Source: Bacteroidota bacterium
GTDB taxonomy: Bacteria; Bacteroidota; Ignavibacteria; Ignavibacteriales; Melioribacteraceae
Length of the DNA: 64,000 nucleotides
Direction: 5' to 3'
Assembly: GCA_018829205.1 (NCBI GenBank)
Contig: JAHJUE010000030.1
Coordinates: 1 to 64,000, forward strand
Shown: positions 1 through 64,000 of the stretch, piece by piece
Layout of the letters: each line of letters starts with the position of its first letter
Position numbering within the stretch: the stretch's first letter is position 1
The notes under the pieces: generated by a model
The model's input: only the letters and a program-made list of their open reading frames with translations
Database searches by the model: none
What the model was told of the DNA's origin: nothing
Position numbers and translations under genes: made by a program

Positions 1-404
<404 letters not shown>

Positions 405-480
405 ATATATTTTTAATAAAGACATACTTTTACAGACTAACTTTCAATCTTTCATTAATTTTGATTAACAGAATTAAGAC

Positions 481-498
481 CCTCGCTTTCGCGAGGGC
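481..498 (+). other. Hairpin in the 23S-5S spacer
   Basis: CCTCGC, TTTC, GCGAGG forms a perfect 6-bp stem with a four-base loop, 8 bases before the 5S gene. It has no T-run that would stop transcription, so I read it as a processing or spacer hairpin of the rRNA precursor (inference). Confidence 0.5.
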
Positions 499-505
499 AA
501 AGTTT

Positions 506-620
<115 letters not shown>

Positions 621-622
<2 letters not shown>

Positions 623-955
623 TTAAAATTCTAAACCCTCTTACGCTTTGCGTTTGAGGGTTTTTTTATTTTAAATTAATAGTTTATTGAAACCCCGATA
701 TTTATCGGGATAAAATCCGATAGTCGCCAGCCCGCCTTCGCTGAAGCTACGGCGGATAAAGATTAAAATTCTAAACCCTCTTATGCTTTGCGTTTGAGGG
801 TTTTTTTATTTTAAATTAATAATTTATTGAAACCCCGATATTTATTGGGATAAAATTCGATAGTTGCCAACTCGCCTTCGCTGAAGCTACGGCAGATAAA
901 GATTAAAATTCTAAACCCTCTTATGCTATTCGTTTGAGGGTTTATTTTTATTAAT
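621..955 (+). repeat. Tandem repeat of the 5S trailer/terminator, 140-bp period, 2.4 copies
   Basis: GATTAAAATTCTAAACCCTC recurs at 621, 761 and 901, giving a period of exactly 140. Copies 1 (621-760) and 2 (761-900) differ at eight positions by my count, about 94% identity. Copy 3 covers the terminator only and is more degraded. Each full unit holds the terminator, a second hairpin (CCCGATATTTATCGGG), a 10-base match to the 5S 3' tail (TAGTCGCCAG at 721, degenerate at 861) and a GC-rich palindromic 30-base segment (731-760, 871-900) that is absent after the real 5S gene. No gene is seen in 668-1084 apart from this repeat. Confidence 0.9.
631..667 (+). terminator. Rho-independent terminator of the rRNA operon
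   Basis: AAACCCTC and GAGGGTTT form an 8-bp stem around a loop containing TTACGCTTTGCGTTT, followed directly by a T-run. It lies about 10 bases after the 5S gene. Two further copies of the same hairpin follow at about 771-807 and 911-945 inside the tandem repeat. Confidence 0.85.
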
Positions 956-1084
956 TTTAAAATTTTATTCAAATTATCAGAATTATAATTAAACTTGGCA
1001 TCCTGGTTATATGACGGGACCTATTGTTGGGTAAATTATTCAGTTTGAATAATTAGTATAATAAAATGAATAAGTTTCAGTTTT

Positions 1085-1124
1085 AAAAAAAGCAGAGTTA
1101 TTTTAATATACTCTGCTTTTTTTT
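1085..1124 (-). terminator. Terminator of the TonB-C gene (symmetric)
   Basis: AGCAGAGT at 1091-1098 pairs with ACTCTGCT at 1110-1117, with A-tracts on one side and T-tracts on the other, so it can act on either strand. It lies 10 bases beyond the stop codon of the minus-strand TonB-C gene. Confidence 0.8.
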
Positions 1125-1133
1125 ATAAAAATT

Positions 1134-1514
1134 TTATAATTTAAATTCTATTGCCAGAGCAAGTTTTACCTTTACATTTGCTCCTTTTACTTTGCCGGGA
1201 GTAAATTTTGCTTTTTTAACACCATCAATTGCAGCTTCATCACATCCGTTTCCAATGCCTTTTATAATTTTTACGTCATCTACGCTGCCGTTTTCATTTA
1301 CAAGTATCATTAAAAATACTTTTCCTTGTGTCCCTGCAGATTTAGCCGCAACTGGATATGAAATGTTTTTATAAATTGCAGTAATACCGCCGATAGGTTC
1401 CGGCATAATCTCAGCCGCTACCAAATAGTCATCTAAGGCCGGTAATGCTCCGGCGTTAATATTTGTGAAAAATAAAAAACCTAGAATACAAAAAAGAACT
1501 ATTAATTTTTTCAT
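1134..1514 (-). CDS. Small exported TonB C-terminal domain protein
   Basis: A 126-residue protein with an N-terminal signal or anchor segment (residues 1-22, lysines then a run of hydrophobic residues). Residues about 45-126 match the TonB C-terminal domain: YPVAAKSAGTQGKV, a VNENGSV turn, DEAAIDGVKKAKFTPG and a final hydrophobic strand. TonB C domains contact outer-membrane receptors; this one lacks the proline-rich linker of a classical TonB, so it may be a stand-alone periplasmic domain tethered by its N-terminus and not the main energy transducer. A GAGG ribosome binding site lies 5 bases before the ATG. It lies 90 bases after dnaX on the same strand and has its own terminator. Partner receptors are not adjacent. 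Confidence 0.8.
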   Translation of the reverse strand: MKKLIVLFCILGFLFFTNINAGALPALDDYLVAAEIMPEPIGGITAIYKNISYPVAAKSAGTQGKVFLMILVNENGSVDDVKIIKGIGNGCDEAAIDGVKKAKFTPGKVKGANVKVKLALAIEFKL

Positions 1515-1604
1515 TTAAACCTCTAAATAATAATTATAAAACATAATTTTACATTTTATAATCGAAAATTAATTTCGAATATTTAACGAGATTAAATGAA
1601 AAAG

Positions 1605-3263
1605 TTATACTTCTTTGCCGCCCAGTTCTGTTATTATTGATTTAATCAGAGGATGTTCTTCTTCGAATGGTTTTTTCCCGGCGTCATCATATATAGTTTG
1701 TTTTGGAATGGATGATTCAGAATTTGAATTATGAATTTGTTTACCGCCATTTTTTACTGAATTGGTAAAAACCAACTCATATTTGTTTTTTAATATTTCA
1801 ATTATGGCTTGATTAATATATTGTAAGTGATTCTTAATAATTGCTTCGTCTTCGGGATGCTCTAATTCAAGCATAATTTTATTTTCAATAACTTCAATTA
1901 GTTTTGTATGGGCCATTAATCCTAATGAAAATTTTTCCTCAATTATTTTATCTATTAATATTTCCCATAATCTTTTAAACTCTTTACCGGTATTTAAATT
2001 CTTTTTATCAACAACAATGATTGGATCAGAATTAATTGAAGATTTTACAGAATTATTTTCACTTTTTGGGGAATCTGAAATGTCAGGTTTCAGGATAGGC
2101 TTTTTTTTTTCTTGATCGTCAGTTAATTGCACATTTCCGGAATTTAGTTTTGATAAAATTTCCGAAATCGTTGAAGTTTTTTCCAGTCCAATTAAATGAG
2201 TTAAAGAAATCTCTATTGTTAATCTTTGATTTCTTGTGTTTTTAATTTCGTACTGCAGCTTGTTCAAGAACGATAAAATTCTTAAAATATCACCTTCTGA
2301 GAATTCGTTTTTATAATTATTATATTTTTCTTTGTAAACTTCCGCTGTTTCAATTAATTTTAAATTGCTGCTTACAATTACGGTCATAATATTTCTAAAA
2401 TGTTCAATTAAACCGTCAACAAAATCTATAAAATTCCAGCCGTTTTCATAAATCCTTTTTGAAACAATAAATGCGTCTTCGTACTTTTTATTTATTACCG
2501 CGTCGGATATAATAAAATAAACTTCTTCGTCAATTAAATTCAGCATCTTTGTAATTACATCGGACTCGACATTATTTCCGCAAAAAGAAATTACCTGATC
2601 GAACAAACTTTGAGCGTCGCGTAATGCGCCGTCGGCTTTTTTAGCAATTAAGGTTAATGATTTGTCGTCGATTTTGATATTCTCTGCCTCAGCAATTTTA
2701 TGCAGAAGTGATTTGATTTCACCCAATTCAATTCTTCTAAAATCAAATCTTTGACACCTGGAAATTATAGTAAGGGGCACTTTATGAATATCAGTTGTAG
2801 CAAAAATAAAAATTGTATGCTCAGGCGGTTCTTCCAAAGTTTTCAGCAATGCATTAAAAGATTCCGTTGTAAGCATATGAACTTCATCAATTATATAAAC
2901 CTTGTATTCACCTTTTGTAGGAGCATATTTTACTGATTCTCTTAAAGTTCTTATTTCTTCAATTCTTCTGTTGGAGGCTCCGTCTATTTCAATTACGTCT
3001 AATGACTGCTGATTGTTAAAAAGCTTGCACATTTCGCATTCGCCGCATGGTTCGCCGTTAATAGAATTCATGCAGTTTAAACTTTTCGCAAGAATTCTTG
3101 CCGTTGTTGTTTTTCCAACTCCGCGTGGACCTGCGAATATATATGAATGCGCAATCCGGTTGTTTACAATCGCGTTCTTTAAAGTTTGTGTTATATGCGA
3201 TTGACCAACAACTTCATCAAATATTTTTGGGCGCCATTTTCTTGCGGTTACTAAAAAACTCAT
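1605..3263 (-). CDS. dnaX: DNA polymerase III subunits gamma and tau
   Basis: A 552-residue clamp-loader ATPase that loads the sliding clamp and bridges polymerases at the fork. Walker A is GPRGVGKT (residues 45-52), a four-cysteine zinc module lies at about 64-79 (CMNSINGEPCGECEMC), Walker B/DEAD-like is IIDEVHML, sensor 1 is FIFATTD, and residue 170 lies in the ISRCQRF arginine-finger segment. Residues beyond about 385 are low-complexity and then the tau-specific region. An A10-G run at codons 385-388 followed by a stem-loop looks like a frameshift site that would yield a gamma form of about 393 residues (separate entry). Transcribed after lon and msrC with 38 bases between msrC and dnaX, so probably one operon. 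Confidence 0.96.
   Translation of the reverse strand: MSFLVTARKWRPKIFDEVVGQSHITQTLKNAIVNNRIAHSYIFAGPRGVGKTTTARILAKSLNCMNSINGEPCGECEMCKLFNNQQSLDVIEIDGASNRRIEEIRTLRESVKYAPTKGEYKVYIIDEVHMLTTESFNALLKTLEEPPEHTIFIFATTDIHKVPLTIISRCQRFDFRRIELGEIKSLLHKIAEAENIKIDDKSLTLIAKKADGALRDAQSLFDQVISFCGNNVESDVITKMLNLIDEEVYFIISDAVINKKYEDAFIVSKRIYENGWNFIDFVDGLIEHFRNIMTVIVSSNLKLIETAEVYKEKYNNYKNEFSEGDILRILSFLNKLQYEIKNTRNQRLTIEISLTHLIGLEKTSTISEILSKLNSGNVQLTDDQEKKKPILKPDISDSPKSENNSVKSSINSDPIIVVDKKNLNTGKEFKRLWEILIDKIIEEKFSLGLMAHTKLIEVIENKIMLELEHPEDEAIIKNHLQYINQAIIEILKNKYELVFTNSVKNGGKQIHNSNSESSIPKQTIYDDAGKKPFEEEHPLIKSIITELGGKEV
2075..2111 (-). promoter_or_regulatory. Candidate programmed -1 frameshift (or slippage) site in dnaX
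   Basis: On the coding strand, codons 385-388 read GAA AAA AAA AAG: ten A residues (2110-2101) then G. Six bases later CTGAAA (2093-2088) and TTTCAG (2080-2075) form a 6-bp stem with a 7-base loop. A -1 shift at A AAA AAG continues as A-Y-P-E-T then TGA; a +1 shift also stops after three or four codons. The arrangement resembles E. coli dnaX (A AAA AAG plus stem-loop) and the A9 slippage site of Thermus dnaX. No strong upstream Shine-Dalgarno stimulator was seen. Confidence 0.6.
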
Positions 3264-3301
3264 GTATTAATTCCAAGATTACATATTTCAAGATCGAAAG
3301 A

Positions 3302-3796
3302 TTAGCTAATTGAAAAGTTTTCTAAATCTAATTTATTTACAAACAATTCACAAAATTTTTCCAAATAAAATTTATCGTTATCATTAAAAGCCGAAAAATC
3401 GTAACTGTCTAAATCCAATACGCCTATTAATTTCCCGTTAGAAACAATAGGCACTACAATTTCAGAATTTGAACCGCCGTCGCATGCAATATGCCCGGGG
3501 AAATTATGAACGTTTTCAACAATTATTGTTTCTTTTTTTTCGGCGCTTGTACCGCAAACACCATTGCCAATATTAATAATTGTACACGCCACTTTTCCTT
3601 GAAACGGTCCTAATACCAGTTTCTCACCGTCAAAAAAATAGAATCCCGCCCAGCTGATCTTTTTGAAACTTTGTTTAAGAAGCGCAGTAAAATTCGCGGC
3701 ATTTGTAATTACCGGTTCATCTGCATTTAGAATAGATTCAACTTGGGGAAAAAGTTCATCGTAATTTTCTAATCCGTCTTTTATTTCAAATTCCAT
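3302..3796 (-). CDS. msrC: Free methionine-(R)-sulfoxide reductase (GAF domain)
   Basis: A 164-residue single GAF-domain protein that reduces free methionine-R-sulfoxide with thioredoxin as electron donor. It carries the family signatures LGPFQGKVAC, GVCGT, FPGHIACD and SEIVVP, and GVLDLDS. Cysteines at 71, 81 and 105 have the same spacing (10 and 24) as the three functional cysteines of E. coli fRMsr (84, 94, 118), so the enzyme should be active. The ATG is 2 bases after the lon stop codon, which implies translational coupling; dnaX follows. The pairing with lon suggests a protein-oxidation or quality-control role (inference). Confidence 0.92.
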   Translation of the reverse strand: MEFEIKDGLENYDELFPQVESILNADEPVITNAANFTALLKQSFKKISWAGFYFFDGEKLVLGPFQGKVACTIINIGNGVCGTSAEKKETIIVENVHNFPGHIACDGGSNSEIVVPIVSNGKLIGVLDLDSYDFSAFNDNDKFYLEKFCELFVNKLDLENFSIS

Positions 3797-3798
3797 AT

Positions 3799-6243
3799 TT
3801 ATTTTTTCTTTCCGCGTACTGGTGTTTTTTTAGATTTTAGAGTTTTAACCGCACTTTTTTTCTCTTCAAAAACATAAGGAAACGCATCCATAATAGTTTC
3901 AATACAAATAATATTTAATCCTTTTTTTATGGCTTCTTTAACTTCAGCTAAGTCCTTTTCGTTTTCTTTGGGAATAAGCACTGTTTTAATTCCGCTTCTT
4001 TGAGCCGCTAAAAGTTTTTCATTTAATCCGCCGATTCCAAGTACATTACCGCGTAAAGTTATTTCTCCGGTCATAGCTATATCGGCTCTGGCGGGTTTAC
4101 CGCTTATAGCAGAATACATTGCCATTGTTAATGTGATACCGGCCGAAGGTCCGTCTTTTGGAATAGCTCCTTCTGGAAGATGAATATGAATTTCTTTTCC
4201 CTTGTTGAAATTAGGATTGAGTTTCAAAGTCTTGGCATTCGAACGCAGATAACTTAAGGCCGCTTTTGCAGATTCTTTCATAACGTCACCGATTTGACCG
4301 GTTACTGATAATTTTTCGGAACCTGACATAATTGTGGAATCAACATGAAGAATTTCGCCGCCAACGCTTGTCCATGCTAATCCTGTTACGCTTCCTATTC
4401 TTGATTCTTTTTCGGCTTTTTGAAATTTAAATTTTGAAACTCCCAAATATTCGGCTGTTTTTTCTTCATCAATTAAAAATTTAAGATTTTTTTCAATCTT
4501 ACCGCTTCCGTTTTTTGTATGACGAAGAATAATATCTCTTGCTGTCTTACGGAAAACAGTGGCAATTTCTCTTTCCAGATTTCTGACACCAGCTTCACGA
4601 GTATAATCCCTAATTATTTTTTGAATCGAATTATCAGGAAGATTAATCTTAAACTTATGCAGACCATGAGCAACTAATTGTTTAGGCACAATATGTTTTT
4701 TTGCAATTTCAGTTTTTTCATGTTCAAGGTAGCCTGGCAATTCAATTATTTCCATTCTATCCTGCAAAGGAAGAGGAATATTATACTTAACATTGGCAGT
4801 AGTTATAAACATTACCTGCGATAAATCATAATCAATATCCAGGTAATGGTCATTAAAAGTATGATTCTGTTCGGGATCTAATACTTCAAGCATTGCCGCC
4901 GAAGGATCGCCTCTGAAATCCATGCTCATTTTATCAATTTCATCCAGCAATATTACAGGGTTAACTGTTTTAGCTTTTTTCATTGATTGAATAATTTTTC
5001 CGGGGAGTGAACCGATATAAGTTCTTCTATGTCCTCGGATTTCAGCTTCATCGCGAACTCCGCCTAGGCTTATCCGCACAAAATTTCTGCCGAGTGCTCT
5101 TGCGATTGATTTTCCCAATGAAGTTTTACCGACTCCGGGAGGGCCAACAAAACAAAGAATTTGTCCGCGCATTTGTTTTACTAAATTTAACACTGCAATA
5201 TGTTCAACAATTCTTTCTTTAGGTTTTTCCAAGCCGTAATGATCTTCATCTAAAATTGTTCTAACATTTCTTAAATTAAGATTGTCTTTTGTTCTTTTAT
5301 ACCAGGGTACATCTACAAGCCAATCCAGATAATTTCTTATTACTGTAGATTCGGGTGAACTTGGAGGAGTTTTCTTTAATTTATTTAATTCCTCAATAGC
5401 TTTTTCCTGAACCGGTTTCGGCATTTTGGATTTGGAAATTTTTTCTTTTAGTTTGGAGTACTCCGGTGAGTTTTCTTCATCTTCGCCTAATTCATCCTGT
5501 AAAATTCTAATCTGTTCCTGAATAATAAATTTTCGCTGAGTCTTTGTAATATTTTCCTGAACCTTTGATTCAATTTCTTTTTCGACCTTTAAAATGTCAA
5601 TTTCAGAATTAAGAATTTTTATAACTTCGTAAAGCTGTTCTTTTAATGAAAACTTCCTAAGGATTGACTGCTTTACATCAATTGACTGATTTATATTTGC
5701 CGCAACGTAAAAAAGTTTTCTATCCGGTTCGTCAATATTTTCAAATGCACCTATAGCTTCTGTGGGGATACTTTTATTTATTTTTACATATTCTTTAAAC
5801 ATGGAAGTCATTTGCCGCAACAGGGCGTTCATTTCCATTGGATCATCGGCTTTCGGCAGAATTACTTCAACTTCAGCTTCAAAGAAATTTTTATTCTGAG
5901 TAAATTTTTTAATTCTTCCTTGTATCATTCCGTCGACAAGAATCTTCATTAATCCGTTGGGAAGTTTTAATATTTGGATAATTTTAGCTATCGTTCCTTC
6001 CGCATAAATATCATCTGTTGTCGGGTCTTCAATATTCGCTTTTTTCTGAGGCGCTAAAAATATGTACTTTGAACTTTCAAGCGCATAATTTGCCGCTCTA
6101 ATAGAATGTTCGCGTCCTACCAGCACCGGGAAAATCATATAAGGGAAAATAACATTGTCTCTTAATGGTAATACTGCCAAAACTTGAGGTATATCGTCAA
6201 CTAACGACATATCTGAAGCAGCATTTCTTTTTACTTCGGCCAT
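3799..6243 (-). CDS. lon: ATP-dependent protease Lon
   Basis: An 814-residue cytoplasmic AAA+ protease that degrades misfolded and regulatory proteins. The N-terminal substrate domain covers residues about 20-215, then a coiled coil, Walker A GPPGVGKT (367-374), Walker B VILLDEIDKM (430-439), and the C-terminal protease domain with catalytic Ser700 in PKDGPSAG and Lys743 in GLNEKLLAA. The Ser-Lys spacing of 43 equals that of E. coli Lon (679/722). The tail is lysine-rich. First gene of the lon-msrC-dnaX run. It diverges from the suhB-like gene across a 168-base intergenic region. No heat-shock operator (CIRCE) was seen. Confidence 0.97.
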   Translation of the reverse strand: MAEVKRNAASDMSLVDDIPQVLAVLPLRDNVIFPYMIFPVLVGREHSIRAANYALESSKYIFLAPQKKANIEDPTTDDIYAEGTIAKIIQILKLPNGLMKILVDGMIQGRIKKFTQNKNFFEAEVEVILPKADDPMEMNALLRQMTSMFKEYVKINKSIPTEAIGAFENIDEPDRKLFYVAANINQSIDVKQSILRKFSLKEQLYEVIKILNSEIDILKVEKEIESKVQENITKTQRKFIIQEQIRILQDELGEDEENSPEYSKLKEKISKSKMPKPVQEKAIEELNKLKKTPPSSPESTVIRNYLDWLVDVPWYKRTKDNLNLRNVRTILDEDHYGLEKPKERIVEHIAVLNLVKQMRGQILCFVGPPGVGKTSLGKSIARALGRNFVRISLGGVRDEAEIRGHRRTYIGSLPGKIIQSMKKAKTVNPVILLDEIDKMSMDFRGDPSAAMLEVLDPEQNHTFNDHYLDIDYDLSQVMFITTANVKYNIPLPLQDRMEIIELPGYLEHEKTEIAKKHIVPKQLVAHGLHKFKINLPDNSIQKIIRDYTREAGVRNLEREIATVFRKTARDIILRHTKNGSGKIEKNLKFLIDEEKTAEYLGVSKFKFQKAEKESRIGSVTGLAWTSVGGEILHVDSTIMSGSEKLSVTGQIGDVMKESAKAALSYLRSNAKTLKLNPNFNKGKEIHIHLPEGAIPKDGPSAGITLTMAMYSAISGKPARADIAMTGEITLRGNVLGIGGLNEKLLAAQRSGIKTVLIPKENEKDLAEVKEAIKKGLNIICIETIMDAFPYVFEEKKSAVKTLKSKKTPVRGKKK

Positions 6244-6357
6244 TATTTAAATTCCTAAAACTTAGTTTAATCAATCATACAAGATAATAAATTAAAGCAG
6301 GGCGGGCAAGAAACTTAACTTTTATTAAAATGGAATATGCGGATTTTTAGTAAATTT

Positions 6358-6385
6358 TTTGTTCACAATTAATTTGTTAGCTTTG
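6358..6385 (+). promoter_or_regulatory. Candidate Bacteroidota-type promoter for the suhB-like gene
   Basis: TTTG at 6358-6361 and TAGCTTTG at 6378-6385, 16 bases apart, fit the -33 TTTG / -7 TAnnTTTG pattern known from Bacteroidota, though the spacer is a little short. The ATG lies 27 bases after the -7 element. The same 8-mer TAGCTTTG occurs in front of pyrR at 33998. Confidence 0.4.
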
Positions 6386-6411
6386 TTATTAATATTTTTA
6401 ATTGAGGTACC

Positions 6412-7194
6412 ATGTTAGAGAAAGTTCAATTTATTGCAAAAGAGGCGGGTAATATTATTAAAGAAGGTTTCGGGAAAAATTTTTCGATTGAATTTAAGAC
6501 GAATGAATCAAATCTGGTAACTGAAATTGATCAAAAGTCGGAACAATTAATAAAATCATTTATTACAAAAGAATTTCCAAATCATGGCATACTTGCTGAA
6601 GAAAGCGGTTCAATGGATGGAGATTCCGAATATTTATGGATAATTGACCCGCTTGACGGAACCACAAATTTCGCGCATGGGTTACCTATATTCAGTGTAT
6701 CGATAGGTGTACAAAAAAAAGGTGAAACGATTTGCGGAGTTGTTTTTGATGTTATGAGGGAATGTTTATATTCGGCTGAACTGGGAAGCGGTTCATACTG
6801 TAATAGTCAGAAAATAAATGTAAACAATAACAATAATATTAAAAGAAGTGTTTTAGTTACGGGATTTCCTTACGATATCTCTGAAAATCCCGAATTCGCA
6901 ATTGAAAGATTCGCTGCTTTTTTGAGGAATTCAAGAGCTGTAAGAAGATTAGGCTCGGCGGCAATTGATTTGTGTTATGTTGCAAGCGGCGTATTTGACG
7001 GATATTGGGAAGTTAGTCTGCAGCCATGGGATATGTGCGCCGGAAAGTTAATAGTAGAAGAAGCGGGCGGAATTGTCACAAATTTTAAGAATGAGAAATT
7101 AGATATTTTTTCCAAACAGATTTTAGCCAGCAACGGAAATATTCATAAAGAAATGTTGGAAATTCTTAAAATTCATGAATCTGACAATTATTAA
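6412..7194 (+). CDS. suhB: Inositol monophosphatase family protein
   Basis: A 260-residue Mg-dependent, Li-sensitive-type sugar phosphatase. The metal site motifs are present: EES at 63-65, IDPLDGTTNF at 78-87 (Asp79, Asp82) and WDMCAGKLIVEEAGG near the C-terminus. Family members hydrolyse inositol-1-phosphate or related phosphates; in some bacteria SuhB also binds the transcription machinery, which cannot be judged here. GAGG lies 6 bases before the ATG (ttGAGGtaccATG). The gene stands alone, divergent from lon, with a weak hairpin after it. The precise substrate is unknown. Confidence 0.88.
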   Translation: MLEKVQFIAKEAGNIIKEGFGKNFSIEFKTNESNLVTEIDQKSEQLIKSFITKEFPNHGILAEESGSMDGDSEYLWIIDPLDGTTNFAHGLPIFSVSIGVQKKGETICGVVFDVMRECLYSAELGSGSYCNSQKINVNNNNNIKRSVLVTGFPYDISENPEFAIERFAAFLRNSRAVRRLGSAAIDLCYVASGVFDGYWEVSLQPWDMCAGKLIVEEAGGIVTNFKNEKLDIFSKQILASNGNIHKEMLEILKIHESDNY

Positions 7195-7272
7195 AACTGA
7201 AATTTAAAGAATGAAAATTAGCGATATTTTAAAAATATTGAGAAAAACTCACATTAGATGATTATTTCTTCT

Positions 7273-7310
7273 AACTCATTAAATAATAATGAGTTATTAA
7301 GATTTTTCCA
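7273..7310 (+). terminator. Weak terminator after the suhB-like gene
   Basis: AACTCATT (7273-7280) and AATGAGTT (7288-7295) form a perfect but AT-rich 8-bp stem, followed by ATTAAGATTTTT. The stem is weak and the T-run is short and displaced. Confidence 0.35.
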
Positions 7311-7357
7311 AAACTTTTTGTTGATAATTCCTAAATCATTCCTTATTTTTCTTAACT

Positions 7358-8044
7358 ATGTCTAAAAAAATTGTTGTAGCTATAGATGGTCCGGCGGGTT
7401 CGGGTAAAAGTACAATAGCAAAAGCTTTGGCTCAAAAGCTTGGTTTTGTTTATTTAGATACCGGGGCTATGTACCGTGCTATTACTTATCTTGCAATTTC
7501 GAAATCAATACTTAATGAAATTCCTGAAATTATTGAGCTTGCTAGAAATATTGATTTAAAACTAAGTTTTGAAAATGGCATTACAAGGGTATTTGTAGAT
7601 GGAGTTGAAGTTACTGAAAATATAAGAACACCTGAAATTAACTCCAAGGTCAGCGATATTAGCAGGATACCTGAAATTAGACAAGAGATGGTAAGAATAC
7701 AGAGATCGTTAGGTCAAAAAGGAAATTTAGTAGCAGAAGGACGCGATACAACCACTGTAGTATTTCCAGACGCCGATCTTAAAATTTTCTTAACCGCTGC
7801 TTTAGAAGAAAGAGCTAAAAGAAGATTTCTTGAGTATCAGGAAAAAGGTCAAGTTACAAGTTTGGAAGAAGTAAAAAAAAGTATTGAAAATAGAGATTAT
7901 ATCGACAGTCATAGAGAAGTAAGTCCGCTTAAAAAAGCAGACGACGCTGTTGAAATTGATACTACATTCATGACTGTGGGAAAAGAACAGGAAATAATAT
8001 TAAATAAAATAGAAGAAATTAAAAAACAAACCGAGCCGCAATAA
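7358..8044 (+). CDS. cmk: Cytidylate kinase
   Basis: A 228-residue cytoplasmic (d)CMP kinase that makes (d)CDP from ATP and (d)CMP. The P-loop is GPAGSGKS (11-18). YLDTGAMYRA and the NMP-binding region follow, with AEGRDTTTVVFPDA in place of the more common GRDIGTVVFP (DTTTVVFP is a variant I associate with Bacteroidota). The LID region is REVSPLKKADDAVEIDT. Length is typical. No good ribosome binding site is visible before the ATG. The cmk-rpsA order is conserved in many bacteria. Confidence 0.95.
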   Translation: MSKKIVVAIDGPAGSGKSTIAKALAQKLGFVYLDTGAMYRAITYLAISKSILNEIPEIIELARNIDLKLSFENGITRVFVDGVEVTENIRTPEINSKVSDISRIPEIRQEMVRIQRSLGQKGNLVAEGRDTTTVVFPDADLKIFLTAALEERAKRRFLEYQEKGQVTSLEEVKKSIENRDYIDSHREVSPLKKADDAVEIDTTFMTVGKEQEIILNKIEEIKKQTEPQ

Positions 8045-8131
8045 TTATTTATGTTAAACTAAAACCATGCTTTATTTCTTTTTGCGCGGCCCCAAAAAGA
8101 TAAAAGCAAGAAGTGTTTTTCAGGAGGATGA

Positions 8132-10009
8132 ATGTCCGAAGAAGTAAAAGAGGCATTAAAAGAAGAAAAAGCAGCGAATGTTGACAGAAACAAATTTTTT
8201 AATGCAGATGAATATTCCGATGAAGAATTATTGTCATTGGAAAAACTTTACAACAAATCTTTCAGAGCCATTAAAGAAGGCGAAATCATCAAAGGTAAAA
8301 TTGTTGGTATCAGCGATGATAACGTTGTTCTTGATGTCGGCTTCAAATCAGACGGTACGATTTCTAAAAATGAATTCTCTGCTACTGAAGAATTAAAAAT
8401 CGGTCAGGAAGTTGATATTGTTATTGAAAGCGTTGAAGATGAAGAAGGAAACTTGGTGCTTAGTAAAAAACGCGCTGACTTCCTCAAAATTTGGGAAAGA
8501 ATTATCAGAGCTCACGATACCGAAGAAATTATTCCCGGTAAAATTCTTAAACGAATTAAAGGCGGTATGGTTGTCGACCTTACAGGAATTGAAGCATTCC
8601 TTCCAGGTTCGCAAATTGATATCCGTCCGGTTAGAGATTTTGACGCCTTTGTCGGTCAAACTATGGATTTCAAAATCGTTAAAATTAATATTCCTACAGA
8701 AAACGTTGTTGTTTCACATAAAGTACTTATTGAAGAAACAATTGCAGACCAAAGAAAAGAAATTCTTGATGGTTTAGAAAAAGGTCAAATTCTTGAAGGT
8801 ATTGTGAAAGCAATTACCGATTTCGGTGTGTTTATTGATCTTGGCGGTGTGGACGGTTTGGTTCACATAACCGACCTAAGCTGGGGAAGAATTAATCATC
8901 CAAGCGAAGTTGTTAAACTTGATGAAAAAATTAAAGTCGTAGTTACTGACTTTGATAAAGAAAAGAAAAGAATTTCTCTTAGTCTTAAACAATTGCTTCC
9001 GCATCCATGGCAGGAAATTGATGTCAAATACAAGATCGGCGATAAAGTTGCAGGCCGCGTAGTTTCTTTAACCGATTACGGTGCCTTTATAGAAATTGAA
9101 AAAGGAATTGAAGGACTAATACATATTTCGGAAATGAGCTGGACTCAGCACATTAGCCATCCTTCACAGTTTGTTTCAATGGGACAAATTGTTGAAGCGG
9201 TTATTTTAAGTCTTGATAAAGACGATAAAAAAATCTCACTTGGAATGAAACAATTAACACCTGATCCATGGGAAGAATTAATGAAAAAATATCCTGTCGG
9301 TTCTAAACATAAAGGTGTTGCGCGTAATTTAACCAACTTTGGTGTGTTTGTTGAACTTGAACCAGGTATTGATGGATTAGTTCATATATCTGACTTATCA
9401 TGGACTAAAAAAATCCGCCATCCCGGCGAAGTTGTTAAAAAAGGTGAAGACATTGAAATAGTTGTATTAGGTGTTGATACTGATCAAAGAAAAATCTCAT
9501 TGGGACATAAACAAGTAGAAGATAACCCATGGGAAAGATTTGAAAAAGAATACGCTGTTGGAAAACATACCGACGGTAAAGCTGTTAGAATAATTGAAAA
9601 AGGAGTAATTGTTGAACTTCCGCTTGGAGTTGACGGTTTTATTCCTGCAACTCAATTATCTACCTCTAAAATAAAAAACTTAAGTATAAGTTATCCTATT
9701 GATACTCAGCTCGGATTAAGAGTTGTAGAATTCGATAAAGAAAACAAGAAAATTGTCTTAAGTGCATTAGCTGCGGTTAAAGAAAAGTCGGATGAAGAAA
9801 TAATGAATTATATCCAGACACATAAACTTGAAAAAGTTACAGTTGAAGATATAAAAAATGCTGACGCCGGTAAATTTGATTCTTCGGATTTTAATTTATA
9901 CGAAGATTTAGATAAACCAGCTCCGGTTGTTTCCGAAAAAGCTGACTCCGCTTCAAAAGCCGAAGTTAAAAAAGAAGAAGCAAGCAATAATGAAGAAAGT
10001 AAAAAATAA
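8132..10009 (+). CDS. rpsA: 30S ribosomal protein S1
   Basis: A 625-residue protein with six S1 (OB-fold) repeats at roughly residues 50-118, 135-203, 220-290, 306-375, 391-462 and 478-550; the third to fifth carry the clear GxVxxxxDFGxFVxLxxGxxGLVHISxLSW pattern. S1 helps the 30S subunit bind and unfold mRNA. Acidic N- and C-terminal tails frame the repeats. A full AGGAGG lies 5 bases before the ATG, notable because S1 genes often lack one. It follows cmk by 87 bases and ends at a long-loop terminator. Confidence 0.96.
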   Translation: MSEEVKEALKEEKAANVDRNKFFNADEYSDEELLSLEKLYNKSFRAIKEGEIIKGKIVGISDDNVVLDVGFKSDGTISKNEFSATEELKIGQEVDIVIESVEDEEGNLVLSKKRADFLKIWERIIRAHDTEEIIPGKILKRIKGGMVVDLTGIEAFLPGSQIDIRPVRDFDAFVGQTMDFKIVKINIPTENVVVSHKVLIEETIADQRKEILDGLEKGQILEGIVKAITDFGVFIDLGGVDGLVHITDLSWGRINHPSEVVKLDEKIKVVVTDFDKEKKRISLSLKQLLPHPWQEIDVKYKIGDKVAGRVVSLTDYGAFIEIEKGIEGLIHISEMSWTQHISHPSQFVSMGQIVEAVILSLDKDDKKISLGMKQLTPDPWEELMKKYPVGSKHKGVARNLTNFGVFVELEPGIDGLVHISDLSWTKKIRHPGEVVKKGEDIEIVVLGVDTDQRKISLGHKQVEDNPWERFEKEYAVGKHTDGKAVRIIEKGVIVELPLGVDGFIPATQLSTSKIKNLSISYPIDTQLGLRVVEFDKENKKIVLSALAAVKEKSDEEIMNYIQTHKLEKVTVEDIKNADAGKFDSSDFNLYEDLDKPAPVVSEKADSASKAEVKKEEASNNEESKK

Positions 10010-10021
10010 GTGAAATAATTT

Positions 10022-10078
10022 AGGGCTGTATTTATTGGAAGTATTTTTTAACTTCATAATTTAATACAGCCCTTTTGA
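10022..10078 (+). terminator. Terminator of rpsA
   Basis: AGGGCTGTATT at 10022-10032 pairs with AATACAGCCCT at 10063-10073, followed by a short T-run. The 30-base loop holds a second small stem (GAAGT/ACTTC). Confidence 0.75.
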
Positions 10079-10100
10079 TTTTAAAAAAGGTTATAAACAA

Positions 10101-11429
10101 GTGCCTAAAGTTGCTTTTTATACATTGGGATGCAAACTTAACTTTTCAGAAACTTCAACCATAGGCGAACAGTTTTTGAATAAGGGTTTTAATATTGTCG
10201 AATTTAAAGATCATGCAGATGTTTATGTCATTAACACATGCACTGTGACTGATAACGCCGATAAAGAATGCAGACAAATTGTAAGAAGAGCGTTAAGAGA
10301 AAACCCAAATGCGTTTATTGCTGTAACCGGATGCTACGCGCAATTACGTCCGGATGAAATAGCCGAGATTGAAGGTGTTGATGCCGTTTTCGGCAGTAAT
10401 GAAAAGTTTAAAATCTTTTCTATTCTTGAAAGTTTTGAGAAAAAAGAATTATCATGTATATATGTCGCTGATACGGAAGAACTAAATAATGAGTTTAACT
10501 CAGCGCATTCAACCGACGCAGACAGCAGAACACGGGCGTTTTTTAAAATCCAGGACGGCTGTGATTATAAATGCACATTCTGTACTATACCGCTGGCCCG
10601 CGGTAAAAGCAGGAGTATGCATCATGAAGAAGTTATTTCACAATTTAAACAGCTTGTTAATTCAGGATATAAGGAAATAATACTTACAGGCGTTAATGTA
10701 GGCGATTACGGTAATTCATCCGATATAAAATTATATGATATTTTAAAAGATCTTGTAGAAATCCCGGGCGATTTCAGAATAAGAATCAGCTCTATTGAAC
10801 CCAATTTATTAACCGAAGACATTATAAAACTTACCGCCGAAAATAAAAAACTTTGCAGTCACTTTCATATTCCTTTGCAGAGTGGAAGTTCCGATGTGTT
10901 AAAATTAATGCAGCGGAGATATAACGCTTCATTTTATAAAGACAGAATTAATAAAATTAAAGAGTTGATTCCCGATTGCGGTATTGGGGTTGATGTAATT
11001 GTAGGATCTCCCGGCGAAACACATGAAAGGTTCCTCGAAACATATAATTTTATAAAAGATCTGCCAATTTCTTATCTGCATGTTTTTACATATTCCGAAA
11101 GGCCGAATACCAAAGCAATTAATATGCAGGGTAATGTTGAAATAGCAGAGCGAAGAAAAAGAAACAATATGCTGCGGATTTTAAGCGAGAAAAAAAGAAA
11201 CGAATTTTACAGAAGTATGATTGGAAAAGAATTAGAAGTAATTTTTGAACATCAAAATTATAATGGATTTATGAAAGGATTTTCATCAAATTACGTAAGA
11301 ATAATAAATTCATTTAATGAAAATTTAATAAATAAAATTACACCGGTATTAATTAAAGAAATTAAGGAGAATGAAGGTATAGCCGAAACTTATACTGTTA
11401 ATAATACACTAACCACATTAGCCGGGTAA
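10101..11429 (+). CDS. mtaB: tRNA (N6-threonylcarbamoyladenosine(37)-C2) methylthiotransferase MtaB
   Basis: A 442-residue radical-SAM enzyme that converts t6A37 to ms2t6A37 in ANN-decoding tRNAs. The N-terminal methylthiotransferase domain has Cys11, Cys47 and Cys78 for the auxiliary cluster; the radical-SAM CxxxCxxC is Cys154, Cys158, Cys161 (CDYKCTFC). A TRAM-like tail ends the protein. TLGCKLNFSE at the N-terminus is typical of MtaB and not MiaB. The start is GTG at 10101, with AAGG 10 bases before it; no better ATG lies upstream in frame. It follows the rpsA terminator by about 25 bases and is followed 4 bases later by the next gene. Confidence 0.93.
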   Translation: MPKVAFYTLGCKLNFSETSTIGEQFLNKGFNIVEFKDHADVYVINTCTVTDNADKECRQIVRRALRENPNAFIAVTGCYAQLRPDEIAEIEGVDAVFGSNEKFKIFSILESFEKKELSCIYVADTEELNNEFNSAHSTDADSRTRAFFKIQDGCDYKCTFCTIPLARGKSRSMHHEEVISQFKQLVNSGYKEIILTGVNVGDYGNSSDIKLYDILKDLVEIPGDFRIRISSIEPNLLTEDIIKLTAENKKLCSHFHIPLQSGSSDVLKLMQRRYNASFYKDRINKIKELIPDCGIGVDVIVGSPGETHERFLETYNFIKDLPISYLHVFTYSERPNTKAINMQGNVEIAERRKRNNMLRILSEKKRNEFYRSMIGKELEVIFEHQNYNGFMKGFSSNYVRIINSFNENLINKITPVLIKEIKENEGIAETYTVNNTLTTLAG

Positions 11430-11433
11430 ATTT

Positions 11434-12165
11434 ATGAAAAAAGTAATCTTAATCTTAATTTTTACAGCCGCAATAATTTCTGCTCAGCAGAATAATGAAA
11501 ACTCTCTTCTTTCTTTAAGAAACAAAATTAATATTCAAACCGATGATATGGCATCTTTCTCATTTTCTTCAGAACGAGAGAAAAAAAGCCCGATGCTTGC
11601 AATTGCTTATTCCTTATTATTGCCTGGTATGGGAGAACTGTACGGCGGAGATTATAGTCTGGGTAAATATTTAACAATTGCAGACGCTGTATTCTGGGGC
11701 GGAGTGATTGGATTAAATGCATACGGCAATTACCAGAAGGATAATTATCAAGCGTTTGCTCAAACTACCGGAGGCGTAAATATTGACGGTAAAGATGAAC
11801 AATATTATGCTGACATAAGTGAATACATTAGCATTGAGCAATTTAATACCGAACAGGAAAAATACAGGGATTTTGAAAATATTTATAACGAAGAAACACA
11901 CTACTGGAACTGGAGTGATAATAAAACCCGCCAGGAATACAGGGGCATGTGGTCCAAAAGTGAGAGCGCGTATAATAATGTAAGATTCGCTGTTGGCGCC
12001 TTGGTGCTTAACAGAATAATTAGCGCGATAAACGCGGTGCGTATTGTTGCCGCCTACAATAAAAGTATTAATGAAGAATTGAGCTGGAATGTTTCAGTAG
12101 GTTTAAAAAAATACAGCGTAAATCTGCCTACGAGTTTGAATCTTAATTTTAATACTACATTTTAA
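11434..12165 (+). CDS. DUF5683-like membrane protein
   Basis: A 243-residue protein with a signal peptide (1-17, cleavage after ISAQ). A hydrophobic segment reading LLLPGMGELYGGDYSLGKYL, a second hydrophobic stretch at about 80-96 and a third near 180-200 (ALVLNRIISAINAV) match the pattern of the Bacteroidota family DUF5683, small envelope proteins of unknown function. The C-terminal strand SVNLPTSLNLNFNTTF ends in an aromatic residue, as in some outer-membrane proteins. It lies 4 bases after mtaB, so it is probably co-transcribed. Function unknown. Confidence 0.6.
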   Translation: MKKVILILIFTAAIISAQQNNENSLLSLRNKINIQTDDMASFSFSSEREKKSPMLAIAYSLLLPGMGELYGGDYSLGKYLTIADAVFWGGVIGLNAYGNYQKDNYQAFAQTTGGVNIDGKDEQYYADISEYISIEQFNTEQEKYRDFENIYNEETHYWNWSDNKTRQEYRGMWSKSESAYNNVRFAVGALVLNRIISAINAVRIVAAYNKSINEELSWNVSVGLKKYSVNLPTSLNLNFNTTF

Positions 12166-12170
12166 AACTT

Positions 12171-12246
12171 TGTGCCCCTGCCTACCGGCAGGCAGGTTTG
12201 TGTCTTTGTGGCAAAAAAAAGCCACGAAGGCACAGAGACACTAAGA
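12171..12246. repeat. Palindromic intergenic repeat before truA
   Basis: CCTGCC/GGCAGG (12177-12182 and 12191-12196) forms one hairpin, and TGTGTCTTTGTGGC, an A8 loop, then GCCACGAAGGCACAGAGACA forms a second long imperfect hairpin. These are the kinds of GC-rich dispersed palindromes I know from many Bacteroidota and related genomes. It sits between the DUF5683-like gene and truA and supplies a false in-frame N-terminal extension of truA. Confidence 0.7.
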
Positions 12247-12260
12247 AAACAAATCTCTTC

Positions 12261-12995
12261 ATGAAAAACTACAAACTAATAATCCAATACGACGGCACAA
12301 ACTACGCAGGCTGGCAGATTCAAAATAACGCCGTAACGATTCAGGAAAAAATTACATCGGCTATTGAGACCCTAACAAAAGAAAAAATCAATTTAATTGG
12401 GTCTGGCAGAACTGACGCCGGTGTACATGCGTTTGGACAGTCCGCTAATTTCAGATGCGAAAACGAAATAGACATATACAAATTTATGTATTCGCTTAAC
12501 TCATTGCTGCCCGACGATATTTCAATTGATAAAATGGAAGAAGTAGATGAAAATTTTCATGCGAGGTTTGACGCAAAAAAAAGAGCCTACATGTATTTTA
12601 TTAATGAAAGAAAATCTCCGTTTTATAAAAGGTATTCATATCAATATGGCGGTTTTAAAGATCTTTCGATTGATTATCTGAATGAAATCAGCAAGCCGAT
12701 TTTAGGAGTGCACGACTTTACATCGTTGTCAAAAAAAACCGATGAACAGGAAAACAAGAATTGCGAGATCTATAATGTCTGCTGGAAACGCACAGGCGGA
12801 TTTGTTGTTTTTTATATTAATGCAAGCAGGTACTTAAGAGGCATGGTGAGGACAATTGTCGGGTCGGTATTATATGCAGCTAAAAATAATTTAAACGAAA
12901 ATTATCTTACGGAAGTAATAAATAAACTTGACCGTGAAGCAGCTGCAGAAGCAGCTCCGGCAAAAGGATTGTTTCTATTTAAGGTGAAATACTAA
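12261..12995 (+). CDS. truA: tRNA pseudouridine(38-40) synthase TruA
   Basis: A 244-residue enzyme that isomerises uridines 38-40 in the tRNA anticodon arm. The catalytic motif GSGRTDAGVHA places the aspartate at residue 52 (Asp60 in E. coli). FHARFDAKKRAYMYFI and ASRYLRGMVRTIVG are further family motifs. I start it at ATG 12261: an upstream in-frame TTG at 12198 would add 21 Lys/Arg/Cys-rich residues that are encoded by the palindromic repeat and have no counterpart in TruA. No strong ribosome binding site is seen at either start. Confidence 0.93.
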   Translation: MKNYKLIIQYDGTNYAGWQIQNNAVTIQEKITSAIETLTKEKINLIGSGRTDAGVHAFGQSANFRCENEIDIYKFMYSLNSLLPDDISIDKMEEVDENFHARFDAKKRAYMYFINERKSPFYKRYSYQYGGFKDLSIDYLNEISKPILGVHDFTSLSKKTDEQENKNCEIYNVCWKRTGGFVVFYINASRYLRGMVRTIVGSVLYAAKNNLNENYLTEVINKLDREAAAEAAPAKGLFLFKVKY

Positions 12996-13079
12996 TTTAT
13001 TTATAAATGCCTATATCTTTATTAGATAAAAAATGTGAGGCAGTTTAAATTATAACGATTAATTGCTTAGTATTAATAA

Positions 13080-13904
13080 TTATTTTTTAAAAGAAATTCC
13101 GATTCCCGCACCCGGATACCAATGATTCAAAGGCTCTTCCTTAAAAAATAAAAACTGTCTGCCGTTTTCAATCGAAAACTTATATAACTTATCCGAATAG
13201 TGAGAATTATCGCCAAGTATAACCGCGTTGTCCGAAAGTTTTTCTTTTATTGTCAGATATTCTTGATATTCATATTCTGAAGAATGATCGCTGTCGTTAA
13301 TAAAAAGATCAATTTTTTTATCAAACTTTTTAAGTGTTTCTATCGAATCGCCGTACAATATTTCGCCATGGTTTTTATAAATGCCGTCGAATAAATAACC
13401 GGCTTTTAAATTTATGTCTGTGCCGTAATAGTAACCTTCAAAACCCTCTGATTTATTTTTTATTAATGCGGAAGTTAAAACACACGAGCCCATTCCTTTA
13501 TCGACACCGGTTTCTATAATAATTTTCGGTTTTAATATTCTTACAAGCGCATACCAGCCGACTCTTCTACCGTACTTAAAATTATAGTCGGTTTTCCCGC
13601 TTTCGGTACTTTTTGAAATCATCATTCTAAAATGATTAATTAATTCCTGATCAGATTCAATTTCATTAATATAATCTATTATTTCGTTAATGCTTTTTCC
13701 TGTAATATTTGCAAGCAGGGCTGCTAAATAGTTTTTATTCTTTTTATTCAATTCATAAATAAAATTTGTGGTTTCTCTTGAAACGAAAAGCCATTTAACA
13801 TAATGTTTAACAATGCCGGAAACATACTTATAAGTTTTTATCATTCTGTAAAAGAAAAGAATAATTCTTCCAGCGGCGGGGATGTTTAATAGAAAATTTT
13901 TCAT
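13080..13904 (-). CDS. Class I SAM-dependent methyltransferase (Methyltransf_24-like)
   Basis: A 274-residue protein. Residues about 115-270 form a Rossmann methyltransferase: motif I is IIIETGVDKGMGSCVL, then YYGTDINL, GDSIETLKKF, and LFINDSDHSSEYEYQEY, which resembles the DGxHxYExxxxD pattern of Methyltransf_24. The first ~40 residues are hydrophobic and basic and may associate with the membrane. The C-terminus NHWYPGAGIGISFKK is unusual. Single gene, convergent with truA. The substrate cannot be told; neighbours give no clue. Confidence 0.75.
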   Translation of the reverse strand: MKNFLLNIPAAGRIILFFYRMIKTYKYVSGIVKHYVKWLFVSRETTNFIYELNKKNKNYLAALLANITGKSINEIIDYINEIESDQELINHFRMMISKSTESGKTDYNFKYGRRVGWYALVRILKPKIIIETGVDKGMGSCVLTSALIKNKSEGFEGYYYGTDINLKAGYLFDGIYKNHGEILYGDSIETLKKFDKKIDLFINDSDHSSEYEYQEYLTIKEKLSDNAVILGDNSHYSDKLYKFSIENGRQFLFFKEEPLNHWYPGAGIGISFKK

Positions 13905-14040
13905 TTAACCGGTCTCGTATTGAATTTTATTTTTATCATTTAAAATATAAAAATAGTAGCAGAAACATCGTTATAATTTATTCTAATTTTATTAGATTAC
14001 CTCCGTAATAGATAATTATTATTAGAAAATTGGAAATTAT

Positions 14041-14796
14041 ATGCTGAATCTCGAAAAGAAAGTTGTACTGATAACCGGCGGTTCAAGTGGAATAGGCGCG
14101 GCGTGCGTCAAACTTTTTGCAAAAGCCGGAGCAAATGTCGCCTTCACATACAATAAAAATAAGGGCGCCGCTTTCCAATTAATAAACTCGTTGAGTAATG
14201 AAAACAAAATAATTGCTTATAAAACAAAAATAGAATCCGAAACAAGTATTAATAAAACTGTTAAGTCGGTTCTAAATGATTTTAATAGGATTGATATTTT
14301 AGTAAACAACGCCGGAGTTTGGGAAGAAGGAAAGATTGAAGAAATGACATTAGAACATTGGGATAGAACAATTAAAATAAATTTAACCGGGACATTCCTT
14401 TTTACAAAAGCAGTTGTACCTCATATGAAAAAAAATAAGTATGGAAGAATTATTAATATTTCTTCTACTGCCGGTCAGAGAGGAGAAGCAACATATTCAC
14501 ATTACGCCGCTTCAAAGGGAGGTATGATTTCATTTACAAAATCTCTAGCTGCAGAACTCGGAGAATTTAATATCACTACCAATTCAGTCGCCCCGGGCTG
14601 GGTAATAACGGAAATGACCGATGAGGTATTTTCCGATAAAAAATATCTTAAAAAGGAAGCCGACAAAATACCAACGAAAAGAATTGCGACGGCTGAAGAT
14701 ATAGCAGGGTCTGTTCTATTTTTAGCTTCTGATTTAGCGCGTCAAATTAACGGAGAAATATTAAACGTAAACGGAGGATCGGTACTCTGCGGTTAA
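14041..14796 (+). CDS. SDR-family oxidoreductase, FabG-like
   Basis: A 251-residue NAD(P)-dependent short-chain dehydrogenase. Cofactor motif TGGSSGIG (12-19), NNAG (89-92), Asn114, and the catalytic Ser142-Tyr155-Lys159 set in ISSTAGQRGEATYSHYAASK. ATYSHYAASKGGMISFTKSLA and the final GGSVLCG resemble 3-oxoacyl-ACP reductase. It stands alone and not in a fatty-acid cluster, so it may be a paralogue with another substrate. No clear ribosome binding site. A strong hairpin follows. Confidence 0.85.
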   Translation: MLNLEKKVVLITGGSSGIGAACVKLFAKAGANVAFTYNKNKGAAFQLINSLSNENKIIAYKTKIESETSINKTVKSVLNDFNRIDILVNNAGVWEEGKIEEMTLEHWDRTIKINLTGTFLFTKAVVPHMKKNKYGRIINISSTAGQRGEATYSHYAASKGGMISFTKSLAAELGEFNITTNSVAPGWVITEMTDEVFSDKKYLKKEADKIPTKRIATAEDIAGSVLFLASDLARQINGEILNVNGGSVLCG

Positions 14797-14810
14797 TAAT
14801 ATTTTGAAAT

Positions 14811-14842
14811 GTGCTGCTGAATATTTTCAGCAGCACTTAATT
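14811..14842. terminator. Hairpin between convergent SDR and SnoaL-like genes
   Basis: GTGCTGCTGA (14811-14820) pairs with TCAGCAGCAC (14827-14836), a 10-bp stem with a 6-base loop, followed by TTAATTAATT. It has no pure T-run but sits where both genes need an end. Confidence 0.6.
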
Positions 14843-14863
14843 AATTAACAATATTCTTGAGTT

Positions 14864-15370
14864 CTAATTAGATGAATTAACCTTCCTGTATTCTGAAAGG
14901 AAAGGCGCGTAATCGGCATAATCTCTATGTTCGGAAACTAATCCGTTTTCTACTTTTAGTATTGTTATTATCGGCATAACCGATCTAACTGTTTTGCCGT
15001 TTCTTAAATTAGTTGTCCAATCCAAATTGCCTTCAAATATTGCATGATTGCCGGAATAAAAAGAACGGATTTTTGTGAATTTCATCTCTTCAATCGTAGC
15101 ATAAGCTTCTCTGAATGTTTTCATAACGGCAATTTTACCATATTTCATAACCGAATTAAAAATTGGCTGCCCTGTGGGATCTCCAAATGACGAACTATCG
15201 GCAAGTAATTGCTCTAAATTATCCCAATCCATTAAAATGTAGGATGAAAAATATTCTTCGCCGACTATTTTAGTATTTGCTGTTTGTTTTTCAAAGGAAT
15301 TTTCTTCTTGAGCAAATAATTGTATTGCAACGAAAAGAAAACATATAATAAATCTGAAAATTCTGTTCAT
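14864..15370 (-). CDS. Exported SnoaL-like (NTF2 superfamily) protein
   Basis: A 168-residue protein with a signal peptide (cleavage likely after LFAQ, residue 20). The mature part has the NTF2/SnoaL cone-fold pattern: an N-terminal helix with YFSSYILMDWDNLEQLLADSSSFGDP, a helix with MKTFREAY, and strands ending in ILKVENGLVSEHRDYADY. Such domains bind or isomerise small molecules; no catalytic assignment is possible. It lies 31 bases (from the stop) after the T9SS propeller gene on the same strand, so the two are likely co-transcribed. Confidence 0.7.
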   Translation of the reverse strand: MNRIFRFIICFLFVAIQLFAQEENSFEKQTANTKIVGEEYFSSYILMDWDNLEQLLADSSSFGDPTGQPIFNSVMKYGKIAVMKTFREAYATIEEMKFTKIRSFYSGNHAIFEGNLDWTTNLRNGKTVRSVMPIITILKVENGLVSEHRDYADYAPFLSEYRKVNSSN

Positions 15371-15401
15371 TGGTTGCCTCTTTTTATAGAATTAAATAGA
15401 A

Positions 15402-16538
15402 TTATTTTATAACTGCCATTTTTTTCGAATACATATAACCATTAGCATTAAGCTGATATATATATACTCCTGAATTAAGTCCTGAAGAGTTAAAATTGAT
15501 TTCGTAAATTCCATTTGACTGATACTTATTAACTAATGTTGAGATTTTTTCGCCTAATAAATTATATACTGTAAGATTTACGAATCCCGGCTTATAAAGC
15601 GAATATTTAATAATAGTGCTGGGATTAAACGGATTCGGATAATTTTGTTCAAGTGAAAAATCTTTTGGAATTATATCCACAGAATTGACAGCTGTTGTAG
15701 TTTGTTTCACTCCTGTAATCATCCTAAGCGAACGGCTGGAATAGTCGGATACATAAATTGTATCACCCGTTGAAGTTGCCGCTATTCCGTTGGGATTATT
15801 AAAAGTAGCTTCGAGCGCCGGACCGTCTGCTTTTCCTTTGCTTCCGTTTCCGGCAAAAACTGTTTGACCGCTTCCGTCAATTGCGACTTTGTATATTCTA
15901 TGATCCTGGTAGGCGGTTGCATAAATATAATTATCTATCAAAATCATAAATCCCAGCCATCCGGGAAGCTGACCTATGACTGTAAAAGTGTTCCCGTTTG
16001 TTACTTTGAATATTTTTCCGTCATTAAAATTACCGATGTACAATATTCCGCTTTCATCTTTTAATACACCGATTGGTCCATTTAAAACTCCTCCGCTGTA
16101 TAAAGATGTAATATTCTTATTTTTATCGATTACTGAAATTTTAGAATCGGTGTAGTTGGCCACATATAATAATCCGTCTTTATCAAAATACAATTCGCTC
16201 GGTTTATCAATGTCAATAAATTCTTCAACTTTTCCGTCTAATCCGACTTTGTGAATTTTATTTAATCCTACACTAGGCACATATAAAAATCCGTCAGGCC
16301 CGAATTTTAAACCGTTCGGGCTTAAAAAGTCATTTGCGAAAATACTTGTTACTCCAGATTTGGTAATTTTAGTAACGGTTTTACCATAATAAAGAGAAGC
16401 ATAAATATTCCCTTGGTTGTCAATTGCTAAACCGTCATTAAAAGATGATGGACCTGCCACAACTGTGGATACGGTCTGCGCAAATGATAGATTAAAAGCA
16501 GCGGTAAAAAACAATAATAATTTGTAGATGAGTTTCAA
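15402..16538 (-). CDS. Secreted NHL/SMP-30-like beta-propeller with T9SS sorting domain
   Basis: About 378 residues. A signal peptide (ending NLSFAQ) precedes six or so NHL-type repeats (residues ~25-275) such as GLAIDNQGNIYASLY, GLKFGPDGFLYVPS, and a C-terminal type IX secretion sorting domain (about 295-378) with QNYPNPFNPSTIIKYSL and GVYIYQLNANG. The protein is thus expected at the cell surface or outside. The frame opens at TTG 16550, but GGAGGGG sits just before a second TTG at 16538, which starts the signal peptide directly; I use 16538. Ligand or enzymatic role unknown. Confidence 0.85.
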   Translation of the reverse strand: MKLIYKLLLFFTAAFNLSFAQTVSTVVAGPSSFNDGLAIDNQGNIYASLYYGKTVTKITKSGVTSIFANDFLSPNGLKFGPDGFLYVPSVGLNKIHKVGLDGKVEEFIDIDKPSELYFDKDGLLYVANYTDSKISVIDKNKNITSLYSGGVLNGPIGVLKDESGILYIGNFNDGKIFKVTNGNTFTVIGQLPGWLGFMILIDNYIYATAYQDHRIYKVAIDGSGQTVFAGNGSKGKADGPALEATFNNPNGIAATSTGDTIYVSDYSSRSLRMITGVKQTTTAVNSVDIIPKDFSLEQNYPNPFNPSTIIKYSLYKPGFVNLTVYNLLGEKISTLVNKYQSNGIYEINFNSSGLNSGVYIYQLNANGYMYSKKMAVIK

Positions 16539-16631
16539 TTTCCCCTCCAATTTTTAAGTTCGAGGGCAAAAGTAGAGCAATTATCCGTTATTGTCGTTCG
16601 GCTCTATAAAACCGGACATAAATAATTAAAT

Positions 16632-17768
16632 TTAGTCGGTTTTTATCGTCGTTGATGGGTTCAATTTGAAATATTCTCTTGGGGTCTTTTTAACTATTTT
16701 CTTAAATGCAGTATTAAATGTAGTCTTCGAATTGAAACCAACCTGGTAAGCGATTGCTAAAAATGTAAGATTATTATTTTCAGTTTTGCTTAATTGGGAT
16801 TTAAATTCTTCAATCCGGTAGTAATTTACAAATTCGAAGAAATTTCTGTTAAATTTTTCATTAATAATTCTTGAAAGAAGATGAGTGTTTATTCCGGAAA
16901 TTTGGGATAATTCCGACAGTGAAAGTTTGGGTTTTAAATATGGTTTTGATTCTTTCATAATTAAATCTAATTTAACACTTAGCTCATCAATGTTCTCAAT
17001 TCCGGGCAGTTTAGTTTCATATTTTTTTTGATTTTGTAAATTCCACAAGGCTTCTGGATTGCTTAATGTATAATAACCTAAAGCAATTACGGAGCATGAA
17101 AGTACGAGCCAAACCATCTGGTAACCCAGATAATCACTTGTGCCTAAAGGATCAATAAATCTCATCAGAAAACTTACCATCCAGAAAAATATACCTGTTG
17201 CGTTTATTACCAGTAATACCTTATAAAAATTAATTTTCGGAATCTCAGAAATTTCATTGCTGCTCAAATATAAATATTGTTTTAGAAGTATTGAGTTTAG
17301 AACCAGATAGAACAAGTTCTGGAAAATAGCGAATAATTCAATACCTATAAAAACATAATTATACTGTTCAATTAATTCTCTTAATTTTGCTCTGTCTGCA
17401 AGTATTAATGGAAACATTAAAATAATAAAGGCGAAGAGCGGCAGAAAATGAACCCAATTTTTTATATTTAATTTGTTTTTTATATCAAAAAGACTTAACA
17501 GATAAAAATAAAGCATGGGACCGAAAAGGAATATTATTATATCACCTACGTATAATATTTTGAAATGAAATAATGTTAACGGTTGGAATTTATAGAAGAA
17601 TCTGCCAAGTAATGTTAGTACAATTATCAGTATATAGCCTGAAAGTATGTAATTAGCTTTTCTATTTCCTTTCTTGGAATTTATAATCGCAAAGAATAGT
17701 ATTATTCCCTGTAAAACTCCTAATAAAACGATAACCGAAAACCAGCTCAATGTTTGTTGTCCCCGCAA
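16632..17768 (-). CDS. Membrane-bound AraC-family transcriptional regulator
   Basis: A 378-residue protein: six or seven membrane segments in residues 1-235, then a linker and an AraC DNA-binding domain (about 275-372) with the two helix-turn-helix units LSELSQISGINTHLLSRIIN and LTFLAIAYQVGFNSKTTFNTAFKKIVKKTPREYF. Such proteins sense a signal in the membrane and control transcription. No ATG is present in the N-terminal part: the frame offers TTG at 17768 and TTG at 17750, the latter with a GGGGA about 10 bases upstream. A large inverted repeat lies upstream at 17794-17823. Target genes unknown. Confidence 0.85.
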   Translation of the reverse strand: MRGQQTLSWFSVIVLLGVLQGIILFFAIINSKKGNRKANYILSGYILIIVLTLLGRFFYKFQPLTLFHFKILYVGDIIIFLFGPMLYFYLLSLFDIKNKLNIKNWVHFLPLFAFIILMFPLILADRAKLRELIEQYNYVFIGIELFAIFQNLFYLVLNSILLKQYLYLSSNEISEIPKINFYKVLLVINATGIFFWMVSFLMRFIDPLGTSDYLGYQMVWLVLSCSVIALGYYTLSNPEALWNLQNQKKYETKLPGIENIDELSVKLDLIMKESKPYLKPKLSLSELSQISGINTHLLSRIINEKFNRNFFEFVNYYRIEEFKSQLSKTENNNLTFLAIAYQVGFNSKTTFNTAFKKIVKKTPREYFKLNPSTTIKTD

Positions 17769-17793
17769 AAACTGTTTTGATATTCTTAAATCA

Positions 17794-17823
17794 AGCTAAA
17801 TATTTTATAAAATAAGTTTAGCT
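17794..17823. promoter_or_regulatory. Inverted repeat upstream of the AraC gene
   Basis: AGCTAAA (17794-17800) and TTTAGCT (17817-17823) are perfect inverted arms around a small TTTTATAAAA palindrome, 26 bases before the TTG start. It could be an operator for autoregulation. The rest of the 338-base gap to the next gene (17769-18105) holds nothing else I recognise. Confidence 0.35.
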
Positions 17824-18105
17824 GAAAATAAATTTTAGATCAAGTTATATAAAAATCCGTTGATTTTTGCATCAATAATATTGTATGAAATTCGGCGTAA
17901 TTCTTATAAAATTACAGTGATTAAAGAAGGTGCTGATCTTTGAATATTTATATCATTGTTATATATTTGAAACAAAGGAAAAGAGAACATAGAAGAATCT
18001 TCCTTTCATTCTAAAAAATAATCTCTTCACAATTTTGAAATGCCTATTATTATATATTGTAATACATTTGAATAATAAATCAAAAGTACTCTAATGAGGA
18101 GTTAA

Positions 18106-18573
18106 ATGGAATTCTTAGCCGGGCTTCATCCCAAAGTAATTCATTTCCCGATAGTTTGTTTTATTTTATATACATTGTTTGAAATTGCCGGAACTGTTCT
18201 TGATAAAAAAAATATTTCAACAGCTGCGTATATATTATTGGTGATTGGTGTATTTTCAAGCGTAGCCGCAGTGTTAACCGGAAACCAAGCTCATGAAGTC
18301 GCGTTAAAATTATTTGAAAAAGGAATTAACATTCCTAAAGATTTGATCGATGAGCATGAACAATACGCTACAATAACACTTTGGTATTTCTTTTTCCTTA
18401 TGGTATTGCGTACCGTACTAATAATTAAAAAAAGATTTACAAAAACCTATCAATATGGTTTTATTATACTTTCAATATTGGGATGTTACTTCCTTTATGA
18501 AGCAGGAGATTACGGCGGAAAGTTAGTTTATAAATATGGCGTTGGAACTGAGATAATTAAAAATGTTAAATAA
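18106..18573 (+). CDS. DUF2231 family membrane protein
   Basis: A 155-residue protein with four predicted membrane segments (about 12-30, 40-60, 88-105, 118-135). LHPKVIHFPIV at the N-terminus, GNQAHE, the HEQYAT segment and the final GDYGGKLVYKYGVG are DUF2231 hallmarks; the conserved histidines suggest haem or metal binding, which is not established for the family. GAGGAG lies 6 bases before the ATG. The next gene begins 24 bases later, probably the same transcript. Function unknown. Confidence 0.75.
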   Translation: MEFLAGLHPKVIHFPIVCFILYTLFEIAGTVLDKKNISTAAYILLVIGVFSSVAAVLTGNQAHEVALKLFEKGINIPKDLIDEHEQYATITLWYFFFLMVLRTVLIIKKRFTKTYQYGFIILSILGCYFLYEAGDYGGKLVYKYGVGTEIIKNVK

Positions 18574-18597
18574 AAAATTATAAAAGTAAATTTACTT

Positions 18598-19185
18598 ATG
18601 AAAAAATTAATTTTAATGTTTCTTCTTTTAGCGGGAACAGCAAATGCTCAAATTCCCGAACTTGGACAAGCAAAAGGTTTGTTTATGGCCGTAGGCGTTG
18701 GGCCGCGTGTGCCTATTGGCCGATTTGGAGATGTTCAGAACCTTGGCGTAGGTTTCGATTTTTCTTTTTCATACACTGACAATCAAATTCTGCCAATATT
18801 TGTATATTCAACTCTTGGATATGAGCACTATCCGGGAAGACAGGATTATTATAAAGTCTCAGATCATACGGCATTATCCTCAAATGTTATTATGTTAAAA
18901 TTTGGAGTACGATATTATCTGCCTCCAATTTTTGATGAGGTTGTACTGTTAATGCCTGTTATTGAAGCCGGGCCTTCTTTTGCATTGTATGAAAAATTCC
19001 ATCAGTACAAAATAGAAACAGGAAAAAATAACGTAACGGAAGACAATTTCAAATCCGGATTTCATGCCGGCATAGGAGTATCAATGTTTATTTTGGATGC
19101 AATATTTTACTACAATTATTTGCATGACAGTCAATATATCTCGTTCGATCTCAAAGTACGGATTCCGATTTTCGCAACAATATAA
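18598..19185 (+). CDS. Small outer-membrane beta-barrel protein
   Basis: A 195-residue protein with signal peptide (cleaved after ANAQ, residue 18). The mature part alternates hydrophobic and polar residues in about eight strands (GLFMAVGVGPRVPIG, VGFDFSFSYTDN, VIMLKFGVRYYLPP, FHAGIGVSMFILDAIFYYNY) as in eight-stranded barrels of the OmpW/OMP_b-brl type. It lies between a DUF2231 protein and an enoyl-CoA hydratase on one strand with short gaps. No specific role can be assigned. Confidence 0.65.
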   Translation: MKKLILMFLLLAGTANAQIPELGQAKGLFMAVGVGPRVPIGRFGDVQNLGVGFDFSFSYTDNQILPIFVYSTLGYEHYPGRQDYYKVSDHTALSSNVIMLKFGVRYYLPPIFDEVVLLMPVIEAGPSFALYEKFHQYKIETGKNNVTEDNFKSGFHAGIGVSMFILDAIFYYNYLHDSQYISFDLKVRIPIFATI

Positions 19186-19203
19186 AAATTTAAATAGGAG
19201 CAA

Positions 19204-19989
19204 ATGATGTCTTATCAAAACATTTTATTTGAAATAAAAAATTCGGTTGGAATTGTAACTGTTAACAGACCTGATAAACTAAATGCACTAAACAACGATA
19301 CAATAAAAGAACTAAACGACGTATTTTCCGAAATTAAAAATAACGATGATGTTTCGGTTGTTATTTTAACAGGCGCTGGCGAAAAAGCATTTGTAGCCGG
19401 AGCAGACATCTCGGAACTTAATAAATTGGATTTGTTAAGCGGGAAAGAATTTTCTGAAAAAGGGCAGGAAGTTTTTAATTTAATTGAAAATTTGGATAAA
19501 CCTGTAATTGCGGCAGTCAATGGTTATGCCTTAGGCGGGGGATGTGAACTTTCGCTTGCCTGCCATATACGAATCGCATCGGAAAAAGCGAAGTTCGGAC
19601 AGCCAGAGGTAAACCTCGCGGTAATTCCCGGATACGGAGGAACTCAAAGATTAGCAAGATTAATAAACTCGGGGCGGGCATTGGAATATATTCTAACCGG
19701 TGATATGATTGACGCCGGCGAGGCTTACAGAATAGGACTTGTAAACAAAGTTTATCCTACCGAAGAATTAATGCCTAAAACAATTGACATGGCCGAAAAG
19801 ATTGCTTCAAAAGGACAAACTGCCGTTAAAATGTCGGTTCGCGCAGTAGTCAGCTGTGATGAACTTTCTCAGAAAGAAGGTCAAAAGTTAGAAGCGGGAC
19901 TTTTTGGAGTCTGCTGCGGTACCGAGGATTTTAAAGAAGGCACTTCCGCATTTCTTGAAAAAAGAAAACCGAATTTTACAAACAAGTAA
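19204..19989 (+). CDS. Enoyl-CoA hydratase / 3-hydroxybutyryl-CoA dehydratase family
   Basis: A 261-residue crotonase-fold enzyme. Both catalytic glutamates are in place: Glu115 (GGGCELSLAC) and Glu135 (FGQPEVNL), 20 residues apart as in rat enoyl-CoA hydratase (144/164). The CoA-binding segment is AFVAGADISEL and the oxyanion-hole glycines are in GYALGGG. It hydrates trans-2-enoyl-CoA in beta-oxidation or dehydrates 3-hydroxybutyryl-CoA; the context does not decide which. Two adjacent ATGs exist at 19204 and 19207; AGGAG ends 3 bases before the first and 6 before the second, which fits the second better. Confidence 0.92.
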   Translation: MMSYQNILFEIKNSVGIVTVNRPDKLNALNNDTIKELNDVFSEIKNNDDVSVVILTGAGEKAFVAGADISELNKLDLLSGKEFSEKGQEVFNLIENLDKPVIAAVNGYALGGGCELSLACHIRIASEKAKFGQPEVNLAVIPGYGGTQRLARLINSGRALEYILTGDMIDAGEAYRIGLVNKVYPTEELMPKTIDMAEKIASKGQTAVKMSVRAVVSCDELSQKEGQKLEAGLFGVCCGTEDFKEGTSAFLEKRKPNFTNK

Positions 19990-20152
19990 AATATTGTTTC
20001 GCGCAAATTGAAGATTTGAATTTAAATATAAATAAATATTTTAAATAATTACTTAAGCGAACGAAAGCAAGTTTTGAATAATTACTCGAATTCCGCCGCT
20101 GTAAGTTTTTATAACAAGTAAATAGAAATAGAATTTCTGACATTCCATTGAA

Positions 20153-21151
20153 ATGATTAAAAAGAAAATAATAAATATTCTGATTGGCGCCTCAATTGTT
20201 CTACTGTTAAGCAATGTGTTAATAGATGTTTTAACCGGCAATGATGAGAAGATAAAATCCGATGAAATTACAATTTCTCAGATTGACAGTATTTTTTTCA
20301 GCGTTATTGAAAAGTTTGAATTAAATGATAATTGGATAGAAAAGAAAAATATTAAGAAGGGCAATAATGATTCGTTGAAATATGTCTTTTATATTAAGAT
20401 ACCTAAAGATATTCCGGTCGCAACAATTTTAAAAGAAATGAATTACGGCTTTTACGATAAGCCAGTAAAAATAATTTCGGAAGAAAAAATAAATTTCGGC
20501 AAAACTGTTATAAAAATATCGTCCAATAATAATCTTAAACTTCAGGCGTTTTTTAACGTAGAAAAAGATATACAACGCGAATTTTCTAAACTGTCTTTTA
20601 TACTAACTGACGCGGACGATCTAAATGAACTGGAATTTATCCGGCTTATGAGAATACCTTTTCCATTTGCTTTGTTACTAATTCCTGAAGAGAAAACTTA
20701 TAATCTTCTTGCTCAAACTTATGAATTCAGAAAAGAAGTTTTCCTTCTGCTAAACGATGATGTTGACGAAAAAAAATATTCATTAGATCCTGATTATGAA
20801 AAATTACGTTTAAAGAATTCGGTGCTTTCGGTAATTTCTGATTTCCCTAAAATAATTAATTATGTAATCGATACGGAAAGCGATTTGTATAAATCAACAT
20901 CATATAATTTTGTTAAAGATGAGTTTATTAAAAGAGGGGTTAAAATCAGCGAGTTGGTAAAATTTGTAAATCTTGACCGGGAATCAAAAAATGAAATCAA
21001 ATCTTTATTGGAGTTCTATGTCAGCAGCGGCAAATCGCTTGACGCAAAAACATTTTTAATCAGCGCTGAGAATTTTATTGTTATGGAAAGAGAATTATCA
21101 ATTTTGTTCAACAGGGGAACAAAGTATCTTTATCCTTCATCAGTCAATTAA
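20153..21151 (+). CDS. Divergent polysaccharide-deacetylase-like protein
   Basis: A 332-residue protein with one N-terminal membrane segment (residues 7-23). The central part reads LSFILTDADDLNELEFIRLM, IPFPFALLLIPEEKTYN, and EFRKEVFLLLND, which follows the layout of the divergent polysaccharide deacetylase (YibQ-like) family, where the matching positions are a DDxG start, a P-x-T-F/A-I-x-P strand and an LLH-x-P strand. The histidine of that last motif is absent here, so it is probably inactive or very divergent. Periplasmic by topology. Stands alone; no clear ribosome binding site. Assignment is tentative. Confidence 0.45.
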   Translation: MIKKKIINILIGASIVLLLSNVLIDVLTGNDEKIKSDEITISQIDSIFFSVIEKFELNDNWIEKKNIKKGNNDSLKYVFYIKIPKDIPVATILKEMNYGFYDKPVKIISEEKINFGKTVIKISSNNNLKLQAFFNVEKDIQREFSKLSFILTDADDLNELEFIRLMRIPFPFALLLIPEEKTYNLLAQTYEFRKEVFLLLNDDVDEKKYSLDPDYEKLRLKNSVLSVISDFPKIINYVIDTESDLYKSTSYNFVKDEFIKRGVKISELVKFVNLDRESKNEIKSLLEFYVSSGKSLDAKTFLISAENFIVMERELSILFNRGTKYLYPSSVN

Positions 21152-21158
21152 TACACAC

Positions 21159-22499
21159 TTAGAAATCAAGTTCAATAATTTCTTTGTTGAACTTTTTAAG
21201 ATCGTCAAATACAATATTTTTATCGCCTACGACAATAATTTTCAGCTCGTCCATATTAATATAATTTAACGCCGCGTTTTTTATATCTTGATTCGATGTT
21301 CCTTCAATTTTACCAATATATGTGTTAAAGTAGTCGTCCGGAAGATTATAATGAACAAGAGTCAAGATTTGTCTTGATACTTGAGAATAAGTTTCAAATT
21401 GCGACGGGAATCTTTTAATCAAATATGATTTAGCAAATTCAATTTCTTCATCAAAAATATTTTCATGTATTCCTTTTATTTCAGAAAAAATTTCATTTAT
21501 AGCAGCGCCGGTGTTTTGGCTTTGAACCGCGGTTGAAATTTCAAATTGCCCGGATACTTTATTATAATAAAACCCTGAATTAATTCCGTATGTGAAACCT
21601 TTATCTTCTCTAAGGTTTGAATTTAATCTGCTGGAAAATTGACCGCCCAATATAGTGTTCATAAGTAATTTTGCGAAATAATCAGGGTGGTTTCTGCCGT
21701 TTGTAATATGTCCCACCCTTATTTCACTTTGAGCCGCGTCATCTTTATGAACAAAATATATTTTACCTTTGCCTGGTTTTAAGCTTTCAAATTTTGGTTC
21801 ATCAATTATTCCTGTTTTCAAATCTGAAATACCGCCGCCGGTTAAAGAAATAATTTCATTCTTCGTAATATTCCCGGTTACAATAAGCGCGGAATTATCG
21901 GCGTAAAAATTATTTTTGTAAAAATTGATTACATCCTGATTTGTAATATTCTCGACGGTTTCTTTTCTGCCCATTGCCGGATGCATATAATTTGAACTTT
22001 CAAAAATGAGTTTTTCAAAAACTGTATCGGCAACATAAGAAGGTTCATTTCCGGCTTGAATAATTTTATTCAACAATTTTTTGTGTTCTCTGTTAAAGTC
22101 GTCTTGTTCAAATCTTGGTCTTAAAATTATATCCGAGAAAATTTCGAATGATTTGTTAATGTGTTCTTTTAAAGTAAGAAGTGTAATTGAAAGTGAATCA
22201 TGATCGCATGAAACTTTCAGTACCGAACCGAGGGATTCTATTTCATTGTCAAGTTCCAGCGCCGAAAGATTTCCCGCTCCTTCGTCGATAAGAAGCGCCG
22301 TTAAATACGCAAGTCCTTTTTTATTTTCGGGATCAGATTTACTCCCCGAACCGGTCATATAGTTAAACTGCACAATAGGCAGAGAATTCTTTTTTACTAG
22401 AAATACTTTTAAACCGTTACTTAATTCAAATTTTTCAATTTCCGGAATCTCAAAAACAATACCTTTCTGCGGCTCAGGTTTTATACTTCTTTCAAGCAT
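21159..22499 (-). CDS. M16-family peptidase-like subunit without the zinc motif
   Basis: A 446-residue two-domain M16 fold. The zinc motif HxxEH is missing: the matching stretch reads KGLAYLTALLIDEGAGN. The C-terminal half has LREDKGFTYGINSGFYYNKVSGQF, the R/Y segment kept in the non-zinc subunits of M16B heterodimers. It starts directly after the stop codon of the active M16 gene (no spacer), so the two are translationally coupled and should form a heterodimer. No signal peptide, so cytoplasmic or released by another route. Confidence 0.88.
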   Translation of the reverse strand: MLERSIKPEPQKGIVFEIPEIEKFELSNGLKVFLVKKNSLPIVQFNYMTGSGSKSDPENKKGLAYLTALLIDEGAGNLSALELDNEIESLGSVLKVSCDHDSLSITLLTLKEHINKSFEIFSDIILRPRFEQDDFNREHKKLLNKIIQAGNEPSYVADTVFEKLIFESSNYMHPAMGRKETVENITNQDVINFYKNNFYADNSALIVTGNITKNEIISLTGGGISDLKTGIIDEPKFESLKPGKGKIYFVHKDDAAQSEIRVGHITNGRNHPDYFAKLLMNTILGGQFSSRLNSNLREDKGFTYGINSGFYYNKVSGQFEISTAVQSQNTGAAINEIFSEIKGIHENIFDEEIEFAKSYLIKRFPSQFETYSQVSRQILTLVHYNLPDDYFNTYIGKIEGTSNQDIKNAALNYINMDELKIIVVGDKNIVFDDLKKFNKEIIELDF

Positions 22500-23768
22500 T
22501 TATTTTCCTTTGGGAATTATATTCAGTTCGACATAATTTTTTAATAGATATTTTTTCGCTGCATTAATAATGTCTTCAGATTTCAAATTATTAATTCTTT
22601 CGTAATCATAATGGAATGAATTTGGTTCGTTTAAATATGTGTTGTAATTATTCATTAAATCGGCTTTAGTGCTTAAATTCTGAAGAGAATATATAAATGA
22701 TGATTTATTGCTGTTCTTCGATCTCGCTAATTCTTCATCTGTAATTCCATCGTTTACCAATTTATTAATTTCCGAAAAGATAACTTCTTTTATTTCGTTA
22801 AGTTCGGTTTCGGGCTTTGCGGTTGCTATGATTAAAAAACTTCCGTTTAGATGAGCGGAATATTGAAATCCCGATACTTCATGCGCAATCTGTTTTTCAA
22901 AAACAAGGGATTTAATTAATCTGGAATTTTTTGAACCGAAAAGAATGTCGGCAAGAACATCAAGCGCGGCGTCATCTTTTCCGTAAAGACTTTCGCTGTT
23001 CCATACAAGGTATAATCTCGAAAGTTCAACATTATCTTCGTGTACAATTTTTCTTGTCTCATTTAATTCTTGTTTTTCAGGTGTAGGTTTTTTTACAAGA
23101 TCTCCTGCGGGAATTTCTCCAAAATATTTTTCAACGAGTTTAAGCGAGGAATTGTATTCTATATCTCCGGCAATTACAATACTGGCGTTATTAGGAGCGT
23201 AATATTTTTTGAAAAAGTTCTTAACATCGTCAAGTTCATAATTTTCAATATCTTTCATCCAGCCGATCGTTGGCCAATGATAAGGATGATTTTCAGGGTA
23301 AAGATTTGAAAAAATAATTTCCCACGAAAGTCCGTAAGGCCTGTTTTCATAAGACTGACGGCGTTCGTTCATTACTACATCTTTTTGATTGTTAAGTTTT
23401 TCCTCTGTCAACGCGGGTAATAGAAATCCCATCCTGTCGGATTCAAGCCAAAGTGCCATTTCTAAAAAATTGGAAGGAACGGTTTCGTAATAATTGGTTC
23501 TGTCGTTGCTTGTTGATCCGTTAAGACTTCCGCCTGCTTCCTGTATATATTTAAAATGCATCTCTTTGGGAACGTTCTGTGAACCCTGAAACATCATATG
23601 CTCAAATAAATGGGCAAATCCGGTTTTGCCTTGTACTTCATTTGCCGAACCGACCTTATACCATAAATTAACCGCGACTAACGGAAGAGAATTATCTTTA
23701 TGAAGGATTACTTCAAGTCCGTTTGACAAAACATGTTTCTTGTAGTCTATGTTTAGTATTTCTTTCAT
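22500..23768 (-). CDS. M16-family zinc metallopeptidase, active subunit
   Basis: A 422-residue protein with the inverted zinc motif HLFEH (His53, Glu56, His57) in GFAHLFEHMMFQGS and the third ligand glutamate in VVMNERRQSYENRPYG further on. M16B enzymes are peptidases that enclose unfolded or short peptides in a two-subunit chamber. No export signal. First gene of a two-gene unit; its partner follows immediately. Divergent from the TonB receptor at 24018 across 249 bases in which I see no other gene. Confidence 0.92.
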   Translation of the reverse strand: MKEILNIDYKKHVLSNGLEVILHKDNSLPLVAVNLWYKVGSANEVQGKTGFAHLFEHMMFQGSQNVPKEMHFKYIQEAGGSLNGSTSNDRTNYYETVPSNFLEMALWLESDRMGFLLPALTEEKLNNQKDVVMNERRQSYENRPYGLSWEIIFSNLYPENHPYHWPTIGWMKDIENYELDDVKNFFKKYYAPNNASIVIAGDIEYNSSLKLVEKYFGEIPAGDLVKKPTPEKQELNETRKIVHEDNVELSRLYLVWNSESLYGKDDAALDVLADILFGSKNSRLIKSLVFEKQIAHEVSGFQYSAHLNGSFLIIATAKPETELNEIKEVIFSEINKLVNDGITDEELARSKNSNKSSFIYSLQNLSTKADLMNNYNTYLNEPNSFHYDYERINNLKSEDIINAAKKYLLKNYVELNIIPKGK

Positions 23769-24017
23769 AATTTTGTTTTTGATTACAATATAATGAAATA
23801 CAATCTAAGAATTTATATTAAGTTGGAGTTATTGTCTTAAAGAGCATATTTTCTATCTTGATAAATATGATTCTTCATGTATATTAAAAAGTGCATCTAT
23901 GGATAATTTAACATACAATTCAGATTTGCTATTAGCTATATTACAAAATAACTGATTTTATTACGGTACGTTTTTTGTTATTCCAATTTACAAATATCAT
24001 AATTGCTGTGACACAAT

Positions 24018-26270
24018 ATGAAAACTAGTCGTCCTTTTTTCAAAATTCCAGCTTCTTTTTTTTTACTTATCTTTATTTTTATTATCTCAAATTCAATAAT
24101 AGGTCAACAATATGGAAGTTTAAGAGGATTTATAACTGATTCCACCAGCGGCGAACCGCTTGCTTTTTCTAATGTGCTAATAAAAGAACTTAACAGGGGC
24201 TCATCATCGGATAATAAGGGAATTGTATTAATAACGTCTCTTCAACCGGCATATTATACGATTTTAGTTTCATATGTTGGATATCAATCAAAAGAAATTT
24301 CAGCTGAAGTTAAGACCGGTAAATTAACCCATATTGACATTAAATTAAGTCCGAATAGTATTGAGATTCAAACCGTGGAGAAAGTCGGTGAAAGTGTTGC
24401 AGAAAGTAATGCTACGGACTTGGGAGTTGAAAGAATTTCGGTTAAGGATTTGGAGAAACTTCCTCAAGGAGTTGAAACCGATATTTTCAGATCGCTTCAA
24501 TATATACCTGGTGTAAAATCAGCAGGAGATATTTCCGCAAGATTCTATGTACGCGGTAGTCCGAGTAATCAAAATTTAATACTTTTGAACGATATTCCTG
24601 TTTATCATCCTTTTCACGCACTCGGAATGTTCAGCGCTGTTGATCCTGAAATGATAAATAATATTGAATTCTATAAAGGCGGATATACAGCCGAATACTC
24701 AGGAGCTTTGGCTTCAATAATGAAGTTAAATACAAAAAGCGGGAATATGAATAATATTTCAGGTACTGCTCAGGCAAGTTTGCTGACCGGGAAAGCATTA
24801 TTGGAAGGTCCGGTTTTCAACGGATCATTTGTTTTAACAGGAAGAAAAAGCTATAACACAGATGTTCTTAAGAAATTTACTAATAATAAGAATGTTCCGA
24901 TAAATTTTTATGATGTATCATTAAATCTTTCTTTCCCCGAAATCTTTCCAAACGGCAATGTAAAAATATTCGGTTTTTTAAGCAGTGATATAATTTATAA
25001 TAACAATATGCAACAAGCTGACTTTAAATGGGGGAATAAGCTTTTAGGAATAAAATGGTTTCAACTTTCAGACTCGCCCTTGTTTTTTGAAATTAATACT
25101 TACTTTAGCAGATTTGAAGGTGAAGTTATTTCTAACCTAAGTTCAATTAGTCCAAGTAAGAATTCATTGACCGATATAACAATGGATATGAATTTTAAAT
25201 ATGTTTATGATTCAAAAAATGAGCTAGATGTTGGATTGAAAATTCAGGAGGTAACTTCAGAACTTATTATTGAAAATGCATCAGGAAGTTCAAAAGATAT
25301 AAGCGGGCCTAAAGGCACAAACATTGACGCATATGGGAAGTATAAATTTTTAAGTAATAAAAATATTGGAATTGACTTAGGAGTCAGATTAAATTTAACA
25401 AGATTAGCAACCGGGGATGCAGGCAAATATTTTATAGAACCTAGATTTAGCACTACATTTAGAATATTTTCCGAGCTTGCTCTTAAAGGTTCATGGGGAA
25501 TTTATAGTCAGGAATTGGTTACTTTATCCGATGAAGATGAGTTAATTAACATTTTTGAACCGTGGTTTATAATTCCTTCATACCTTCCGGCAGCGCAGGC
25601 AATTCATTACGGTTTAGCTATTGATTATAAGTTGTCGGAAAAATTCTCCTTTGAACTTGGGGGATTTTATAAGAGTTTAATAAGTTTTCCAGCTTTAAAC
25701 GACTATAAATTTTATGATACCGATCATGATTTAGTTGAAGCAAAAGGCAGGTCCTATGGTTTGGAGTACTCACTAATTTATTCACCGTTTCCTTTTAGAA
25801 TGAATCTCGGCTATTCACTATCGTGGGCCGAAAAGACCGCAAACGGAAAAACTTATAATCCTCGTTATGATTCAAGACATTCACTTAATATTTCGGTTGA
25901 ATACAATATCGGCTATGGTTGGTATTCAAGTTTATCATGGAATTACTATTCGGGGTTACCATTTACTCAGATAATCGGTTACAGAGACGAATGGGATATT
26001 AAAGACATTTACGATACCGATAATATTTATGACAATTTATTCCCTTATACAATAACCGGCGAAAGAAATGCAAATAGATTACCAGATTATCATAGGATGG
26101 ATATAAGTATATCAAAAAACATAGATCTTGAATTCTTGAAATTATATTTAAGTATTTCAATTGTAAATGTATACAACAGAAAAAATATATTTTATTTTGA
26201 AAAAGATACAGGAGAAAGGGTTAATATGTTGCCATTCTTCCCAAGCGCATCATTAAAGGCGGAATTATGA
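24018..26270 (+). CDS. TonB-dependent outer-membrane receptor (CarboxypepD_reg N-terminus)
   Basis: A 750-residue protein: signal peptide (1-30, ending IIGQQ), a carboxypeptidase-regulatory-like domain (about 33-112: GSLRGFITDSTSGEPLAFSN, VSYVGYQSKE), a plug domain (about 130-245 with FYVRGSPSNQNLILLNDIPV and FYKGGYTAEYSGALASI) and a beta-barrel to the end. It takes up an unknown ligand. The stop codon overlaps the start of a lipoprotein gene by 4 bases, as in receptor-DUF4249 pairs of Bacteroidota. No clear ribosome binding site. Confidence 0.88.
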   Translation: MKTSRPFFKIPASFFLLIFIFIISNSIIGQQYGSLRGFITDSTSGEPLAFSNVLIKELNRGSSSDNKGIVLITSLQPAYYTILVSYVGYQSKEISAEVKTGKLTHIDIKLSPNSIEIQTVEKVGESVAESNATDLGVERISVKDLEKLPQGVETDIFRSLQYIPGVKSAGDISARFYVRGSPSNQNLILLNDIPVYHPFHALGMFSAVDPEMINNIEFYKGGYTAEYSGALASIMKLNTKSGNMNNISGTAQASLLTGKALLEGPVFNGSFVLTGRKSYNTDVLKKFTNNKNVPINFYDVSLNLSFPEIFPNGNVKIFGFLSSDIIYNNNMQQADFKWGNKLLGIKWFQLSDSPLFFEINTYFSRFEGEVISNLSSISPSKNSLTDITMDMNFKYVYDSKNELDVGLKIQEVTSELIIENASGSSKDISGPKGTNIDAYGKYKFLSNKNIGIDLGVRLNLTRLATGDAGKYFIEPRFSTTFRIFSELALKGSWGIYSQELVTLSDEDELINIFEPWFIIPSYLPAAQAIHYGLAIDYKLSEKFSFELGGFYKSLISFPALNDYKFYDTDHDLVEAKGRSYGLEYSLIYSPFPFRMNLGYSLSWAEKTANGKTYNPRYDSRHSLNISVEYNIGYGWYSSLSWNYYSGLPFTQIIGYRDEWDIKDIYDTDNIYDNLFPYTITGERNANRLPDYHRMDISISKNIDLEFLKLYLSISIVNVYNRKNIFYFEKDTGERVNMLPFFPSASLKAEL

Positions 26271-27226
26271 AATCTATATTTATTAAAAAACATGCCTTGA
26301 TTTTATTATTATTAGTGATTGTAGGTTGTGATGATGGTTTCAGTCCGAAGGGCAGTTTTGAAAACGGCTACTCGTTTTTTTGTATTATTAACGGTAACAC
26401 ATCAGTTCAAAAAGCATATGTTGCAAAAAATTATAATCCTCCAAATATAGTTCCCGGAACATTCGAAGGTGAAAAAAGTATTCCCAATGCAAAGGTAAGT
26501 TTATTCTATAATAATTCGTCTTTCTCATTTTATGATTCTACATTATTAAGCGAAGAAGATGGAAGAGTTTACTACTCATATTTTTTAGAAAATTTTTCAG
26601 TATCCGAAAATCAAATGACAATTGTGGTTGAGTTGGATGATGGTTCAGTCTTGAGTTCAAATGCAATGTGTACTGGAAATTTGAGATTCAGTTACGATTC
26701 GCAGAAAAATATAGTTTATAATTTGAAAGATGCATACAGAGTAGCCTTCTATGATAAGAATGATGCATTTTATTTTAGTCCCAAACTTTTTATAAACTAT
26801 GAAGAAAAGATTGGGAACGCGGTAATTAATAAGAGAATTGAAGTTCCGAGAAGATATTTAATTAATGGGAACGATGTTATACCCGAGTATCCCGACTTGG
26901 CTGAAAGGCTTGACTTTTATTATCCTATATTGATGATTGAAAATACGTTGAATAGTATAAAAGAGAGTGCTTTACAGAACAGTATAATCGTAATAAATAA
27001 TCTAACACTTGAGGTTCTTGAAGTTTCTGAACCATTAGCTGCCTATTTTGAAGTAAATAAAACATTCAATGACGGATTTACAATTAAATCTCAGCAGCCA
27101 GAATACAGCAATATTAATGGTGGTAAAGGAATTTTTGGATATAAGTATACTTCAGTTTTAAATGTTGGATTGGATAAATCGTGGGAAAATTTAATTGCCG
27201 ATATGGGTTATTTGTTTCTGAGATAG
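26267..27226 (+). CDS. DUF4249-like lipoprotein
   Basis: A 319-residue protein with a lipoprotein signal (lipobox IVGC, Cys21). N-terminal beta-rich half (PNAKVSLFYNN, a D-G-R turn, VVELDDGSVLSS) agrees with DUF4249, a family that commonly lies right after a TonB-dependent receptor. Overlaps the receptor gene by 4 bases (ATGA), so translation is coupled. It is likely a surface or periplasmic partner of the receptor; what it binds is unknown. Confidence 0.65.
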   Translation: MKSIFIKKHALILLLLVIVGCDDGFSPKGSFENGYSFFCIINGNTSVQKAYVAKNYNPPNIVPGTFEGEKSIPNAKVSLFYNNSSFSFYDSTLLSEEDGRVYYSYFLENFSVSENQMTIVVELDDGSVLSSNAMCTGNLRFSYDSQKNIVYNLKDAYRVAFYDKNDAFYFSPKLFINYEEKIGNAVINKRIEVPRRYLINGNDVIPEYPDLAERLDFYYPILMIENTLNSIKESALQNSIIVINNLTLEVLEVSEPLAAYFEVNKTFNDGFTIKSQQPEYSNINGGKGIFGYKYTSVLNVGLDKSWENLIADMGYLFLR

Positions 27227-27234
27227 GAGCAGAA

Positions 27235-28431
27235 TTATTTCAGGATAAACTCAATCCTTTCAAGCTTGCCGTCTATATTTTTATTTGGAGCTATGCCGTA
27301 TAATTTACAGAGAAGGGGATAAATATCAATATTCCAAATAGTTCCGGTTTTGTATCCTTTCTTAAAATCCGGCCCGGCAGCTATAAACGTTCCGTGCATA
27401 TCAATATAATTGTTATTGTAGCCATGATTCCCTTTAGTAGTATTTAGCCATTTTAGGTTTTTATCAGTTATTAATGACCATCCCAATTCGGCCGAAAGTA
27501 TTAATGGGTAAATGTTTTTATCGTTTGAATAGTGGAAGTAACCCGGAATGTTATCTTTAGTGTAAACCTTAAAATGGTTTTCGTTTTCTTTTAATCTAGT
27601 ATAAATATCATCAATATTATTATCGGCGGAATTGATTGTCATAAACGGACCGTAATCCTGTATAATACAGTCAAAACCTTTCAGTATATGGCCGATATTA
27701 ATATATTTATCAGGAGAAATTTCAGTCATGCCGTGATCGGAAACAATAATTACGTTTACGCTGTCCTGCAAATTGATGTTTACAAATCCATTAAACAGAT
27801 TATTTATCAGACTGTCCAAACGTTTTATAGAATAATTAATTTCATCGGAATTGGGTCCGAAGTTATGGCCGTATGTATCAGTAGCGTCAAAATAAAGAGT
27901 TAAAAATTTTGGACGTTCGTTATAAGGAAGTTTAAGCAGATTAATTATGCCTTCAATTCTTTGTTCATAAGGTCTTTTATGTTCGTATAATTCGTATTTA
28001 TCGGGTCTTCTTTCGGGATTATTCATATCGCTTGCAGGCCAAAAATAACAGGCGGTATTAATATTATTTTTTTTAAGAGTTTCCCAAAGAGCCTCGCCTT
28101 TATACCAATCGGTATTATTTGTTTTTGAAATATTACTTAAAGAATTCCAATTACCCGAAGTATCGGCGAACCCGTTTGATATAATTCCATGACTGTCGCA
28201 GTACATACCTGTAATTATTGAAGTATGATTCGGAAATGTTTTTGAAGGGAATACTGGTCTTAATGAAACCGCGTGAACTCCGTTTGTTTTTATTGAATCA
28301 ATAGTAGGGGTAATACCTCTTAAAGAATAGTCCCATCTGAAACCGTCGAAAGAAATTAAAATTGTATAATTTTGATTTTGACCAAATAAGAGGGAAGTAA
28401 AATAAAATATAATTATAATTAATAACTTCAT
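27235..28431 (-). CDS. Exported nucleotide pyrophosphatase/phosphodiesterase (ENPP, alkaline-phosphatase superfamily)
   Basis: A 398-residue protein with signal peptide (1-18). The nucleophile threonine is Thr65 in FPSKTFPNHTSI, the first metal aspartate is in ISFDGFRWDY, and later ligands lie in DATDTYGHNFGP, VSDHGM and the GNHGYNN histidine segment. ENPP enzymes hydrolyse phosphodiester or pyrophosphate bonds of nucleotides and related molecules outside the cytoplasm. The ATG lies only about 17 bases after the terminator of the upstream TonB receptor gene and there is no ribosome binding site, so expression may depend on read-through. Confidence 0.9.
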   Translation of the reverse strand: MKLLIIIIFYFTSLLFGQNQNYTILISFDGFRWDYSLRGITPTIDSIKTNGVHAVSLRPVFPSKTFPNHTSIITGMYCDSHGIISNGFADTSGNWNSLSNISKTNNTDWYKGEALWETLKKNNINTACYFWPASDMNNPERRPDKYELYEHKRPYEQRIEGIINLLKLPYNERPKFLTLYFDATDTYGHNFGPNSDEINYSIKRLDSLINNLFNGFVNINLQDSVNVIIVSDHGMTEISPDKYINIGHILKGFDCIIQDYGPFMTINSADNNIDDIYTRLKENENHFKVYTKDNIPGYFHYSNDKNIYPLILSAELGWSLITDKNLKWLNTTKGNHGYNNNYIDMHGTFIAAGPDFKKGYKTGTIWNIDIYPLLCKLYGIAPNKNIDGKLERIEFILK

Positions 28432-28447
28432 TTTGTTTTTAAATAAT

Positions 28448-28480
28448 AAAAAAGGCTGCCCGTTTGAGCAGCCTTTTTGT
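28448..28480 (-). terminator. Terminator between TonB receptor and ENPP gene
   Basis: AAAAGGCTGC and GCAGCCTTTT form a 10-bp stem with loop CCGTTTGA; flanked by A and T tracts, so it works in both directions. It lies 13 bases past the receptor stop codon and just before the ENPP start. Confidence 0.8.
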
Positions 28481-28493
28481 GTAAATATATTTA

Positions 28494-31196
28494 TTAATAT
28501 GAAAGTCTAATGCCGGCGTTGAAGTATCTTGGTAAACCAAAGAAAACTTCAGCGTCGTCAGCTTTGTGATTTTTTACACCATAAGCGTTAAAGCTGCTGT
28601 TATCAGTTGCATCAGAAACATATTCTTCATCAAATAAGTTGAATACATGTCCGAATACTTCGATACCGATACCGCTAAGTTTAACTGGAAGAACATAGTT
28701 TGCATGGAAATCAAATACTGAATATGCTGGAATTTTCCATGGCTGAATACCGGCATCAGCTTGGTTAGATCTATCAAACGGTTCCCATTCAGCGTAGTGG
28801 TCAGCGTATGTTTGTCCGGTTAAGAAAAGGCTTAATCCTTTTATTGGGAATAAACCAAGTGTAACAGATAATGATCTTTGAGGGCTATCGCCAACTTTTA
28901 AACCATTAACATAAGCGTTAAAAGTAACATCATTTGCACCGCCGCTAGAATAATCTTTATAAACAGCGCTTACGTCGTTTGTAAATTCCCATCTTCCTAT
29001 TGAAGCTGCTACTTCCAATAGTAATTCTCTAACAGGTTGGTAGCTAAAATCAAATTCCAGACCCTGGTGCAACTGGTCCATACCTGAAATTAAAATCATA
29101 CCTTCTGTATCTGGTGTAGGTCTGTATGTTTCAGTTGATGCCCTATCTAACCATTTAGTATAGTAATATGTAACGCCAAGACTTACGTTATCTTTATTAT
29201 AGTGGAAACCGCCTTCAACAGATTGGAATATTTCATTATTGGGATCTTGAACAACAAAACCAGTAACGTCATTAATTGTGTTGTCAAAAATTGGAGCAGA
29301 AGAAACATAACCGGCGTTAGCATAAAACATAAATTCTTTGGTTAAACGATAGCTCGCTCCGCCTTTAAATTGATACCCAATAAATGAGTCTGTTTCAGCT
29401 TTAAGTTCACCGCCGTCACTACCTTTTTTCATATGGTTTGTATAACCGTAGTTTTTCGTATTTAAACCTGCTGAAGCAAATGCAGTAACTTTTTCTGCGC
29501 TATATTCTGCTTGTGCAAATCCGCCAATCCAATCAACAGTATTTGTAAAGTCGTAATCAATTCTATCACCTAATTTTTTGAAGTATTGATCACCTGATTC
29601 AAATTGGTTTCCATTCCAATGGAATGCTGTAGCTCCTAAAAGGTCACGAACTTCTCTATAGTGGTATACTTCAGCAGTTCTCCAATCGACACCAACTTGA
29701 GCAGTAATATTATTATTTACTTTTACAACTAATTTACTAATTGCACCAAATTGATCCTGAGAGTTAACACTGTTTCTTAAAATACCGCTTCTTGCATAAT
29801 TAGGATCATTTCTTCTATCTGTAATAATTCCTGCAGCTTGGTTAATAGCAATAGTTTTGTTCCAGTCCGGAACTCTTTGGTATAATGAGGTATTAAACTG
29901 TAAGGACCCGAATGTACCAGATCCGCCGCCTCTACCGCCAGAATAATATGCTGTTGTATATAAACTAAGAACATCAGATAATTTTGAATACCAGTTTAAG
30001 TTAACCTGAGGTTTGTGGTAATAGTTTTCTCTTTCCATTATAACATTCGGATCGAATCTTTCACCTTCGCTGCCATTCCAGTATTGTTTTCCATTATAAG
30101 ATGGATCTACTTTATTCCAGTTAGCATTATATTTTAATCCTTGTTCGGCAAATTTTGCACCTTCCAACCAGCCGTCTTCTGTACCTTTTAATCCGGCTGC
30201 AAACTCATGGCTAAAAGCAGCAATGTTTAATCTATATGATCTTTGACCATGACGCTGAGGAGCACCCAACGCATATAATTCAATTCTATTATTGTCATTA
30301 ACATTATAAGCGGCGCCTAAATAATATGCCCATGCATCAGTCCATGCTTGGTCAACGACTCCATCACCGGTTTTTCTGACAATGTTTCCGTTAATTGCCC
30401 ATTTACCATCCATTAATCCGGAAGCAAATGATAGACCTGATTTAAGAAAACCTTCAGTACCAAATTCTTGTTTTAAAGAAACACCAAAATTCTGAGCGGT
30501 TGGTTCTGAAATTAAGTTCATTGAACCGCCGATAGAAGGAGTATTAAGTGTTGATGCACTTAATCCTCTTTGTAGTTCTATTGAGCCTGCGGCATCTCCA
30601 ACACCATCCCAGTTTGACCAATAAACCCATCCCCATTCAATGTCATTGATTGGAACGCCATTAATCATTACTGCAATATTTCTTTGATTAAAACCTCTAA
30701 CATTAATTCTACCGTCGCCAGCTCCGCCGCCGCCGGAGGTAGCGTAAACTGAAGGTGTTGTATTAAGTACTAATGGGATGTCTCTTGAACCAAGAGATGT
30801 TTCAATTTCTTTTTTATCAATATTTGTAAATGCAACTGGTGTTTCAAATTCTCTTGCTCTATCGGCAATCACCTCAACATTTAATGAAAATGCGTAATCT
30901 CTGAGTAAGAAATTTAATTCCATATTATTAGTTAGATTGATGTCAAATACTTTCTTTTCAAATCCAATAAAACTACAGATAACTTTGTATTCACCTGCAG
31001 TCGTTGTAATTGAAAATTTACCATCAACATCTGTAGCAGCACCTGTTGTAGTATTTTGCAAATAAACGTTTGCTCCAACAAGGGCTTCACCAGTAGCAGC
31101 ACTTGTTACCTTACCGGATATTGTATATGTCTGAGCGCTGATAACTCCGGCAAACAATACGGTAAAGAGAAGAATCAAGTAATTGATTTTCTTCAT
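28494..31196 (-). CDS. TonB-dependent outer-membrane receptor
   Basis: A 900-residue protein: signal peptide (ending VISAQ, residue 21), carboxypeptidase-regulatory-like domain (about 23-105: TISGKVTSAATGEALVGANV, FIGFEKKVF), plug domain (about 120-240: INVRGFNQRNIAVMINGVPI, GSIELQRGLSAS) and a large barrel ending in a YFNAGIRLSY strand with terminal aromatic. It has more C/G-ending codons than its neighbours, which suggests high expression. AAGGAA lies about 7 bases before the ATG. Ligand unknown; the following ENPP gene could hint at phosphorus-containing substrates (inference only). Confidence 0.9.
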   Translation of the reverse strand: MKKINYLILLFTVLFAGVISAQTYTISGKVTSAATGEALVGANVYLQNTTTGAATDVDGKFSITTTAGEYKVICSFIGFEKKVFDINLTNNMELNFLLRDYAFSLNVEVIADRAREFETPVAFTNIDKKEIETSLGSRDIPLVLNTTPSVYATSGGGGAGDGRINVRGFNQRNIAVMINGVPINDIEWGWVYWSNWDGVGDAAGSIELQRGLSASTLNTPSIGGSMNLISEPTAQNFGVSLKQEFGTEGFLKSGLSFASGLMDGKWAINGNIVRKTGDGVVDQAWTDAWAYYLGAAYNVNDNNRIELYALGAPQRHGQRSYRLNIAAFSHEFAAGLKGTEDGWLEGAKFAEQGLKYNANWNKVDPSYNGKQYWNGSEGERFDPNVIMERENYYHKPQVNLNWYSKLSDVLSLYTTAYYSGGRGGGSGTFGSLQFNTSLYQRVPDWNKTIAINQAAGIITDRRNDPNYARSGILRNSVNSQDQFGAISKLVVKVNNNITAQVGVDWRTAEVYHYREVRDLLGATAFHWNGNQFESGDQYFKKLGDRIDYDFTNTVDWIGGFAQAEYSAEKVTAFASAGLNTKNYGYTNHMKKGSDGGELKAETDSFIGYQFKGGASYRLTKEFMFYANAGYVSSAPIFDNTINDVTGFVVQDPNNEIFQSVEGGFHYNKDNVSLGVTYYYTKWLDRASTETYRPTPDTEGMILISGMDQLHQGLEFDFSYQPVRELLLEVAASIGRWEFTNDVSAVYKDYSSGGANDVTFNAYVNGLKVGDSPQRSLSVTLGLFPIKGLSLFLTGQTYADHYAEWEPFDRSNQADAGIQPWKIPAYSVFDFHANYVLPVKLSGIGIEVFGHVFNLFDEEYVSDATDNSSFNAYGVKNHKADDAEVFFGLPRYFNAGIRLSY

Positions 31197-31210
31197 AAAT
31201 CATTCCTTTT

Positions 31211-31357
31211 TTATTGATAATAGATTTTGTTAATTAATAATGTGTGTTCAAAATTAAGAAGATTAAGTAACCTGTCCAAAAATTTTGCTTCAATTAACAA
31301 TTTTTTAATCTTAGTGAGAAAACTCTTTATTTTCGTCACGGAACTGTTAATTTTCAC
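31211..31357 (-). CDS. Possible 48-residue leader ORF upstream of the TonB receptor (uncertain)
   Basis: A GTG-started frame of 48 codons ending 14 bases before the receptor start; its product is rich in Leu, Ile and Lys. It overlaps a perfect anti-16S match AAGGAGGTGA (31363-31354), whose GTG (31357-31355) is the first codon; an ATT codon lies at the ideal spacing. No homologue is recognised. It may be a translated leader or a chance frame. The rest of the 316-base gap 31197-31512 shows nothing more. Confidence 0.25.
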   Translation of the reverse strand: MKINSSVTKIKSFLTKIKKLLIEAKFLDRLLNLLNFEHTLLINKIYYQ

Positions 31358-31512
31358 CTCCTTACTTTTCCAGCCATAATTTATAAAACTAATTAATAAT
31401 AGTAAATAAATTATTACATTGATTTATTTAAAATAATTGATATGGATCAGATGCTTTATTTTTAAAGTATATTCATTTAATAAACAATTTTAAATGTTCA
31501 ACTGATATTTAA

Positions 31513-32010
31513 TCAATTAAAATTTACAAACTGAGTGGGGAAGTCAAAATCTGCTTCTCGAACTGCCTTCATAACTTCCTGTAAATCATCTTTTTTTGGT
31601 CCCTGTACACGAATTTTTTCGTCCATTATTTGAGCAGTAACTTTAACTTTTAAATCCTTTATAAGCTTTGTAATTTTTTTAGCATTCTCTTTTTCAATAC
31701 CGCTTAATAAATTTATAACCTGTTTTAATCTTCCGCCGGAAGAGGTTTCTGGTTCACCATACTTAAGCGCTTTTATAGAAATTCCGCGTTTAATAAATTT
31801 TGATTGGATTATATCAATGCTTTGTTTTCTGGCGTAGTCATCCTTGGTGTTTATGGTAAGTAATTTATCTTTTTTATTCAGCTCGCATGTAGTGTGCGAA
31901 TCTTTTAAATCATAACGCTGTGTAATTTCTTTCACCGCTTGATTTAAAGCGTTGTCAACTTCCTGCATATCAATTTCTGAAACAATGTCGAATGAAGAGT
32001 TGCTGGCCAT
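31513..32010 (-). CDS. YajQ-family cyclic-di-GMP-binding protein
   Basis: A 165-residue protein that matches YajQ/UPF0234 along its full length: SFDIVSEIDMQEVDNALNQA, an EITQRYDLKDSHT stretch, and the C-terminal IRVQGPKKDDLQEVMKAVRE. Members have two RRM-like domains; some bind c-di-GMP and act with transcription factors, others bind nucleic acid or nucleotides. The ligand here is not known. Stands alone. GGGAGA lies before the ATG (rc of 32015-32020). Confidence 0.92.
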   Translation of the reverse strand: MASNSSFDIVSEIDMQEVDNALNQAVKEITQRYDLKDSHTTCELNKKDKLLTINTKDDYARKQSIDIIQSKFIKRGISIKALKYGEPETSSGGRLKQVINLLSGIEKENAKKITKLIKDLKVKVTAQIMDEKIRVQGPKKDDLQEVMKAVREADFDFPTQFVNFN

Positions 32011-32293
32011 CTTATTTCTCCCGTTCTTTTAGGTAAAAATATAAAAATAATATGAAGGAATGAATAATAATTTAAACATAGTGTTGCAGTACTCCTGAAA
32101 AATATTCATAAAATTATTTTAAAAAATTTCTAATTATTTTAGCGATTAAAAGTATCCTGCAAAAATTGCGGATTTAGGTTTTAATAGAAATAAGAATGTA
32201 ACGAACAAAGGTTAAAGTCGGAGACGGCTTCCCCAATCCAATAAAGACGTGCTGTTTAGACTCGAAAACAGAGATTAGTTTTATAAATATTTT

Positions 32294-32346
32294 TTAATGA
32301 AGTCGGGGTGATCCCGCTTTGAGCGGGACGTCCTTCCCGATTCAAT
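32294..32346 (-). repeat. Deleted partial copy of the tRNA-Pro locus
   Basis: TTAATGAAGTCGGGGTGAT at 32294-32312 repeats 32382-32400, which is the last 10 bases of tRNA-Pro with its 3' flank. CTTCCCGATTCAAT at 32333-32346 repeats 32505-32518, the 5' flank of the tRNA. Between them only 20 bases remain, holding the hairpin TCCCGC/GCGGGA, where the real locus has 104. A still more decayed copy may lie at about 32214-32243. In 32011-32293 I see no gene. Confidence 0.7.
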
Positions 32347-32390
32347 CTGCAAGTTCTTTAAATTGAATCGAAAAATAATTATTAATGAAG

Positions 32391-32464
32391 TCGGGGTGAT
32401 AGGATTCGAACCTACGGCCTCTTCGTCCCGAACGAAGCGCGCTACCGGGCTGCGCTACACCCCG
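32391..32464 (-). tRNA. tRNA-Pro (anticodon CGG)
   Basis: On the minus strand it reads CGGGGTGTAGCGCAGCCCGG..., an anticodon stem CTTCG/CGAAG with loop TTCGGGA (CGG at 34-36), T-arm AGGTTCGAATCCT, an acceptor strand CACCCCG pairing with CGGGGTG, and discriminator A. 74 bases; CCA is not encoded. It closely resembles E. coli tRNA-Pro(CGG) in the D and anticodon arms. Confidence 0.95.
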
Positions 32465-32650
32465 AAAATAAAATCTTAAAAAATTACAGAGGGGAAACAA
32501 CATTCTTCCCGATTCAATAAACATTTTGTAAATATTATAAATCTCAAATTAAATTAAAATACATCTAAAGAATTATTGGAATTTTTTCGAATATGAATAT
32601 GTAATTTAAATCACTGCATTAAAAATAGATTACAAATATATTATTTTTGT

Positions 32651-32664
32651 TTTACATATGTAAA
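32651..32664. promoter_or_regulatory. 14-bp perfect palindrome upstream of ompA-like gene
   Basis: TTTACATATGTAAA is a perfect palindrome, 121 bases before the OmpA-like start. A second inverted repeat follows at 32696-32715 (GCTTATTT, TGTT, AAATAAGC). Either could be an operator; the region 32465-32784 has no other recognisable content apart from the promoter-like element below. Confidence 0.35.
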
Positions 32665-32724
32665 TAAAATTTTTATCAACTTCTTGACTATTACGGCTTA
32701 TTTTGTTAAATAAGCTTAAAGAAT

Positions 32725-32753
32725 TTTGTTAACTGTTGAATTCTAAATCTTTG
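32725..32753 (+). promoter_or_regulatory. Candidate promoter of the OmpA-like gene
   Basis: TTTG at 32725-32728 and AATCTTTG at 32746-32753, 17 bases apart, approximate the Bacteroidota -33/-7 elements (TTTG, TAnnTTTG), with one mismatch in the -7. The ATG lies 31 bases further on, behind TTGAGGAAATT. Confidence 0.3.
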
Positions 32754-32784
32754 TTAAATATATGTTTCCTAAATTGAGGAAATT

Positions 32785-33885
32785 ATGAAGAAAGTTATAC
32801 ATCTTGTTATTATATTTTTTTTCGTGCTATTATCTTCTAATTCATTTGCGCAGGTAGCACAGGATAGCTGGGGATTTGGATTTGGCGCGTCTTATCCTAA
32901 ATTAATTAGCACCAATATTTCATCCTCGACTTTAAATTACGGCGGGTTTTTAAGTTTAACACGTGACTTATCTGAGCATTCAGGTTTCAGATTTTACGGA
33001 AAATATTCTCATCTTGAAGGAACCTGGGGCGCTTCTCAAACCACATCAATTGAATCAATTTTAGGGGGAGCCGATTTTGTTTTCAGATTTGTTCCTTGTG
33101 AACCAGTGTCGCCGTATATTTCTATCGGCGCCGGAGCCAACTATTATATGCTTGACAATCCTTCAACAGTAGGACTAAAAGACAATTATTTCGATTTAAC
33201 TTTGACAGGCAGTTTAGGAATTCTTTGGAGATTAAGCCATGATTGGAATTTGACAACTGAGTTCACTTACCAAACTGTTGACGGTTCAAATTTTGACGGT
33301 AATTCAGCTTCCAGTCCTAACGGCGGAATTTTAGGCGGAGTAACTGATTCATATATGACTTTTGATTTAGGTTTCCTTTATTATTTTGATAAAGGCGCTC
33401 CTTCAAAAATTTGCGAAATTTACAGCGGCTTAAGCAGTAATAATTCTGACCCGGTTGATTATGAAAGAATTGAAAATATTGTTAAAAAACATATTCCTAA
33501 AGAAGTAGTTAAAGAAGTTGTTGTTGAGAAACCGGTTAGATCAGAAAAAAAATGGGTGCTTGTTGGTGTTAATTTCGATTATGGCAGCACAAAATTAAGT
33601 TCTGAATCGTATCCTATCTTATTCCATGCCGTTCAGGTATTGTTGCAGAATCCAGATATGCAGGTTGAAATCCAGGGTTATACGGATAATATCGGATCGG
33701 AAAAAGCGAATTTGAAACTATCTGAAAAACGAGCTCAAATGATTAAAAATTATCTTGTCGCAAGAGGAATTGACGGAAATAGACTTAAAGTCGTTGGTTA
33801 TGGCGAAGCTAAACCGATTGCCGATAATAAAACAGCCGACGGAAGATCAATGAATAGAAGAATCGAATTTAAAATTCTAAATTAA
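32785..33885 (+). CDS. OmpA-family outer-membrane protein
   Basis: A 366-residue protein: signal peptide (ending NSFAQ, residue 23), an N-terminal eight-stranded barrel (about 28-212), a linker with VVKEVVVEKP, and a C-terminal OmpA peptidoglycan-binding domain (about 255-366) with VNFDYGSTKLSSES, VEIQGYTDNIGSEKANLKLS and RSMNRRIEFKI. The domain keeps the Asp and Arg residues that bind diaminopimelate. It links outer membrane and wall. GAGGA lies 5 bases before the ATG; palindromes and a promoter-like element lie upstream and a strong terminator downstream. Confidence 0.93.
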   Translation: MKKVIHLVIIFFFVLLSSNSFAQVAQDSWGFGFGASYPKLISTNISSSTLNYGGFLSLTRDLSEHSGFRFYGKYSHLEGTWGASQTTSIESILGGADFVFRFVPCEPVSPYISIGAGANYYMLDNPSTVGLKDNYFDLTLTGSLGILWRLSHDWNLTTEFTYQTVDGSNFDGNSASSPNGGILGGVTDSYMTFDLGFLYYFDKGAPSKICEIYSGLSSNNSDPVDYERIENIVKKHIPKEVVKEVVVEKPVRSEKKWVLVGVNFDYGSTKLSSESYPILFHAVQVLLQNPDMQVEIQGYTDNIGSEKANLKLSEKRAQMIKNYLVARGIDGNRLKVVGYGEAKPIADNKTADGRSMNRRIEFKILN

Positions 33886-33908
33886 TTATTCTCAATTTTG
33901 TTTTAGGG

Positions 33909-33937
33909 AAAGGGCCGTTTTTACGGCCCTTTCTTAT
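33909..33937 (+). terminator. Terminator of the OmpA-like gene
   Basis: AAAGGGCCGT and ACGGCCCTTT form a 10-bp GC-rich stem with loop TTTT, followed by CTTATTTT. Confidence 0.85.
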
Positions 33938-33997
33938 TTTAAACAAATATAATTATTAATAAACTCTCCCTTACTTTACTTTTATTAAATTTTAATT

Positions 33998-34005
33998 TAG
34001 CTTTG
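33998..34005 (+). promoter_or_regulatory. Candidate -7 element of the pyr operon promoter
   Basis: TAGCTTTG matches TAnnTTTG and repeats the element before the suhB-like gene. A TTTG -33 box is not clear; the region 33975-33985 is T-rich. The transcript from here would contain the PyrR-type loop at 34045 and the terminator at 34110. Confidence 0.35.
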
Positions 34006-34044
34006 TTCAATTAAAAAATATTTATACGCCCGATAACGGTGTAA

Positions 34045-34077
34045 TCCTTTAAACTTATCCGGAGAGATAAAAAAGGA
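34045..34077 (+). promoter_or_regulatory. PyrR-binding loop in the pyr leader
   Basis: TCCTTT (34045-34050) pairs with AAAGGA (34072-34077); after an AAAC bulge on the 5' side and one A on the 3' side, TTAT pairs with ATAA around a loop TATCCGGAGAGAT. The core UCCGGAGAGA fits the PyrR consensus UCCNGNGAGG except the last base, and the neighbouring pair is changed in a compensating way (U-A). Lower stem, purine bulge and upper stem match the known PyrR RNA ligand of Gram-positive bacteria. Confidence 0.65.
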
Positions 34078-34109
34078 ATGAAAATAAAATTCAACAAATA
34101 AAAAGAGGA

Positions 34110-34140
34110 CCTCTGCGACAATAGTCAAAGAGGATTTTTT
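34110..34140 (+). terminator. Attenuator-type terminator overlapping the pyrR ribosome binding site
   Basis: CCTCT (34110-34114) pairs with AGAGG (34129-34133), with an inner GAC/GTC pair, and T6 follows at 34135. The 3' arm AGAGGA is also the only Shine-Dalgarno sequence of pyrR (10 bases before ATG 34145). An AGAGG at 34104-34108 can compete for CCTCT, giving an alternative fold. This supports control by termination, by blocking of the ribosome site, or both. Confidence 0.6.
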
Positions 34141-34144
34141 GTAT

Positions 34145-34693
34145 ATGGACATAAAAGCTACAGTAATTGACCGCGAAGGGCTAAACAGAACAATAACAAG
34201 ATTAGCTCATGAAATCCTTGAAAGAAATAAGGGATCAAAAAACCTGGTGCTGATTGGCATGCGCACCAGAGGCGAATTCCTTGCAAAAAGAATTCAGCAG
34301 AAAATTAAAGAAATTGACGGAAGTGATACCAATCTGGGTGTTCTTGATACTACATTATACCGCGATGATTTTAGAACCAGATTAAAACAGCCTGAAGTTT
34401 CCGTTACTGAAATTAAATTCGACCTTACGGAAAAGGACATAATATTAATTGATGATGTTCTTTATACCGGAAGAAGCACTCGTTCGGCATTAGATGCGCT
34501 GATGGATATGGGAAGACCAAATACAATTCAGCTTTGTGTTTTGGTTGACCGCGGTCATAGGGAAATGCCGATAAAAGCAGACTTTGTCGGTAAGAATATT
34601 CCTACTTCTATAAACGAAGAAGTAAAAGTAAAAATGACGGAAATTGACGATGAAGATGCCGTCTATTTAGTTGATAATTCAAAAAGTAATTAG
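34145..34693 (+). CDS. pyrR: Bifunctional pyr operon regulator / uracil phosphoribosyltransferase PyrR
   Basis: A 182-residue type I phosphoribosyltransferase. The PRPP loop is IILIDDVLYTGRSTRSAL; LIGMRTRGEFLA and LVDRGHREMPIKADFVGKNIPT are PyrR motifs. It binds pyr leader RNA when UMP is high and lowers expression of the operon. I start it at ATG 34145 and not at the in-frame TTG 34139, which lies within the terminator T-run. First of three pyr genes; its own leader carries a PyrR-type loop. Confidence 0.95.
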   Translation: MDIKATVIDREGLNRTITRLAHEILERNKGSKNLVLIGMRTRGEFLAKRIQQKIKEIDGSDTNLGVLDTTLYRDDFRTRLKQPEVSVTEIKFDLTEKDIILIDDVLYTGRSTRSALDALMDMGRPNTIQLCVLVDRGHREMPIKADFVGKNIPTSINEEVKVKMTEIDDEDAVYLVDNSKSN

Positions 34694-34706
34694 AGAGTAA
34701 AATTAT

Positions 34707-35630
34707 ATGCCTTTATCAAGCAGACATTTACTTGGTTTAGCCGGAGTTCCTAAAGAAGATATTCAGTTAATACTTGATACTGCAGTTACGTTTAGAGAAG
34801 TGCTTGAAAGACCTATTAAAAAAGTGCCTACTCTTCAGGGTAAAACAGTTGTTAATCTCTTTTTCGAAAACTCTACTCGAACCAGAATTTCATTTGAACT
34901 CGCGCAGAAAAGACTTTCGGCCGATACTGTAAATTTTTCTACTTCAACAAGCAGTACAAAAAAAGGTGAAACATTTAAAGACACTGTACGCAATATTGAA
35001 GCAATGAAAATTGACATGATTGTTGTCCGACATCAATCTGCCGGAGTTCCTCAATTCTTAACTCAAATATCGAACGCGCATATTATTAATGCAGGCGACG
35101 GACGGCATGAACATCCGACTCAAGCGTTGCTTGATATGTACTCAATTAAAGAAAGGCTGGGTAAACTGGCCGGATTAAAGGTTTGTATTGTTGGGGATGT
35201 AGCCCACAGCAGGGTGGCACTTTCAAATATTTTCGGACTTAAAGCTATGGGGGCGGATGTTTCTGTTTGCGGACCTCCTACATTAATTCCAAAAGGAATA
35301 GAATCTATAGGCGTAAAAGTAATACACGATATTGATAAAGCAATCGCAGAACACGACGTGTTAAACGTTCTAAGGATTCAGCTTGAAAGAAAAGCAGGAA
35401 GCAGTATTCCTACTACACGAGAATATCATAATTATTTTGGAATTACCGCCGATAGAATTGAAAAGAATAATAAAGATGTTGTAATACTTCATCCGGGACC
35501 AATTAACCGCGGGGTCGAAATTTCTTCTGAAGTCGCCGACGGCCCTTATCAAGTAATACTTGATCAAGTTACGAACGGTGTTGCAATAAGAATGGCGGTA
35601 CTTTATTTACTTGGTACAATGAATAATTAA
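34707..35630 (+). CDS. pyrB: Aspartate carbamoyltransferase catalytic subunit
   Basis: A 307-residue enzyme that joins carbamoyl phosphate and aspartate. Carbamoyl-phosphate motif FFENSTRTRISFE (about 52-64), HEHPTQALLDMYSI, GDVAHSRVALSN, and LHPGPINRGVEI near the C-terminus are all present. No pyrI regulatory subunit is nearby. It begins 13 bases after pyrR and is followed 10 bases later by pyrC, with GAGAG before its ATG. Cytoplasmic, pyrimidine step 2. Confidence 0.97.
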   Translation: MPLSSRHLLGLAGVPKEDIQLILDTAVTFREVLERPIKKVPTLQGKTVVNLFFENSTRTRISFELAQKRLSADTVNFSTSTSSTKKGETFKDTVRNIEAMKIDMIVVRHQSAGVPQFLTQISNAHIINAGDGRHEHPTQALLDMYSIKERLGKLAGLKVCIVGDVAHSRVALSNIFGLKAMGADVSVCGPPTLIPKGIESIGVKVIHDIDKAIAEHDVLNVLRIQLERKAGSSIPTTREYHNYFGITADRIEKNNKDVVILHPGPINRGVEISSEVADGPYQVILDQVTNGVAIRMAVLYLLGTMNN

Positions 35631-35640
35631 AAGGTGAAAA

Positions 35641-36930
35641 ATGCGTTTAGTACTAAAAGGTTTAACTCTAATAAATCCCGATCAGAAATTAAATTCCAAA
35701 TCAGATTTATTAATTGAAGACGGAAAAATTAAAAAGATCGGAGATCTAACAAAAGAAGAATTAAAAGACGCGGAAATCCTGGAATTAGAAGGCAAATACT
35801 GCGCGCCTGGATTTTTTGATATGCACATTCACCTTCGTGAACCGGGAAGAGAAGATGAAGAAACTGTTGTTACAGGAAGCAATGCCGCCGCGGCAGGCGG
35901 ATTTACGGGCGTTGCTTGTATGCCGAATACCGACCCTACGACAGACAGCGCCGAAGTTGTAAGATTTATAAAAGAAAAAGCTAAAAATCATCTTGTAGAT
36001 GTATTCCCTATCGGCGCCGCTTCGGTGGATAGAAAAGGTGAATCTCTTGCCCCTATCGCTGAAATGTTTGACGCTGGAGCCGTCGCTTTTTCCGATGACG
36101 GCGTTGCAATTAAAACCGCTTCTTTGCTTAGAAGCGTTATGGAATATTCATTGATGTACGATGCGCCCATTATTGAACATTGCGAAGATGAATCGCTTGC
36201 CGACGGACACATGAACGAAGGTGAAACTTCTACATTTTTAGGACTGCCAGGGATCCCAACTGTTGCCGAAGATTTAACCGTAATGCGTGATATAATTATG
36301 GCCGAATATACCGGCGCCAGAGTACATATCGCTCATATTTCTTCTAAAAACGCAGTTGATCTTGTGCGTCAAGGAAAGAAAAAAGGAATTAAGGTTACGG
36401 CGGAAGTTGCTCCGCATCATTTTACACTTTCCGAAGAATCACTTAAAGGATATAATACCAACTTCAAAATGAATCCACCTTTAAGAACCCGCGATGATGT
36501 TGAAGCTATGATTGAAGGATTAAAAGACGGCACAATAGACTGTATTGCAAGCGATCACGCGCCTCATTCAATCGAAGAAAAAGAAATGGAATTTATTTAC
36601 GCTCCAAACGGAATTTTAGGACTGGAAACCCAAATCGGGCTTGCTTGCACGGAACTTCTTCACAAAAAGCATTTAACATTAGATCAACTTGTTGAGAAAA
36701 TGGCAGTAAATCCAAGAAAGATATTAAATATTGAAGTTCCTAAAATTGCCGAAGGTGAAAATGCTAATCTAACAATTTTTGATCCTAATGAAATTTGGAC
36801 GGTTGATATTTCCAAATTTAAAAGCAAATCAAAAAATTCACCTTTTGATAAGAAATTATTAACCGGTAAATCCGTTGCGGTGATAAATAACTCTCAATTA
36901 TACTTTGAAGGTAATTTCAGAAAAATATAA
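35641..36930 (+). CDS. pyrC: Dihydroorotase
   Basis: A 429-residue type I (class PyrC/AllB) amidohydrolase for pyrimidine step 3. The metal motif is DMHIHLREPGREDEE, followed by FTGVACMPNTDP, EHCEDESLADG, HIAHISS, and the final ligand in DCIASDHAPHS. All expected histidines and the aspartate are present, so it is catalytic and not a structural pseudo-dihydroorotase. AAAGGTG lies 5 bases before the ATG. Last gene of pyrR-pyrB-pyrC, ended by a terminator at 37005. Confidence 0.96.
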   Translation: MRLVLKGLTLINPDQKLNSKSDLLIEDGKIKKIGDLTKEELKDAEILELEGKYCAPGFFDMHIHLREPGREDEETVVTGSNAAAAGGFTGVACMPNTDPTTDSAEVVRFIKEKAKNHLVDVFPIGAASVDRKGESLAPIAEMFDAGAVAFSDDGVAIKTASLLRSVMEYSLMYDAPIIEHCEDESLADGHMNEGETSTFLGLPGIPTVAEDLTVMRDIIMAEYTGARVHIAHISSKNAVDLVRQGKKKGIKVTAEVAPHHFTLSEESLKGYNTNFKMNPPLRTRDDVEAMIEGLKDGTIDCIASDHAPHSIEEKEMEFIYAPNGILGLETQIGLACTELLHKKHLTLDQLVEKMAVNPRKILNIEVPKIAEGENANLTIFDPNEIWTVDISKFKSKSKNSPFDKKLLTGKSVAVINNSQLYFEGNFRKI

Positions 36931-37004
36931 TGTAACTTTCTTATAAAGTATTCATTGTTGTTTAGAAAATAAAACACATGTAATTAACAAGAATATTAGT
37001 ACAT

Positions 37005-37050
37005 ACAAAAGGCTGCGTTTTTTAACAAATTTGCGGCCTTTTGTATTTTA
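37005..37050 (+). terminator. Terminator of the pyr operon
   Basis: ACAAAAGGC and GCCTTTTGT, with a further GC/GC pair inside, form a stem around a T-rich loop and end in TATTTTA. It lies 75 bases after the pyrC stop. Confidence 0.7.
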
Positions 37051-37064
37051 AATTATTGATTTTT

Positions 37065-37081
37065 TTGGCACTCCAATTGTA
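37065..37081 (+). promoter_or_regulatory. Sigma-54-like -24/-12 element
   Basis: TTGGCACTCCAATTGTA matches the consensus YTGGCACGRNNNTTGCW at the -24 GG and most flanking bases, but has GT in place of GC at -12. The expected start of transcription would be near 37092, just before the GGAGG ribosome site at 37104. No enhancer-like palindrome was looked for beyond 100 bases. Confidence 0.35.
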
Positions 37082-37113
37082 ATATCTGTTATAAAAGCAA
37101 TTCGGAGGATAAA

Positions 37114-37965
37114 ATGAAAAAAATAAGAATTTTTAGATATTTATTATTATTGACGATAATTATATCATTTTCCGCGTGCGATAACGATGATTTTTACTAT
37201 GACAATTCACCCCCTGCTCCACCTAAAAACGTTGATGTTTTCGTAGGCGACAATTCAGTTGAAATTCAATGGGACTTTAACAGAGAAAGCGATGTGGTAG
37301 GGTATAATGTCTATTTCAATTATACTTATGATGGTGAATATACCTTAATCGGAAGTACTAGTTATGACGTAAATTATTTTGTTGATTATGATGTAAATAA
37401 CGGTGAAGTGTATTATTACGCCGTAGCCGCTTTTGATGAAAATCAAAACGAAAGCGAACTAAGTTACGACGAAGTTTACGGTGTTCCCAGGCCGCAGGGA
37501 ATGAATCAATCCATATTCGATTATTTAAGATTTCCGAATTCATCCGGATATGATTTCAGTGAATATCTGGTAGTTCCTTATAACGAAGTTACCGATGATT
37601 ATTCGGCAGATTTCTTTTTCGAAAATTTTGACGGCACATTTTATTTAAATGTTTGGGACGACAGTGAAATTCAGGATATGGGATATACCGACAATATTTA
37701 TGATATACCATACGCGCCTATTTCCGGCTGGGTTCCGCTATTAGAAGGTGAAAATGTAAAATATACACAAGCAGTAATCGGAAGAACATATGTTATACTT
37801 ACCTGGGACAATCATTTTGCCAAAGTACGTATTAAAGAAATTACTACCGAAAGATTAATCTTTGATTGGGCGTATCAACTTGTTGAAGGTGAAAGACAGC
37901 TAAAAAGAGGTGAAACACCTGAGAAAAGAAACACTGTTCCGGCTTATGTTATTAAAAATAAGTAA
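37114..37965 (+). CDS. Lipoprotein with fibronectin type III domain
   Basis: A 283-residue protein with a lipoprotein signal (lipobox FSAC, Cys22), an FN3 domain at about 34-128 (PPAPPKNVDVFVGDNSVEIQW, GYNVYFNYTYDGEYTLIG, YYYAVAAFDENQNES) and a C-terminal part of about 150 residues with no recognised family. The mature N-terminus is rich in Asp and Tyr. GGAGG lies 5 bases before the ATG, and a sigma-54-like element lies upstream. Single gene with its own terminator. Anchored in the envelope; role unknown. Confidence 0.75.
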   Translation: MKKIRIFRYLLLLTIIISFSACDNDDFYYDNSPPAPPKNVDVFVGDNSVEIQWDFNRESDVVGYNVYFNYTYDGEYTLIGSTSYDVNYFVDYDVNNGEVYYYAVAAFDENQNESELSYDEVYGVPRPQGMNQSIFDYLRFPNSSGYDFSEYLVVPYNEVTDDYSADFFFENFDGTFYLNVWDDSEIQDMGYTDNIYDIPYAPISGWVPLLEGENVKYTQAVIGRTYVILTWDNHFAKVRIKEITTERLIFDWAYQLVEGERQLKRGETPEKRNTVPAYVIKNK

Positions 37966-38013
37966 CCGAAATCAAGACGATAAAGTCAAAAAATATAAAA
38001 GGAAATAGCGAAG

Positions 38014-38043
38014 AAAGCATACCCGGCAGGTATGCTTTTTTCT
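38014..38043 (+). terminator. Terminator of the FN3 lipoprotein gene
   Basis: AAAGCATACC and GGTATGCTTT form a 10-bp stem with a five-base loop (CGGCA), followed by T residues. Confidence 0.8.
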
Positions 38044-38081
38044 TACTAATTATGTATTTTAATTTAACTTATATAAAAAAT

Positions 38082-38507
38082 ATGAAGACATCTTTAAATA
38101 TATTCTTGCTTGTAGTTTTATTTTTCGGGGCTATGTCTCAAAGCTACGCTCAGGATAAATTTGAAGATGAACCGCAGGTCATTTTTAATAAAATTGAATC
38201 GGGAATTAAAGAGTTTGATGTAAACAGGTTCTCGGATTATTTTCAGTCAGAAACTTTTGTAAGTTTTATTAATGGTGTTTCCGGCAGCTTTTCCTCAAAT
38301 CAATTGTTCTTTATTGTTCAGGATTTTATTAATTCTTATAAACCAATCAGTTTCCGCATCACGAAAATTTCTTCAGGCCCGCAGTATTCTTTTGCCACCG
38401 GGTTTTATAATTACAGTTACGAAGGAATAAAAGGAGTTGCTAAATTTTATATCTCACTAAAAACAGAAAACGGCAGCTGGCGGATAAGTCAAATTAGCAT
38501 AAACTAA
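38082..38507 (+). CDS. Exported DUF4783-like protein
   Basis: A 141-residue protein with signal peptide (ending SQSYAQ). The mature part (IFNKIESGIKEFDVNRFSDYF, a helix with FFIVQDFINSYKPISF, and strands SFATGFYNYSYEGIKGVAKF, GSWRISQISI) follows the cone-fold of DUF4783, a small Bacteroidota family. The frame opens at ATG 38052, but the signal peptide starts at ATG 38082, which I use; neither has a good ribosome site. Five bases separate it from the histidine kinase gene, so they form an operon. Role unknown. Confidence 0.6.
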   Translation: MKTSLNIFLLVVLFFGAMSQSYAQDKFEDEPQVIFNKIESGIKEFDVNRFSDYFQSETFVSFINGVSGSFSSNQLFFIVQDFINSYKPISFRITKISSGPQYSFATGFYNYSYEGIKGVAKFYISLKTENGSWRISQISIN

Positions 38508-38512
38508 ATCGA

Positions 38513-41500
38513 ATGGTTAAAAAATATTTTTCGGGTAATAGAAAATTTTTAAGTTCAATTGCTGTTGTTGTTATTGCAATTGTTGCGTTGGGTATTATTG
38601 AGCCGGTAGTAGTCGAAAACAAAAGCTCAAATTGGGAAAACGAACTTAAAGAAAAAATAATATTGATTGAAAAGTCCGTTAATAAATTATTCTCCGAAAA
38701 ACAATCTTCGTTAATTAACAACTCCGAACAGCTAAAAGTTAAAATCCGCTCAATAATTAATGAAAGAGATTATCACTCCCTTCTGTTCGAACATCTTCAA
38801 TCGTTAAATAAACTTGGTTATACGGCCGAAATTTTTGACTCTGCAGGTAATTTATCAGCTTGGAATAATAATATACTAACTGATTCTGTCGCCGATGATT
38901 CCATAATGAAATATGCAGGACAGACGAGATTCACACATTCGGATTTATTAATATATTTGTCATATTCCGATACTGTCCATATTAACGGAAGTATAAATTA
39001 TTTTTTATTATCGCTTCCTATGGAAAAAGAATACAGCTTTAAAAACGATTATTATGAAAACATCAGCTTTGTAGATTATCTGTCATCAAAATATAAAACC
39101 GTATTTAATATTTATTATAACTCTTCTGCGGATTATTCGCTGGACGGAAGAAAACATTCTTTTGATTTATTAAATAATAAAAAAGAAAAAATAGGAGTGG
39201 CAACATTTCTAAAGCCTTCAAAAGATTCCTCTATTAATTATATTAAAGAAGATTTTAAAGCGGTTCAGGCATTGTTAGTTTTTTTCGCGTTTATATTAGC
39301 GGGTTTCGGATTATATAAATATTTCAAAAAGATAAAATACAGGTTTATAAAGTTTTTATGGGCGGCATTTTATATTGTTCTCCTAAGAATATTATTATTT
39401 ATTTTAGGAATACCTTCAGAGTATATTCCTACGGAACTTGCCAACGCTTCATTTTTCTCATCCGCGTTTGGATTCGGAATTGTAAAATCTCCTCTTGAAT
39501 TTTTTATAACAATATTCGCATTCCTGGTTATTACGGTTCAGGCTTATAAATATTCTAACGAATACTTAAATGAAAAGAAAAAGAATGAAAATATTTTAAT
39601 CTTTGCCTCAATTCTTATTGGGCTTACGGCTTTTTATTTTATAAGTCTAAGGGGACTTGGAGCGGCATTAAGAAGTGTAATTTTCGATTCGACATTAAGA
39701 TACTTTAAAGAATCCGATTTAATACCGGCAATGCCGATTTTTATAATGCATATTGGCGTTTTGATTTTAGGTTTTTGCTCTATCGTTTTTTCAGTGGTAA
39801 TAGTATTACTGATATTTAAATCAATTCCTTCCAAAATTTCCAATAATAAATATTTGGTAGTAGCAGTATTGTTTTTCTTTTTCCAGGCGGCCGGTTATAT
39901 TTATGATATAACACAAAAACAGCCTCAGGGCACGCCGGTTATAAGAATAATTCATATTAGCGTTTGTTTTATTTTGGCATTTATGATTTTTTATTCAAAT
40001 AAAAGAACGGTTATGAATTATGTGCTTTTCTTATTCGCGGCTTCTTTTATTTCAATAAGTCTGCTGAGTCACTACAATCTGGCCTTGGAAAGGGAATCAC
40101 TTAAAATTATTTCGAAAGAAATTACAAGATCAAATAAAAATCTTTTGGAATTCTTTCTTACTCAAACATTAGAAAGCGCCTTAAATAAAGAGAATATATC
40201 AAATATAATTGTTTCGCCAGATTATAATTACGAAGCGGAGGCATTCAAAATATGGAGCAGAAGTCCGCTGCAAAGAGAATCCGTGGTATCAAGCGTGAAT
40301 TTCTTAAATGCTTCTAAGGATTACCTAGGCGGAATCAATTTTGGAATAAATGAAGGATATAATAATTATTTCAATACATCAACCGACGAAGAGCAAAATA
40401 TAATAATCTGGGAAGAAGACTATCTTTATTCAAACGCAAAACTTTTGAAAGGACTTGGTGAGATAAAATCAAATGACGGAAAGGTTCTTGGATATGTGGA
40501 AGTAATCGTATTGTATGATGTAAATAATCTTGGTTTGTTTGAAGGCCCAGAATTCTTTTCTACTAAATCAACTTATTCAAATTTAGCCTTGGATTTATCC
40601 AAAATAAAAATATTTGATTTTCATAACGGCGTTCTTCTAAATACATTCAGCGAAATTAATCTTAGCTCCGAACAAGAAAATATAATTCTTAACTCTCCCG
40701 ATAAACTAAACAATGAAGCTTGGCTTTATTTGCAATTGAACAATGAAGAAAACTTAGTTTATGTACTTAACACAAAACTTGATGATATTAAAAGAACTAT
40801 TGCGGTCGCGCTTGCAAGTAAGACTATTTCGTGGAATCTTTTCGACTTTTTTAAAGTGTTTTTTATTCACAGCTTTTTTATAATTATTTTGATAGCCGCG
40901 GCGGTAGTGATCGGTTTCGGAAGAAAGAAAATTTCGGGATTAACTTTCCGCACTCAATTGCTTACGGCATTTCTTGTAATTTCTATAATTCCATTAATCC
41001 TGCTTGCTATTTACTTCAGAACACTTACCGAAGAAAGCAACGATTCAGCAACATTTTATAAATTGGGCAAACGCGCCGTTAGAGTAGAAAAATACGTAAA
41101 CGATTATCTTATAAGCAGCGGAATTAATATAAATAGTATCTTCGATAAAGCTACCCGCGACCTTGCCGTTAATTATGAAATTTACGACGACAAAAAACTA
41201 GTATACAGTTCAGAAAATATTTTTCACAAGATTGGCCTTCTTCCCGGAATAATTAACCCAAATGCATACAATAAAATTGTAAACAAAGGGATAAAAGAAA
41301 TTGTTGTTGAAGAGAATATTGAAAAATATAATTTTAATTCCTTTTTCTATAAAGGGAAAATAGGGAACAGGGATTATATAATAAAAATAAGCGACAGTTT
41401 TAATAATATACTTTTGCCAATGTCTTCTACCGATGTTGATATTTTTCTTTTCGGAAGCTACTCGCTTGCGGTAATATTAATAATTATCTTAAGCACATTT

Positions 41501-42334
41501 CTTGCAAATCAAATCTCCTCTCCCATTAGAAAACTTACGATTGCTACAAGGTCGGTTGCCGGCGGGGATTTAAATGTTGAATTAAAAGAATACAGCCGCG
41601 GCGAAACCAAAGAATTAATAACCGGTTTTAATAAAATGGTACGCGAATTAAAAAAGAGTCAGCTGGAACTCGCCGAACTTGAACGCGAATCAGCCTGGAA
41701 AGAAATGGCTAAACAGGTGGCTCATGAAATTAAAAATCCGCTTACTCCAATGAAACTGGCCGTTCAGCAGCTTATTATTGCACATAAAGATCAGTCGCCA
41801 AAATTCAACGATATATTTGAAAAAGTAACAAACACAGTAATCAATCAAATTGAAACGCTTAAAAATATTGCATCTGAGTTTTATAATTTCGCGAGAATGC
41901 CGAATCTAAAACTTGAAGAAGTTATGCTTCAGCCTGTTATTAGTGACGCGGTTAATTTATTTATTGAAGAAGCGGTTGCTATTTCTGTCGATTTGCCTTC
42001 CGATAATTTAATTGTATTGGCCGATAAGGATCAGGTGAAAAGAACTATTATTAATTTAATTCGCAATTCAGTTCAGGCCAACGCGAATTCAATATTAATT
42101 TCTTACGAAAATGATAACGTTTCACATATAATAAATATTGCAGATAACGGTAAAGGTATAGAAAAAGAAATTGCCAACAGAATTTTTGACGCGGATTTTA
42201 CGACAAAGGTAAAAGGAATGGGACTGGGACTAAGCATTGCAAAGAATTTTATGGAAAGTATTACTGGCAGTGTTATTCTTAAAGAAACATCTTCAAACGG
42301 TACAACCATACAATTAAAATTTCCTAAAATATGA
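38513..42334 (+). CDS. Large membrane histidine kinase, NtrY-like
   Basis: A 1273-residue sensor kinase. N-terminal membrane segment (about 12-30), an extracytoplasmic region to ~245, then a block of about eight to ten membrane segments (245-540), a second extracytoplasmic region, a membrane segment (~785-803), a further sensor part, a membrane segment (~985), HAMP (about 1000-1050), HisKA with His1071 in VAHEIKNPLTPMKLAVQQL, and HATPase_c with DNGKGI and GMGLGLSIAKN. The kinase part resembles NtrY; the extra central membrane block is unusual. No response regulator is adjacent. The stop overlaps the next start (ATGA). Confidence 0.88.
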   Translation: MVKKYFSGNRKFLSSIAVVVIAIVALGIIEPVVVENKSSNWENELKEKIILIEKSVNKLFSEKQSSLINNSEQLKVKIRSIINERDYHSLLFEHLQSLNKLGYTAEIFDSAGNLSAWNNNILTDSVADDSIMKYAGQTRFTHSDLLIYLSYSDTVHINGSINYFLLSLPMEKEYSFKNDYYENISFVDYLSSKYKTVFNIYYNSSADYSLDGRKHSFDLLNNKKEKIGVATFLKPSKDSSINYIKEDFKAVQALLVFFAFILAGFGLYKYFKKIKYRFIKFLWAAFYIVLLRILLFILGIPSEYIPTELANASFFSSAFGFGIVKSPLEFFITIFAFLVITVQAYKYSNEYLNEKKKNENILIFASILIGLTAFYFISLRGLGAALRSVIFDSTLRYFKESDLIPAMPIFIMHIGVLILGFCSIVFSVVIVLLIFKSIPSKISNNKYLVVAVLFFFFQAAGYIYDITQKQPQGTPVIRIIHISVCFILAFMIFYSNKRTVMNYVLFLFAASFISISLLSHYNLALERESLKIISKEITRSNKNLLEFFLTQTLESALNKENISNIIVSPDYNYEAEAFKIWSRSPLQRESVVSSVNFLNASKDYLGGINFGINEGYNNYFNTSTDEEQNIIIWEEDYLYSNAKLLKGLGEIKSNDGKVLGYVEVIVLYDVNNLGLFEGPEFFSTKSTYSNLALDLSKIKIFDFHNGVLLNTFSEINLSSEQENIILNSPDKLNNEAWLYLQLNNEENLVYVLNTKLDDIKRTIAVALASKTISWNLFDFFKVFFIHSFFIIILIAAAVVIGFGRKKISGLTFRTQLLTAFLVISIIPLILLAIYFRTLTEESNDSATFYKLGKRAVRVEKYVNDYLISSGININSIFDKATRDLAVNYEIYDDKKLVYSSENIFHKIGLLPGIINPNAYNKIVNKGIKEIVVEENIEKYNFNSFFYKGKIGNRDYIIKISDSFNNILLPMSSTDVDIFLFGSYSLAVILIIILSTFLANQISSPIRKLTIATRSVAGGDLNVELKEYSRGETKELITGFNKMVRELKKSQLELAELERESAWKEMAKQVAHEIKNPLTPMKLAVQQLIIAHKDQSPKFNDIFEKVTNTVINQIETLKNIASEFYNFARMPNLKLEEVMLQPVISDAVNLFIEEAVAISVDLPSDNLIVLADKDQVKRTIINLIRNSVQANANSILISYENDNVSHIINIADNGKGIEKEIANRIFDADFTTKVKGMGLGLSIAKNFMESITGSVILKETSSNGTTIQLKFPKI

Positions 42335-45300
42335 CGCATCAGCTTACACCATATCAAATCGAAGCTCTTAATTATAAAAGACATATTGCTCTAACCGCTA
42401 ACGCGGGTTCGGGTAAAACCTTTGTGCTTTCAAAACGTTATGTTGAGATTGCCTTAATAGAAGATGTGCCGATAAATAAAATTGTTGCCATCACTTTTAC
42501 CGATAAAGCAGCGGGCGAATTGTATAAAAAAATAGCGGGTGAAATTGAAGAACGATTAATTTCAGAAAAGGACCAGCGGATAAAAACAAAACTTGAACGC
42601 ATCAGAAAACAATTAGTATCTTCAAATATTTCCACCATTCATTCTTTTTGTATTGATTTATTAAGAGAGTTCTCGCCCGACGCTGGAATTGACGCAAACT
42701 TTTCACCTATCGATTCTGAAACTTCCGATGAACTCATTGAACTCAGCATTGAAGAGGTTATTATAAATCTTCTCAAAGAGGAAACCCAGTCGGATAAAAT
42801 AAAATATCTTGTACGCATTCTCGGTTCAAAGGCTGCTTTAACCTCGCAGCTGAAACATCTTATTCATCAAAGAAAAAACCTTATTAAATTAGCAGACACA
42901 TTATATTCTGGTAATGTTGAAGTAATAGCGAAACATTTTAAATCGGAATTTCACAATAAATTTATCTTATTCTTTTCGGAGAATATAGAATTGTATTTCT
43001 CAAATCTTGCGAAACTGAATAATGAAATTATTTTTAACGAACCCGGCGACTCAATTGCATTAACTGTTAGATCTATACTTGATAAATATACACTTCCGAT
43101 AAATCCTTTAGAAATATTATCGGCAGTTCACCGGTTAGGTGAAGTAATTTTTACTCAGAAGAATGAATTGAGGAAAAAAGAATTTACAAAAAAGTTTGAT
43201 TCTCAGAATTTTGTGAATGAAATAAAAGAAATTGAAAAAATTCAAAAAGTGCTAAGATCATTTAAAATTGATGAAAACTTTGAAAGCGCGAATATTGAGC
43301 TTGCTAAATTTGGGAAATCAATACTGGAAGTATTTAACAGGTCCGCGGTTTTGTACGATGAAAAAAAATCGGATAAGGGATACCTGGATTTTGAGGACAT
43401 ATTACTGCATACAAAAAATATTGTATCGCAAGAAAGTGTAAGAGAAAAATTAAGCGCGAAATATAATTATATAATGCTTGATGAATACCAGGATACCAAC
43501 GAAATACAATATGAAATATTTATGCCTATTCTTGAGAATTTAAATGCAGGTAATTTGTTTGTTGTTGGCGATGAAAAACAAAGCATTTATATGTTCCGCG
43601 ACGCCGATCTGGAAATATTTAACAGAACCAAAAATGAAATAGAAAAAAAGGAGACTGCCTTAAGCCTTCTGCAGCTGCCTCACAGTTTTAGAATGTCGCC
43701 GCCCATCGCTGCCTTTACTAATGAACTTTTTAAAGAATTATTCAGAAATCCGAAAATAGAGTTTAATGAGGTTACTCCGAATGAACTGATATGTTCAAAG
43801 GAAGAAGATGTACCCGGACAGATAGAAATTCTCGCTGCCGATTCGGATACGGAAAGCGAGATGGTTTCTAAAAGGATATTAAAACTATTAAATAATTCTG
43901 AAGAAACAGAAATCAATTTTAAGGATATCGCCGTTCTATGCAGAAAAAGAAACGCGTTTTCGGAATTGGAAAAATCATTTTCAAAATATAAAATTCCATT
44001 TACGATTATTGGCGGAAAGGGTTATTACCAGCGGCAGATAATTTATGATATATATAATTACCTCTCATTTTTAATTAACCCGGACAACGACAGCGCGCTT
44101 GTAGGAATTTTACGGTCTCCGTTTTTTACAATTTCGGACGCGAATATATATGAAATTTCACTTTGTAAAGGGAAAACTTTTTTTGAAAAGTTTAAGGATT
44201 TTAACGTATCGAATAAAACATTCCAGTATATATTAAATTTATTAACAGAGCATCTTTCATACGCTTTAAAAGTTGATTTAGCTTTCTTGCTCAGAAAAAT
44301 ATTAAATGATACTGCTTACTGGTCGGTTATTGCATCAAAGCCAAACTCAGCGCAGGAAATCGCGAATTTAAATAAACTTCTTCGCATATCTAATTCATTT
44401 CTTCAGCAGGGACTTAAAACCATTTATGATTTTGTTAATTACCTTGCCGAAGCTATGGAAAAACTTGCGGATGAAGGTCAGGCGGCTGTTTCAAAAGATG
44501 AAAACACTGTTAAAATAATGACTATTCATCAATCAAAAGGATTGGAATTCAAAGCGGTTTTTCTTTTTAAGTGCGGCGATTACTCAAAGGACGAGAATGT
44601 TCGCGCCAAATCAATCAGCGTTGATAAGCAATTCGGGATATTAACAAAGGTGCCATTAAACGGCAATTATTTCGATGAGTATTCAATGCCCCCTATTGCA
44701 GGCATTTACAATTACCAGATGAATAAAAAATTAAATGCCGAAGCTAAAAGACTATTATATGTAGCCGTAACAAGAGCGATCAATTATTTATTTATTTCGT
44801 TCTCTGTTAATTCAAAAAAGGCTGATTCATCTTTTCTTAGTTTTATTTGTGAAGGACTTAACATTAATCTTGAAGATGAAAATCACAACATTAATTCCAG
44901 ATTAAAATTTATGTCATCTTTTGAAAAACAATATGAAATATACGAGAAAGATGTGCGGCTGGTAATACCGGTGATTAAATCGATTGAAGATTTTGAAGAA
45001 ATAAAAGAAAGAGATAACGAAGTTTTACCGGACGATAAAATTATAACAACCGGTGTTATAATTGACAGAGTGAAAAACGAAATTATTTCGGCGACTAAAT
45101 CCGCTATGTTTCTTCAGTGTCCCCTAAAGTACAAATTAACTTATGACCTTGGTTATACAAAAATTCTTAAAATATTCGACAAACAGATTCCCACATTTGA
45201 ATTCAAATATAATGAAGATGAGGAAACAAACGATCTTGCCGATTTGCGGGGGAGAGTAATACATTCCTTGCTGGAAAAAGAAGTTAAGTTGGAAGAAATT

Positions 45301-45870
45301 AATAATTTGGTAAGTCTTCTTGTTATAGCCGAAATTGAAACAAAGCAGCCGAAATACAAAAACAGAGAAAAACTTATCAGATCCATAACCGAAGAATTAA
45401 GTAATTATTATTCTTCATCAACTTTCAGTTTAATAAAAACATATACCGACTTTCAAAATGAATTTGAAATCTATTCAAAAGAAAACGATTATTATTTATA
45501 CGGCATTATTGATAAACTAATAATTGATGGAAATAGAGTAATTATAATTGATTATAAAACTGACAATATAAGCCCTGAAAAAATTGAAGAAAGAGGAAAT
45601 AATTATTTGCCTCAGTTAAAGTTCTATTCTTTACTGGCATCTAAAATGTTTCCTGATAAAAAAGAAATTGTATGCAGACTTGTATTTATAAAACATCCGG
45701 AAAATATATTTGAGAAAGTAATAACTGATAACGAAATAATTAATTTCAAGGAGGAATTGAATTTAATTGTTAAGAATATCAGGCTGAATAATTTCCCGCC
45801 GAATTTAAGTCACTGCCAGGTTTGTCACTTCGCGTTAAATAACGGAAAATGCATTATTGCAAATTCTTAG
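42331..45870 (+). CDS. UvrD-type helicase with C-terminal PD-(D/E)XK nuclease (AddA-like)
   Basis: A 1179-residue protein for processing DNA double-strand ends. Superfamily 1A helicase: Walker A ANAGSGKT (23-30), motif II DEYQDTNE, motif V TIHQSKGLEFKAV, motif VI LLYVAVTRA. The C-terminal nuclease has GRVIHSLLE, Asp1061 and D1074-Y-K1076 (IIDYKTD). Four cysteines (930, 1162, 1165, 1174) bracket the nuclease in the pattern of the AddB/Cas4 iron-sulphur staple. Begins within the histidine kinase stop codon. No AddB partner is found in the window. The combination may act alone or with a distant partner. Confidence 0.9.
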   Translation: MTHQLTPYQIEALNYKRHIALTANAGSGKTFVLSKRYVEIALIEDVPINKIVAITFTDKAAGELYKKIAGEIEERLISEKDQRIKTKLERIRKQLVSSNISTIHSFCIDLLREFSPDAGIDANFSPIDSETSDELIELSIEEVIINLLKEETQSDKIKYLVRILGSKAALTSQLKHLIHQRKNLIKLADTLYSGNVEVIAKHFKSEFHNKFILFFSENIELYFSNLAKLNNEIIFNEPGDSIALTVRSILDKYTLPINPLEILSAVHRLGEVIFTQKNELRKKEFTKKFDSQNFVNEIKEIEKIQKVLRSFKIDENFESANIELAKFGKSILEVFNRSAVLYDEKKSDKGYLDFEDILLHTKNIVSQESVREKLSAKYNYIMLDEYQDTNEIQYEIFMPILENLNAGNLFVVGDEKQSIYMFRDADLEIFNRTKNEIEKKETALSLLQLPHSFRMSPPIAAFTNELFKELFRNPKIEFNEVTPNELICSKEEDVPGQIEILAADSDTESEMVSKRILKLLNNSEETEINFKDIAVLCRKRNAFSELEKSFSKYKIPFTIIGGKGYYQRQIIYDIYNYLSFLINPDNDSALVGILRSPFFTISDANIYEISLCKGKTFFEKFKDFNVSNKTFQYILNLLTEHLSYALKVDLAFLLRKILNDTAYWSVIASKPNSAQEIANLNKLLRISNSFLQQGLKTIYDFVNYLAEAMEKLADEGQAAVSKDENTVKIMTIHQSKGLEFKAVFLFKCGDYSKDENVRAKSISVDKQFGILTKVPLNGNYFDEYSMPPIAGIYNYQMNKKLNAEAKRLLYVAVTRAINYLFISFSVNSKKADSSFLSFICEGLNINLEDENHNINSRLKFMSSFEKQYEIYEKDVRLVIPVIKSIEDFEEIKERDNEVLPDDKIITTGVIIDRVKNEIISATKSAMFLQCPLKYKLTYDLGYTKILKIFDKQIPTFEFKYNEDEETNDLADLRGRVIHSLLEKEVKLEEINNLVSLLVIAEIETKQPKYKNREKLIRSITEELSNYYSSSTFSLIKTYTDFQNEFEIYSKENDYYLYGIIDKLIIDGNRVIIIDYKTDNISPEKIEERGNNYLPQLKFYSLLASKMFPDKKEIVCRLVFIKHPENIFEKVITDNEIINFKEELNLIVKNIRLNNFPPNLSHCQVCHFALNNGKCIIANS

Positions 45871-45916
45871 CATTAATTTTTACATTGAAAAAGGCAAAAT
45901 AATAAAAGATATTTTA

Positions 45917-45941
45917 TTCATAATTATTTTAAAATTATGAA
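45917..45941. repeat. Inverted repeat between AddA-like and M64 genes
   Basis: TTCATAATT and AATTATGAA are perfect 9-bp arms with a 7-base loop. No T-run follows, so it may be a weak terminator or an operator. The remaining 186-base gap holds nothing else. Confidence 0.35.
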
Positions 45942-46056
45942 CCTGATTTGAATAAGGTTGTATACTATTCTAATAAAATATTATAAAACTATGAGAAAAA
46001 TTAGCCCTTTAAATTTAGTCCCAATTAATTTATTTAGAATTTATAAAGGTATTGAT

Positions 46057-46524
46057 ATGAAGATAATTCTAATATACGCGGTATTGCTTTTCGTAAATAT
46101 ATCATGTTTCGGTGTTGTGACGGAAAAAGAACAGCAGGACAAAATGATTTTTATAAAAGTAAATATTGTTGAAGGAAAGCCGGCAGAAATTAATTATGAA
46201 ATATTGCCGGGGAAAATAAAAACACCGAAAGTTGCCACTTATTTTGCGGACGATATTTTTTATGAAATTCTTGATGCCGAAAATTCAATTATTGCCGACG
46301 GCGTAGTTAAAGATCCTTCCTTGAGAAATTATGAATATGTTAATGAGAAAGGTGAATTAAATACTATTAATGTTAAGCGGGATTCATCTGAAGTTATTGT
46401 AAGAGTAAATTATGAAAAGAATATCTCAAAGATAAATCTCTACAGGGTGCCTGAGGACAATTCGCTTAGAAAAGATAAGCATCAATTTATTCAGATAGGT
46501 TCATTCCCAATTAAAATAGACTAA
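46057..46524 (+). CDS. Exported protein next to M64 peptidase (possible M64_N-like domain)
   Basis: A 155-residue protein with signal peptide (1-18, ending ISCFG). The mature part is beta-rich (IFIKVNIVEGKPAEINYEIL, FYEILDAENSIIADGVVKDP, VIVRVNYEKNISKINLYRV) and recalls the Ig-like N-terminal domain that precedes some M64 peptidases; here it is a separate gene (inference). The frame opens at TTG 45958, but AAAGG lies 7 bases before ATG 46057, which begins the signal peptide. It ends 5 bases before the M64 gene, so they are co-translated. Function not established. Confidence 0.5.
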   Translation: MKIILIYAVLLFVNISCFGVVTEKEQQDKMIFIKVNIVEGKPAEINYEILPGKIKTPKVATYFADDIFYEILDAENSIIADGVVKDPSLRNYEYVNEKGELNTINVKRDSSEVIVRVNYEKNISKINLYRVPEDNSLRKDKHQFIQIGSFPIKID

Positions 46525-46529
46525 TCTAC

Positions 46530-47972
46530 ATGAATAAAATTCATATAACATTTGGTATTCTGTTTTCGTTTGTTATAAATATTTTGCCGCAATCGTTTCC
46601 CGTAAATGAAATTATTGTTAACGGTGATAGAGATAAAAGAATTAATATAGTTTTTTTGGGTGACGGTTATACAATAGGCGAAATGCATAAGTTTACCGGC
46701 GATGTGCAGGGAGTGGTTACAGAATTGTTCAAATCGGAACCTTATAATACATATAAAAATTATTTTAATGTTTATTCTATTGAAGTTCCTTCCGAGGAAT
46801 CGGGTTCAACTCATCCCGGCACGGCAAACGACGAACCGGGCGGTTTGGAAATATTTTCAAGCAATACGTATTTCGGAAGCACGTATGATTTCGCTGGGAT
46901 TCACAGACTTCTTGTTATTCAGAATTATACTGCGACAAACTCTGTTTTGGCTTCCAATTTTCCGGATTGGGATATTGTATTTATTATTGTGAACCATCAT
47001 TACTACGGCGGGTCGGGAGGAACCTATGCAACTACTTCAACAAATGAATCAAGTTTTGAGGTAGCAATTCATGAGCTGGGGCATTCATTTGCGCGTCTGG
47101 CCGATGAATATGATTACGGTTCGCAGACAGGATTTGAGGCTCCGAACGCTACGGCCGCCACAAAATTTGAAAATATAAAATGGAATAAGTGGATTCATCA
47201 ATCAACTCCTTTACCTACTCCTGAAACCGGCGATTACACTGACGTTATTGGTTTGTTTGAAGGCGCGGTTTATAATACCAAAGGCTGGTTCAGACCAAAA
47301 TTAAATTGTAAAATGAATTCATTGTTTGTTCCTTTCTGCGAAGTTTGTTCTGAACAGACCGTTCTTTCCATATATAATTATTTAAATACAATTGATACTT
47401 TTTCGCCCGAAGAATCTGTGCAAAACATTCCTATTAATTCAAGTAAAGAATTCTCCGTTGAAACGATTGATCCGTTAGCCAAAAGAATTTCCGTTAATTG
47501 GTATTGGGATAATGAAATTACTGCCGAAAACACAAAATCATTTTTGCTAAACACCTCAAATGTTTCCGAAGGGACTTACAAACTTAAAGCGGTTGCGAAA
47601 GATAATACAGAACTTGTTCGGAAAGACGAACATAATCTTTTAACCTCCGAGTTTGAGTGGACAGTTATAGTTGGAAATGCGACTTCGGCAGGCGATAATG
47701 TTCTAAAATTTAATTATTCATTACAACAGAATTATCCTAATCCTTTTAATCCTTCAACAAAAATAAAATATTCTTTAAAGGAAGCAGGTCATGCAACTCT
47801 AATTGTGTATGATTTATTCGGCAGGGAGGTTAAAAGATTGGTAGATTCGTATAAAGCCGCTGGTAATTATGAAATTGAATTTAACGCATGGGAATTGGCG
47901 AGCGGTATTTACTTCTATCAATTATCTTCGGGAAAATTTAGAGGTGTCAAAAAATTAATGCTTCTGAAATAA
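46530..47972 (+). CDS. Secreted M64-family metallopeptidase with T9SS sorting domain
   Basis: A 480-residue protein: signal peptide (1-22), M64 catalytic region (about 25-290) with NIVFLGDGYT at its start and the extended zinc motif HELGHSFARLADEYDYG, a middle Ig-like stretch (about 300-385), and a type IX sorting domain (about 395-480) with QNYPNPFNPSTKIKYSL and GIYFYQLSSGKFRG. M64 contains secreted IgA-peptidase-like enzymes; substrate here unknown. It should be exported across both membranes. Preceded by its probable partner gene, followed by a strong hairpin. Confidence 0.9.
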   Translation: MNKIHITFGILFSFVINILPQSFPVNEIIVNGDRDKRINIVFLGDGYTIGEMHKFTGDVQGVVTELFKSEPYNTYKNYFNVYSIEVPSEESGSTHPGTANDEPGGLEIFSSNTYFGSTYDFAGIHRLLVIQNYTATNSVLASNFPDWDIVFIIVNHHYYGGSGGTYATTSTNESSFEVAIHELGHSFARLADEYDYGSQTGFEAPNATAATKFENIKWNKWIHQSTPLPTPETGDYTDVIGLFEGAVYNTKGWFRPKLNCKMNSLFVPFCEVCSEQTVLSIYNYLNTIDTFSPEESVQNIPINSSKEFSVETIDPLAKRISVNWYWDNEITAENTKSFLLNTSNVSEGTYKLKAVAKDNTELVRKDEHNLLTSEFEWTVIVGNATSAGDNVLKFNYSLQQNYPNPFNPSTKIKYSLKEAGHATLIVYDLFGREVKRLVDSYKAAGNYEIEFNAWELASGIYFYQLSSGKFRGVKKLMLLK

Positions 47973-47991
47973 TATCAATAATATATTAATG

Positions 47992-48026
47992 AATCCTCCG
48001 GGTAAAAATCCCGGAGGATTAATTTT
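47992..48026. terminator. Terminator between convergent M64 and POT genes
   Basis: AATCCTCCGGG and CCCGGAGGATT form an 11-bp stem with loop TAAAAAT, followed by AATTTTAT. It can serve both genes. Confidence 0.75.
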
Positions 48027-48041
48027 ATAATCATTCTATTT

Positions 48042-49394
48042 TTAATTTGCCGCCGATGCTTTTGCGTCAATTTTATTTGTAACATATCTGAAAATGTAAA
48101 GCGCAACAGCCGCTACTGAAGCGATCACAACAAAATAATACCATATTACATGAGCGTCTGCATAATATAAAGCTTTTTGCGCTTCTGTAATTCCGATAGG
48201 AAGAGTTTTTGGATCAGGGCAGTACGCATCCAGTAAAAATCCTGAAAGTATAAAACCTACAAGTGCTGAAATAAATGAATGCAAATGGCTGAATCCCATA
48301 TATGTTCCTTCTTCACCTTTGGGAGCCTGCTTAGCAAAATATTCAAGAAATCTGGGCGATATAAAACATTCGGCTAATCCCTGAATTCCAATTCCTATTA
48401 TCATCATTAATGTTAACGGATGAACGGTAAACAATCCGAACATTGAAACATCACCGCCTGTAAAAGACTGCAAGGTATGACTGAATGACATAGCTAATGC
48501 CGAAAAAGGCATTATAACCATTCCGGCGAATATTGCTGAAACGGCTTTCCATTTTTTTGTCCATTGTGTTATAAATACAACAAAAATTACAACTACGGCA
48601 GGGTTAACATTGGCAAGCCATTCGGGACGCGCTTCTTCTCCTAATAATCTTATAACGTATTTAGGCATTGTAGCATATAGCTGATGCTGGATAATCCAGA
48701 ATCCGGCTACAATAACCGTAAGTATAATTAATCTCGGAGTTGAAAAAATTTTCTTTAATGCCGTAATTACTGTTGCAATTGATTTGCCGTCATCTTCTCT
48801 ATCAAGAGGTTTAAATAATGTAATCGCTAAAATCAATGCAAGAAAGGACATAGCTGATGAAAAGAAATTAACATATTCAAGCCCTATGCCCTGACGAATA
48901 TAAGGCACAAAAGTTTTTCCGCTGAATGCTCCAATATTAACAACCCAGTAAAAAAGAGAGAACGCGCGGGCTTTATTAATTTCGCTGCTTGTTTTTGCAA
49001 CTGTTCCGGTTATAAGCGGTTTGATGAATGATCCGCCAATAAGTACAATAGTTAAGAAAAATATTACAAGAAGTTTTGAGTGGAATACGCCAAGAAAAAA
49101 GTATCCTATCGTTAACAAAGTGAAAGCTAAAATTAATCCGTTTTTAAATCCTATTTTATCGGAAATAGCGCCTACAAAAGGGGGGAAAAAATATAATAAC
49201 GCAAAAAACACTCCGGCTACAACCCCGGTTTCTTTATCTGTGAATCCTACAATATCTGTTAAATATAAAGTCAGTACAATAAAAAATCCGTAGTACGCGG
49301 CTCTTTCGCAAAGCTCCATTACATTAGCAAGCCAAAATTCTTTCGGAAACCTCCATGATTCTTTTGATTCTTGAGCGTCTTGAGTTGTGGTCAT
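48042..49394 (-). CDS. POT/PTR-family peptide transporter (MFS)
   Basis: A 450-residue proton-coupled oligopeptide symporter with about 12-14 membrane segments. The ExxER motif is ELCER (residues 27-31), followed by AAYYGFFIVLTLYL; DKIGFKNGL is the MFS loop 2-3 motif and FYWVVNIGAFSG resembles the POT FYxxINxG motif. AGGA lies 7 bases before the ATG. It is divergent from the exported oligoendopeptidase gene, and the two would make a simple peptide digestion-and-uptake pair (inference). Confidence 0.88.
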   Translation of the reverse strand: MTTTQDAQESKESWRFPKEFWLANVMELCERAAYYGFFIVLTLYLTDIVGFTDKETGVVAGVFFALLYFFPPFVGAISDKIGFKNGLILAFTLLTIGYFFLGVFHSKLLVIFFLTIVLIGGSFIKPLITGTVAKTSSEINKARAFSLFYWVVNIGAFSGKTFVPYIRQGIGLEYVNFFSSAMSFLALILAITLFKPLDREDDGKSIATVITALKKIFSTPRLIILTVIVAGFWIIQHQLYATMPKYVIRLLGEEARPEWLANVNPAVVVIFVVFITQWTKKWKAVSAIFAGMVIMPFSALAMSFSHTLQSFTGGDVSMFGLFTVHPLTLMMIIGIGIQGLAECFISPRFLEYFAKQAPKGEEGTYMGFSHLHSFISALVGFILSGFLLDAYCPDPKTLPIGITEAQKALYYADAHVIWYYFVVIASVAAVALYIFRYVTNKIDAKASAAN

Positions 49395-49574
49395 AAATAT
49401 TCCTGTTTATTTCTGAAAGCAAAAAATGTTGATTGGAAAATAAACAAGAATGTCTCATTATTCCAAGTGTTTTGTTTGATAAATTTTGTAATTTTAGTTT
49501 ATGAATTAATTGTGTTCCGGAAATTATTAATATTATATATAAATCAAATACCAAAACAAAAGGGAACACCCGTT

Positions 49575-51470
49575 ATGAAAAAATTGTCATTTATTAAAAA
49601 TCTAATGAGGTTTATATTGGCTTTAGTAATTGGACTCAACGCTTCTAAATTATTTGCGCAGGATTCTAATGGTGAACTTCCTACCAGAAATAATATTGCC
49701 GACAAGTACAAATGGAATCTTGAGGATATTTATAAAACTGTAGATTTATGGGAAGTTGATTATAAATATCTTGATGAAAATGCCGATAAGTATTCTCAGT
49801 TTGAAGGAAAGCTCGGTAATTCGGCCGGCGATCTTTTAGCATGTTTGAAATTCGACGACTCAATGGGTATAAAATTATCAACAGTAGCATTATATTCTTC
49901 CTTATTGAAGGATTTGGATCTTGGTAATGCGGAAAACTCAGCGAGAGACAGCAGGGTTGAAGCTTTAGCCTCAAAATTATCAGCGGCAAGTTCATTTATG
50001 AATCCCGAAATTCTTGCAATTCCTGAAGATAAATTGTGGGGTTTTCTGAATGAGAATGCCGAATTAAAAATCTATGAAATGCAGTTAAAGGAATTGGTTA
50101 GAACAAAAGCGCACACTCTTTCAAAGGATCAGGAAGAACTATTGGCTTTAGCCGGTCCGGTTTCATATGCGTCTTATAATACATTCGGTATATTCAAAAA
50201 TGCCGAAATGGAATTCCCAGTAATTAAAGATGAAAACGGAAATGATTTTAAAATTTCGGACGGAAGATATTATGCGGCATTATATTCAACCGATAGAAAT
50301 TTGCGCGAAAGAGTTTACCGCGGATATTATCAGCCATTTATGAAATATGAAAATACCTTTCTTTCATTATTTACAGGAAATCTTAAAGCGATTCATTTTA
50401 ACGCAAAGGCAAGAAAATATAATACCGACAGAGAAGCTGCGCTTGACGCAAACAATATTCCTGTCGCAGTTTATGATAATCTTGTTAATTCCGTAAATGA
50501 TAATCTCGCACCTTTAAACCGCTGGTGCAGTTTAAAAAAGAAATTATTGGGTGTTGAAAATTTACATGCTTATGATACGTATGTAACTTTATTCCCGGGC
50601 GTAAAGGATAATTATTCATACGATGAATCAATTGATATTCTGCTAAAAGCATTAAAACCGCTGGGCGAAGATTATTTGAATAGCCTGAACAAAGCATTTA
50701 ACAACAGATGGATAGACGTATTCGAAACAAAAGGAAAACGCAGCGGCGCATATTCTTCAGGTGTTTCTTACGGAGTTCATCCTTATGTTTTATTAAACTG
50801 GAATAATCAGTTGAACGACGTTTTTACTTTCGCCCATGAAATGGGACATAACATGCACTCATATTATACGGAACAGAATCAGCCCTACGCTTATGCAAAT
50901 TATTCGATATTTGTAGCAGAGGTTGCTTCAACTATGAATGAAGTCTTTTTGTTGGATTATTTAATTGAAAATGCTCAGACCAAAGAAGAAAAATTGGCCC
51001 TTATTGAAAAAGAATTAAATAATATTACAACTACATTTTACCGTCAGACTCGTTTTGCCGAGTTCGAACAAGTAGCTCATGAAATGCACGAAAAAGGAGA
51101 AGCGATTACGCCCGAAAAATTAAGCAAGATTTACGGCGACATGTACCAGAAATACTGGGGTAATGATATGATTGTTGATAAAGAAGAAACATATACATGG
51201 GCGCGCATACCTCATTTTTATTATAATTTTTATGTTTATCAATACGCAACAAGTTTTGCCGCTTCTCAGGCCCTTGCTCAAAAAGTTAAAGAAGAAGGAC
51301 AGCCTGCTATTGAAAGGTATTTGAATTTCCTTAAATCGGGCAGTTCAAAATATCCGATTGATGTATTAAAATTAGCTGGTGTTGATATGACTTCACAAGA
51401 TCCGATATTAGCCGTTGTTAAAAAAATGACGGATCTTCTGGATCAAATGGAACAGCTTATTGCGGAATAA
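49575..51470 (+). CDS. pepF: Exported oligoendopeptidase F (M3 family)
   Basis: A 631-residue M3B zinc peptidase. Zinc motif HEMGH in FTFAHEMGHNMHSYY, with the third ligand in the following FVAEVASTMNE helix. The N-terminal domain starts at RNNIADKYKWNLEDIY. It carries a signal peptide (residues 1-29, ending KLFAQ), unusual since PepF is generally cytoplasmic. A longer frame from 49371 would run into the POT gene; I start at ATG 49575, with AGGGA upstream. It cuts short peptides, here presumably in the periplasm. A terminator follows. Confidence 0.92.
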   Translation: MKKLSFIKNLMRFILALVIGLNASKLFAQDSNGELPTRNNIADKYKWNLEDIYKTVDLWEVDYKYLDENADKYSQFEGKLGNSAGDLLACLKFDDSMGIKLSTVALYSSLLKDLDLGNAENSARDSRVEALASKLSAASSFMNPEILAIPEDKLWGFLNENAELKIYEMQLKELVRTKAHTLSKDQEELLALAGPVSYASYNTFGIFKNAEMEFPVIKDENGNDFKISDGRYYAALYSTDRNLRERVYRGYYQPFMKYENTFLSLFTGNLKAIHFNAKARKYNTDREAALDANNIPVAVYDNLVNSVNDNLAPLNRWCSLKKKLLGVENLHAYDTYVTLFPGVKDNYSYDESIDILLKALKPLGEDYLNSLNKAFNNRWIDVFETKGKRSGAYSSGVSYGVHPYVLLNWNNQLNDVFTFAHEMGHNMHSYYTEQNQPYAYANYSIFVAEVASTMNEVFLLDYLIENAQTKEEKLALIEKELNNITTTFYRQTRFAEFEQVAHEMHEKGEAITPEKLSKIYGDMYQKYWGNDMIVDKEETYTWARIPHFYYNFYVYQYATSFAASQALAQKVKEEGQPAIERYLNFLKSGSSKYPIDVLKLAGVDMTSQDPILAVVKKMTDLLDQMEQLIAE

Positions 51471-51497
51471 AATTTTTATAACCATATTTACAAAAAA

Positions 51498-51531
51498 TTT
51501 GAGGCGGGTATTTATACTCGCCTTCTTTTTG
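51498..51531 (+). terminator. Terminator of pepF
   Basis: GAGGCGGGTAT and ATACTCGCCTTC form an 11-12-bp stem with one or two G-T pairs and a two-base TT loop, then CTTTTTGT. Confidence 0.75.
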
Positions 51532-51566
51532 TATAATAACTATAGTATGAATATACAGGAGCAAAA

Positions 51567-52583
51567 ATGAAACTTTACTCAAAACAAGATCTGGCTAATT
51601 ATGATTTAGCATTAACTTATGACGATATAAGTCTGGTTCCGACGCATATTTCGAAAATGAAAAGCAGGGTTGAATCTAATACTAAACATAAATTTTTAGG
51701 CAAAGCGCTTAGCCTGCCGGTTGTTTCAAGTCCAATGGATACGGTTACAGGATTAGCTATGGCTAAAGAACTTACATCGCTTGGATGTTTGGGAATAGTT
51801 AACAGATTCGATTCTTCATTAAAAGAAGTGTTGGATGATGCGGCTAATTTTAAAGATATTAAAGGTGTTTCGATTGCTCTTAACACAGACGATAAAACAA
51901 TTGAGAGACTTGCCGAAAGAAAAGCGGTAATTTGTATCGATACGGCCAATGCTAATAACAAATTTGTACTTGACAAATGTGAACAGATTAAAAAGAAATA
52001 TAATGTGAAAGTTATTGTCGGTAATATTGCTCACGGAGCAACATTAAAACAATTGGTAGACGCCGGAGCTGATGCTGTTAGAATAGGCATTGGAGGAGGA
52101 AGTATGTGCACTACCTCAATTCAAACCGGAATAGGAATAGGACAAGTTTCCTCTTTGCTGGATGTTTATTTCACAAGAAAGGAACAGAAATTAAATATTG
52201 AATTAATAGCCGACGGCGGAATTAAAAGTCCGGGGGATGTAGCCAAAGCAATAGCATTAGGCGCCGACGCGGTAATGCTTGGAAGAATGCTTGCTGGCAC
52301 AAAAGAATCACCTGGCGAAGTAATTAAATACAATGATCAGCTTTGGAAAAAATACCGCGGCTCGGCTTCGTTTGGAGTTAAAATGAAGAATGAGTTTATT
52401 GAAGGAGAAGAGACTATGATTGCATATAAAGGAGCCGTTAAAAATGTAATTAATGGAATTTCCGACGGGCTAAGAAGCGCTATGAGTTATATGAGCTGTT
52501 TTACAATTGACGAACTTAGAAACACTGAAACCTTTGCTATTTTAAGCAATAGCTCTTATTTGGAGAGACTGCCTAAAAAATAA
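51567..52583 (+). CDS. IMP dehydrogenase / GMP reductase family protein
   Basis: A 338-residue TIM-barrel enzyme. [23 protein letters not shown], the catalytic cysteine loop [43 protein letters not shown] and KYRGSASFG identify the family. The length and lack of two CBS domains fit GMP reductase or a CBS-less IMP dehydrogenase; the loop has GGGSMCTTS where either canonical enzyme has GPGSxCTTR, so I cannot decide between them. Acts in purine nucleotide interconversion. CAGGAG lies 6 bases before the ATG. Single gene between two terminators. Confidence 0.85.
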
Positions 52584-52598
52584 TTAAACTTTTTCCCG

Positions 52599-52632
52599 CC
52601 CGCGGAATTTTCCGCGGGTTTGGAATTTTTCA
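52599..52632. terminator. Terminator between convergent IMPDH/GMPR and CopZ-like genes
   Basis: CCCGCGG (52599-52605) pairs with CCGCGGG (52612-52618), extended by AA/TT, followed by TTTGGAATTTTTC. Confidence 0.7.
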
Positions 52633-52637
52633 GAGTA

Positions 52638-52838
52638 TTACCAATCAACTTCATAACCGGCTTCTTCAATTGCTTTAACTATTTCGCTTTCTTCTACTAT
52701 TGTTTCCTCATATTCTATTTTTGCCAGCCCTATTTCAACATTATGTGAATTTATTTTCAGTTTGGAAAGCTCATTTTCAACTGCTTTTACACAATGTTGA
52801 CATGACATTCCGTCAATTTTAAAATTTTGACTTTTCAT
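52638..52838 (-). CDS. Heavy-metal-associated (CopZ-like) domain protein
   Basis: A 66-residue HMA domain with the metal motif GMSCQHC (cysteines CxxC) and the babbab pattern ending EEAGYEVDW. Such proteins carry Cu(I) to P-type ATPases; no ATPase is in the window. The frame opens at TTG 52853, but AGAAGG lies 6 bases before ATG 52838, which I use. Cytoplasmic. Convergent with the IMPDH/GMPR gene. Confidence 0.88.
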   Translation of the reverse strand: MKSQNFKIDGMSCQHCVKAVENELSKLKINSHNVEIGLAKIEYEETIVEESEIVKAIEEAGYEVDW

Positions 52839-52935
52839 TGTAAACCTTCTCAAAAAATTTTCGATTATTTAACACGGCAAATAAATATAACTATTATTTG
52901 AGCAAAATATATTCATTCATTAATCAAAAAATACC

Positions 52936-54549
52936 ATGGGTATAATTAATAAATTATTTAAAAACAATAATTCCGATAAAATTCTTGCGGAAGCGTCAAA
53001 AGAATATAAAAATAAAAATTTTTCTAAAGCCTGCGAACTATATTCCGCATGCCTTGAAACTGACGCCGGAAATTTGAACGCACTATACGCAAGAGCACTC
53101 AGTTATTACTATGGTGAAAATCTTGTTTTGGCAAAAGATGATTTTACGGCTGTATTAAAAACAAATCCAAAATTTTCTGAGAACTGTAATTTCTTTTTAG
53201 CTAAAATTGATGATTGTTTTAATGAGTTTGAATCATCGAAAAAATATATAGATTCTTATCTTAGTAATAATTCAAATAATGCGGATGCCTTTTACCTTAG
53301 GGCAAAAATAAACTTCAATTTAAAAAATTTCGGACAAGCCCAATCGGATGCGGAGAAATCATTAAAAATTGCGCCCGATAAATGCGATAGTTTTATTTTA
53401 TTGGGGAAAATTAAATTTGAGGAAGGCGACCAAAAAAAATCGCTGCTGTTTTATGATAAAGCTATTGAAGCTGAGCCTGCCTGTTCTGAAGCTTATAACC
53501 TAAGGGGTTTTACACTTTATAAATTAAAATATTATGATGAAGGTCTCAATGACCTAATTAAAGCAATTGAAATACATCCTGAATTTACAGATGCCTATTA
53601 TAATCTTGCGTTGATTTATAATGAAAAAAATCAACCGGATAAATCAATTCAGCAGTTAAATACTCTGCTTAAATTAGATGAACATTACTTTGAAGCATAT
53701 TTATTAAGAAGCAATATATATTCAAAGATGGGAAATTCTGAAAATGCTTTAGCGGATTTTAACCATTTAATTAATATCGAACCGGACAATTATAATTATT
53801 ATTTCAAACGTTCTATTTTAAAAAAGGAATGCGGCGATGTAAACGGCGCTAAAGATGATTTATTAGCTGCCATAAAATTAAATGCCGATTTCTGCGAAGC
53901 ATATTATGAGTTAGGTCTTTTAAGTTATCAGAAAAAGTTTTACGCAAAAGCATATAAGGCTTTTTCGAAAGCGATTGAATTAAATCCTAAATTCGGCGAC
54001 GCATATTTACAAAAAGGTATTGTGGCAATTTTATTAAATAAATTTCAGGAAGCTGATAAAAGTCTGTCAAAAGCAATTGAGTTAAATTCAGAATCGTATA
54101 AGGCCTATTATTTCAGAGCGGTAGTTAAAGAAAAACTGGCCGATACTCACGGAGCGTTAACCGACTATACAAAAGCATTAAATGACAGCAGTTATTTTGA
54201 GGCATATATTGGCAGGGCAAAACTTAGAATAAAAACGGAAGATTTTAATTCTGCTTCAATTGATTTGTCAAAAGCAATTAAAATTGATCCTAAAAATCCG
54301 AGGTCTTATTTCCTGAGGGGCAATGTATTTAAGAAGATGAATAAAAATGACGAAGCGTTGGATGAATTTAACAAGGCTGTGGAAATTAATCCTAATTATA
54401 CACATGCTTACTGCTTAAGGGGATTTATTAATTTTAATTTGAAAAAATTTAAAAATGCAGTTCAGGATTGGCAGAAAGCTATTAAGTTAAATAATAATTT
54501 TGAATTCAGGCTGAAACCTCATATTGAATCTGCATCTTCAAAAATGTAA
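52936..54549 (+). CDS. TPR-repeat protein
   Basis: A 537-residue protein without signal peptide, made of about 14-15 tetratricopeptide repeats of 34 residues from residue ~15 to the end (for example ADAFYLRAKINFNLKNFGQA, AYYELGLLSYQKKFYAKAYK, YLQKGIVAILLNKFQEADKS). TPR arrays bind protein partners. No enzymatic domain. It starts within an AT-rich region without a clear ribosome site and ends 11 bases from the convergent membrane-protein gene. Confidence 0.88.
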   Translation: MGIINKLFKNNNSDKILAEASKEYKNKNFSKACELYSACLETDAGNLNALYARALSYYYGENLVLAKDDFTAVLKTNPKFSENCNFFLAKIDDCFNEFESSKKYIDSYLSNNSNNADAFYLRAKINFNLKNFGQAQSDAEKSLKIAPDKCDSFILLGKIKFEEGDQKKSLLFYDKAIEAEPACSEAYNLRGFTLYKLKYYDEGLNDLIKAIEIHPEFTDAYYNLALIYNEKNQPDKSIQQLNTLLKLDEHYFEAYLLRSNIYSKMGNSENALADFNHLINIEPDNYNYYFKRSILKKECGDVNGAKDDLLAAIKLNADFCEAYYELGLLSYQKKFYAKAYKAFSKAIELNPKFGDAYLQKGIVAILLNKFQEADKSLSKAIELNSESYKAYYFRAVVKEKLADTHGALTDYTKALNDSSYFEAYIGRAKLRIKTEDFNSASIDLSKAIKIDPKNPRSYFLRGNVFKKMNKNDEALDEFNKAVEINPNYTHAYCLRGFINFNLKKFKNAVQDWQKAIKLNNNFEFRLKPHIESASSKM

Positions 54550-54560
54550 CAAAGGCAATT

Positions 54561-55061
54561 TTATTCGGATTTCTTTTTTACCGAAATCTTAGGAGTGAAA
54601 AATTCTTCGTTTTGATCGTCGGTATATTTATTTAGTATATTTTCGTTAGATTCAATTTCTTTCCTTTTAGGTTTTTCTTCTTTAGTTTTTACCGGGAGTT
54701 CGGGAAGCCTAATATTTGAAGGTTTATTGATAATTTTTATGCGGTTTTCATCTGTCCGGTTTTTAGTTTTTGATGCAGCAACTTTAGGTTTGTTTGAACT
54801 CTTTTTAATCTGATTTTTATCACGGCTTTTATGTTCACTCTTTTTACCTTCTGAAATTACAGTATGAAACCTGCCGTCTGAATCCATTATTTTCTTTTTC
54901 ATGTAATTTTTGTTCGAAGGATCTTCGACTTTTTCGTAAGGTTTTTTATAACCTTCAGTTTTACTTCTGATTTTATAGGATAGAAAGGAGGTAATAATCG
55001 TTGCGAAAGCGACAACCGCAAAAATAGCTAAGCTTACATATATTATAGGGAGTAATTCCAT
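54561..55061 (-). CDS. Small single-span membrane protein (paralogue A)
   Basis: A 166-residue protein: one N-terminal membrane segment (residues 3-30, MELLPIIYVSLAIFAVVAF) and a Lys/Ser-rich, probably disordered cytoplasmic part ending in KISVKKKSE. A central IKIINKP motif and the N-terminal segment match the neighbouring gene at 55114, so the two are paralogues that share only these parts. No family recognised. It starts 52 bases after that gene on the same strand, so likely co-transcribed. Confidence 0.65.
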   Translation of the reverse strand: MELLPIIYVSLAIFAVVAFATIITSFLSYKIRSKTEGYKKPYEKVEDPSNKNYMKKKIMDSDGRFHTVISEGKKSEHKSRDKNQIKKSSNKPKVAASKTKNRTDENRIKIINKPSNIRLPELPVKTKEEKPKRKEIESNENILNKYTDDQNEEFFTPKISVKKKSE

Positions 55062-55113
55062 TGTCCAAATATATCAAAATATTTATTACACCGCTTAATT
55101 CATTTTAGAATAA

Positions 55114-55557
55114 TTAAGCCTGAAACAAAACTCCTTTTTCATTTTCATGATAGTAGCCTAAAAAATTATTCGAATCATAAGTGCTTGGTACCGCTTGTCT
55201 TCTTACAACCACAACTTTTTTCTCAGTAGGTTTATTGATTATTTGAATTCTTGGAACAGATGTTTTCTTATTATTATAATAAGTTGAATTTGTGCTTATA
55301 GGTTTTTTATAAAACATAAGATCATTTTGATTTCTAACAGGTGTTTGATTCCTTTGACTATAATTTTTAGGTATATGTGTATTAATTGTATTTACAGATC
55401 TTGTCTGCTGCTTTTTTACATGTTGAACATTATTTATTACGGCAGGTTTTGGTCCGCCGCCCTTGGCTTTAAAAATAATGTATGATACGATTAGAACTGT
55501 CGTAGCTAAACTTGCAAAAATTAAAAGGCTTGTATATATAATAGGTAATAATGACAT
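55114..55557 (-). CDS. Small single-span membrane protein (paralogue B)
   Basis: A 147-residue protein: N-terminal membrane segment (MSLLPIIYTSLLIFASLATT), a basic Gln/Asn-rich middle, and RIQIINKPTEKKVVVVRRQA, which aligns with the IKIINKP motif of paralogue A. GGAG lies 6 bases before the ATG. Transcribed divergently from HU. The layout (short membrane anchor, disordered tail, short conserved motif) suggests an adaptor that holds a partner by the INKP motif; this is inference. Function unknown. Confidence 0.65.
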   Translation of the reverse strand: MSLLPIIYTSLLIFASLATTVLIVSYIIFKAKGGGPKPAVINNVQHVKKQQTRSVNTINTHIPKNYSQRNQTPVRNQNDLMFYKKPISTNSTYYNNKKTSVPRIQIINKPTEKKVVVVRRQAVPSTYDSNNFLGYYHENEKGVLFQA

Positions 55558-55799
55558 TTTAGCTCCTTTTTTGATTCAACCATATTGTACAAATGCTATG
55601 CCATGTCGTTTATAAGTTAAAAATCAATAAAACAAATTGGATGTACATACCAAATTGAGAGCATGTACCAAAGAGATACACCATTGCTAACTTTATATAG
55701 ATAAATAAATTATAGAGATTGATTTGTTTGATTTTTCAAAATTATTTAATATCTTGCATAGCTCTATCAGAAATTTTTAATAATTATATAGGTATTGGG

Positions 55800-56105
55800 A
55801 TGACCAAAGCTGACATAGTTGAAAAAGTTGCTGCTGGAACAGGTTTAACAAAACTTGAAACAGAGGCGATAATAGAAGGATTTTTGAATACTGTAATACA
55901 GTCTTTAAGAGAAGGAAACGGAATCGAAATAAGAGGCTTTGGTAGTTATAAAGTTAAAATGAAAAATTCAAGATACGCCAGAAATCCCAGAACCGGCGAA
56001 AAAGTTTTTGTTGACGAGCATTTTGTCCCAGTGTTTAAGTTTTCTAAAGATTTTAAACATGCCGTTGATAGAGGCATGAAAGATTCATTAAAAAAAAATA
56101 AATAG
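55800..56105 (+). CDS. HU/IHF-family DNA-binding protein
   Basis: A 101-residue nucleoid protein that bends DNA. MTKADIVEKVAAGTGLTKLE at the start, GNGIEIRGFGSYKVK, and the DNA-binding arm RYARNPRTGEKV with the family proline are typical; the C-terminus is extended by a Lys-rich tail. The frame opens upstream at 55719, but the fold starts at ATG 55800. HU homodimer versus IHF subunit cannot be decided. It is followed without a gap by the zinc-ribbon frame. Region 55558-55799 shows no other gene. Confidence 0.93.
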   Translation: MTKADIVEKVAAGTGLTKLETEAIIEGFLNTVIQSLREGNGIEIRGFGSYKVKMKNSRYARNPRTGEKVFVDEHFVPVFKFSKDFKHAVDRGMKDSLKKNK

Positions 56106-56113
56106 GTTCCTTT

Positions 56114-56860
56114 ATCAGCGCAAAAAATTTAAATAAAGATGTAATTTGTTCAGTTTGCGGTACTGAAAATAGATTAAATGCTAAATTCTGTGATTCTTGC
56201 GGTTCAAAACTGACAAATATCAAATCCAAAGAATTTAAGTCGGATTCTCAAGAATCAAGTTTGAGTAAAAAAGACAGCAATAAATTAAAAACAGAAAAAA
56301 AAGAAATAAATAGTGTAAAAATATTATATTCTGTGCTCGGTTTGGCGGTTGTTGGTTTAATTGTTCTTTATGGTTCAGGAACGTTCGATAAACCAGAAAC
56401 AATCGGCAAAATTAACCAAGGTGAATTTGATGAGGTTCACAAAGGAGTTGATTTAACTAAAGTTAATCAGATAAATCAGCTTGAGGCGGAAGTAAAAAAT
56501 AATCCTAACGACCTTGAAAAGGTTGCACAGCTCGGACATTTATTAAACGATTCCGGGTTTTTTGAAAGAGCGATTGAAAAGTATCAAATGTATTTAATCG
56601 CAAAGCCGGACGATGCGGACGTAATGGTCGATATGGGAGTTTGTTATTTTGAAATGAAGGATTTTACCAATGCGATTTCTACCATGGAAAAAGCAATTTC
56701 GGTAAATCCAAAACATCAAATAGGTCATTTTAATTTAGGAATAGTTCATCTTTCTGCCGGCAATCAAGAAAAAGCGGTTGAGTATTGGAAAAAATGCGTC
56801 GACCTGGATCCTAATTCAAGAATAGCACAGAAAGCGCAAGAATTATTAAATAATAATTAA
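56114..56860 (+). CDS. Zinc-ribbon and TPR membrane protein, non-canonical start
   Basis: The frame is open from 56102 and encodes a zinc ribbon (CSVCGTENRLNAKFCDSCGSKL; Cys codons at 56147, 56156, 56189, 56198), a Lys-rich linker, one membrane segment (VKILYSVLGLAVVGLIVLYG) and about three TPR repeats (PNDLEKVAQLGHLLNDSGFF onward). There is no ATG, GTG or TTG before the ribbon; the first ordinary start is TTG 56261, which would cut the ribbon off. I set the start at ATC 56114, 7 bases after an AGG, giving 248 residues; ATA 56102, overlapping the HU stop, is the alternative. The TPR part would face the periplasm. Role unknown. Confidence 0.6.
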   Translation: MSAKNLNKDVICSVCGTENRLNAKFCDSCGSKLTNIKSKEFKSDSQESSLSKKDSNKLKTEKKEINSVKILYSVLGLAVVGLIVLYGSGTFDKPETIGKINQGEFDEVHKGVDLTKVNQINQLEAEVKNNPNDLEKVAQLGHLLNDSGFFERAIEKYQMYLIAKPDDADVMVDMGVCYFEMKDFTNAISTMEKAISVNPKHQIGHFNLGIVHLSAGNQEKAVEYWKKCVDLDPNSRIAQKAQELLNNN

Positions 56861-56876
56861 GTAATCGGAGGATAAT

Positions 56877-56972
56877 ATGCCTTGTGGTAGAAAACGCAAA
56901 CGTCACAAAATGGCGACTCATAAACGTAAAAAAAGATTAAGAAAAAATCGTCATAAAAAGAAATTAAGATAA
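56877..56972 (+). CDS. bS22 / AURKAIP1-COX24-like small ribosomal protein
   Basis: A 31-residue peptide, almost entirely Lys, Arg and His (MPCGRKRKRHKMATHKRKKR then a basic tail). This matches the short AURKAIP1/COX24-domain proteins of Bacteroidota, related to mitochondrial mS38 and mycobacterial bS22, that sit on the small subunit. GGAGG lies 5 bases before the ATG. It follows the zinc-ribbon/TPR gene by 16 bases. Too short for ordinary gene calling; the basic composition and strong ribosome site support it. Confidence 0.85.
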   Translation: MPCGRKRKRHKMATHKRKKRLRKNRHKKKLR

Positions 56973-57061
56973 ACTGAAGACCAACTTATCTCTATTCATA
57001 GAGCGTTCCGGATGTATAAGGAAGGTTGTTAATATTTTTGCTGATATTATTGAATATTAAT

Positions 57062-57134
57062 GCCATCTTAGCTCAGCTGGTAGAGCAACTCATTCGTAAT
57101 GAGTAGGTCGCCGGTTCGACTCCGGCAGATGGCT
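57062..57134 (+). tRNA. tRNA-Thr (anticodon CGT)
   Basis: 73 bases: acceptor GCCATCT/AGATGGC, D-arm GCTCAGCTGGTAGAGC, anticodon stem ACTCA/TGAGT with loop TTCGTAA (CGT at 34-36), T-arm GCCGG TTCGACT CCGGC, discriminator T. CCA is not encoded. Confidence 0.96.
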
Positions 57135-57170
57135 CGGCATTATACCGGGTGTGCAGTTTATAAGTTTTAG

Positions 57171-57200
57171 AAACCCGCTGAAATTTGGCGGGTTTTTTAT
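57171..57200 (+). terminator. Terminator after tRNA-Thr
   Basis: AAACCCGC and GCGGGTTT form an 8-bp stem with loop TGAAATTTG, followed by a T-run. The following 57201-57416 holds no gene I can see. Confidence 0.85.
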
Positions 57201-57416
57201 TTTAACCTAAATTAAACTCCAGTTCAATTCATTCAAAAATTATGATAAAAAATCTTCTATTAAACATAACCTATTTTAAAGTCTTACTACTTATTCTTTC
57301 CTAATTCTTGACTAGTCATTTTTTAATATCAGCAAACTAATCAATTAACAGAATTGTGATCTGCTTCAACTTATTATCTTGTAATAATTTACTTCCCATT
57401 TTTTTATAAAAATAAC

Positions 57417-57446
57417 TTGACATTTGACCATAAAATGGTTTATTTT
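57417..57446 (+). promoter_or_regulatory. Promoter of the mra/division cluster
   Basis: TTGACA (57417-57422) and TATTTT (57441-57446) with an 18-base spacer give a sigma-70-like promoter. The MraZ boxes begin within its -10 element, so MraZ binding should repress it. Confidence 0.5.
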
Positions 57447-57469
57447 GGGTTGAAGTGGGGAAAAGTGTG
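57445..57469 (+). promoter_or_regulatory. MraZ operator, three boxes
   Basis: TTGGG, GTGGG and GTGTG at 57445, 57455 and 57465 recur every 10 bases with 5-base spacers. MraZ is known to bind such GTGGG repeats before its own gene. They lie 27 bases before the mraZ start. Confidence 0.75.
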
Positions 57470-57495
57470 GAATTAAACCAAATTGAGATTTTAAC

Positions 57496-57942
57496 ATGTT
57501 TATAGGCAGTTTTAAATATTCTGTAGATTCTAAAGGAAGAGTCAGCATTCCGGCTAAACTCAGGAAATATTTAACGCCAGAAGCAAACGACACATTTATA
57601 CTAACCCGCGGAACCGCTCAATGCATCGACGTTTATCCAATGGATAATTGGAAAGACCTTGCTGCAAATAAATTGAATCAGCTTAATTCTTTCGATTCGA
57701 AAGAAGCAATGTTTATTAGGATGTTTTTGCAGGAAGCCGCTGAAGATAAACTTGATTCTCAATCAAGATTGTTAATACCAAAAAATTTAATTGAATACGC
57801 CGGAATTGAAAAAGAAATTTTTATTCTGGGCGCCGTTAAAAAAATTGAATTTTGGAATCCCGATAATTACGAAAAGTACTTAAAAGAAAATGTTCATTCC
57901 TATGAACAAATTGCTAATGAAGTAATGAAGATGAAACCGTGA
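57496..57942 (+). CDS. mraZ: Transcriptional regulator MraZ
   Basis: A 148-residue protein with two SpoVT-AbrB domains, each with the DxxGRxxIPxxLR pattern (DSKGRVSIPAKLRKYL at 12-27 and DSQSRLLIPKNLIEYAG in the second half). It represses its own cluster. First gene of the mraZ-rsmH-ftsL-ftsI-murE-murF run; its stop overlaps the rsmH ATG by one base. Three MraZ boxes lie in front. Confidence 0.95.
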   Translation: MFIGSFKYSVDSKGRVSIPAKLRKYLTPEANDTFILTRGTAQCIDVYPMDNWKDLAANKLNQLNSFDSKEAMFIRMFLQEAAEDKLDSQSRLLIPKNLIEYAGIEKEIFILGAVKKIEFWNPDNYEKYLKENVHSYEQIANEVMKMKP

Positions 57943-58862
57943 TGCAACATCATATTCCTGTACTGCTAAATGAGTGTTTGGAATATTTAGTTACAAATGA
58001 AAGCGGAATATATTTTGACGGTACTATTGGCTTCGGCGGGCACACTTCTGAAATATTGAAAAAATTAAACAGTGACTCGAAAGTTGTTGCCACCGATAAA
58101 GACATCAACGCTTTCAATTATTGCAAAGAGTTATTTAAAAATGATGACAGGGTAAAATTATTTAATACGGGTTTTACTGATATAAATACAGTTTCAAAAA
58201 TTGAATCAATAAAACTTTATGACGGAATATTTGCCGATTTAGGTGTTTCTTCTTTTCAACTTGATGATGCCGCTTCAGGTTTTACATATAGGGCGGATAC
58301 CAAACTTGATTTAAGAATGGACAAAACTAAAGGCGTTCCAGCTTATGAAATTATAAATAAGTATGAAGAGAAAGAACTAGCTGATATTTTCTATAAATAC
58401 GGGGAAGAAAAAAAATCGAGATTAATTTCTAAAAAGATAGTTGAAGAGAGGAAGTTGAAAAAAATTACCGGAACAATAGAGTTTAGAAAAATTATTGAAA
58501 GCGTTGTACCGGAACGTTTTGCCAAAAAAACTCTCTCAAGAATTTTTCAAGCCCTCCGAATTTATGTAAATAATGAACTGAATGAACTAAAAATTTTTCT
58601 TGAAAAATCCGTCCCGCTTCTAAAACAAGGCGGACGTATTGTTATTCTTACATACCATTCTTTAGAAGACAGAATTGTTAAAGACCATTTTAATTTTGAA
58701 AATTTGGATTGTATTTGCCCTCGTGAAATTCCCATTTGTGTTTGTGGAAAGGAGAGGCGATTGAAAATTCTTACTAAAAAACCTCTTATTCCTTCTGAGG
58801 ATGAATTAAGAATTAACCCGAGATCGAGAAGCGCTAAATTAAGAGCGGCGGTAAGATTATGA
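57942..58862 (+). CDS. rsmH: 16S rRNA (cytosine(1402)-N4)-methyltransferase
   Basis: A 306-residue enzyme. HHIPVLLNECLEYL, the SAM motif DGTIGFGGHTSEIL, ADLGVSSFQLDDAASGF, and the C-terminal LTYHSLEDRIVKDHF are RsmH hallmarks. I use ATG 57942, which overlaps the mraZ stop (TGATG); a GTG lies one codon earlier. It methylates C1402 in the decoding centre. Overlaps ftsL by four bases. Confidence 0.97.
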   Translation: MQHHIPVLLNECLEYLVTNESGIYFDGTIGFGGHTSEILKKLNSDSKVVATDKDINAFNYCKELFKNDDRVKLFNTGFTDINTVSKIESIKLYDGIFADLGVSSFQLDDAASGFTYRADTKLDLRMDKTKGVPAYEIINKYEEKELADIFYKYGEEKKSRLISKKIVEERKLKKITGTIEFRKIIESVVPERFAKKTLSRIFQALRIYVNNELNELKIFLEKSVPLLKQGGRIVILTYHSLEDRIVKDHFNFENLDCICPREIPICVCGKERRLKILTKKPLIPSEDELRINPRSRSAKLRAAVRL

Positions 58863-59188
58863 ACAAAGACAAAGGTCCGTTCTTAAAAATTTTTATTGCA
58901 GCGGCAATTCCAATTGCGGCTTCTTTGTTTATTTATGTGCTTGTAACTCAGGAAATAAAATCACTAAACAAAGAAAAAATTAATAAAGAAGAATTGCTTC
59001 TTGAAAAGATAAATAAGGTAAATCAAAAAATGGTTGCTGTTCAGCAGTTAAGTTCCGAAGCCAGGATTACAACCATAGCTAAAGAATCTTTAGGACTGAT
59101 CAGAAAAGGTGAAGAATTCGATAAAATAAGAATTGATAAATATAAAGCCGATCAAATAGAGAAAATAGTAAACGAAAAATATGAATAA
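58859..59188 (+). CDS. ftsL: FtsL-like cell-division protein
   Basis: A 109-residue protein with one membrane segment (about 8-27) and a coiled coil (about 32-62, EIKSLNKEKINKEELLLEKI), and a short tail KESLGLIRKGEEFDKIRID. Sequence is divergent as usual for FtsL; the call rests on topology, size and its place between rsmH and ftsI. It overlaps both neighbours (4 and 8 bases). Partner of FtsB/FtsQ at the septum. Confidence 0.82.
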   Translation: MNKDKGPFLKIFIAAAIPIAASLFIYVLVTQEIKSLNKEKINKEELLLEKINKVNQKMVAVQQLSSEARITTIAKESLGLIRKGEEFDKIRIDKYKADQIEKIVNEKYE

Positions 59189-61199
59189 CGGCAGAGCATT
59201 AATTGTTTTATTCGGACTTGTAATATTTTTTGCGATACTCGTAACTGCCTTAATAAATCTTCAAGTAGGCAAGCACGAAAAGTATAAATTCCTGGCTGAT
59301 AGACAGCAAAATTCCGGCAGCCAAATTATTGCTCAGCGCGGATTTATAAAAGACAGAAACGGCAAAGTTCTTGCTTTTACAAATAACGACATATCATTCT
59401 TTGTTGATACAAGAATGCTTAAAAAAGGTGAAACCGAAAAAATTGCGGAAAAATTTTCAGAAGTGTTCGGTAAAAGTAAAACTTATTATAAAAATTTAAT
59501 TAATAGTTCGAAAAAAAATATCTGCATCGAAAAAAAAGCTCCAATGGAAAAAGCACTTATGATAAGTGATTTTACAATAGACGCGCTTTATAAAACTGAA
59601 GATTACTCAAGAGTATATCCCTACGGGAGTTTAGCGTCGCATATTGTCGGATATGTAGATTTAAAAACTAACGGTATCGCCGGCATTGAAAAACAAATGA
59701 ACGAGAACTTAACCGGCGAAAACGGTTACAGGTATATTGAGCAGGACGTATTGGGAAGAATGGTTTCGGTAAATGAAGAACTATCAAAAACTCCGGTTCC
59801 CGGAAATGACATATTACTTACCATAAATAAAGATTATCAGAAAGTTTTGGAAGACGAGCTGCAGAACGGCGTAAAATCATTTCAGGGAAACAGCGGTGTA
59901 GGAATTGTTATGGATCCTAATAACGGTGAAATTTTAGCTATGGCTTCTTTCCCTTCGTACGATCCCGCTAACTATAATGTTTTCCCGGATACTACTTTAC
60001 GAAACAGGGTATTAACAGATACATACGAACCAGGATCCACAATAAAATCGATAATTATGTCGATGCTTCTTGAAGAAAATTTAGTTTCAGAAAATGAAAT
60101 AATAAATACTGAAAACGGAAGATATAAAATTAAAGGAGCAAGAATTTCCGATTCTCATAAATATGAACAGCTGACAGTCCGTGAAGTTCTTGAACATTCA
60201 AGCAATATTGGTATGGTAAAGCTAAGCGACAGAATTAATCCGAATACCTTTTATAAATATTTACGTGATTTCGGATTCGGGAATACAACCTCGATTGATT
60301 TACCCGGCGAAACAGAGGGGACTCTTAAAAAACCGGCAAACTTTTCCGGCATTTCTAAAGCGTTTATTTCTCAGGGTTATGAAATTTCAATAACACCGAT
60401 TCAATTGCTTGCCGCTTACGGCGCATTAGTAAACGGAGGATATTTATATCAGCCCTTTGTTGTTAAAGAAATTAAAGATTTTCACGGTAATACTATTGAA
60501 AAATCAGAACCAAAAAAAATCAGAAAAATTATTAATAATGAAACATCAAATAAAATAAAAGAGTTTATGATCGGCGTTGTTGAAAGTGGAACAGGAAAAG
60601 CCGCGCAGCTTAAGGACTTATTAGTCGGGGGAAAAACCGGAACAGCTCAAAAATTAATTAATGGAAGATATTCAAGCCGACATCATAATTCCTCTTTTAT
60701 AGGATTTTTTCCCGCGGATAATCCCAAAATTGTATGTCTGATTTTGGTTGATTCGCCGCAAATAGGAAGATACGGCGGTCAAGTTGCTGCCCCGATATTT
60801 AAAGCAGTCGCTCAAAGAATAGTTGAGGCTGATGTAACAATCGCGCCCAATAAAATAAGGATTGATAGAAAAGAAGATTTGATAGAAGAAATGTTCGCTG
60901 ATATTAATTCGGAAGGAATTGCGCCTGAAATATTAAATACAAGTAATATCGGCGAAGAAACAACTGTTAATAGAATAAAAGAAGATTATTCAAACAGAAC
61001 TACAATGCCGGACTTAAAAAATCAATCACTTAGAAGCGCTGTTACAAGCCTCACACAGCTTGGACTAAAATACAAAGTAATCGGAACCGGAAAAGTTGTT
61101 GAGCAAAGTATTAATCCGGGCGATAAAATAAATCCCGGCGATGTTGTATTAATAACATGCAGAGCAACCGAAAAATTAAAAGGATTAAAAATAAATTAA
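59181..61199 (+). CDS. ftsI: Penicillin-binding protein / septal transpeptidase FtsI, with PASTA domain
   Basis: A 672-residue class B PBP: membrane segment (about 5-25), dimerisation domain, and transpeptidase with SxxK (Ser286 in EPGSTIKS), SSN (HSSNIGM) and KTGT (VGGKTGTAQ). A single PASTA domain ends the protein (about 610-672; TTMPDLKNQSLRSAVTSLTQ, VLITCRA), as in SpoVD and chlorobial FtsI. It crosslinks septal peptidoglycan. Overlaps ftsL by 8 bases and abuts murE. Confidence 0.96.
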   Translation: MNNGRALIVLFGLVIFFAILVTALINLQVGKHEKYKFLADRQQNSGSQIIAQRGFIKDRNGKVLAFTNNDISFFVDTRMLKKGETEKIAEKFSEVFGKSKTYYKNLINSSKKNICIEKKAPMEKALMISDFTIDALYKTEDYSRVYPYGSLASHIVGYVDLKTNGIAGIEKQMNENLTGENGYRYIEQDVLGRMVSVNEELSKTPVPGNDILLTINKDYQKVLEDELQNGVKSFQGNSGVGIVMDPNNGEILAMASFPSYDPANYNVFPDTTLRNRVLTDTYEPGSTIKSIIMSMLLEENLVSENEIINTENGRYKIKGARISDSHKYEQLTVREVLEHSSNIGMVKLSDRINPNTFYKYLRDFGFGNTTSIDLPGETEGTLKKPANFSGISKAFISQGYEISITPIQLLAAYGALVNGGYLYQPFVVKEIKDFHGNTIEKSEPKKIRKIINNETSNKIKEFMIGVVESGTGKAAQLKDLLVGGKTGTAQKLINGRYSSRHHNSSFIGFFPADNPKIVCLILVDSPQIGRYGGQVAAPIFKAVAQRIVEADVTIAPNKIRIDRKEDLIEEMFADINSEGIAPEILNTSNIGEETTVNRIKEDYSNRTTMPDLKNQSLRSAVTSLTQLGLKYKVIGTGKVVEQSINPGDKINPGDVVLITCRATEKLKGLKIN

Positions 61200-62669
61200 A
61201 TGAATTTGGCGTCCATATTAAATAACGTAAATACAATTCAAGTAACGGGAAATGCCGAAAAACATGATATTGAATTAATTACAAGCAAATCCGGCAATGT
61301 CGTTAATAATTCATTATTTGTTGCCGTTAAAGGATTAAAAGTAGACGGACATTTATTTATTCAGGATGCCGTAAATAAGGGAGCTAAAGCAGTTGTTCTG
61401 CAGGATGATTCGAGTTTACCTGATGAATATTTTATTAATTTTGATGTTGTTAAAATTTTAGTTGCCGACAGCAGAAAAGCTTTCGCTGAAATATCCAATG
61501 AGTTTTTTGGAAACCCTTCTAAAAAATTAAAACTCATAGGTGTTACAGGTTCAAAAGGTAAAACCACCACAACTTATTTTATCAAAAATATAATTGATAA
61601 TGCCGGGTTCAAATCAGGACTGATAGGCACTAACAATAATTTAATCGGCAATAAAATTTATCCTACAAAATTAACAACGCCTGAATCCAATATCATTAAT
61701 GATTTGATGAGTAAAATGGTGATTGAAGAATGTAAATACTGCGTTATGGAAGTTTCTTCGCACTCGCTGGATTTAAAGAGGGTACATGGATTGGATTTTG
61801 ATATTGCGGTATTTACAAACATAACTTCCGATCATCTCGATTATCATTTGAATTTTGAGAACTATCTAAAAGCAAAAAAAATATTTTTTGATGAATTAAA
61901 AAACAGCGCTTTTGCTGTTATTAATAAAGACGATAAAAACTGGAATGAAATAACTAAAGATACCAATGCCGTAAAAGCCGGTTATTCTTTAATTGATGAA
62001 GCAGAAATAAAAATCAAAAATATTAAATATGATTTAAACGGCACTTCATTTGAAATTATTTATGAAAATAAAACTTATGTCATTCAGACTGAATTAATAG
62101 GAATCTTTAACGCGTATAACGCTGCCGCCGCTTTTGGGGCTTGTGTAAAACTTGGGATTGATACCGCTTCGATTATAAAAGGCATCAAAAATACATCTCA
62201 AGTTCCGGGGCGATTTGAAGTAGTCGGAAACGGTGATAAAAAAGTAATAGTAGATTATGCTCACACAGCAGATAGTCTGGAAAAAGCTTTGCAGGCTGTA
62301 AGGCATATAGTAAAAAATGAAAGACCGGTTTACACCGTTTTCGGATGCGGAGGCGATAGGGATAAAACAAAACGCCCGATAATGGGAAAAATCGCGAATG
62401 AATTAAGTGATAAAATTATTGTTACATCGGATAACCCAAGAACAGAAGACCCTGAAATTATTATTCAAGATATATTGAAAGGTGTTAAAGGAGTGAAACA
62501 TATTGTTGAACCCGACAGGGAAACGGCAATAAAAAGGGCTGTAATGAATTCGGAAGAAAACGCTGTGATATTAATTGCTGGCAAAGGGCACGAAGATTAT
62601 CAGGAAATTAATGGCGTCCGTAATCATTTTTCCGATAAAGAAATTGCGGTGAAATATTTAAATCAATGA
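61200..62669 (+). CDS. murE: UDP-MurNAc-L-Ala-D-Glu--2,6-diaminopimelate ligase
   Basis: A 489-residue Mur ligase. ATP motif GVTGSKGKTTTTYF, MEVSSHSLDLKRVHG, NITSDHLDYH, and DNPRTEDPEIIIQDI, whose DNPR signature is that of meso-diaminopimelate-adding MurE. It adds the third residue of the stem peptide in the cytoplasm. Starts directly after the ftsI stop codon and its stop overlaps the murF ATG. Confidence 0.97.
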   Translation: MNLASILNNVNTIQVTGNAEKHDIELITSKSGNVVNNSLFVAVKGLKVDGHLFIQDAVNKGAKAVVLQDDSSLPDEYFINFDVVKILVADSRKAFAEISNEFFGNPSKKLKLIGVTGSKGKTTTTYFIKNIIDNAGFKSGLIGTNNNLIGNKIYPTKLTTPESNIINDLMSKMVIEECKYCVMEVSSHSLDLKRVHGLDFDIAVFTNITSDHLDYHLNFENYLKAKKIFFDELKNSAFAVINKDDKNWNEITKDTNAVKAGYSLIDEAEIKIKNIKYDLNGTSFEIIYENKTYVIQTELIGIFNAYNAAAAFGACVKLGIDTASIIKGIKNTSQVPGRFEVVGNGDKKVIVDYAHTADSLEKALQAVRHIVKNERPVYTVFGCGGDRDKTKRPIMGKIANELSDKIIVTSDNPRTEDPEIIIQDILKGVKGVKHIVEPDRETAIKRAVMNSEENAVILIAGKGHEDYQEINGVRNHFSDKEIAVKYLNQ

Positions 62670-64000
62670 ATAAACTTGGAATTACATTAGAGGACTTATT
62701 CAACTTGTCAACGTCAGTAATATATAATCCCGATGTTTACAACACATCAAACAACATTTCAATTGATTCCCGTACAATCAAAAAGAATTCAATTTATGTT
62801 GCGTTAAAAGGGGAAATATTCGACGGGCACTCATTTGTAAAGGAAGCCGTAAAAAAACACGCAAACGCTGTTATTATAAATGAAAATAAACTTAATGAAT
62901 TTGATTCCGTAAATTCTACAATTGTTACGGTAAACAATACTTTAAAAGCATACGGTGAATTAGCGACAATAAGAAAAAACAAACTGGATGCAAAAGTAAT
63001 ATCAATTACAGGAAGCGCTGGCAAAACTTCAACAAAGGAAATACTCTCGGTATTATTAAGCGAGAAATATAAAGTCCATAAAACATCGGCTAATAACAAC
63101 AATCATGTCGGAGTTCCGCTTACAATATTATCGGCTCCTAAAAGTACCGAAGTATTGGTGCTTGAACACGGAACCAATCATTTTAATGAAACCGAATTTA
63201 CCGCCGGAATAGCCGAACCCGATATCGCGTTAATTACAAATATCGGAGATTCGCACCTTGAATTTTTTGTAAACAGAGAAGGTGTTTATAATGAAAAATC
63301 AGCTTTACTTCTTGCCGCTCAGAAAAATAAAGGAACAGTTTTAATAAATTATGACGATCCAATTTTAAAAAAGAATTCGGGAAAATTTTTAAATAAAGTT
63401 ACGTACGGATTTAAAGGAAAAGTTGATATAAAAGGAAAGATTTTAGGTTTGTCGGCTGAAGGAAAATCGGAAATAAGAATTGAATATAAAAACATAAAAA
63501 TTACCGTAGTTATTCCGCTTTTAGGCGAAGCAAACGCTAAAAACTATTTAGCCGCATGTTCAATTGCTTTAGCTCTTGGTTTGACAAAAAAACAAATATT
63601 AAACGCATCCCCAAAAATAAAATCAATAAAGGGAAGACTCGAAATTTATAATCAAAAAGACAAAATGATTATTGACGATACTTATAATTCCAGCCCGGAT
63701 TCAATGAAGAATGCCGTTTCGGTTTTAAATAATATATCAAAATATAAACGTAAAATATTAATTGCCGGCGATATGTTTGAACTCGGCAAACAATCAAAAT
63801 TGCTGCATGAAAGTTTAAGCGCCGAATTAATGAAAAGTAAAATTACCGATTTTTATACAATCGGTAAAATGATGAAACACTTATCGGTAAAAGTTTCATC
63901 AAAACGTATTAATAAAAAACATTTTTTCACAAGAGAATCATTAGCAGGATTTTTAACTAAACAGGATTTCAGTAAATCCGTAATTCTTGTTAAAGGTTCG
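62666..64000 (+). CDS. murF: UDP-MurNAc-tripeptide--D-Ala-D-Ala ligase, 3' end outside window
   Basis: 445 codons are present, still open at the window end. N-terminal domain with SIDSRTIKKNSIYVALKGE, ATP motif ITGSAGKTSTKE (the usual position after TGS is Asn; here Ala), NNNNHVGVPLTIL, LEHGTNHFNE, ITNIGDSHLE and the MurF-specific IIDDTYNSSPDSMKNA. It adds D-Ala-D-Ala to complete the precursor. ATG 62666 overlaps the murE stop (ATGA). Confidence 0.96.
   Translation, partial: MNKLGITLEDLFNLSTSVIYNPDVYNTSNNISIDSRTIKKNSIYVALKGEIFDGHSFVKEAVKKHANAVIINENKLNEFDSVNSTIVTVNNTLKAYGELATIRKNKLDAKVISITGSAGKTSTKEILSVLLSEKYKVHKTSANNNNHVGVPLTILSAPKSTEVLVLEHGTNHFNETEFTAGIAEPDIALITNIGDSHLEFFVNREGVYNEKSALLLAAQKNKGTVLINYDDPILKKNSGKFLNKVTYGFKGKVDIKGKILGLSAEGKSEIRIEYKNIKITVVIPLLGEANAKNYLAACSIALALGLTKKQILNASPKIKSIKGRLEIYNQKDKMIIDDTYNSSPDSMKNAVSVLNNISKYKRKILIAGDMFELGKQSKLLHESLSAELMKSKITDFYTIGKMMKHLSVKVSSKRINKKHFFTRESLAGFLTKQDFSKSVILVKGS

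Follow-up and report, generated by a model that had tools for sequence, protein, structure and literature searches.

A probable transcriptional slippage site in the dnaX gene of a Melioribacteraceae bacterium and the distribution of comparable A-runs among its relatives

Transcriptional slippage on a run of nine A's is established for the dnaX gene of Thermus thermophilus, as described in PMC1088944 and also in PMC5009743; the latter, a review, gives the two lysine tRNAs of Thermus as a possible reason for slippage by the polymerase. A second group was brought together by Antonov et al. (2013), who listed (PMC3711429) 17 two-ORF dnaX genes with poly-A runs from 12 genera, nine of them with 10 A's, and predicted transcriptional realignment for this cluster. 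The three Chlorobi that they named carry 9, 8 and 7 A's, and the Chlorobium gene with 7 A's is said to have stimulatory signals like those of E. coli (PMC5009743). The E. coli dnaX, which served us as a single-gene yardstick, has a run of six A's, a 50-nt fold of -19.1 kcal/mol and a +1 frame that stays open for 12 codons. Slippage that yields a shorter product was regarded as hard to judge from sequence in a 2005 survey (PMC1088944). In the open-access literature, as far as its available text goes, we found nothing on a tau-in-frame dnaX with such a run in the present phylum, and nothing on stops kept in both alternative frames of dnaX or on run lengths that fall into two states.

The window analysed here is the whole stretch of 64,000 nucleotides taken from contig JAHJUE010000030.1 (GCA_018829205.1) of a Bacteroidota bacterium of the family Melioribacteraceae. 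The zero-frame product of its dnaX gene (Table 1) is tau, encoded in one ORF, and the ATPase, lid and domain III residues are predicted to be common to tau and gamma. Codons 385-388 read GAA AAA AAA AAG, which is the A10-G run reported in the preliminary description; the nearby stops in both alternative frames and the 6-bp stem with a 7-base loop six bases downstream are also present as it had them. As in Thermus, there is a single tau ORF with a run of at least nine A's past the ATPase/collar part, stops lie nearby in both non-zero frames, and the genome has two lysine tRNAs. The window gene differs from that of Thermus in having 10 A's and not 9, in belonging to a different phylum and in the position of the run, codon 385 of 552 (70%) against "seven-eighths" of the coding sequence in Thermus (PMC1088944). 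With the two-ORF genes of Antonov et al. it shares an A-run between the gamma and tau parts, but in those genes gamma is the zero-frame product and tau is reached by a slip, whereas here tau is in frame. The likeness to E. coli extends to the gene itself, to the same two products (predicted in the window) and to an A_AAA_AAG heptamer in frame; unlike E. coli, with its A6, stable fold and open +1 frame, the window gene has an A10, a stem of -4.0 kcal/mol, both frames closed and two tRNA-Lys.

Table 1. Features of the dnaX gene and its slippage site in the window (positions of the whole stretch).
Feature	Positions	Strand	Basis
dnaX, DNA polymerase III subunit gamma/tau, 552 aa	1605..3263	-	NCBIfam PRK05563 and TIGR02397 (dnaX_nterm), both above cut-off; Pfam
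ATPase, lid, domain III (residues 21-372)	2148..3203	-	PF13177, PF22608, PF12169 (Pfam)
A10 slippery run, gene nt 1154-1163	2101..2110	-	sequence; runs of relatives
TGA ending +1 A transcripts, giving 393 aa gamma (predicted)	2083..2085	-	read by eye
TGA ending -1 A transcripts, giving 390 aa gamma (predicted)	2090..2092	-	read by eye
tau-specific region, codons 389-552	1608..2099	-	homologous tails in relatives
6-bp stem CTGAAA / 7-base loop / TTTCAG	2075..2093	-	6 bases past the AAG codon

We interpret the A10 run as a programmed site of transcriptional slippage like that in dnaX of Thermus thermophilus, a reading to which we give a probability of about 0.78. RNA polymerase would stutter on the ten A's and produce mRNAs with 9, 10, 11 or more of them; those with 10 (or 10 ± 3n) would be translated into the 552-residue tau, and all others would run into a stop within a few codons, so that gamma would be 390-393 residues long and end shortly after domain III. 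We infer that the polymerase and not the ribosome is slipping and that both products exist here, and the same holds for their ratio. The site is real and, from sequence comparison, very probably programmed.

The genes compared came from 58 genomes (that of the window and 57 relatives), from 80 loci of a named collection and from even draws over the phylum (128 genomes) and the class (100 genomes), which overlap. From 319 genes (318 loci, L004-L321, plus the window gene) we kept 306, made up of 284 in the phylum group and 22 comparison genes outside it; loci of the named collection were assigned to one or the other according to how their records are titled, and for L076, among the 22, the title gives no phylum. 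Left out were five duplicates (L142, L165, L176, L222, and L302) and eight partial genes (L049, L053, L063, L131, L136, L137, L199, and L321), among which the site has A9 in L137 and A10 in L199. The matching genomes G145, G199 (cut at contig ends), G228 and G237 stand outside the sample. A full dnaX match was not found in G001, G011, G019 or G030 (weak matches only), nor a match at 1e-60 in G220 or G242; as some of those assemblies are fragmented, these missing matches may be assembly gaps, and our guess is that some are contig breaks at rRNA genes. The window itself opens with plus-strand rRNA genes, a 23S represented by its 3' end and a 5S, which occupy positions 1-622 and lie about 1 kb from where dnaX ends. 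The dnaX of G057 is split over two contig ends (G057:C35 and G057:C61; L131 and L137) whose query ranges overlap, which probably reflects the assembly; its C-terminal piece has an A9 run. Sampling bias through the search pattern TDDQEKKK was considered and rejected, given that among the 284 genes only the window gene has that peptide.

The length of the longest A-run between codons 346 and 430 falls into two states among the 284 phylum-group genes. It amounts to 2-7 A's in 96 genes (2 in 8 genes, 3 in 21, 4 in 31, 5 in 15, 6 in 13, and 7 in 8), to 8 in none and to 9-11 in 188 (9 in 65, 10 in 112, and 11 in 11), with none longer, so that 177 of the 188 runs have 9 or 10 A's. Among the 96 genes without a run of at least nine, the longest stretch is of at most five A's in 75 and of six or seven in 21. 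The 2005 survey uses conserved run length among homologues as a criterion for slippage (PMC1088944), and in this set 188 of 284 genes keep 9-11 A's against the 96 that have no such run. The lower limit of nine seen in our 284 genes is not absolute, since two Chlorobium dnaX genes have 8 and 7 A's (PMC3711429). Runs of at least nine were found in none of the 284 genes within codons 1-345; beyond codon 430 there is a run of 9 or 10 in five genes and of 8 in 23. The 22 comparison genes never exceed eight A's in codons 346-430.

Of the same-family genes 23 of 33 have the run, as do 14 of 22 same-order genes and 32 of 79 others of the class; the figures are 76 of 94 for other genes of the phylum and 42 of 55 for the in-group part of the named collection. 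The run is missing in the remaining same-family (10), same-order (8) and same-class (47) genes, and with so many genes lacking it the run must be dispensable. Relatives in which the run is broken had been proposed in the preliminary description as evidence against the site, and they do exist in 10 of the 33 same-family genes, although mostly as outright absence and not as the single synonymous breaks that had been envisaged. We inspected 31 run-lacking loci, partial ones included, sequence by sequence. In L118, one of the run-lacking relatives, the same linker contains a T7 run at codon 382, probably by chance. The tau protein is also much shortened in some relatives, to 462 aa in L106, 447 aa in L120 and 416-486 aa in four of the genes of family f36 (L275, L276, and L317-L320); L106 and all six f36 genes have an A10, and L120 has no run of at least nine.

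All three phases are used by the 188 runs, which start in phase 0, 1 and 2 in 27, 83 and 78 genes, respectively. The GC content of run-bearing dnaX genes reaches 66%, and 10 of the 29 genes at or above 60% GC carry the run; in the 52 carriers with at least 50% GC, a median of 39% of the lysines elsewhere in the gene are encoded by AAA. Retention of a lysine tract for the sake of the protein was rejected as an explanation: three consecutive lysines stand at the site in 129 of the 188 run-bearing genes and in just one of the 96 run-lacking ones.

The main test concerned the frames in which the protein is not encoded. For the 140 tau-in-frame genes, codons downstream of the run were redrawn synonymously with the protein fixed, and we counted how often a stop appeared within eight codons. 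Both other frames are closed in 119 of the 140 genes against 39.3 expected (z 17.4; as the genes are related, this and the following z values overstate independence and are a guide, not a probability). Taken singly, the -1 frame is closed in 138 genes against 92.7 expected, and the +1 frame in 120 against 60.1. Closure of both frames holds across the three GC bands (z 8.7, 11.1, and 11.5), in each of the three phases (z 5.8, 11.2, and 12.3) and in the order of the window itself (33 of 38 genes against 14.5 expected, z 7.2). The controls were flat, with absolute z values of at most 1.8, whether the test was placed at codon 365, 380, 395 or 410 of run-lacking genes or shifted 40 or 60 codons downstream in run-bearing ones. 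These comparisons show that, in the relatives that carry it, selection maintains the run, the limits on its length and the stops in both other frames.

In 48 of the 188 run-bearing genes, the window gene not among them, the zero frame ends as gamma just past the run (we define these gamma-in-frame genes by a zero frame shorter than 410 codons that ends at most 60 codons from the run, and count every other run-bearing gene, including the short-tailed L275 and L276, as tau-in-frame). A long open tail follows in the -1 frame in 47 of the 48, and in the +1 frame in one (L254), and a tau tail is recognisable in another frame, with E at most 1e-5 against the tails of other genes, in 46, the exceptions being L317 and L318. 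The single +1 case may be a one-base homopolymer error or a true exception. A single extra A would almost always open the frame of tau, which fits insertions as the commoner error, but this frame is also the -1 ribosomal one.

Both layouts, tau-in-frame and that of the Antonov genes, occur side by side within genera among the relatives: the genera g75 and g80 (family f17) and g84 each contain both registers. One f17 gene (L222) is identical over its first 300 residues to L022, a gene whose record is titled Chlorobiaceae. There are also near relatives that differ by one A with a flip of the register, L195 (A9) against L196 (A10), and L223 (A9) against L219 and L225 (A10). On a FastTree phylogeny of the first 345 residues, the minimum number of changes is 37 for presence of the run (80 on average after shuffling), 22 for register (43) and 43 for phase (78); errors in the tree would inflate all three counts. 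Homopolymer errors in assemblies could add a few flips; they cannot explain register groups that differ in phase at equal run length.

Ribosomal slippage into the -1 frame needs no more than seven bases, is usually aided by a stem and does not require that the +1 frame be closed. We consider it unlikely that programmed frameshifting of this E. coli type, on A_AAA_AAG and aided by the downstream stem, explains the window site, even if it is the alternative that survives best. The heptamer is in frame in the window gene and is followed by CCT, and the position of tau in the -1 frame in nearly all gamma-in-frame genes is the main fact on its side. The stem stands at a suitable distance, and its stability rank within the gene (0.73) is like that of the E. 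coli stem (0.74). Its folding energy, however, has a z of -1.38 in a 41-base fold and of +0.50 in a 92-base fold. The comparison of stems in relatives that the preliminary description had proposed brought no enrichment to light: in 183 of the 188 genes, the mean stability of downstream stems does not exceed that of other stretches of those genes (mean rank 0.461 against 0.5 by chance, Wilcoxon p 0.166), in a test that is blunt, given that even the known E. coli stem reaches only 0.74. The 27 tau-in-frame genes of phase 0 lean slightly towards stems (rank 0.57). With its weak energy and this lack of enrichment under a blunt test, the stem-loop is not supported as a stimulator and is probably incidental.

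Shine-Dalgarno-like motifs upstream of the run are slightly enriched in relatives (35 of 188, or 0.19, against 0.12 at control positions); in the window gene, AGGA, GGAG, GAGG and AGGG were not found within 20 bases upstream of the run. A sole tRNA-Lys for both AAA and AAG is a mark of E. coli-type sites, and the window genome instead has anticodons CTT (L339) and TTT (L345), among the 30 of 41 tRNA matches examined. Where seven bases would be enough, the relatives hold 9-11 A's in all phases, and their +1 frame is closed too. The preliminary description had left either mechanism possible, and the balance now shifts towards RNA polymerase, which fits best because at least nine A's (9-11 in practice) are kept in every phase, the window stem is weak and stems are not enriched, both frames including +1 are closed, and two tRNA-Lys are present. 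The other part of that description, a programmed site with a gamma-length product, is strongly backed by the relatives through the run, the frame closure and the gamma-in-frame genes.

Sliding of ribosomes on poly-A, in which the ribosome and not the polymerase would lose the frame, would likewise be independent of phase and would need both frames closed, and it has been demonstrated for E. coli ribosomes (PMC4363877). In that work, three-lysine inserts in an E. coli cell-free system gave little sliding with A9 or A10 and much with A11, so that it is robust at a length reached by few of the runs considered here, nearly all of them having 9 or 10 A's. Sliding would also give no defined product ratio, and we regard it as improbable.

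Slightly less probable still is that the run is an accident of a lysine-rich linker in an AT-rich genome and has no function. A run of at least nine in codons 346-430 appears in 72.5% of synonymous shuffles of the window dnaX (400 draws, P 0.725) and is unsurprising by itself, given the lysines and codon usage of this gene, and many relatives have no run. The window gene alone cannot tell a slip site from an accident, and it is the comparison of relatives that decides. Whole-gene synonymous shuffling across the relatives gives an expected 62.9 genes with the run where 188 have it, and only 26 are individually at P <=0.05; as the shuffle retains the AAA codons of the run, it was too weak to be the main test, and the frame-closure test was used in its place. 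What stands against chance are the two-state lengths, the GC-rich genes with a run, the closure of both frames with flat controls and the 46 gamma-in-frame genes whose tau needs a slip. The run could be a relic in the window species alone.

The counts over the whole genome of the window (4.59 Mb, both strands) are 206 exact A9 runs, 19 exact A10 runs and two longer ones. Among the 18 other A10 runs, three (L326, L328, and L331) lie well inside a sense ORF of at least 290 aa, five are in sense but near the end or the start of an ORF or in a short one, two overlap ORFs in antisense only, and the remaining eight fall outside any ORF of at least 80 aa. These counts and placements make an A10 within a gene a rare feature in this genome. 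The mid-gene A10 of L326 (about 1-1838; G000:C7 near 83438) stands directly before the stretch LPENYKLNQNYPNPFNP. We take the ORF to be glycoside-hydrolase-like, and LPENYKLNQNYPNPFNP presumably resembles a type IX secretion sorting domain; slippage at this run would yield a product without the LPENYKLNQNYPNPFNP tail.

Phase variation at the DNA level, with the length of the A-run shifting in replication and turning tau on or off in subpopulations, is very improbable, for although homopolymer runs do mutate and near relatives stand one A apart with a register flip, the lengths are confined to 9-11 and stops are retained in both other frames, and genes for clamp-loader subunits are not typical targets of such switching.

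Returning to transcriptional slippage, the window dnaX would join the already known Thermus type, and the part for specialists is the phylum-wide pattern together with the interchange of registers. We lean, with less assurance than for the window site itself, towards polymerase slippage on A9-A11 being the standard route to tau and gamma in much of the Bacteroidota-Chlorobi-Ignavibacteria, with a nearly neutral register and a tau that depends on slippage in dozens of species. Since a slipping polymerase would feed all frames, the register of tau may be nearly neutral, as the flips (at least 22 on the tree, also within genera) suggest; these same flips would mean that in dozens of species every cell relies on errors of the polymerase for its tau. 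On this reading, the selection on both alternative frames marks the slippage as transcriptional.

Little is known of how common it is among bacteria to make two DnaX proteins. The both-frame closure test sets apart the runs that are kept from those that are incidental, and it is an aid in distinguishing slippage during transcription from slippage on the ribosome. Annotators who meet a dnaX of 360-400 aa in this phylum, with an out-of-frame tail close by, are probably looking at an intact gene. For each species, closure also yields a prediction of whether gamma is made by slippage, and the relatives that lack the run may make tau only.
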